IMG/VR virus record: IMGVR_UViG_3300009308_000013
Span: 1-21,330 of that record
DNA from: a virus
DNA: 21,330 nt
Reading direction: 5' to 3' (one strand)
Made by a program: the position numbers and the translations under genes. Every line of letters begins with the position of its first letter. Positions within the stretch are counted from its first letter, which is position 1. Below are positions 1 through 21,330 of the stretch, piece after piece. The notes under the pieces are model-generated. The model saw only the letters and a list, made by a program, of their open reading frames with translations. It was not told where the DNA came from and made no database searches.

Positions 1-2
1 CA

Positions 3-785
3 AGTCGCTCGTCAGCATATGCTGCTGGTGGTGCCGGTGGTGGTGGGGGCGGGGGTGGCAACGGAGGGCACGGCTTCTACGGATTTAAAATACCAGTTAA
101 AGTACTGAGTGACACAGAAGAAGTAACAGTTACAGTTGGCGGCAGTGGTGCCGGTGGCAATGGAGGTGCCGGTGGCGGCAAGGGAGAAAGTGCCTACTCG
201 GTAGCTGACGGGAAAAAAGGAGGGGCAGGGAATAGTGGCGAAAGTGGGGGCGCAACCTCTTTTGGCCAGTCGCTAACATTCCTCGGTGGGAAGAGCAATC
301 TCTCTACCGATAATGGTGGGGACGGTGGGAAAAAAGCCGCTTCTGGTAGCACAGGGGGTGTCGGTGGTATCGGTGGTATCGGTGGTGCGGTTGCACCCAA
401 TACGACAATGACATTTAACGGATTGTCATATAACGAAGAGGTTAATATGTTGCCAGAATTATTTGTAGGTGCAACGACAAACAATACTAATGGCACTAAT
501 GGTACTAGTGGTGCTGTAGGTAATAATGGGGCTGTATCTAATGGTGGTAATTTTGGGGTTAGTGCTAATCCTGCGAATAACAATTCTGCCGATAGAATAT
601 TAATAGCGAAATATATTTCTCTTTTCCACAATATATCTTCAAACATCGGAACAGGTGGAAGAGGCGGAGCGGGTGGAAAGGGCGGCAATGGGCAACACGT
701 TATAGGTCAAGCCGGTGAGGATGGTTTAAAAGGCATTGACGGAACGAACGGAAACAACGGAATAATCTTAATAGAATGGGGTTGA
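3..785 (+). CDS. Glycine-rich tail fibre / tail tip protein, C-terminal part (5' truncated by window edge)
   Basis: An open frame runs from the left edge of the window to TGA 783-785, giving about 260 residues with no start in view. It is very rich in Gly, Asn, Ser and Ala, with runs such as AGGAGGGGGGG near the left edge, VGGIGGIGG around 360-395 and GGRGGAGGKGGNG around 655-690. A less biased stretch reading GFYGFKIPVKVLSDTEEVTVTVGG (in two pieces) resembles a small beta domain. The end, NNGIILIEWG, is typical of glycine-rich phage tail proteins, which close with a hydrophobic strand. Polyglycine-helix bundles at tail tips are known in phage receptor-binding adhesins; that this protein binds the host surface is inferred from family type and position before the lysis genes. 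The internal ATG at 408 is not a likely start, since the frame and composition continue upstream. Confidence 0.75.
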   Translation, partial: SRSSAYAAGGAGGGGGGGGNGGHGFYGFKIPVKVLSDTEEVTVTVGGSGAGGNGGAGGGKGESAYSVADGKKGGAGNSGESGGATSFGQSLTFLGGKSNLSTDNGGDGGKKAASGSTGGVGGIGGIGGAVAPNTTMTFNGLSYNEEVNMLPELFVGATTNNTNGTNGTSGAVGNNGAVSNGGNFGVSANPANNNSADRILIAKYISLFHNISSNIGTGGRGGAGGKGGNGQHVIGQAGEDGLKGIDGTNGNNGIILIEWG

Positions 786-789
786 ATGC

Positions 790-1134
790 ATGTATAAGAT
801 AGCTTTAATTCTAAATGACAGAGTGCAACATATCGGCACATATAAAGCGTTGCCGCAGTTCGCCCCTCCGTTAGTGACAGTTGATATTACTAACTATGTA
901 GGAGAGGTTAAAGAGGGTTATTTGTACGATGAAGAAAGTGGTGTATTTATCGAGTCTACAACACCTATACCAGAAGAACCCGAACAGCAACCACGACCAC
1001 CAACGCTGGAGGAAAAACTAGCAGAATTACTAGTCGAAAGAGATAAACAAATTCAATCACTAAAAGAACAACAATTAAGAACTGACGCAGACTTAGCAGG
1101 GTTTATGGACTTTGTATTAATGGGAGGAATGTAA
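790..1134 (+). CDS. Small tail-associated protein (XkdW-like)
   Basis: A 114-residue protein starts four bases after the tail fibre stop. The N-terminal half (about residues 1-55) reads like a small beta domain, MYKIALILNDRVQHIGTY. A Pro/Glu-rich hinge (PIPEEPEQQPRPP, about 60-72) follows, then a charged helix likely to form a coiled coil and the end FMDFVLMGGM. This layout and the closing hydrophobic helix match short proteins found after tail fibres in PBSX-like Gram-positive phages (XkdW type), often thought to be fibre accessories or assembly factors. The family assignment rests on pattern and position and is moderate. The ribosome binding site is poor (GGGG just upstream), so translation is probably coupled to the fibre gene. 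Confidence 0.6.
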   Translation: MYKIALILNDRVQHIGTYKALPQFAPPLVTVDITNYVGEVKEGYLYDEESGVFIESTTPIPEEPEQQPRPPTLEEKLAELLVERDKQIQSLKEQQLRTDADLAGFMDFVLMGGM

Positions 1135-1135
1135 A

Positions 1136-1351
1136 ATGGCAGTTTACTCATTCAGAATAGGACCTTATGCAAGAAGTATTTACTCTTATGGGACGGCAAC
1201 GTTTGCTGATATCCCAACAGAATATATTCAACCGGTAAAAGAATATGCAGCAAAAACTTTTTCGCAATATGAAATGGATTTAGCGATTGGAAATGGGTTT
1301 ATCACGCAACAACAATACGACGAGACAATATTGTTAAAGCCTCTTGAGTAA
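1136..1351 (+). CDS. Small tail-region protein (XkdX-like)
   Basis: A 71-residue protein begins two bases after the previous stop and is the last gene of the tail operon before the terminator. Its C-terminal part, YEMDLAIGNGFITQQQYDET, has the pattern 'helix, G-W/F-I, QQQYDE' common in very short proteins and C-terminal tails next to phage fibre genes (XkdX-like). The function is unknown in that group; a structural or fibre-attachment role is inferred only from position. The ATG at 1136 follows a GGAGG-like sequence (GGGAGGAATG, inside the end of the upstream gene), so the start is well supported. Confidence 0.6.
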   Translation: MAVYSFRIGPYARSIYSYGTATFADIPTEYIQPVKEYAAKTFSQYEMDLAIGNGFITQQQYDETILLKPLE

Positions 1352-1391
1352 ACGCGACATAAGCTAACATTATTTTTTGTAACAAATATTG

Positions 1392-1422
1392 AGAACGTCC
1401 ACTAATCTGGCGTTCTTTTTTA
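1392..1422 (+). terminator. Rho-independent terminator after tail genes
   Basis: AGAACGTC (1392-1399) pairs with GGCGTTCT (1409-1416), an 8-bp stem with one G-U pair and a 9-base loop, followed by a T-run to 1422. It lies between the tail genes and the lysis cassette. It may be leaky, since no obvious promoter is seen before the lysis genes. Confidence 0.8.
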
Positions 1423-1450
1423 TTTACCCAAAAGAGAGGTGAGTGCGGTT

Positions 1451-1822
1451 GTGCCAGAAAACGCAAATGAGTTAGTCAGAGAGTTGACCAAAGTTATGAC
1501 GGGAATCGGATTGGATATCAGGGAGATCAAAACAACTCTATCCCATTTCGGCGAGAAGTTTGATGGTGTGCAAAAAGATATCGAAAAAGTGCGGATAGCT
1601 ACAAATGAGACTGAGCATGATGTAGAAACATTGAAACTCAAGATGAATACTCTAGAAATTCAGTCAGCAGACATGAAAACTGATGTTGGTATTCTATTTG
1701 CTAAATTCAAAGAGCGCGACAAAAAAAGCGACACTGACCGAAAGTGGATTATCGGTACTGTATTATCCGTAGTCGGCTTAACCGTTACTGTTATCACTAT
1801 TGTTATCAACTATTTAACGTGA
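1451..1822 (+). CDS. xhlA: XhlA-type hemolysin/lysis accessory membrane protein
   Basis: A 123-residue protein has a long amphipathic, coiled-coil-prone body (about residues 5-95, e.g. DIEKVRIATNETEHDVETLK) and one C-terminal membrane segment of hydrophobic residues starting at WIIGTVLSVVGLTV and ending with NYLT. This is the layout of the XhlA family, which in PBSX works with the holin in host lysis at the cytoplasmic membrane. It is longer than PBSX XhlA (about 90 residues), mainly in the coiled-coil part. The GTG at 1451 was chosen because AGAGGTG (1435-1441) sits about nine bases upstream; the in-frame GTG at 1439 overlaps that site. It is followed by the holin after 13 bases, with a GAGGAGG site between them. 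Confidence 0.8.
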   Translation: MPENANELVRELTKVMTGIGLDIREIKTTLSHFGEKFDGVQKDIEKVRIATNETEHDVETLKLKMNTLEIQSADMKTDVGILFAKFKERDKKSDTDRKWIIGTVLSVVGLTVTVITIVINYLT

Positions 1823-1835
1823 GGAGGAAAACATT

Positions 1836-2090
1836 ATGACTACAGACAAACTAAAACAATACGTCGGGTTATTCGGCGGGCTACTGTCGGCAATCCTTTT
1901 GTTTTTAGGTACGTTAAACGTCGAGTTTGAATGGTTCAACATGGAATCGATCGGGGCATTCGAAGGTGTATTAATTGCAGCAGTTCCGTTCATTTTGCTT
2001 GTGTACGGGGTTTACAAAAACACTTACGTATTAACTGAAAAAGCGAAAAGACAAGAAGAATTGTTAAAAAATCGCGGGCTGAAGAAATGA
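1836..2090 (+). CDS. Phage holin
   Basis: An 84-residue protein has two hydrophobic segments: about residues 10-27 (LFGGLLSAILLFLGTLNV) and about 43-62 (GVLIAAVPFILLVYGVYKN). A positively charged tail follows (KAKRQEELLKNRGLKK). This is typical of class II holins of Gram-positive phages, which form lesions in the cytoplasmic membrane and release the endolysin. The exact holin family (SPP1/XhlB or phi LC3-like) is not decided here. The ATG follows GAGGAGG at good spacing. Its stop overlaps the endolysin start (ATGA, 2087-2090), so the two are translationally coupled. Confidence 0.8.
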   Translation: MTTDKLKQYVGLFGGLLSAILLFLGTLNVEFEWFNMESIGAFEGVLIAAVPFILLVYGVYKNTYVLTEKAKRQEELLKNRGLKK

Positions 2091-2719
2091 GTGTAACCCA
2101 ACAAAACAGAAACGTCGGTAGTCTCCACAAGGTCGCGCAAGAAGCTTGCAGACTCTTTCTGTCCGAGTGCGAAAAGGCGGGCGTTAAGATATTCATTACT
2201 GAGGCGCACCGCTCACAGGCTAGGCAAAACTATCTGTATGCACAAGGTAGGACAAGACCTGGCAACATCGTCACCAACACGCTAAACAGTAATCACAAAA
2301 GCGGGTTAGCCTGGGACATAGCAGTAAGTCCACCCTTGTCCTTGTACGACAAAGCCACAATGGACAAAGCGGGAGCCATTGCCCGCAAGCTAGGAATCAC
2401 ATGGGGCGGAGATTGGAAGACTTTCGTTGACCGTCCACACTTCGAAGTTAAGACTAACTGGAAAGCGCCTGTCGTTACTGTCGCAAACGTTGTACCCGCA
2501 ACGCAAAAGGAGGATGACAAATTGGTTTTTTCTAGTCCAACATTAAAGAAGGAAACTGAAACGTCTTTAGCGAGTAAGGCGCACCGTCAAATCGTTGTGG
2601 ATGCAGCCATTAAGTCGGGAGCGCATATATCGTGGGCGGACAAGCTGGCGAGCGGCTCAATCACGGAAGCGGATGTGTTGGGGTTGGCTATAAAATATCT
2701 GATCGCCACAAATAAATGA
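2087..2719 (+). CDS. Endolysin: L-alanyl-D-glutamate / VanY-type M15 peptidase with C-terminal wall-binding region
   Basis: A 210-residue lysin that cleaves the peptide part of peptidoglycan. The M15 metallopeptidase signature is complete: SNHKSGLAWD (residues 68-77) gives zinc ligands His70 and Asp77, and DRPHFEV (115-121) gives the third ligand His118, preceded by the WGGDW block at 106-110. This resembles the CwlK/Ply500 group of L-Ala-D-Glu peptidases. After a linker at about 122-145, residues 146-210 (LVFSSPTLKKETETSL onward) form a second, helix-rich module like those at the end of other Bacillales phage lysins; cell-wall binding is inferred. There is no signal peptide, as expected for a holin-released lysin. 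The site upstream of the ATG is weak and the start overlaps the holin stop, so translation is probably coupled. Confidence 0.9.
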   Translation: MSVTQQNRNVGSLHKVAQEACRLFLSECEKAGVKIFITEAHRSQARQNYLYAQGRTRPGNIVTNTLNSNHKSGLAWDIAVSPPLSLYDKATMDKAGAIARKLGITWGGDWKTFVDRPHFEVKTNWKAPVVTVANVVPATQKEDDKLVFSSPTLKKETETSLASKAHRQIVVDAAIKSGAHISWADKLASGSITEADVLGLAIKYLIATNK

Positions 2720-2763
2720 AGGTGTGATACAATGAAAGTATGCAGGGCATCTAATACGCCTAG

Positions 2764-2810
2764 AAAAAGCGACCCATCCACTTATCATTGTGGGTAGGGT
2801 CGCTTTTTTT
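2764..2810. terminator. Strong bidirectional terminator between lysis genes and minus-strand genes
   Basis: A long hairpin: AAAAAGCGACCC (2764-2775) with GGGTCGCTTTTT, and an inner stem ATCCAC with GTGGGT separated by one bulged A (2796). It is followed by seven T on the plus strand and preceded by five A, which give a U-run on the minus strand. It sits between the convergent endolysin gene and the HTH gene and would stop transcription from both sides. Confidence 0.9.
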
Positions 2811-2814
2811 GCGT

Positions 2815-2994
2815 TCATTCACTTTTCGTTTGTAAAGAGTAGTTATACAATTTCTCAGCCGTATCTAACGTCATGTTACCAATAGGCGACTCCCCGTTTT
2901 GATAACGGTTAACAGTTCGGGCGTTGATTCCTAAGTCTTTGGCGATTCTGTAAGCCGTTTTCGTTTTGAGTAGTTCTTCAATTTCTTTTTTCAA
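2815..2994 (-). CDS. Small HTH DNA-binding protein
   Basis: A 59-residue protein read on the minus strand, beginning MKKEIEELLKTKTAYRIAKD, continuing LGINARTVNRYQNGE and ending NYSLQTKSE. The segment TAYRIAKDLGINARTVNRYQNG (about residues 13-34, given here in pieces) is a clear helix-turn-helix of the Cro/XRE type, so it is probably a DNA-binding regulator. The start is TTG at 2994, which overlaps the stop of the upstream gene (TTGA). AAGGAGG (3011-3005) lies ten bases upstream. It is the second gene of a two-gene operon transcribed from the promoter at 3456-3484 and ends right before the bidirectional terminator. Its target may be the palindromes at 3458 or 5627; that is inference. Confidence 0.8.
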   Translation of the reverse strand: MKKEIEELLKTKTAYRIAKDLGINARTVNRYQNGESPIGNMTLDTAEKLYNYSLQTKSE

Positions 2995-3407
2995 ACCCCA
3001 ACTTCCTCCTTCTGTTTAATTACTTTGTATTTTCTCGCCGTCTTCAGTCCCACGATGTCATACGATCCGTTTGGCAAATCCATATAGAACCACACCTCGG
3101 GTTCTCCTGTGTCTTGCACCAATTTGATAGCAGCTACTTTCTTTGTTCTTTTTCCAGTAGACACTATATCACCTACTGCCAATCCGCTGTGTTCCGTGTA
3201 CCTTTCCAGTGTTGTGAAGCCGTTAATCGTGATCGGCGCGTACTGCCCAAGCAAAGCGTTAATTTCTTTCGCTTCTTCCTCATTCACTTCTATATAACCG
3301 AACGACCCCTTGAAAGACATTTCGCCATCCTTCAATATCTTTCTTTCGATATTCGTAAACCCGTTATCTAATGCAAACTTGATTTCCGATAATGTGCTTT
3401 TCATCAT
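2991..3407 (-). CDS. Hypothetical protein, first gene of the minus-strand operon
   Basis: A 138-residue soluble protein that I do not recognise. It begins MMKSTLSEIKFALDNGFTN and has a mixed alpha/beta character. A stretch at about residues 73-90 (HSGLAVGDIVSTGKRTKK) could be a small barrel-like (SH3/KOW-type) module, since it continues with VAAIKLV and EVWFYMDLPNGSYD. AAGGGGAT lies eight bases before the ATG. The gene sits directly under a good promoter with an operator, and its stop overlaps the start of the downstream HTH gene, so the two are co-expressed. A role in lysogeny or phage-plasmid maintenance is suggested by place only. Confidence 0.7.
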   Translation of the reverse strand: MMKSTLSEIKFALDNGFTNIERKILKDGEMSFKGSFGYIEVNEEEAKEINALLGQYAPITINGFTTLERYTEHSGLAVGDIVSTGKRTKKVAAIKLVQDTGEPEVWFYMDLPNGSYDIVGLKTARKYKVIKQKEEVGV

Positions 3408-3455
3408 TTCGCCATCCCCTTAGTTGTTTTGTGTTCCTTGCTAACTTCTAAACTT

Positions 3456-3484
3456 AGTATACCACGGTATATTGTTATACGCAA
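3456..3484 (-). promoter_or_regulatory. Sigma-A-type promoter for the minus-strand operon
   Basis: On the minus strand TTGCGT (3484-3479) and TATACT (3461-3456) are separated by exactly 17 bases, a good match to the vegetative promoter. It points toward the 138-residue gene that starts at 3407, leaving a leader of about 45 bases. Confidence 0.75.
3458..3471. promoter_or_regulatory. Palindromic operator overlapping the -10 box
   Basis: TATACCACGGTATA is a perfect 6-2-6 inverted repeat (arms TATACC / GGTATA). It covers most of the -10 box and the adjacent spacer of the minus-strand promoter, so a bound protein would block RNA polymerase. The best candidate binders are the HTH proteins encoded at 2815-2994 and 5672-5899. 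Confidence 0.6.
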
Positions 3485-3508
3485 GTACATTATTAAAATT
3501 AGTTTTAT

Positions 3509-4102
3509 TCAATCTACTTTTCGCCATCCATTAACAACAAAGTCCCCGACGTACATTAACATATCGGACCACGCAATCGAGGTTTTATATGGATTATCGG
3601 AATTGATATACTTCATAACCTTTTTTAATTCGGCTTGGTGTTCCTCAGTTAGTTTCTTCCTCTTGGAATGTTTGCTCATGAGTGTATGAATGAACTCGGG
3701 GTCGCGGATACTAGCGTTAATGAGTACAGCAGTGGCACGGGATGGAGTGACATCTAATGCGTGGGCTAATTTTGCGATGTTTTCAAAGTCGTCTGTTGTG
3801 AATTTAGTGGTGATCCGTTCATGGAAACCCTTTTCCTTTCTCCTCTGTAATGATGGATTATCCAAGCTGCCAAAGTAAATGGTGTTTTCTAGTCGGACAT
3901 CACGTCTGAAATGCGGCTTCAGATAACCCATAACTTCTTTCGAATGTATTCCCTCCTCACACAAGATAACCGCGATGTCCTTAACGGGTATATCGCAAAT
4001 ATCAGACAGGCTATAAATGATCTTCTTCAATTGAATTGGAATCATCGGTTTTACATCCCTCTTTTTGTCTGACCGAACTTTTCTTTCTCCTCTATCGCCC
4101 AC
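3509..4102 (-). CDS. Hypothetical protein with ribbon-helix-helix-like segment, divergent to parM
   Basis: A 197-residue, basic, soluble protein on the minus strand, divergent from the parM-like gene. The N-terminal part (about 20-70) is helical. Residues 96-132, starting RITTKFTTDDFENIAKLAHA and continuing LDVTPSRATAVLINASI, have the strand-helix-helix pattern of ribbon-helix-helix (CopG/MetJ) DNA-binding proteins. A charged helical stretch follows (KHSKRKKLTEEHQAELKK). The start is GTG at 4102, with AGGAG (4115-4111) eight bases before it; an ATG at residue 20 is an alternative. Its place next to the segregation genes and divergent orientation suggest a regulator of partition or copy number, but this is inference and I do not know its family. 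Confidence 0.65.
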   Translation of the reverse strand: MGDRGERKVRSDKKRDVKPMIPIQLKKIIYSLSDICDIPVKDIAVILCEEGIHSKEVMGYLKPHFRRDVRLENTIYFGSLDNPSLQRRKEKGFHERITTKFTTDDFENIAKLAHALDVTPSRATAVLINASIRDPEFIHTLMSKHSKRKKLTEEHQAELKKVMKYINSDNPYKTSIAWSDMLMYVGDFVVNGWRKVD

Positions 4103-4376
4103 CGCGCACTCTCCTATTCTATTGTGGTGTTTGGGTTAGGACACATACCCCATTCCCAAGCTTAAATCATCATATGGATGGCGGGGGAGTAGTATGCATA
4201 CATTTACGAGAGAGGGAACAAATAGTCGGGGAATAGGGCGGAGGTACTATCTTAGGATTCTCGATGTATAAACCTCTCTCCCCTTCCGTATACTCTTATT
4301 ACAGCGGCAATAAAAAAACTTAGATGACTGTCGAAGAATTATTGCCGTTGCAATATAAAATCGAGGGGATGGGTTA
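4103..4376. other. Divergent intergenic region; candidate centromere (parC) and promoter region
   Basis: 274 bases without a supported gene lie between two divergent genes. The region contains a 10-bp perfect palindrome GTATGCATAC (4192-4201), purine-rich and pyrimidine-rich blocks that are mutually complementary (GAGAGAGGG near 4209 and CCTCTCTCC near 4273), and a long-range inverted repeat (4305-4347). No tandem iterons of the R1 parC kind are obvious. No convincing -35/-10 pair was found on either strand, although both flanking genes need promoters here. As the DNA just upstream of an actin-type par operon it is the first place to look for the centromere bound by ParR; this is inference from the known layout of type II par loci. 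Confidence 0.45.
4305..4347. repeat. Inverted repeat upstream of parM-like gene
   Basis: CGGCAATAA (4305-4313) and TTATTGCCG (4339-4347) are perfect 9-bp inverted arms separated by 25 bases, ending 30 bases before the parM-like ATG. It could be an operator pair, a ParR-binding site or an RNA hairpin in the leader. It has no T-run and so is not a terminator. Confidence 0.65.
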
Positions 4377-5237
4377 ATGACTATATTATTAGGGGTAGAC
4401 GCAGGGAACCATATGGCAAAAGTGGCGGGGGCATACGGAACTGATTCTTATAGAACTTCTATTTGTGATTGGTTCGAGCGGGACGTTGAGGAAACGTTTG
4501 GCAATGACGATATGGAGTTTGAAGTCGATGGGAGAAAAGGTTTCGCCGGATCCATTGCAGAACATGAGGATGAATATGGCGGCGGTGGTTCGATGTTCGG
4601 TGATACCAAAGCACACCAGGACACAAAAATAAGAGTTCTACTGGCCATTTCCCGTTATCTAAAAAAGTATTGCCCTGGTGAATACTCAGTTAAAATAATA
4701 GTCGGTCAGCCTGTCAAAACTCACAAGGATTCCGAAAAGCAAAAGATCAAAGACATGTTAATTGGTCATCATAATTTCAAAGTTAATGGGCATCATAAAA
4801 ATATAACCATCGAAGCGGTAGAGGTCGCCACAGAGGGCGGAGGCGCTTTCTGGTCTAACCCTAACAATGGGACGATTAGAGTATTAGACATCGGCAGCGG
4901 AACTGTTAACGCCGTCACGACGATTGATAAGAAGTTCGTCAACAATAAGTCCGATACATTTAACTTCGGGGTTGAGACGATCAAAAACAGGGCAGACATT
5001 GACGGCATGGCTCGGGGTATTATCCGCAGCACAACCAAGTTGAAATGGCACAAAAACGACAGGGTGTATGTATGTGGCGGAATAGCCGAAGAAATCGCGC
5101 CGTTCATAGCGGAGCACTTCGTAAACTCAGAGATCATATATCCGCAGCTACAATGTAACGAGGGGGTAATTGTTACGCAGTCGGTATTTTCGAACGCGGT
5201 AGGTTTTTATAACATTGCCAGGGGACATTACAAATGA
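4377..5237 (+). CDS. parM: ParM/StbA-type actin-like ATPase (plasmid or phage-plasmid segregation)
   Basis: A 286-residue actin-fold protein. The nucleotide-binding elements are visible: phosphate-1 loop LLGVDAGNHMAKV (4-16), connect/IVGQPV segment (108-113), phosphate-2 loop VLDIGSGTVNAV (169-180) and adenosine motif VYVCGGIAEEI (230-240). Length and motif order fit the ParM/StbA and Alp family of filament-forming segregation ATPases rather than MreB, FtsA or Hsp70. Such proteins polymerise and push apart two DNA copies through an adaptor bound to a centromere. The next gene, overlapping by four bases (ATGA), is ParR-like, completing the pair. GAGGGGAT stands seven bases before the ATG. Phage-encoded segregation actins are known from some Firmicutes and Actinobacteria phages; that this one maintains an extrachromosomal prophage is inference. 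Confidence 0.88.
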   Translation: MTILLGVDAGNHMAKVAGAYGTDSYRTSICDWFERDVEETFGNDDMEFEVDGRKGFAGSIAEHEDEYGGGGSMFGDTKAHQDTKIRVLLAISRYLKKYCPGEYSVKIIVGQPVKTHKDSEKQKIKDMLIGHHNFKVNGHHKNITIEAVEVATEGGGAFWSNPNNGTIRVLDIGSGTVNAVTTIDKKFVNNKSDTFNFGVETIKNRADIDGMARGIIRSTTKLKWHKNDRVYVCGGIAEEIAPFIAEHFVNSEIIYPQLQCNEGVIVTQSVFSNAVGFYNIARGHYK

Positions 5238-5470
5238 GTCGCAAATGTAAGACGATCAGTTTCAAATTGACGGACGGTTACGAAATGCGATTGTTGGATT
5301 ACGCCGAAAAGGAAAGTAACGGGGATTTCAGCAAGTACATTAAACGGCTGATAAGTCGAGATATGGAATTGCACGAGCGTATGTCGTCACCACCCATGAA
5401 CGGGATACCGTCACCCGCAACAATCGAAGTAATGAAACCAATCGAACAGGATTTCAGTGGTTTTCTATGA
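5234..5470 (+). CDS. parR: ParR-like ribbon-helix-helix centromere-binding adaptor
   Basis: A 78-residue protein. The N-terminal half (KTISFKLTDGYEMRLLDYAE, residues 6-25, then KESNGDFSKYIKRLISRDME) has the short beta-strand followed by two helices typical of RHH proteins, which dimerise on DNA. The C-terminal third is Pro-rich and disordered-looking, with an end (EQDFSGFL) that may contact the filament, as the ParR C-terminus does. It starts at the ATGA overlap with the parM-like gene, an arrangement expected for parMRC loci, and a terminator follows directly. Together these make a complete type II partition operon apart from a proven centromere. Confidence 0.82.
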   Translation: MSRKCKTISFKLTDGYEMRLLDYAEKESNGDFSKYIKRLISRDMELHERMSSPPMNGIPSPATIEVMKPIEQDFSGFL

Positions 5471-5477
5471 ACGACCT

Positions 5478-5510
5478 AGCGCTTGTCCTAATCGGATAGG
5501 CGCTTTTTTT
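5478..5510 (+). terminator. Rho-independent terminator of the parMR operon
   Basis: AGCGCTTGTCC (5478-5488) pairs with GGATAGGCGCT (5494-5504), an 11-bp stem with two G-U pairs and a 5-base loop, followed by T5504-T5510. It separates the partition operon from the early regulatory region. Confidence 0.88.
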
Positions 5511-5574
5511 ATTTTTATTTAATTAAAACAATTGGGAACTATATATAGAAGGAACACTAACAGAAAGTTATAAT

Positions 5575-5601
5575 TAATAGAATCTATTAGTAATATAATA
5601 G
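5575..5601. repeat. Overlapping inverted repeats (operator-like array)
   Basis: Three arms of one hexamer alternate in direction: TAATAG (5575-5580), CTATTA (5584-5589) and TAATAG (5596-5601). The first two form a perfect palindrome with a 3-base centre and the last two one with a 6-base centre. The array lies directly upstream of the probable early promoter, in AT-rich DNA, where a regulator could bind cooperatively. Confidence 0.6.
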
Positions 5602-5608
5602 AAAGTGC

Positions 5609-5637
5609 TTGCATATATGAATCTAGCATAGTACACT
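5609..5637 (+). promoter_or_regulatory. Probable early promoter
   Basis: TTGCAT (5609-5614) and TACACT (5632-5637) are 17 bases apart and point at the XRE gene starting at 5672. Each hexamer matches the vegetative consensus at about four of six positions, so strength is uncertain. The 14-bp palindrome at 5627-5640 covers the -10 box. Confidence 0.5.
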
Positions 5638-5640
5638 ATG
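5627..5640. promoter_or_regulatory. Palindromic operator over the early promoter -10
   Basis: CATAGTACACTATG is a perfect 6-2-6 inverted repeat (CATAGT / ACTATG). It has the same geometry and the same central AC as the operator TATACCACGGTATA at 3458-3471, and shares the ATA...TAT outer bases. A common or related repressor could therefore act on both promoters. Confidence 0.6.
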
Positions 5641-5671
5641 TTTAGAAGTTGAAAGCGAGGTGAACAAGATA

Positions 5672-5899
5672 ATGACGAAACAAGTAATAAATGCTAACTT
5701 GCTAGAGTCTCTAATGGTTTTGAAAGGTTATAAGAGTCGCGCGCAATTTGCAAAGGCTTTAAATATTTCAGTATCGACGATTCACAACATGATAAACGGC
5801 ATTAACGCTCCGTCCGGAACATTGATTAACGCAATCTACAAACAACTAGACCTAACACCAGATGAATTAGCAAAAATATTCTTTGGGGAGGATAAATGA
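5672..5899 (+). CDS. XRE/Cro-type HTH regulator, first early gene
   Basis: A 75-residue protein consisting almost only of an XRE-type helix-turn-helix domain. The recognisable core is SRAQFAKALNISVSTIHNMI (about residues 22-41), then the NGINAPSGTLINAIYKQLDL segment of helices 4-5. The ATG at 5672 was chosen because AGGTGA (5658-5663) lies eight bases upstream; the in-frame GTG at 5660 is inside that site. As first gene behind the operator-rich region at 5575-5640 it is a Cro-like or autoregulating early regulator by position. There is no second (peptidase or oligomerisation) domain, so it is not a classical CI-type repressor. Confidence 0.85.
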   Translation: MTKQVINANLLESLMVLKGYKSRAQFAKALNISVSTIHNMINGINAPSGTLINAIYKQLDLTPDELAKIFFGEDK

Positions 5900-5901
5900 T
5901 A

Positions 5902-6015
5902 ATGACAGATTGGTGGGCATTCGGGTTATTCGGGGTAGCAGTGTTGTCAATGTTCGCAAGTTGTTTCGTGATAGACGTAGTAGAAAAGAGGAAATGGAAG
6001 AGGGGTGTAAAATGA
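5902..6015 (+). CDS. Small single-pass membrane protein
   Basis: A 37-residue ORF, MTDWWAFGLFGVAVLSMF... ending KRKWKRGVK. Residues 4-25 form one hydrophobic membrane segment (about 20 residues), followed by a strongly basic tail, predicting an N-out/C-in topology. GGGGAGG ends ten bases before ATG 5902; an in-frame ATG at 5896 overlaps the previous stop (ATGA) but is only four bases from the site. Its own stop overlaps the ATG of the next gene (6012-6015). Spacing, signal and coding overlap support a real gene. The function is unknown; small early membrane proteins of phages are often involved in host takeover or exclusion. Confidence 0.65.
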   Translation: MTDWWAFGLFGVAVLSMFASCFVIDVVEKRKWKRGVK

Positions 6016-6233
6016 CGACGTTCAGTTGCGGCGAAAGAATAAACAACCTCATTGAAGAAGGCTTTATCGATGAAAAAGGTAAACCGTTAAAATGTCAGAA
6101 CTGCGAAGGCGAAGACCTCGAAGAATACGGTCATTGCTACGAAGATAATCACTTCTTGGTCGAGTATCAAGTGAGTTGCAAGAAATGTTATCACAATACA
6201 GGCTTGTGGGCATACGGTCATTGGGAAGTCTGA
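6012..6233 (+). CDS. Small zinc-ribbon protein
   Basis: A 73-residue protein with two cysteine pairs, CQNCEGE (28-31) and CKKC (56-59), about 25 residues apart, the spacing of a zinc ribbon. Further Cys6 and Cys42 are present. The body is acidic and polar. The ATG at 6012 has AGAGGGGTG upstream and overlaps the stop of the membrane protein gene; a longer frame upstream of 6012 exists but has no support. The family is not recognised. A nucleic-acid or protein-binding role is typical of such ribbons but unproven here. Confidence 0.75.
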   Translation: MTTFSCGERINNLIEEGFIDEKGKPLKCQNCEGEDLEEYGHCYEDNHFLVEYQVSCKKCYHNTGLWAYGHWEV

Positions 6234-6269
6234 TATCGGCGCATAAAACGTAAAAGAGAGGGGTTAAGC

Positions 6270-6482
6270 ATGGAGTTCAAAAACTACTTTATGGGCGAAT
6301 GGGTAAAGCACAATGACAATGCATGTGACGCGTTGAAAGAGTACGATTCTAACGCGGACTATGTGAACAGTCCATATGCTTACATGCAGGAAGTAGCCAT
6401 TAAATACAGCGTGACAATAGTTGAAATGAAAGAACATTGGAAGTGTATCGAAAAAACGAATCAGTATCGAACGCGAACATAA
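6270..6482 (+). CDS. Hypothetical early protein
   Basis: A 70-residue, mostly helical, soluble protein, MEFKNYFMGEWVKHNDNACD at the N-terminus. It has a strong ribosome binding site (AAGAGAGGGG) about seven bases before the ATG. It lies between the zinc-ribbon gene and the recombination module, in the same direction and presumably the same transcript. I do not recognise a family or motif. Confidence 0.65.
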   Translation: MEFKNYFMGEWVKHNDNACDALKEYDSNADYVNSPYAYMQEVAIKYSVTIVEMKEHWKCIEKTNQYRTRT

Positions 6483-6516
6483 ACCGCAACAACTAAATCC
6501 TAAGGGGGAGCAAACA

Positions 6517-8034
6517 ATGAAAATCAGATTCAAAAAACTTAAATTAGTAAACTTCAAAAATCACAAGGACTTAACGGTAGACTTCGGAGAACGTACAGAA
6601 ATCAAAGGTGATAACGGGCAGGGTAAAAGTACAGTCGGTGAAGCTATCTCATTCTTAACATATGGATTGGACTTGGTGGGTGGCAAGTTAGACCCTACCC
6701 CTACAACGTATGAAGCCGATGAAACTCTATCCGAACTATTGCTCGAAGTTGACGGAAAAGATGTTCTGTTGGGCCGCAGTGTGGTTAAGGGAGTAAACAA
6801 GTTTTTCATTAACGAAGTACCGAGCAAGGCGGCTGAATTCAACGAGGTAATCGAGAAAATAGTAGACGACAAAAACTTATTCTTGTCATTGTTCAATCCG
6901 ACTTTCTTCTCTACGTTGCACTGGGAAAAACAACGTGAAATGATTTTGAAATATGTACCAGCACCAGTTAACAAAGAAGTATTCAAGGTTATGACCAAGC
7001 CGCAAGCTGATAAACTGAAAGTATTGGTTAAAAAGCATTCACTCGAAGACTTGGAAAAGGTTCATAGAGTGAATAAAACGAAGTTGGACAAGTCGTATAT
7101 CGCAGCACAGAGTCGAACTAAGACACTGAAAGAACAATTGGACCAAGAAGCGCCGACAGTCCCGTTCGAATCGTTAACTTTGGAAAAAGCAGATTGGGAA
7201 ACAAAACGGAACACTGTCGAAAAATCAATGGAAGTCTACCAAGAAACAAACGCCAAAAGAAATGTATTACAGAATAAAGTAAACGCAATGTCTCATGAAC
7301 GTGACAGTTTAAAAAACGACTTCATCCGCATGAAAGCGGAAGAAATCCAAAGCACTTGCCGAGTATGTAAACAAGACCTACAGGAAGATGCAGTAAGCGC
7401 GGTAGAAGCGGAAAAAGAACAACGGTTGTCCAAGGTTAGGGAAATGCACAAAGCCTCCATAGCGGCTCGTAAGGCGTTAGAAGACGAGTTAACAGAAATA
7501 GAATACGTGGACGTATCCGAACAATTGGAACTAGCACGCAACGCTCAATTCGAGATTGAAAAGATTAACCGCGAATTGGACAAGCACGAAAGGACAAAAG
7601 GACTTCTGCAAACAGTGAACGAGGCAACCGTTTCCGAAAAAGAAACACTGTTGGAACTAAACGAATCTATCTTCATCATCGACGCAATCAAAGAGTTCAA
7701 ATCGAAAGAGGCGGAGTTGCAATCCGAAAAAGTACAAGGTCTATTTTCTAATCTATCTATCAAACTATTCGAGAGAGTCAAGACTACTGGCGAGGACAAG
7801 CCGACGTTCGTAGTTCAGATGGACGGTAAAGACTATGCGAAACTATCATTCTCAGAAAAGACGAAAGCAGGCTTGGAGTTGCGTGACGTTTTATCAGAAC
7901 AAAGCGAGATCATCGCTCCTTGTTTTATAGACAATGCAGAAACAATTACAACATTCAAAGCACCAAGCGGGCAACTTATAACTGCTAGAGTCGTTGCAGG
8001 ACAAGAACTGACAATTGAAACGGAGGAGAATTGA
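6517..8034 (+). CDS. Rad50/SbcC/RecF-like AAA ATPase with zinc hook (recombination module)
   Basis: A 505-residue SMC-type ABC ATPase. It has Walker A GDNGQGKST (31-39) in the context LVNFKNHKDLTVDFGER, typical of RecF/SbcC/Rad50 N-termini. Two coiled-coil stretches (about 170-280 and 290-400) flank a CRVC zinc-hook motif (281-284). The C-terminal half carries an ABC-signature-like LSFSEKTKAGLEL (443-455) and a Walker-B-like PCFIDNAE (468-475). It is about half the length of SbcC because the coiled coil is short. In Walker B the second acidic residue is preceded by Asn-Ala instead of the usual 'DE', so catalysis may differ. The gene directly precedes recT, separated by one base. DNA end binding or processing in recombination is inferred from family and context. 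Confidence 0.88.
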   Translation: MKIRFKKLKLVNFKNHKDLTVDFGERTEIKGDNGQGKSTVGEAISFLTYGLDLVGGKLDPTPTTYEADETLSELLLEVDGKDVLLGRSVVKGVNKFFINEVPSKAAEFNEVIEKIVDDKNLFLSLFNPTFFSTLHWEKQREMILKYVPAPVNKEVFKVMTKPQADKLKVLVKKHSLEDLEKVHRVNKTKLDKSYIAAQSRTKTLKEQLDQEAPTVPFESLTLEKADWETKRNTVEKSMEVYQETNAKRNVLQNKVNAMSHERDSLKNDFIRMKAEEIQSTCRVCKQDLQEDAVSAVEAEKEQRLSKVREMHKASIAARKALEDELTEIEYVDVSEQLELARNAQFEIEKINRELDKHERTKGLLQTVNEATVSEKETLLELNESIFIIDAIKEFKSKEAELQSEKVQGLFSNLSIKLFERVKTTGEDKPTFVVQMDGKDYAKLSFSEKTKAGLELRDVLSEQSEIIAPCFIDNAETITTFKAPSGQLITARVVAGQELTIETEEN

Positions 8035-8035
8035 T

Positions 8036-8917
8036 ATGAACAACAACAACCAACTAATGCTAACACCGGAAATTACAGAAGCCTTTGCACCGGCGGTACT
8101 GGACGTAATCAAAAACACACTAGCACCAAACTCGACTAACCAAGAATTTGTTTTGTTCGCACACAAAGCGGCAAGCTACGGATTAGACCCATTCAAAAAT
8201 GAAATCTTCTTTATCAAGTACGGCAACACGGCTCGGATCCAGTTCGCAGCAGAAGCGTATCTTTCAAAGGCGAGAGAAAAAGAAGGGTTCCAACCACCCG
8301 ACACGCAAATGGTCCACGAAAATGACGAATTCAAAATTACGATGAACAACGAAACTAAGCAACTTGAAGTTACTCAGCACGAAATAGGATTCCCAAGAGG
8401 CAAGATAATCGGCGCTTATTCAATCGCATACCGTGACAACTACAAGCCTGTAACGGTTGTAATGGACATTGACGAGGTGGCTCACATGTTCACAGGGCAG
8501 AACAAAGCTAACTGGAATAGTTGGACAAGCGACATGTTTGGAAAGCACGTACAGCAACGAGCACTGAAACGTCAATACGGGTTAAACTTCGATGACGAAA
8601 CGATATCAAAAGACGGTGAAGGTGTTCCCGGATATCAACCCGAACGCAAGGACATTACACCGAAACAAGAAATTGTTGAACAGCCGAAAGTGGCAGAGGT
8701 TGACCCGAACGAGGCATTGAAAAAAGATGTCTATTCCAAAATGAGAAAGTTAGGTATCACAACAAAGGGCGCGGCGAAAAAGTACATGACTGATAACGCG
8801 GCGGGCTTGGACATCGAAACGGCGACAGAGGCGGAACTAATCGGCTTCATTGATTTGCTAAACATGAACTTGGATTTGCTGGATGTACAACAAAGCGACG
8901 CTGACGCTGAACTTTAA
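8036..8917 (+). CDS. recT: RecT-family single-strand annealing protein
   Basis: A 293-residue recombinase of the RecT/Redbeta superfamily. The conserved core is visible as EFVLFAHKAASYGLDPFKNE (37-56), followed by IFFIKYG and the FAAEAYLSKAREKEGF region (70-85). The later block DIDEVAHMFTGQNKANWNSW and MFGKHVQQRALKRQYG matches the end of the family core. Such proteins anneal complementary single strands and drive phage homologous recombination. Residues from about 225 onward form an extra helical C-terminal module. GGAGGAG lies seven bases before ATG 8036; an upstream in-frame TTG (8015) would erase this spacing. The neighbours (ATPase before, MBL hydrolase after) probably provide the partner nuclease function. 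Confidence 0.92.
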   Translation: MNNNNQLMLTPEITEAFAPAVLDVIKNTLAPNSTNQEFVLFAHKAASYGLDPFKNEIFFIKYGNTARIQFAAEAYLSKAREKEGFQPPDTQMVHENDEFKITMNNETKQLEVTQHEIGFPRGKIIGAYSIAYRDNYKPVTVVMDIDEVAHMFTGQNKANWNSWTSDMFGKHVQQRALKRQYGLNFDDETISKDGEGVPGYQPERKDITPKQEIVEQPKVAEVDPNEALKKDVYSKMRKLGITTKGAAKKYMTDNAAGLDIETATEAELIGFIDLLNMNLDLLDVQQSDADAEL

Positions 8918-8934
8918 TAACAACTAAAACATGC

Positions 8935-8960
8935 ATACCGCGGGCGGATGTTCGCGGTAT
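8935..8960 (+). promoter_or_regulatory. RNA hairpin in front of the YopX-like gene
   Basis: ATACCGCG (8935-8942) and CGCGGTAT (8953-8960) form a perfect 8-bp GC-rich stem with a 10-base loop. It ends three bases before the AAGGAGG site of the next gene and has no T-run, so it is not a standard terminator. It could be an mRNA stabilising or processing structure, or a protein-binding site. Confidence 0.6.
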
Positions 8961-8977
8961 AGCAAGGAGGGCTACTT

Positions 8978-9310
8978 GTGAGAGAAATGAAATTCCGCGC
9001 ATGGGACGGCAAAGAAATGAGATTAGCATTTGATTTAACGCAGAACCCTAAGTATTGGTGGGAAGGGAATAGGGATTATCCACTTACGCAATACACAGGT
9101 TTGAAAGACAAGAACGGGCAGGAGATTTACGAGGGCGACGTATTAGACTACAAGTGGAAATCATCGAATAGCGATTTATTGATTGTTGAGTGGTCGGAAG
9201 CGGATGCATGTTTCTTAATGGGAGGGGTTAGAACCGATTATGCGATTGCGTATGGCGAGGTTATCGGAAATATATATCAAAACCCCGAATTGCTAGGCAC
9301 AAAATTATGA
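8978..9310 (+). CDS. YopX-family protein
   Basis: A 110-residue protein with the YopX family hallmarks: the start MREMKFRAWDGKEM, the middle QYTGLKDKNGQEIYEGDVLD (about 46-65) and the end GEVIGNIYQNPELL. YopX proteins are common in phages of Firmicutes and have no established function; the fold includes a small beta barrel. The start is GTG at 8978, with AAGGAGG (8964-8970) seven bases upstream; the family consensus 'MREIKFRAWD' supports this start. Its stop overlaps the next gene's start (ATGA). Confidence 0.9.
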   Translation: MREMKFRAWDGKEMRLAFDLTQNPKYWWEGNRDYPLTQYTGLKDKNGQEIYEGDVLDYKWKSSNSDLLIVEWSEADACFLMGGVRTDYAIAYGEVIGNIYQNPELLGTKL

Positions 9311-10056
9311 AAGTAGACATACTCGCAAGTGGTTCTGCTGGCAACGCAATAGCCATTACAAGCGGATTTACAACGATACTCATTGACTGTGGCATTGCCA
9401 AGACGAAGATTGAAAAAGCATTAATGAATGTCGACATCGAACCAAGCGCCGTGGAAGCAATACTAATCTCCCACGCCCACGGCGACCACATCAAAGGGCT
9501 TGCGATAGCCAACAAATATCACATACCTGTATACGCAAGTGAGGGTGAATGGAACAAGATTAAGGGCATAAACGAAGACTTGCAAAGGTTTTGCAGAGAC
9601 AAACACATTAATCTGATTGGTGATTGGTTCATCGTTAAAGGCTTCAAGACTCATCACGACTCATTTGAACCACTCGGGTACGCCATAACAAACGTTGAGG
9701 GTTCTTCCAAAGTCTCTGTATGCCTAGACACCGGATTGGTAGACAAGGACATGATAGAGGAAATGAAGGGTTCTGACGTGTACGTAATTGAATCAAACCA
9801 CGACCCTAAGATGGTCGAAGCTTCAAGCTATCCGAACAGCGTAAAAACAAGAATACTTTCACACGTTGGGCATCTGAGCAATCAGCAGACGGCAGACGCA
9901 CTCTTTCAACTAATCGAGGGTAAAGGTGAAACTATCTATCTATCACATCTGAGCAACAAGAACAACATGCCAGGACTGGCGAGAATGACCGTAATGAAGA
10001 AGTTAAAAGAAAAAGGTTTCGTTGCAGGAAAACATTATCACTTGGAGGTAGTTTGA
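9307..10056 (+). CDS. MBL-fold metallo-hydrolase (WalJ/YycJ-like), probable nuclease
   Basis: A 249-residue metallo-beta-lactamase fold protein. The main metal-binding motif HAHGDH is at residues 56-61, following the strand ILIDCGIAKTKIEKAL typical of the WalJ/YycJ group. Later metal ligand candidates lie in FKTHHDSFEPLGY (about 114-126), CLDTGLVD and SHVGHLSN. The chromosomal relatives are reported to have exonuclease activity on DNA. In phage recombination modules, RecT usually has an exonuclease partner; no YqaJ-type exonuclease is seen here, so this protein may fill that role together with the zinc-hook ATPase (inference). It starts by ATGA overlap with the YopX-like gene. Confidence 0.88.
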   Translation: MKVDILASGSAGNAIAITSGFTTILIDCGIAKTKIEKALMNVDIEPSAVEAILISHAHGDHIKGLAIANKYHIPVYASEGEWNKIKGINEDLQRFCRDKHINLIGDWFIVKGFKTHHDSFEPLGYAITNVEGSSKVSVCLDTGLVDKDMIEEMKGSDVYVIESNHDPKMVEASSYPNSVKTRILSHVGHLSNQQTADALFQLIEGKGETIYLSHLSNKNNMPGLARMTVMKKLKEKGFVAGKHYHLEVV

Positions 10057-10320
10057 ATGTTCATAAGCGCTAAGAGACTAGCAAAAATGATAACTGATAT
10101 TAATAGAATAGAAGAAATAAGTCGAAAGCACAAAGCCGTCGCGAAAGAAGTTCTCATTAGCGAGGTCGCCGAAGAGATAACGGAACGTCTCAATAAATGG
10201 GTTGATGCTCCTTATTCAGAAAAAGTGACACCTCAGCAAGACATCGAACGTTTCGCGTTAGAACTTGCGGAGTACTTCATCCAAAGGTCTGGTAAAAACA
10301 GCGCTATGCGAGACTATTAA
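10057..10320 (+). CDS. Hypothetical helical protein
   Basis: An 87-residue, probably all-helical soluble protein beginning MFISAKRLAKMITDINRIEE. GGAGG lies eight bases before the ATG, and the gene directly follows the MBL hydrolase. It is the last gene of the recombination block before the short promoter-like gap at 10321-10400. No motif is recognised. Confidence 0.65.
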   Translation: MFISAKRLAKMITDINRIEEISRKHKAVAKEVLISEVAEEITERLNKWVDAPYSEKVTPQQDIERFALELAEYFIQRSGKNSAMRDY

Positions 10321-10349
10321 AATATATACCGAAATATTGGAAATAAAAC

Positions 10350-10378
10350 TTGTAATCTATCATAACTAGTGATAATAT
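10350..10378 (+). promoter_or_regulatory. Possible promoter for the replication genes
   Basis: TTGTAA (10350-10355) and TAATAT (10373-10378) lie 17 bases apart in an AT-rich 80-base gap. Each box has about four matches to consensus. A weak inverted repeat TATCA...TGATA lies in the spacer. The call is tentative. Confidence 0.35.
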
Positions 10379-10401
10379 GTAATAGAAAGGTGGTTGAGGC
10401 A

Positions 10402-10575
10402 TTGGAAGAGTTACTGACAATGAAAGAAATGGCTGAGTTATTGAAAGTTAGTGAACCTACTTTAATCAATTGGAGAAAACGAGGCATGCCGTTTCGCAAA
10501 GTTGGACATGGTGTAAGGTTCGAGAAAAGTAAGGCGTTGCAATGGGTGGAGGAACAAGCGGCTGAAAAGGAATAA
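10402..10575 (+). CDS. Excisionase/MerR-like HTH protein
   Basis: A 57-residue winged-helix-like DNA-binding protein, MEELLTMKEMAELLKVSEPT then LINWRKRGMPFRKVG and VRFEKSKALQWVEEQ. This is the HTH_17 (excisionase/MerR-like) pattern: helix 'TMKEMAELLKVSEPTLINWRKRG' (in parts), a wing with G-x-x-V-R-F and a final 'LQWVEE' helix. The start is TTG 10402, since GAAAGGTGG (10385-10393) lies eight bases upstream; an ATG at 10369 has no site. The place just before the initiator gene, with no integrase nearby, favours a role in replication or transcription control over excision. Confidence 0.8.
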   Translation: MEELLTMKEMAELLKVSEPTLINWRKRGMPFRKVGHGVRFEKSKALQWVEEQAAEKE

Positions 10576-10591
10576 AGGTGAGGTGGATTTA

Positions 10592-11440
10592 ATGGCAGAA
10601 GTGGAAGGAGGTTATATCCTTCTATCGAGGAAGTTAGTAGAAAGCGAGATATGGGACAAGCCACCAATATACTTAAAAGTTTGGATGTACATTTTGACGA
10701 AAGCGCAACACAAGCCGTATAAGAATTTGGATCGTGGCGAGTTGTTGATAAGCATTCCCGAACTGATTGAAGTGTGTAGCTACAAGGTTGGTTACAGAAT
10801 CGAGAAGCCATCTAAGACGCAAATATTCAACATTTTAGAGTGGTTACGAAATTCTCATGAAGGTGCGAATGAAGACAACACGAACGGGGCTATGATTCAT
10901 ACTACGAAGACAACGCGGGGGATGGTCGTTAAAGTGCGTAACTACAAGGTTTATCAAGACCCTAAGAACTACGAACGGAACGCAGAACGGAACGACGAAG
11001 AAACTATGAACGGAACAATGGTAGAACGACAGGCTGACACTATAAACAAGAATGATAAGAATGATAAGAATGATAAGAAAGAGACTCCTAGTCCTAAACA
11101 AGTTTATGACGAAGACTCGATTCCGTTTCGGTTAAGTAATTATCTATACAGGAAAATACTGATTAATAACCCAGAACACAAACAACCTAATATCCAATCG
11201 TGGTCAGACGATTTCAGAAAGTTGATTGAGTTGGACAAACGCACACCGAAAGAAATTGGCGAGGTTATAGATTTCGCTCAATCGGACAGCTTCTGGTCAA
11301 CCAACATATTGTCTGCGTCTAAATTGAGAAAGCAATATGATGCTTTGAATATGAAAAGAAAACAAGTAGGACAAGCTGAGCACCAGAAGACCGAAAAACC
11401 TAAAGCATTTGTGGAAGATTTGACGGAGGGTGAACACTGA
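10592..11440 (+). CDS. Phage replisome organiser / replication initiator
   Basis: A 282-residue initiator. The N-terminal domain (about 5-100) begins GGYILLSRKLVESEIWDKP and includes YLKVWMYILTKAQH, GELLISIPELIE and SKTQIFNILEWLRN. This is the winged-helix pattern of the phage replisome organiser N-terminal family. A hydrophilic linker (about 125-175) includes the repeated Asn-Asp-Lys residues encoded by the 9-bp repeats. The C-terminal part has FWSTNILSASKLRKQYDAL, the helix seen at the end of many Gram-positive phage initiators, likely the helicase or loader contact. The ATG at 10592 follows AGGTGG; the GTG at 10583 lies inside that site. A DnaB-type helicase follows by overlap (TGATG). The probable origin lies in its linker-coding part. 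Confidence 0.85.
   Translation: MAEVEGGYILLSRKLVESEIWDKPPIYLKVWMYILTKAQHKPYKNLDRGELLISIPELIEVCSYKVGYRIEKPSKTQIFNILEWLRNSHEGANEDNTNGAMIHTTKTTRGMVVKVRNYKVYQDPKNYERNAERNDEETMNGTMVERQADTINKNDKNDKNDKKETPSPKQVYDEDSIPFRLSNYLYRKILINNPEHKQPNIQSWSDDFRKLIELDKRTPKEIGEVIDFAQSDSFWSTNILSASKLRKQYDALNMKRKQVGQAEHQKTEKPKAFVEDLTEGEH
10973..11016. repeat. Iteron-like repeats GAACGGAAC x3 in the initiator gene
   Basis: Identical 9-mers GAACGGAAC at 10973-10981, 10985-10993 and 11008-11016 (start-to-start distances 12 and 23). They lie in the linker-coding part of the replisome organiser gene, as lambda-type origins lie inside O-like genes, and are candidate initiator-binding iterons. Confidence 0.6.
11048..11079. 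repeat. AT-rich tandem 9-bp repeats (candidate unwinding element)
   Basis: AAGAATGAT occurs three times in perfect tandem (11048-11074) plus five bases of a fourth. It encodes the repeated Asn-Asp-Lys of the initiator linker. It lies 32 bases after the GAACGGAAC repeats, so the pair resembles iterons beside an easily melted element. Confidence 0.65.
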
Positions 11441-12672
11441 TGAACGTAGAGGATGCAGTCATAGGGACGCTGATAAGAGAACCGCATTTACTGAATGACA
11501 TAACGTTAAGTGTAGGTCACTTCCAAGGTGTGCATAATCGCAATACCTATGAAGTTATGAAAGACTTGCAAGCTAAAGGTAACTCAATAGATTTGATAAC
11601 GCTTATGAGCGCTAACCCCGATAAAGACTTAGGCGGCATATCGAGACTGAATGACATAGCTAGGTTGTCCAATCCGTTAAAGATGGACACATATGTAAAT
11701 ATGGTTCTCGATTCGTGGAGAGAACGCGAGAAGCTTCAACTGCTCCACAGAGCCGTTCAAGAGGATTGGGGTATAGAAGTTATCACAACCGAGTTGAACA
11801 GGCTACACGAGGACAAGACGACCGACAGGAAGAGTATTAAAGAGTTACTAGCGGCCGTGTACGAAGATCCTTGGAACGAGAAGAAAGATGCCGACGGAAT
11901 TGATGTGGGAATGGAAAACTTGCAAAAGATATTAAAAGGGCTACGCAAGACGGAATTAATATTCATAGGCGCTCGTCCCTCGATGGGGAAAACAGACGTA
12001 ATGTTAAAATTGGCAAAGAGCGCCGGAGGCAAAGGTGTAATCCCTGTAATCCACTCACTTGAAATGAGTGCGGAAAGTTTGCGCGATAGATTAATTGCCG
12101 AAGAAGGTAGATTCAACAGGTCGCGGATGACGAATACTAACAAACTGCTAACAGATAAACAGAAAGATGAATGGGCAGGGACGTTGGAAAGAGTCGGGAG
12201 CACAAGGATCGAGATATTCGACAAGCCGCGTCAAACTGTTGCCGAAATAAGAATGAAGACTCGGAAGATAAAAAACGAGAATCCGGATAAAGATTTAATT
12301 GTCCTAGTAGACTACTTGACGATAATAAGGCCAGCCGCAGGAAGTGGGACCAGTGTGCATCATAACATTGGCGACATATGCAACGACTTGAAAGAACTGG
12401 CTAAAGAGTTTGATTGCCCCGTCGTTTGTCTGGCTCAACTAAGTCGGGGACTAGAGCAACGTCCGAACAAAAGACCGATGATGTCCGATCTTAGGGAGTC
12501 TGGCGGTATTGAAGAAGCGGCGGACGTAGTTATGTTCCTTTATCGCGAAGCTTACTACGACGAAGAAACAAGTTCCCCAAGAGTGATGGAAATAAACGTA
12601 GCCAAGCAACGCAACGGTGCTACAGGGACGGTATTCGTGGACTACGACAAGAGTACAGGGGTGTTGATATGA
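11440..12672 (+). CDS. dnaB: DnaB-type replicative helicase
   Basis: A 410-residue hexameric-helicase family protein. The N-terminal domain (about 1-100) starts MNVEDAVIGTLIREPHLLND, as in DnaB. The RecA-like C-terminal domain has Walker A GARPSMGKT (177-185), the SLEMS block (206-210), Walker B LIVLVDYL (286-293), the LAQLSRGLEQR motif and an arginine-finger region near AKQRNGATG. It is somewhat shorter than host DnaB (about 450). It would unwind the fork in the 5' to 3' direction. The ATG overlaps the initiator stop (TGATG), with GGAGG ten bases upstream. No DnaC-like loader is found next to it, so the replisome organiser may load it directly or use the host loader. Confidence 0.93.
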   Translation: MNVEDAVIGTLIREPHLLNDITLSVGHFQGVHNRNTYEVMKDLQAKGNSIDLITLMSANPDKDLGGISRLNDIARLSNPLKMDTYVNMVLDSWREREKLQLLHRAVQEDWGIEVITTELNRLHEDKTTDRKSIKELLAAVYEDPWNEKKDADGIDVGMENLQKILKGLRKTELIFIGARPSMGKTDVMLKLAKSAGGKGVIPVIHSLEMSAESLRDRLIAEEGRFNRSRMTNTNKLLTDKQKDEWAGTLERVGSTRIEIFDKPRQTVAEIRMKTRKIKNENPDKDLIVLVDYLTIIRPAAGSGTSVHHNIGDICNDLKELAKEFDCPVVCLAQLSRGLEQRPNKRPMMSDLRESGGIEEAADVVMFLYREAYYDEETSSPRVMEINVAKQRNGATGTVFVDYDKSTGVLI

Positions 12673-13214
12673 ACATCAATGAAACTATTAATAGTGCAGT
12701 AACAGACGATATGGAACGCATGGCATACTCACTCTTTTGGTTGGTATCTAAAAAGTTTTACAGCATGGAACAAGATGTGAATGTAGTAGATTTTTCGAAA
12801 GTTGACCACGACGAAGTAAATCAACTTATCGAGAACGACATACTTAAAATGAAAACGCCGATATTGCTCTACTCTATGTTGGTCAAGCCTAAAGTATTCA
12901 TGCTAGTCCTAGCAGCTGACGAATCAGATGCGAGAGGTTCATTCTTGCAAACTTACAAAAGGCTACCGAGTCGGATAGACGACATAACGGACAAAATAGA
13001 TATGGACTTCCACACAGAAGGCAAAGGGTACTGGAGAATAAGAGATGTCAGGAATCAAATAACCAAGTTTCCTCACACCGTAATGATATACGACAAAAAC
13101 GCAAAAAGTGCGGATCAAGTTGAACACGAATATTATCAAAAGTTTGGTAGGGTGCTGATGACGAATGAGCAGAAGCAAAAGGAATTAGAAAAAGGGGATT
13201 TACTACTCTTCTAA
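12669..13214 (+). CDS. Hypothetical protein downstream of the helicase
   Basis: A 181-residue soluble protein starting by ATGA overlap with the helicase gene. It begins MNINETINSAVTDDMERMAY and is mixed alpha/beta. No catalytic motif is recognised. It ends ELEKGDLLLF, an acidic-hydrophobic tail with a C-terminal Phe that faintly resembles the SSB tail DDDLPF. The last codons are part of a repeat found again at 13549-13575. Its tight linkage to the helicase suggests a role in DNA replication, but only by position. Confidence 0.7.
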   Translation: MNINETINSAVTDDMERMAYSLFWLVSKKFYSMEQDVNVVDFSKVDHDEVNQLIENDILKMKTPILLYSMLVKPKVFMLVLAADESDARGSFLQTYKRLPSRIDDITDKIDMDFHTEGKGYWRIRDVRNQITKFPHTVMIYDKNAKSADQVEHEYYQKFGRVLMTNEQKQKELEKGDLLLF

Positions 13215-13217
13215 AAT
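13191..13217 (+). repeat. Direct repeat copy 1 (3' end of the 181-residue gene)
   Basis: This sequence matches 13549-13575 at 23 of 27 positions; the core TTACTACTCTTCTAAAAT (13200-13217) differs by one base from the second copy. It includes the last codons and TAA stop of the gene at 12669-13214. Confidence 0.75.
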
Positions 13218-13236
13218 ATGAAAGCGGGGGAACAAA

Positions 13237-13548
13237 ATGAATATTGAATTTGATAAGTACCTAATCACGTCGGACAAAAACAACTTTATTGTTTCGGAAA
13301 AATACGAAAAGCGGGACGGGGCAGGAAAAGAAGCAGAACTGACAGGAGTTTTCGCTTTTCGAGAGATTAGTTGGCACGGAACAATTGAGTCGTCGTTAAG
13401 AAAACTGCTAACGCTCGATTTAAAGGGTGAGACAGTCGTCTCTGTCGGTTCTCTACTCGAAACTATACAAATACACAAGAAAGAGTTAGAGACGGTGTAC
13501 GAGTCTTTAAAGAGTATTTTAAGTGAAGTGGATAAAAACGAATTTTAA
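13237..13548 (+). CDS. Hypothetical phage protein bracketed by direct repeats
   Basis: A 103-residue protein beginning MNIEFDKYLITSDKNNFIVS. It looks like a small beta sheet followed by a long helix (about 60-100, ETIQIHKKELETVYESLKS). It has a good site, AGCGGGGGA, before the ATG. The pattern 'YLITSD-N-FIV-EK' with a later 'G-F-FREISWHGTIE' is shared with small proteins I have seen in Gram-positive phage early regions, but I cannot name a family. The gene lies between two copies of a direct repeat, one formed by the end of the gene before it, which suggests it is an inserted cassette. Confidence 0.7.
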   Translation: MNIEFDKYLITSDKNNFIVSEKYEKRDGAGKEAELTGVFAFREISWHGTIESSLRKLLTLDLKGETVVSVGSLLETIQIHKKELETVYESLKSILSEVDKNEF

Positions 13549-13575
13549 AGAGGGAAATTACTATTCTTCTAAAAT
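13549..13575 (+). repeat. Direct repeat copy 2
   Basis: Second copy of the repeat at 13191-13217, with core TTACTATTCTTCTAAAAT (13558-13575). In one frame it still reads GKLLFF-stop, like the GDLLLF-stop end of the 12669 gene, so it looks like a remnant of that gene's end left behind the inserted gene. Confidence 0.7.
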
Positions 13576-13593
13576 CCGAGAGGTGGAAAACCA

Positions 13594-13872
13594 ATGAAAA
13601 CCGATCCGAAGTATTTTTACACCACACTTAATTCGAAGTCTCAAAAAGAACTAGACGCAAGAATCGCAGACAACGAATTGCGAGGTTTTGAGTTAGTGAG
13701 GAGCGCGGCAATTGAAGACAGTACGGGGTTTGCAACTAACAGCAGCTACGTTGATCCGGAAGGTGTCAGAAGAAGATACAGGGTTGATTCTGTAACTCGT
13801 AAATATCAAGCGTTAATGAGGAGGGAAAACCGCAGCGGTGGAGGAAATGACGGTGAGACAATTGTTGAGTAA
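13594..13872 (+). CDS. Hypothetical protein
   Basis: A 92-residue basic protein, MKTDPKYFYTTLNSKSQKEL at the start and rich in Arg in the middle (EGVRRRYRVDSVTRKYQ, about 56-72). It has a strong site (GAGAGGTGG) before the ATG. The Gly-rich end RSGGGNDGETIVE is probably disordered. The pattern suggests a small nucleic-acid-binding protein, but no family is recognised. Its 3' end overlaps the next small gene. Confidence 0.65.
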   Translation: MKTDPKYFYTTLNSKSQKELDARIADNELRGFELVRSAAIEDSTGFATNSSYVDPEGVRRRYRVDSVTRKYQALMRRENRSGGGNDGETIVE

Positions 13873-13978
13873 ATCTAGTGAACTACGCGAACTATATATA
13901 CAGACTGGAAGAGTTAAGTTCAAAGAAGAAGCCGAAGAATTTGAAGAAGAATTGATCCGGAGATTCGAACTGCCATGA
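13847..13978 (+). CDS. Small acidic helical protein
   Basis: A 43-residue ORF, MTVRQLLSKSSELRELYIQT then GRVKFKEEAEEFEEELIRRFELP. It is helical and highly charged. The ATG (13847) is only two or three bases from GGTGGAGG; the in-frame GTG at 13853 has better spacing and may be the true start. It overlaps the previous gene by 26 bases and the next by four (ATGA). Real coding is supported by the overlap chain and codon pattern, but the ORF is short. Confidence 0.55.
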   Translation: MTVRQLLSKSSELRELYIQTGRVKFKEEAEEFEEELIRRFELP

Positions 13979-14112
13979 GCAAAACACCCTGGAGATTGTT
14001 GACTCGGTTAGAAAATGTCAATGGTAATTTTCAAAGGGTGACGGTGTACGAGCGGATGGCTAGAAAACAGTTAAACAGAATGATAAAAAATGGATGGAGT
14101 TGGATTGAGTGA
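13975..14112 (+). CDS. Small basic protein
   Basis: A 45-residue ORF, MSKTPWRLLTRLENVNGNFQ then RVTVYERMARKQLNRMIKNG and WSWIE. It starts by ATGA overlap with the preceding small gene and ends overlapping the SSB start (GTGA, 14109-14112). It is basic and Trp-containing, so nucleic-acid binding is possible. The family is unknown. Its place between two linked genes makes it likely to be translated. Confidence 0.6.
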   Translation: MSKTPWRLLTRLENVNGNFQRVTVYERMARKQLNRMIKNGWSWIE

Positions 14113-14627
14113 ATAACGTAAATTTAATTGGTCGCTGGGTTAGAGAACATGACGTTGCAGTAGTAGGGCAAGGGGTAACGGTAGTTAAAAACACTTTAGC
14201 GGTGGATCACCCATTCAAGAAAGATGATTCTAGTTTTATCCGAGTGGTAATGTTCGCTAAAACTGGTGAACTAGCAAATCAATATACGGGCAAAGGTTCA
14301 AAAGTCGCAATCAGCGGCCACATTCAAACGGGGTCGTATGAAAAAGATGGCGTGAAAATTTATACAACAGATGTGATTGGGAGCAATATTGAGTTTCTTG
14401 ATTCGAAAAAAGACACATCACAGAACACCTCTAATGGACAGTCTAACACCCAACAACAACAAAGCTACACGAATACACAGAATCAACAACAGAGCGGCTA
14501 CAGTGGGCAACAAGGCGCTTCGTATGGCAATCAACAGCAACAGCAGTACAAGCAACCGCAATATCAACAACCGCAACAAGGTTATCAACAACCTATCGAG
14601 GTGGACCCGGATGAACTTCCCTTCTAA
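14109..14627 (+). CDS. ssb: Single-stranded DNA-binding protein
   Basis: A 172-residue SSB. The OB-fold (about 1-98) begins MNNVNLIGRWVREHDV and includes FIRVVMFAKTGELANQY, KVAISGHIQTGSYEKDGV and TDVIGSNIEFLD, as in bacterial SSB. Residues 101-161 are a Gln/Asn/Ser/Gly-rich linker. The acidic tip DPDELPF (166-172) would recruit repair and replication partners. The GTG at 14109 is preceded by GGATGGAG and overlaps the stop of the small gene before it. It protects single strands for RecT-mediated recombination and for replication. The Gln-rich linker explains a shadow frame that is Ser/Asn/Arg-rich. Confidence 0.95.
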   Translation: MNNVNLIGRWVREHDVAVVGQGVTVVKNTLAVDHPFKKDDSSFIRVVMFAKTGELANQYTGKGSKVAISGHIQTGSYEKDGVKIYTTDVIGSNIEFLDSKKDTSQNTSNGQSNTQQQQSYTNTQNQQQSGYSGQQGASYGNQQQQQYKQPQYQQPQQGYQQPIEVDPDELPF

Positions 14628-14648
14628 ATGAAAACGAGGTGATTGGAA

Positions 14649-15206
14649 ATGAAGTGGAAAAACGTTTTGGGGTACGAGGGGATTTATGAGGTTAGCAATA
14701 CCGGAGAAGTCAGAACGAAAGAAGGTAAAACGACTTTCAGCAAAATGCACGGAGTTAGAAAGTGGAAACAACGAACATTGAAGCAAAAAGTAACTAAGGA
14801 TAAGACTTGTAGGGTCAGCCTGTGGAAAGACGGAAAAGAGAAAACTTGGTTGGTTCATAGGTTAGTAGCTTTCGCTTTTATCCCAGAAGTAGAGGGCAAG
14901 ATTTATATAAACCACATTGATGGTTCGCGTTTAAATAACAGTATAGATAACCTTGAGTGGTGTACATCTGAGGAGAATATCAATCACGCATTCGACACAA
15001 GATTGATTGAAACGGGTACGGAAATTACTTTAGTGAACAGATCCACGAAAGAGAAACACAATTTTAGAAGCAAATCCAAAGCGGGGCAATTTCTAGGTAA
15101 AGGTCATGGGCATATTTCGGCTCTGTTATTAAAAGGAGTAACGTCTAGCGGTGGGTATGACATCGAATTGACAAACGCCGTAAAAGGAGAACCCGCTAAT
15201 GCATAA
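14649..15206 (+). CDS. HNH homing endonuclease with NUMOD4 domain
   Basis: A 186-residue protein. It starts MKWKNVLGYEGIYEVSNTGE, the NUMOD4 motif that begins many phage HNH homing endonucleases. The HNH_3-type catalytic core lies at about 75-120: LVHRLVAFAFIP, then YINHIDGSRLNNSIDNLEW (His of NHIDG, the two Asn of N-N-IDNLEW) and CTSEENINHA. The C-terminal part (NFRSKSKAGQFLG...GHISALLLKG) is a small DNA-binding repeat. ATG 14649 was chosen over TTG 14643 because AGGTGAT stands seven bases upstream. Such genes are free-standing mobile elements inserted between phage genes; here it sits right after ssb and overlaps the next gene by eight bases. Confidence 0.88.
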   Translation: MKWKNVLGYEGIYEVSNTGEVRTKEGKTTFSKMHGVRKWKQRTLKQKVTKDKTCRVSLWKDGKEKTWLVHRLVAFAFIPEVEGKIYINHIDGSRLNNSIDNLEWCTSEENINHAFDTRLIETGTEITLVNRSTKEKHNFRSKSKAGQFLGKGHGHISALLLKGVTSSGGYDIELTNAVKGEPANA

Positions 15207-15357
15207 CCCATACGAAATACCAATAGCGCCGACAACCCTCATGTGCAAGCCGTGTAAGGGGATCGGGACGTTAGGTGGATCAATGTATGTAACAGAGACA
15301 TGCAACGTCTGCAAGGGTACTGGAATGGTTCAGAAGGGGAGGGAAGATAATGACTGA
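15199..15357 (+). CDS. Small DnaJ-type zinc-finger protein
   Basis: A 52-residue ORF, MHNPYEIPIAPTTLMCKPCK then GIGTLGG, followed by CNVCKGTG. It has two CxxCxGxG motifs (CKPCKGIG, residues 16-23, and CNVCKGTG, about 35-42), the cysteine pattern of the DnaJ zinc finger. It overlaps the HNH stop by eight bases and the next gene by eight bases (15350-15357). AAAAGGAGA stands about ten bases upstream. The same motif pair occurs inside the dUTPase of this window. Its function is unknown, possibly protein or nucleic-acid binding. Confidence 0.72.
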   Translation: MHNPYEIPIAPTTLMCKPCKGIGTLGGSMYVTETCNVCKGTGMVQKGREDND

Positions 15358-15607
15358 TGACAAGTGGTGTGGGCTATGTGGAGAAAAAACGATAGCTGGT
15401 GAAATTCTTGTGAATATAAGTGTGATAGGAGTATGCGCTCATTGTTTGTCTATGTGCGACGAATACGACGGGGAGGGCAACGGAATGAAAATCAATGATT
15501 TCACTTACGAAGAAAAACAGAATGCGTTGGATGAAGCGTTTGTGATTATGAACGCGGACAAAGCGGAAAGGGCAGAAAAGGAATCGGAGGCTGAACGCCG
15601 TGACTAA
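15350..15607 (+). CDS. Small zinc-binding protein
   Basis: An 85-residue protein with cysteine pairs CGLCGE (7-10) and CAHC (29-32), plus Cys36, fitting a short zinc finger, and a long charged helix at the C-terminus (EKQNALDEAFVIMNADKAER). GGGGAGGGAAG precedes the ATG. It overlaps the DnaJ-like gene. No named family is recognised; treble-clef-like fingers of this kind are common in phage early proteins. Confidence 0.7.
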   Translation: MTDDKWCGLCGEKTIAGEILVNISVIGVCAHCLSMCDEYDGEGNGMKINDFTYEEKQNALDEAFVIMNADKAERAEKESEAERRD

Positions 15608-15731
15608 ACCACTCGGACCTATCACGGAAAAGGACTTTCTTTTGTCGCTAATTGACACGGTGCTTGACTTGGTAGACTTCGAATGGTTTATGGAAATTAC
15701 TGATCGACTAAAGGAGATGGGGGAATTGTGA
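15600..15731 (+). CDS. Small hypothetical protein
   Basis: A 43-residue ORF, MTKPLGPITEKDFLLSLIDT then VLDLVDFEWFMEITDRLKEM. It is acidic and helical. The GTG at 15600 has GGAGG nine bases upstream and overlaps the previous gene by eight bases; the stop overlaps the next GTG (GTGA). Spacing and overlaps support it. No function is assigned. Confidence 0.6.
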   Translation: MTKPLGPITEKDFLLSLIDTVLDLVDFEWFMEITDRLKEMGEL

Positions 15732-16150
15732 TGGGGGTTGAAGCGGTTGCGAAGCGAACGAATAAAATTGAAATGCGTAAAAAACGACTTTGGATATTAG
15801 CTGAAATTAGTAGGTTAGATGGATTGCGGTGTGACCTTTGTACCGATGAAATTGAGGGGAATTCATTGGGAAACAGAACGAATTGCGACTGCGCAGCTGC
15901 GGTAAAAGTCCGCAAGTTAGGCGAGCAACTAAGCAATCTAGTTTCTAATCGAAAGAAGATAGAATTTCAATTGCCGCCTAAACCGAAAGCCGAAGGGTTG
16001 ACTGTTGAAACGTTGACCATCGACATTTACAAGAAGTTCAAAACAAGCAATATGACGGACACTCAAATTATGAGGGAACTCAAAGTGGGTACTAAGAAGT
16101 TTCACAAGTGGAAACGCGAAAACGGATTGATGGCCGTTAAAAGTAAATAA
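15728..16150 (+). CDS. Zinc-finger and HTH-like protein
   Basis: A 140-residue protein. Residues about 28-60 carry a four-cysteine finger (LRCDLCTDEIEG ... CDCAAAVKVRKLG). The C-terminal part, DTQIMRELKVGTKKFHKWKR (about 113-132), looks like a helix-turn-helix and is strongly basic. GTG 15728 overlaps the previous stop (GTGA) with AAGGAGA nearby; the next codon is ATG 15731, an equally good start. It is likely a DNA-binding regulator of phage early type, by motif only. No exact family is known. Confidence 0.68.
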   Translation: MMGVEAVAKRTNKIEMRKKRLWILAEISRLDGLRCDLCTDEIEGNSLGNRTNCDCAAAVKVRKLGEQLSNLVSNRKKIEFQLPPKPKAEGLTVETLTIDIYKKFKTSNMTDTQIMRELKVGTKKFHKWKRENGLMAVKSK

Positions 16151-16172
16151 GTAAAAGGTGGTAGAGAACTTA

Positions 16173-16526
16173 ATGCACATATCAAAAATGGTTCATCTTC
16201 GACCAGAAGACGAACTTAGGGAAGTGATAGCTAAACAAAAAAGCATTAGTACATCTAAATTGAAAAAACTGATTGATCCGGTCTTGGAAAAAATACAGTG
16301 GCAGGAAGAAACGCTCGAAAGAAACGTTGAAACTATCCGAAAAGCAAGCGCGAGAGTGTTAAAAGCGGAATCGAAAAACTGGAAATTGAACAAGGTTCAT
16401 GAAAAAAGCGCAAACAAATTGCACAACAGGGCGCAACTTGCCGAGAATCAACTAGAGCGTGCCAGGCGTGAAATTGCTGGGTTGAAGATGGATGCGCGGA
16501 TTGCGAAACAAAGCGGACGTATTTGA
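16173..16526 (+). CDS. Coiled-coil hypothetical protein
   Basis: A 117-residue protein that is almost entirely helical and rich in Lys, Glu and Arg (e.g. LEKIQWQEETLERNVETIRK, and QLERARREIAGLK near the end). AAAGGTGG lies about 11 bases before ATG 16173; a GTG 15 bases earlier overlaps the site. It precedes the second HNH gene. A coiled-coil scaffold or small DNA-binding role is possible; the family is unknown. Confidence 0.65.
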   Translation: MHISKMVHLRPEDELREVIAKQKSISTSKLKKLIDPVLEKIQWQEETLERNVETIRKASARVLKAESKNWKLNKVHEKSANKLHNRAQLAENQLERARREIAGLKMDARIAKQSGRI

Positions 16527-16548
16527 TTATAAATTAGGGGGAATTGGA

Positions 16549-17046
16549 ATGAGCGACTCAAACAAGGCGATAAGGAGTGCTGCCGGAAGAGGTTATAGCT
16601 ACTGTGAAGGTGGTGTGATTGGGGCGAAGGGCGGTTTGCTTTCTCCGATGAAGTCTAACAAAGGTTACTTTTATTTTCACATCAAGTACAACAAGAAAAA
16701 CACTGCTATTCCTTATCACAGGTTTTTTGCCTATCTAAAGTATGGGGGGGACACATTCAAGGCGGAGTGCGTTAGGCACTTGGACGGAAACAGGGAAAAC
16801 AATACCTTCGACAACATTGCGTTAGGAACTCATAAAGAAAACACGGCAGATATAATTGGCACAAACAAGAAGAACATGATGAAGAATGCGGTAATGCAAA
16901 GGAAGTTTAGTGTGGAACAGGTAAAGCGAGTCAGAAATATGGTGAGTGAAGGAAAAACAATTAGAGCAATAGCAATCGTGTCCGGGGTGTCACCGAGTAC
17001 TATTCAGCAAATTGCCGAGGGGAGAACTTATAAATGGGTAAAGTAA
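16549..17046 (+). CDS. HNH endonuclease with C-terminal HTH (homing type)
   Basis: A 165-residue protein. The HNH_3 core is IPYHRFFAYLKYGG then ECVRHLDGNRENNTFDNIAL (about 73-98), with the His-Leu-Asp-Gly-Asn, N-N and DN-A-L-G-T residues typical of this family. TADIIG and a basic stretch follow. The C-terminal segment (FSVEQVKRVRNMVSEGKTIR then AIAIVSGVSPSTIQQI) is a helix-turn-helix for DNA recognition. GGGGG lies eight bases before the ATG; the frame upstream lacks a site. It overlaps the thyX start by 13 bases. It is likely a mobile endonuclease gene next to a conserved essential-type gene, as seen in other phages. Confidence 0.82.
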   Translation: MSDSNKAIRSAAGRGYSYCEGGVIGAKGGLLSPMKSNKGYFYFHIKYNKKNTAIPYHRFFAYLKYGGDTFKAECVRHLDGNRENNTFDNIALGTHKENTADIIGTNKKNMMKNAVMQRKFSVEQVKRVRNMVSEGKTIRAIAIVSGVSPSTIQQIAEGRTYKWVK

Positions 17047-17738
17047 TTAAATGTCTAGATAAAGGTTACGTAAGGTTAGTCGATCATATGGGGAGCGACT
17101 TGAGCATTGTGAATAGCGCTAGAGTTTCATTTGATAAACGTTCCGAGGAATTGACGAACGGGGATAAGAGGTTAATATCATTTTTATTGCGAGAAGGCCA
17201 TACAAGCCCATTTAGGCACGCGACAATGCAATTCGAGATATATGCGCCACTAATGGTCGCAAGGCAACATTGGAAACACATAGTGGGATCCGCCCACACA
17301 ATGGATGCGTGGAACGAGTCGAGTAGGCGTTACGTTACAGAAATGTCGGAGTTTTATGTGCCTGGAAAAAACGAGTGGAGAAGCAAACCGGATAACTTGA
17401 AACAGGGAAGTGGGAAACCTGTAGATGCGAGCGAAGGCGTATTTTGGACGGACGAATTAGAGAAATACATTGAACTTGGTGAAAGATTGTACGGAACAGC
17501 ATTGGAGCGCGGAATCGCACCAGAACAGGCAAGGTTATTCTTACCTGCTAATGGGATGTATATTCGATATTATTGGACGGCATCGTTGCAATCAGCATTA
17601 CACTTTTTGGATCAGCGCCTCGCAAGTGATGCACAAAAAGAAATACAAGACTATGCGAAAGTTATTGAAGAATACGTAATCGACAAGTTTCCAACCGTTT
17701 ATAAGGCTTGGTTGAAGCACAAAGGAGAGATCAAATGA
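17034..17738 (+). CDS. thyX: Flavin-dependent thymidylate synthase
   Basis: A 234-residue ThyX, making dTMP from dUMP with FAD/NADPH and methylene-tetrahydrofolate. Conserved blocks are SARVSFDKRSEELTNGDKR (28-46), EGHTSPFRHATMQFEI (54-69), LFLPANGMYIRYYWTASLQS and FLDQRLASDAQKEIQ. The ThyX motif, normally RHR-x7-S within QW-RHR--S-NE-S-RY, is changed: RQHWKHI (77-83) is followed by WNESSRRY (93-100), so KHI replaces RHR and about six residues are added before NESS. Variants with KH in this place occur in other ThyX proteins as I recall. The start ATG 17034 lies inside the end of the HNH gene. DUF3310 and dUTPase genes follow. Confidence 0.92.
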   Translation: MGKVIKCLDKGYVRLVDHMGSDLSIVNSARVSFDKRSEELTNGDKRLISFLLREGHTSPFRHATMQFEIYAPLMVARQHWKHIVGSAHTMDAWNESSRRYVTEMSEFYVPGKNEWRSKPDNLKQGSGKPVDASEGVFWTDELEKYIELGERLYGTALERGIAPEQARLFLPANGMYIRYYWTASLQSALHFLDQRLASDAQKEIQDYAKVIEEYVIDKFPTVYKAWLKHKGEIK

Positions 17739-17974
17739 TAATCAAAGGTGAAAACGTCATTGACAAGCCCGAGCACTATCACAAAGGCGGAATTGATGTA
17801 ATAGAATTTGCTAAAATGAAGTTTTCTCACGAAGAGGTTAGGGGGTTTTTCAGAATAAATATATTAAAATACACCACTAGATTCGATTTGAAAAACGGAG
17901 AAGAGGACTTGAAGAAAGCTGAGTTTTATATAAAGGCGTTAGCTGAATGGGAAGCGGGGAAGAAAAATGACTGA
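17735..17974 (+). CDS. DUF3310 family protein
   Basis: A 79-residue protein with the DUF3310 signature: KPEHYHKGGIDVIEFAKM near the N-terminus, FFRINILKYTTRFDLKNGEE in the middle and KAEFYIKALAEWEAG at the end. The family is common in phages, and the pattern 'HY..GGI..I' and 'KY..R' is retained; relatives are annotated as putative nucleotide kinases without firm proof. ATG 17735 overlaps the thyX stop (ATGA), with AAAGGAGAG upstream. Confidence 0.85.
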   Translation: MIIKGENVIDKPEHYHKGGIDVIEFAKMKFSHEEVRGFFRINILKYTTRFDLKNGEEDLKKAEFYIKALAEWEAGKKND

Positions 17975-18134
17975 AGGATTAAAAGAAATGGTTAGAACAT
18001 ACAAAGAAAACGGTGACAGAGTGGACGAGGTGCTTTATCAAGAGGTTAATTCAGTAGTAGCCCGTCTTGAATATCTTCAAGAAGCGTTGACGGTAAAGAA
18101 CGAGAAAGAAGGTGGAGTTAATGAGGTTAGCTAA
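17967..18134 (+). CDS. Small hypothetical protein
   Basis: A 55-residue ORF, MTEGLKEMVRTYKENGDRVD then EVLYQEVNSVVARLEYLQEA, helical and acidic. GCGGGGAAG lies before ATG 17967. It overlaps the DUF3310 gene by eight bases and the dUTPase start by 14 bases. A real gene is likely because it fills the gap with one clean frame and a site; the function is unknown. Confidence 0.6.
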   Translation: MTEGLKEMVRTYKENGDRVDEVLYQEVNSVVARLEYLQEALTVKNEKEGGVNEVS

Positions 18135-18750
18135 ATTATTCGCAGCACAAAAAGCGTTAGACGCGGCAGTTAATGACAAGCACGGGTTAAGTCCAACGGG
18201 CAACTTTGATTGGAAGGTACTTGCCTTGTTGACGGAAATCGGTGAATGTGCGAATGAATGGCGCGGGTTCAAAGTGTGGAGTGAGGATCAAAAGCCGAGG
18301 ACGTTTGCGAGATTCCAATGCAAGTTTTGTGGTGGGACAGGATATGGACCTAAATTATTGAAAAACTGCCCGAGTTGCAAAGGGAGTGGGACCAAGAAGA
18401 CAAATCCACTTCTTGAAGAATACGTTGACTGTCTGCATTTTGTCCTTTCTATCGGAGTTGAGTTGCAAGAACTAGGGTATGAGATTTACGGACAAGGTGG
18501 TTATTTCGCAGACTATGTAGATTTCAACATTGGATCGAGGTCGAAAAAGACTGACCCATTGAAACAATTCACTTACTTATTCCGATCTGTCACCCTGTTT
18601 GATTCAAAGCGAAATGACATTACTTATGAATCAGTTGTAAGTGAACTAATGACGTTAGGTGATGCGTTAGGTTTTACAGAACAACAGGTTGAGGATGCGT
18701 ATTATGAAAAGAACAAAACAAATCATGAAAGACAGAACGATGGTTATTGA
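18121..18750 (+). CDS. Dimeric (all-alpha) dUTPase with inserted DnaJ-like zinc finger
   Basis: A 209-residue all-alpha dUTPase-like enzyme of the dUTPase_2 family, hydrolysing dUTP to dUMP and pyrophosphate. Metal-binding motif one is LTEIGECANEWRGFKVWS (37-54, ExxE at 39/42) and motif two is LLEEYVDCLHFVLSIG (97-112, ExxxD at 99/103). The region between is broken by a finger, CKFCGGTG (67-74) and CPSCKGSG (83-90), the DnaJ CxxCxGxG pattern. The rest (FRSVTLFDSKRN, ELMTLGDALGFTEQQVEDAY) follows the family. The start is ATG 18121 after AAGGTGG; GTG 18112 is inside the site. The gene follows thyX and DUF3310, and its product would supply dUMP to ThyX. Confidence 0.88.
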   Translation: MRLAKLFAAQKALDAAVNDKHGLSPTGNFDWKVLALLTEIGECANEWRGFKVWSEDQKPRTFARFQCKFCGGTGYGPKLLKNCPSCKGSGTKKTNPLLEEYVDCLHFVLSIGVELQELGYEIYGQGGYFADYVDFNIGSRSKKTDPLKQFTYLFRSVTLFDSKRNDITYESVVSELMTLGDALGFTEQQVEDAYYEKNKTNHERQNDGY

Positions 18751-19319
18751 TGAGAATAGTAGGAATCGACCCAAGCACACGTACAGGTCTGGTAATAATG
18801 GATTTGGACGGCAACGTCATCACGCAAGAAGAAATAAAGGGAGTCGGCAGTGTGGATCCCTACCGCATGATTACTATGATTGATTCGATAATGTCTTATA
18901 TGAAGACGGACGACTTTGTAATGATTGAAGGGTTTGGCTTTGCGTCACAACAAGCAGTACAGAACGGCGGCCAGGGTTGGGGTATTAGAATGGCCCTGGC
19001 GAGACGAGGTATCGAGTATAAAGAAGTAGCACCTAACGCCTTGAAAAAGTATGTGGGTGTCAGTGGTTGGACAGGCGAAGTCGGAAACAAGGTCAAGTTG
19101 CAAGGCGCGGCTGTTAAACAAGCGGTTATAAATGGGGTCAATGAGCATTACGGGGTTCATATTCCTAATAATAATATTTGCGACGCTTACGTACTCGCGC
19201 AGATAGGACGAGCAATCAAGCAGCGAAAAGTACAACACTTGTACCAAAAAGAAGTTCTTGAAACGATATTGAATCCGCCAGAAAAGAAGAAGAAAACCAA
19301 TAAACCTAAAAGGGGATAA
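18750..19319 (+). CDS. ruvC: RuvC-like Holliday junction resolvase
   Basis: A 189-residue RNase H-fold nuclease. The N-terminal strand MRIVGIDPSTRTGLVIMDLD contains the first catalytic Asp (Asp7). FVMIEGFGFASQ (about 56-67) holds the second acidic residue (Glu). NICDAYVLAQIGRAI (about 145-159) has the third (Asp). This is the RuvC pattern: D, E, and a final DA-x-x-A helix. A basic C-terminus (EKKKKTNKPKRG) may aid DNA binding. The ATG overlaps the dUTPase stop (TGATG). It would resolve junctions made by RecT-mediated recombination or replication, or trim branched DNA before packaging. Confidence 0.9.
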   Translation: MRIVGIDPSTRTGLVIMDLDGNVITQEEIKGVGSVDPYRMITMIDSIMSYMKTDDFVMIEGFGFASQQAVQNGGQGWGIRMALARRGIEYKEVAPNALKKYVGVSGWTGEVGNKVKLQGAAVKQAVINGVNEHYGVHIPNNNICDAYVLAQIGRAIKQRKVQHLYQKEVLETILNPPEKKKKTNKPKRG

Positions 19320-19325
19320 CCAACA

Positions 19326-19835
19326 ATGACAAACGTAACTATGAACGTACTATTTAAGAAAATGCAGAAGGACGACAAGAAAGAAGTATTGGAGTTCCAT
19401 ATTCTTGGCGGTGGCGAAAAGTATCAAAACGACTTGATCGGCATGGCAGGTGGGATCGTAGTATTGCACCTGGAAGGAACGCAGCTAAACGCAGAATTCA
19501 AATCTATTCAACGTGACAGTAAGAAAATCTCATTGAAGTTTGATGTCAAAGGTGACAACGAAGCGGTAACTATCAAGCTGTATCCGAAAGCCGGACACAA
19601 TGTAAATCTTACATTAGAGGAAAGTCAAATGAGTTTGGAAGACTTCGACATGAACAGGCATGAAGGTGTTGAGGTTAAGGCTAATAAAGACGGTAGTATC
19701 GAGGTTGTGGAGGGGCAAATTGGGATGGGAGAAATCGTGGTCGAGGGAATTGTAGTTGAAGACGATTTACCTTTCGAGGTTAAGGTTGAGGAATTGGTCG
19801 AAGAAGTAGAAAACGAGGATGACCTTCCGCTGTAA
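19326..19835 (+). CDS. Hypothetical protein with SSB-like acidic tails
   Basis: A 169-residue acidic, beta-rich protein that begins MTNVTMNVLFKKMQKDDKKE, then LIGMAGGIVVLHLEGTQLNAEF and SIQRDSKKISLKFDVKGDNE. The body (1-105) may form a beta barrel. The C-terminal 60 residues are very acidic, with EDDLPFEV near 149-156 and the end ENEDDLPL. Both copies look like the SSB tail DDDLPF, which binds repair and replication proteins. It follows the ruvC-like gene after six bases with no obvious GGAGG (AGGGGATAAC lies ten bases before the ATG). A role in ssDNA binding or as a competitor of the SSB tail is inferred only from the motif. Confidence 0.7.
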   Translation: MTNVTMNVLFKKMQKDDKKEVLEFHILGGGEKYQNDLIGMAGGIVVLHLEGTQLNAEFKSIQRDSKKISLKFDVKGDNEAVTIKLYPKAGHNVNLTLEESQMSLEDFDMNRHEGVEVKANKDGSIEVVEGQIGMGEIVVEGIVVEDDLPFEVKVEELVEEVENEDDLPL

Positions 19836-19838
19836 CAA

Positions 19839-19870
19839 AAAATAGCCTCACTTAACGTGGGGCTATTATA
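19839..19870. terminator. Hairpin, terminator mainly on the minus strand
   Basis: AATAGCCTCAC (19841-19851) and GTGGGGCTATT (19857-19867) form an 11-bp stem with one G-U pair and a 5-base loop. Upstream is a run of A, giving a good U-run on the minus strand; on the plus strand only ATAAAT follows. It could be a weak plus-strand terminator or mRNA stabiliser. Confidence 0.55.
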
Positions 19871-19918
19871 AATATTGGTTCGGAGTAGACACATAAGGCG
19901 ACGTAAGGAGATGAAGAA

Positions 19919-20092
19919 ATGACAGACTTGGAAAGAAAGCAATCTCAACTTATCTATGATTTACGCCACGGAAAGGTGAAGTTAGAAAATGAAAACAGAC
20001 ACCTACGAAATGCGTTGCAAAGAATCAAGGAATTAGAACCACTTAACCATGTTGTGATTAATGAAATAGCGAAGGAAGCACTAAATGATTAA
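19919..20092 (+). CDS. Small coiled-coil protein
   Basis: A 57-residue ORF, MTDLERKQSQLIYDLRHGKV then KLENENRHLRNALQRIKELE, helical with heptad-like leucine spacing, so it likely forms a coiled coil. AAGGAGATG stands before the ATG. The frame stops at 20092 and is followed by a site for the next gene. The function is unknown. Confidence 0.65.
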   Translation: MTDLERKQSQLIYDLRHGKVKLENENRHLRNALQRIKELEPLNHVVINEIAKEALND

Positions 20093-20136
20093 TACACATT
20101 ACGACCAAACTACGCAATTAGAAAAGGAGAATTAAA

Positions 20137-20430
20137 ATGACAGAACAAAACTTTCCGAGAATCCAACAAATGGCTGAAAAGGTTAAGTTTTTGAGGATGC
20201 ACGAGGGGTTATCCGTTAGAGATTTAGCGGATGAAATGAGTATGGGTAACGGTAGACTGGCGAAATTGGAAAACGGTGAGAATAGGGTAGATTTGCAGGA
20301 CGTGATCCGATACTGTGAGTTTTTCGGACTAACATATGAAGGGTTCTTGATGGATACCTTTGAGGAATTCAAGAAGAAGTATCTCGCTGATGAAAAAAAG
20401 AGGATGAAAACGGCGGGTTATAATGTATGA
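20137..20430 (+). CDS. XRE-family HTH regulator, coupled to the methyltransferase
   Basis: A 97-residue protein with an N-terminal XRE helix-turn-helix: KVKFLRMHEGLSVRDLADEM and SMGNGRLAKLENGENRVDLQ (about 15-55), then DVIRYCEFFGLTYEGFLMD. AAAAGGAGAAT precedes the ATG. Its stop lies 20 bases before the methyltransferase start used here (20451); the frame upstream of 20451 overlaps it. It resembles controller or XRE regulators found beside methyltransferases, so it may control that gene, but a late/early switch role is also possible. Confidence 0.82.
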   Translation: MTEQNFPRIQQMAEKVKFLRMHEGLSVRDLADEMSMGNGRLAKLENGENRVDLQDVIRYCEFFGLTYEGFLMDTFEEFKKKYLADEKKRMKTAGYNV

Positions 20431-20450
20431 ATGACAAAGGGGTTGTGGGA

Positions 20451-21221
20451 ATGATAAACGAACAGTTTTTAAATAAGGTGCTGCATGGCGACTGTTTTGA
20501 ATGGATGGAGCAAATCGAAGACAAATCTGTCGATATGATCCTGTGCGACTTGCCATATGGAACGACTGCGAATAAATGGGACACACCCTTGGACATAGAA
20601 GCTCTTTGGAATCAATACAACAGAGTAATTAAAGACGATGGCGCAATATGTCTTTTCAGTAGCCAACCGTTTACTACCACTTTAATTAACAGCAACCCCA
20701 AGATGTTTAGATATGAAATAATATGGGATAAAACCTATGGGACTGACTTTCAGTTAGCGAATAAAAAACCGATGAAAGCCCATGAAAACATACTGTTATT
20801 TTATAAAAAGCAACCGACATATAACCCACAAAAAACAAAACGCGAGAAACCTATTGACACGAGGAATTGGAAACAAGACAAACGAAACCAAGGGCACAAC
20901 AATTTTCACTCGGAAGAAAACATTAAAAAGAAATATGATCACAAGATGCCTATTACTGTTTTGACGTGGAACCCTGCCGTTGGCGAAACCAACAACACGA
21001 ACAAGGTCCACCCGACGCAAAAGCCTTTGTATATTATGGAGTGGCTAATTAATACTTACACAAACGAAGGTGAAACCGTCCTGGATAATTGCGTCGGAAG
21101 CGGAACAACTGCAATCGCAGCTATCAACACAAATCGTAATTTTATAGGGATGGAAAAGGAATTGGAATACTGTGAAGTGGCGAACAAGCGTATTAAAGAC
21201 ACGTTGAATCCAAAGGCGTAG
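20451..21221 (+). CDS. DNA N4/N6-methyltransferase (beta-class order)
   Basis: A 256-residue amino-methyltransferase. Catalytic motif IV is DMILCDLPYG (about 29-38), with DLPYG as the DPPY variant, followed by WDTPLDIEALWNQYNRV. The SAM-binding motif VLDNCVGSGTTA (about 213-224) lies at the C-terminal side, giving the beta-class order (catalytic first, SAM-binding last). FSSQPFTTTLINSNPKMFRYE and KAHENILLFYKKQP are also typical. ATG 20451 was chosen because AAAGGGG stands nine bases upstream; an ATG at 20427, in the XRE overlap, is an alternative. No restriction enzyme is seen, so it is probably an orphan methyltransferase protecting phage DNA from host systems or regulating genes. Confidence 0.92.
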   Translation: MINEQFLNKVLHGDCFEWMEQIEDKSVDMILCDLPYGTTANKWDTPLDIEALWNQYNRVIKDDGAICLFSSQPFTTTLINSNPKMFRYEIIWDKTYGTDFQLANKKPMKAHENILLFYKKQPTYNPQKTKREKPIDTRNWKQDKRNQGHNNFHSEENIKKKYDHKMPITVLTWNPAVGETNNTNKVHPTQKPLYIMEWLINTYTNEGETVLDNCVGSGTTAIAAINTNRNFIGMEKELEYCEVANKRIKDTLNPKA

Positions 21222-21253
21222 CTAGTAGTACAACCAAATGAGGAGTGGTGAAT

Positions 21254-21330
21254 GTGTACGAATGGTTAGGTGATTATAAACGGCTAGTGCAAAGTATTGC
21301 GTACATGGAATTTAATTTAGAACAAACAGC
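21254..21330 (+). CDS. ArpU-like late regulator, N-terminal part (truncated by window edge)
   Basis: An open frame from GTG 21254 runs to the right edge, 25 residues: MYEWLGDYKRLVQSIAYMEF then NLEQT. GAGGAGTGG stands about ten bases upstream. The start 'YEWL-DYK-L---IAYLEFNL' resembles ArpU-family and related sigma-like regulators at the end of early regions in Gram-positive phages, which switch on late genes. Because only the first residues are present, this is tentative. Confidence 0.55.
   Translation, partial: MYEWLGDYKRLVQSIAYMEFNLEQT

Follow-up and report, generated by a model that had tools for sequence, protein, structure and literature searches.

The window analysed here is an entire virus record of 21,330 bases (IMGVR_UViG_3300009308_000013), which is a fragment and not a complete genome. 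A check for circularity found no end repeats in the window, and it contains no Rfam elements. The locus under study comprises the following features:

3509..4102, minus strand: divergent gene, here called div, predicted (AlphaFold model) to encode a tandem ribbon-helix-helix (RHH) DNA-binding protein of 197 aa
4103..4200, minus strand: conserved DNA element upstream of div, defined by an alignment of 14 sequences from phage and plasmid loci
4297..4355, no strand assigned: candidate parC/operator, two 17-nt sites (4297-4313 and 4339-4355) whose starts lie 42 nt apart
4377..5237, plus strand: parM, actin-like ATPase of the AlfA/ParM class, 286 aa (Pfam, PHROG, profile and predicted fold)
5234..5470, plus strand: parR, putative adaptor with an RHH-type N-terminus and an acidic/hydrophobic C-terminal tail (DFSGFL), 78 aa
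5478..5513, plus strand: intrinsic terminator with an 11-bp stem and a T-rich tail (stem-loop 5478-5504 plus T-run)
5514..5659, no strand assigned: empty slot between parR and the early XRE gene (ORF list and integrase search)
5660..5899, plus strand: Cro-like XRE regulator, which opens the early region (HTH_3, E 2e-8)

The product of parM matches Pfam ALP_N (E 3e-15) and the 'partition protein' family PHROG_691 (E 4e-40), and a profile of 12 sequences finds AlfA as the top solved structure (E 9e-14), with other ParMs next. The initial annotation had proposed an actin-type partition pair headed by a ParM-like ATPase with its nucleotide motifs and had suggested a structural comparison of the 286-residue protein. 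Both the motifs and the family match are confirmed: the predicted structure (pLDDT 92.6) shows the actin fold with conserved nucleotide motifs, and AlfA is its best fold match (Z 29.9, 2.5 A over 265 residues). The third closest structure is that of Dh-cParM1 (8x1i, Z 28.3). The chain is short, and only 12 residues lie between strand 193-195 and helix 208-221 in the model, which may reflect the lack of an extra subdomain IIB that marks the small motors of the AlfA subgroup. Compared with a relative whose ParM is 84% identical, parM is under strong purifying selection (dN 0.09, dS saturated), and a chance ORF is ruled out by conservation, selection and family matches. The assignment to the ParM family is correct, and the protein is closest to AlfA.

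The ORFs of parM and parR overlap as ATGA, and a small RHH-type gene follows directly behind parM in the relatives examined. An alignment of 24 ParR proteins encoded behind parM genes reveals a beta-alpha-alpha N-terminus of RHH type, then a variable linker, and a C-terminus with L or I in all 24 proteins and with F/L plus L/I in 21 of them. This bears out the ParR-like RHH protein of the initial annotation. The RHH fold is predicted from the pattern of sequence and secondary structure; ParR has no match in Pfam or NCBIfam, and its profile, compared with solved structures, hit no solved ParR and gave a meaningless match only. The parR gene evolves about 4.5 times faster than parM (dN 0.42). 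The terminator that had been assigned to the operon is likewise found: the search returned one terminator against a shuffle mean of 1.7, which is weak evidence by itself, yet it is placed directly behind parR. In PVJ1, two ParR-like genes (L002 20880-21101 and 21411-21635) are located near a single parM.

Upstream of parM, the paired sites, which the initial annotation had overlooked together with the divergent partner gene, start about 80 and 37-38 nt before the start codon. Each is a near-palindrome of the ATTGC-N4-GCAAT type, and the two are 15/17 complementary (88%), a match that exceeds all 60 shuffles. Pairs above all shuffles also occur in Paenisporosarcina HGH0030, PVJ1 and three further loci (L085, L086 and L087), at nearly the same positions and spacing and with different sequences. 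The best pair is spaced by 40-49 nt in 23 of 61 cassettes compared with 122 of 732 shuffles (p about 7e-5, an optimistic value since the 61 cassettes share kinship). The pairs are weak in G001 and G002, the two relatives with 84% identical ParM that are long enough to show an integrase. Elsewhere in the window, further copies of the site are not above chance (14 compared with 10.2 expected). Since two sites are few for a centromere, in comparison to the 24 short repeats of alpS from the Corynebacterium prophage CGP3, they may serve as an operator only.

The AlphaFold model of the div product (pLDDT 82.9) consists of two beta-alpha-alpha units (residues 15-51 and 94-132). Its best structural matches are chains of the F relaxosome (Z about 11), which we take to be TraY. 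The protein is modelled as a TraY-like tandem RHH within one chain, with about 12% identity to TraY of the F plasmid; its profile found no sequence match among solved structures and no usable family match. The gene adjoins parMR in G001-G003, HGH0030, PVJ1, the phage Lietuvens and the Sporosarcina plasmid pSP10-266k, and is under strong purifying selection compared with G001 (dN about 0.1, dS saturated). As a single query div recovered nothing from viral contigs, whereas the div alignment recovered 25 loci. Outside the cassette, homologs were detected in 71 plasmid records, nearly all from Bacillaceae. The eight plasmid loci examined for it (L072-L079) show div without an adjacent parM; in one of them, from Lysinibacillus, a ParM gene lies about 1.4 kb away. 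Unlike TraY, div is a solo gene on many Bacillaceae plasmids, and in the loci looked at no relaxase was seen beside it and no oriT nearby. The element at 4103..4200 combines TATGCATACT-CTCCCCC with an inverted repeat of the TTAGGACAC type, which is degenerate on one side in the window, and is likely the promoter/operator of div. The TraY-like protein may act in regulation or as a further partner that binds DNA. On plasmids and in Lietuvens (L003, L071-L074, L076 and L078), div is repeatedly preceded by a lysine-rich ORF of about 30 aa (..KKYGIPLKKKPKK), which the window lacks.

Between parR and the early genes, no integrase, CI-type repressor or att-like repeat was found in 5514..5659. The XRE gene that follows is 51% identical to its homolog in L055. 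Further early genes of the window (ATPase, RecT and metallo-hydrolase) have counterparts in a group of other viral contigs and prophages, of which L055 is the best-matching one with a retained XRE gene. In L055 the XRE gene comes immediately after genes for a serine integrase and a CI-type repressor, whereas in the window parR is followed by the terminator and then by XRE. Positions 1-3521 of L055 belong to a prophage that adjoins a ComFA-like host gene. The absence of an integrase from the window had been noted in the initial annotation and holds for all 21 kb, in which no CI-type repressor and no plasmid-type initiator were recognised either. The initial annotation had also placed the cassette in the usual integrase/lysogeny slot. 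Integrase and repressor are indeed missing there, but in most relatives parMR lies beside this slot and not in it. On the minus strand between the endolysin gene and the cassette, the window carries a small HTH gene (PHROG_1529) and a gene for a 138-aa protein (2815-3407). They have no homolog in the compared relatives at E 1e-4 and could possibly encode an unrecognised regulator.

The relatives of the cassette are mostly found in integrating phages. G001 carries a tyrosine integrase and G002 a serine integrase, and no tail sheath was found in either of them, which is consistent with siphophages. G001 begins with the 3' part of a tmRNA gene (Rfam RF00023, E 2.5e-26) and has a second copy of CGACTCCCGCCGTCTCCATAT close to the opposite end, some 500 bases beyond parR; it is a prophage in ssrA with a duplicated att core. 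The same core was sought in the window and not found. Paenisporosarcina HGH0030 carries a 46.9-kb prophage between topA and dprA on a 2.5-Mb contig. This prophage is terminated by the cassette (ParM 62%), is flanked by a 16-nt repeat and has its integrase at the dprA end. PVJ1, whose ParM shares 55% identity with that of the window, integrates at deoD, and its attP has the integrase on one side and the neighbours of parMR on the other (PMC8779076). Where relatives were examined closely, the cassette is located between the lysis genes and attP.

This picture extends to a survey of 79 ParM-bearing viral records, in which integrases were counted wherever a record reached 30 kb or more. Of these 50 longer records, 41 (28/32 plus 13/18) encode a tyrosine or large serine recombinase of full length; the count may include duplicate records, and a few of the enzymes may have functions other than integration. 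In the first set, the position of the integrase was measured in 28 records, and in 20 of them its gene lies on the strand opposite to parM, 0.4-5.4 kb further downstream on the circular map. The cassette is thus normally found beside attP. No integrase was recognised in G041 and G044 (corresponding to L114 and L117), two viral records with ParM that are 33 and 68 kb long and are candidates for phage-plasmids.

The best explanation, to which we assign a probability of roughly 60%, is that of an AlfA-type partition cassette that belongs to temperate phages of Firmicutes, most of them integrating, that tends to lie beside attP and that acts on extrachromosomal phage DNA. It builds on directly observed genes, motifs, predicted folds, paired sites and conservation, as well as on the integrases and integrated prophages of relatives. 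According to this explanation, ParR dimers would bind the two sites upstream of parM via their RHH domain, and bound ParR would repress the parM operon and mark the phage DNA. The hydrophobic C-terminal tail of ParR might contact ParM in a similar way as the ParR C-terminal peptide in the solved complex with R1 ParM (4a62), and ATP-driven ParM filaments would then move or segregate the circular phage DNA. A role in segregation is supported by the presence of a cassette homolog on the 266-kb Sporosarcina plasmid pSP10-266k. By analogy to the AlpAC and SrpMRC systems, the motor would matter only for extrachromosomal DNA, after infection or excision.

By sequence and fold, the closest solved ParM type belongs to the AlfA-AlfB-parN system of the B. 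subtilis plasmid pLS32/pBS32. AlfA of pLS32 functions in segregation, and a small adaptor is encoded directly downstream of the motor. Both motors are short (286 aa in the window and 275 aa for AlfA) and share 19-22% identity. In contrast to the AlfA system, the cassette of the window is phage-borne, lies beside an integrase in most relatives and possesses a two-site upstream element and a divergent tandem-RHH gene. The AlpA-AlpC-alpS system of CGP3 also combines an actin-like motor, a DNA-binding adaptor and upstream DNA sites. Its alpAC genes lie at one prophage border and the integrase at the other, and loss of AlpAC halves the amount of circular CGP3 DNA (PMC4446434). However, in CGP3 the adaptor gene is located upstream of the motor gene, whereas parM precedes parR in the window, and the host phylum differs. 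SrpM-SrpR-srpC of the SXT/R391 ICEs is ParMRC-like, lies next to int and is dispensable unless the element has been excised (PMC4489591). It resembles the present family in being a partition locus on an integrating element, although this element is conjugative and not a phage, and the sequences are distant.

In the window genome itself, integrase and repressor do not occupy the position that they have in relatives, and this would fit an integrase elsewhere in the genome, a virulent derivative or a phage-plasmid. The missing integrase says little about lifestyle, since the window is a 21-kb fragment; as proof of plasmid life it was rejected for this reason and in view of the integrases of relatives. 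The initial annotation had regarded a phage-plasmid as the simplest reading, and this is not supported by the 41 of 50 ParM-bearing records that carry an integrase. The integrases of the 84% relatives and the integrated prophages of G001, HGH0030 and PVJ1, two kinds of result that the initial annotation had named as refuting, contradict it within the family, but do not refute it for the window genome.

We consider it unlikely that this phage has lost its integrase and is kept as a circular plasmid segregated by ParMR. Phage-plasmids with ParM are already known (PMC8026635, PMC6669507). Among siphophages of the B. cereus group, B83 and IEBH possess a ParM-like protein and an RHH adaptor (PMC6669507, PMC8026635). 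Compared by their published descriptions, their prophages are circular plasmids, which is proven in the case of IEBH and predicted in that of B83; B83 has a RepA-type initiator, and IEBH lacks an integrase or other recombinase. A distant branch (27%) of the same ParM family includes a phage-plasmid, PJN02, which shows 100% identity over 86% of a queried 24.7-kb stretch to CP106792, the record of a 165.6-kb circular plasmid of B. subtilis; together with the cassette homolog on the 266-kb plasmid and the vacant slot in the window, this would fit plasmid maintenance. On the other hand, both 84% relatives carry integrases, one of them being integrated in ssrA, and the visible 21-kb fragment lacks a recognised plasmid-type initiator or CI-type repressor. 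Furthermore, at the search sensitivity applied, none of 72,556 plasmid records came close to matching the DNA of the window.

It is rather improbable that the window represents a virulent or decayed derivative from which integrase and repressor were deleted, so that the par genes would be passengers or position DNA only during lytic growth. The loss of both lysogeny genes from the slot, with no CI-type repressor recognised, agrees with such a history, as does Lietuvens (64.5 kb with terminal repeats), which carries the cassette with a 182-aa recombinase only, but the strong purifying selection on parM and div compared with G001 does not. That the paired sites serve, together with both RHH genes, only as a transcriptional circuit, with ParM positioning replication or assembly, would agree with sites located where an operator is expected and with CGP3, where AlpC is needed for efficient phage replication and segregation was not shown (PMC4446434), but is quite improbable given the same cassette on a large plasmid, the origin of the closest structure, AlfA, from plasmid pLS32, and the conserved ParR tail.

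In the open-licence PMC texts, we found no description of a family of AlfA-type cassettes that has become established next to attP of integrating phages from Firmicutes and that combines the two-site geometry with a plasmid-type tandem-RHH gene. We tentatively suggest, as a proposal that is more doubtful than the preferred reading, that they might form a distinct class of phage DNA motors. This class would be characterized by an AlfA-like motor, a ParR that evolves fast, a minimal centromere of two sites whose geometry is fixed and whose sequence differs between cassettes, and a plasmid-derived TraY-like gene, and it would be located beside attP and act at the excised stage only.

Actin-type partition genes are read as a sign of a phage-plasmid. 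Since the cassettes of this family mostly sit in integrating phages beside the attachment site, this marker misleads when used alone, and a partition pair by itself does not mean a plasmid lifestyle. This raises the question of what need a chromosomally integrated phage has for a segregation motor. ParMs have also been reported on chromosomes, in a paper whose text does not mention phages (PMC12270681). The locus of Dh-cParM1 of Desulfitobacterium, which was reported as chromosome-encoded, may be a prophage border. The cassette family described here is a possible source of such chromosomal ParMs.
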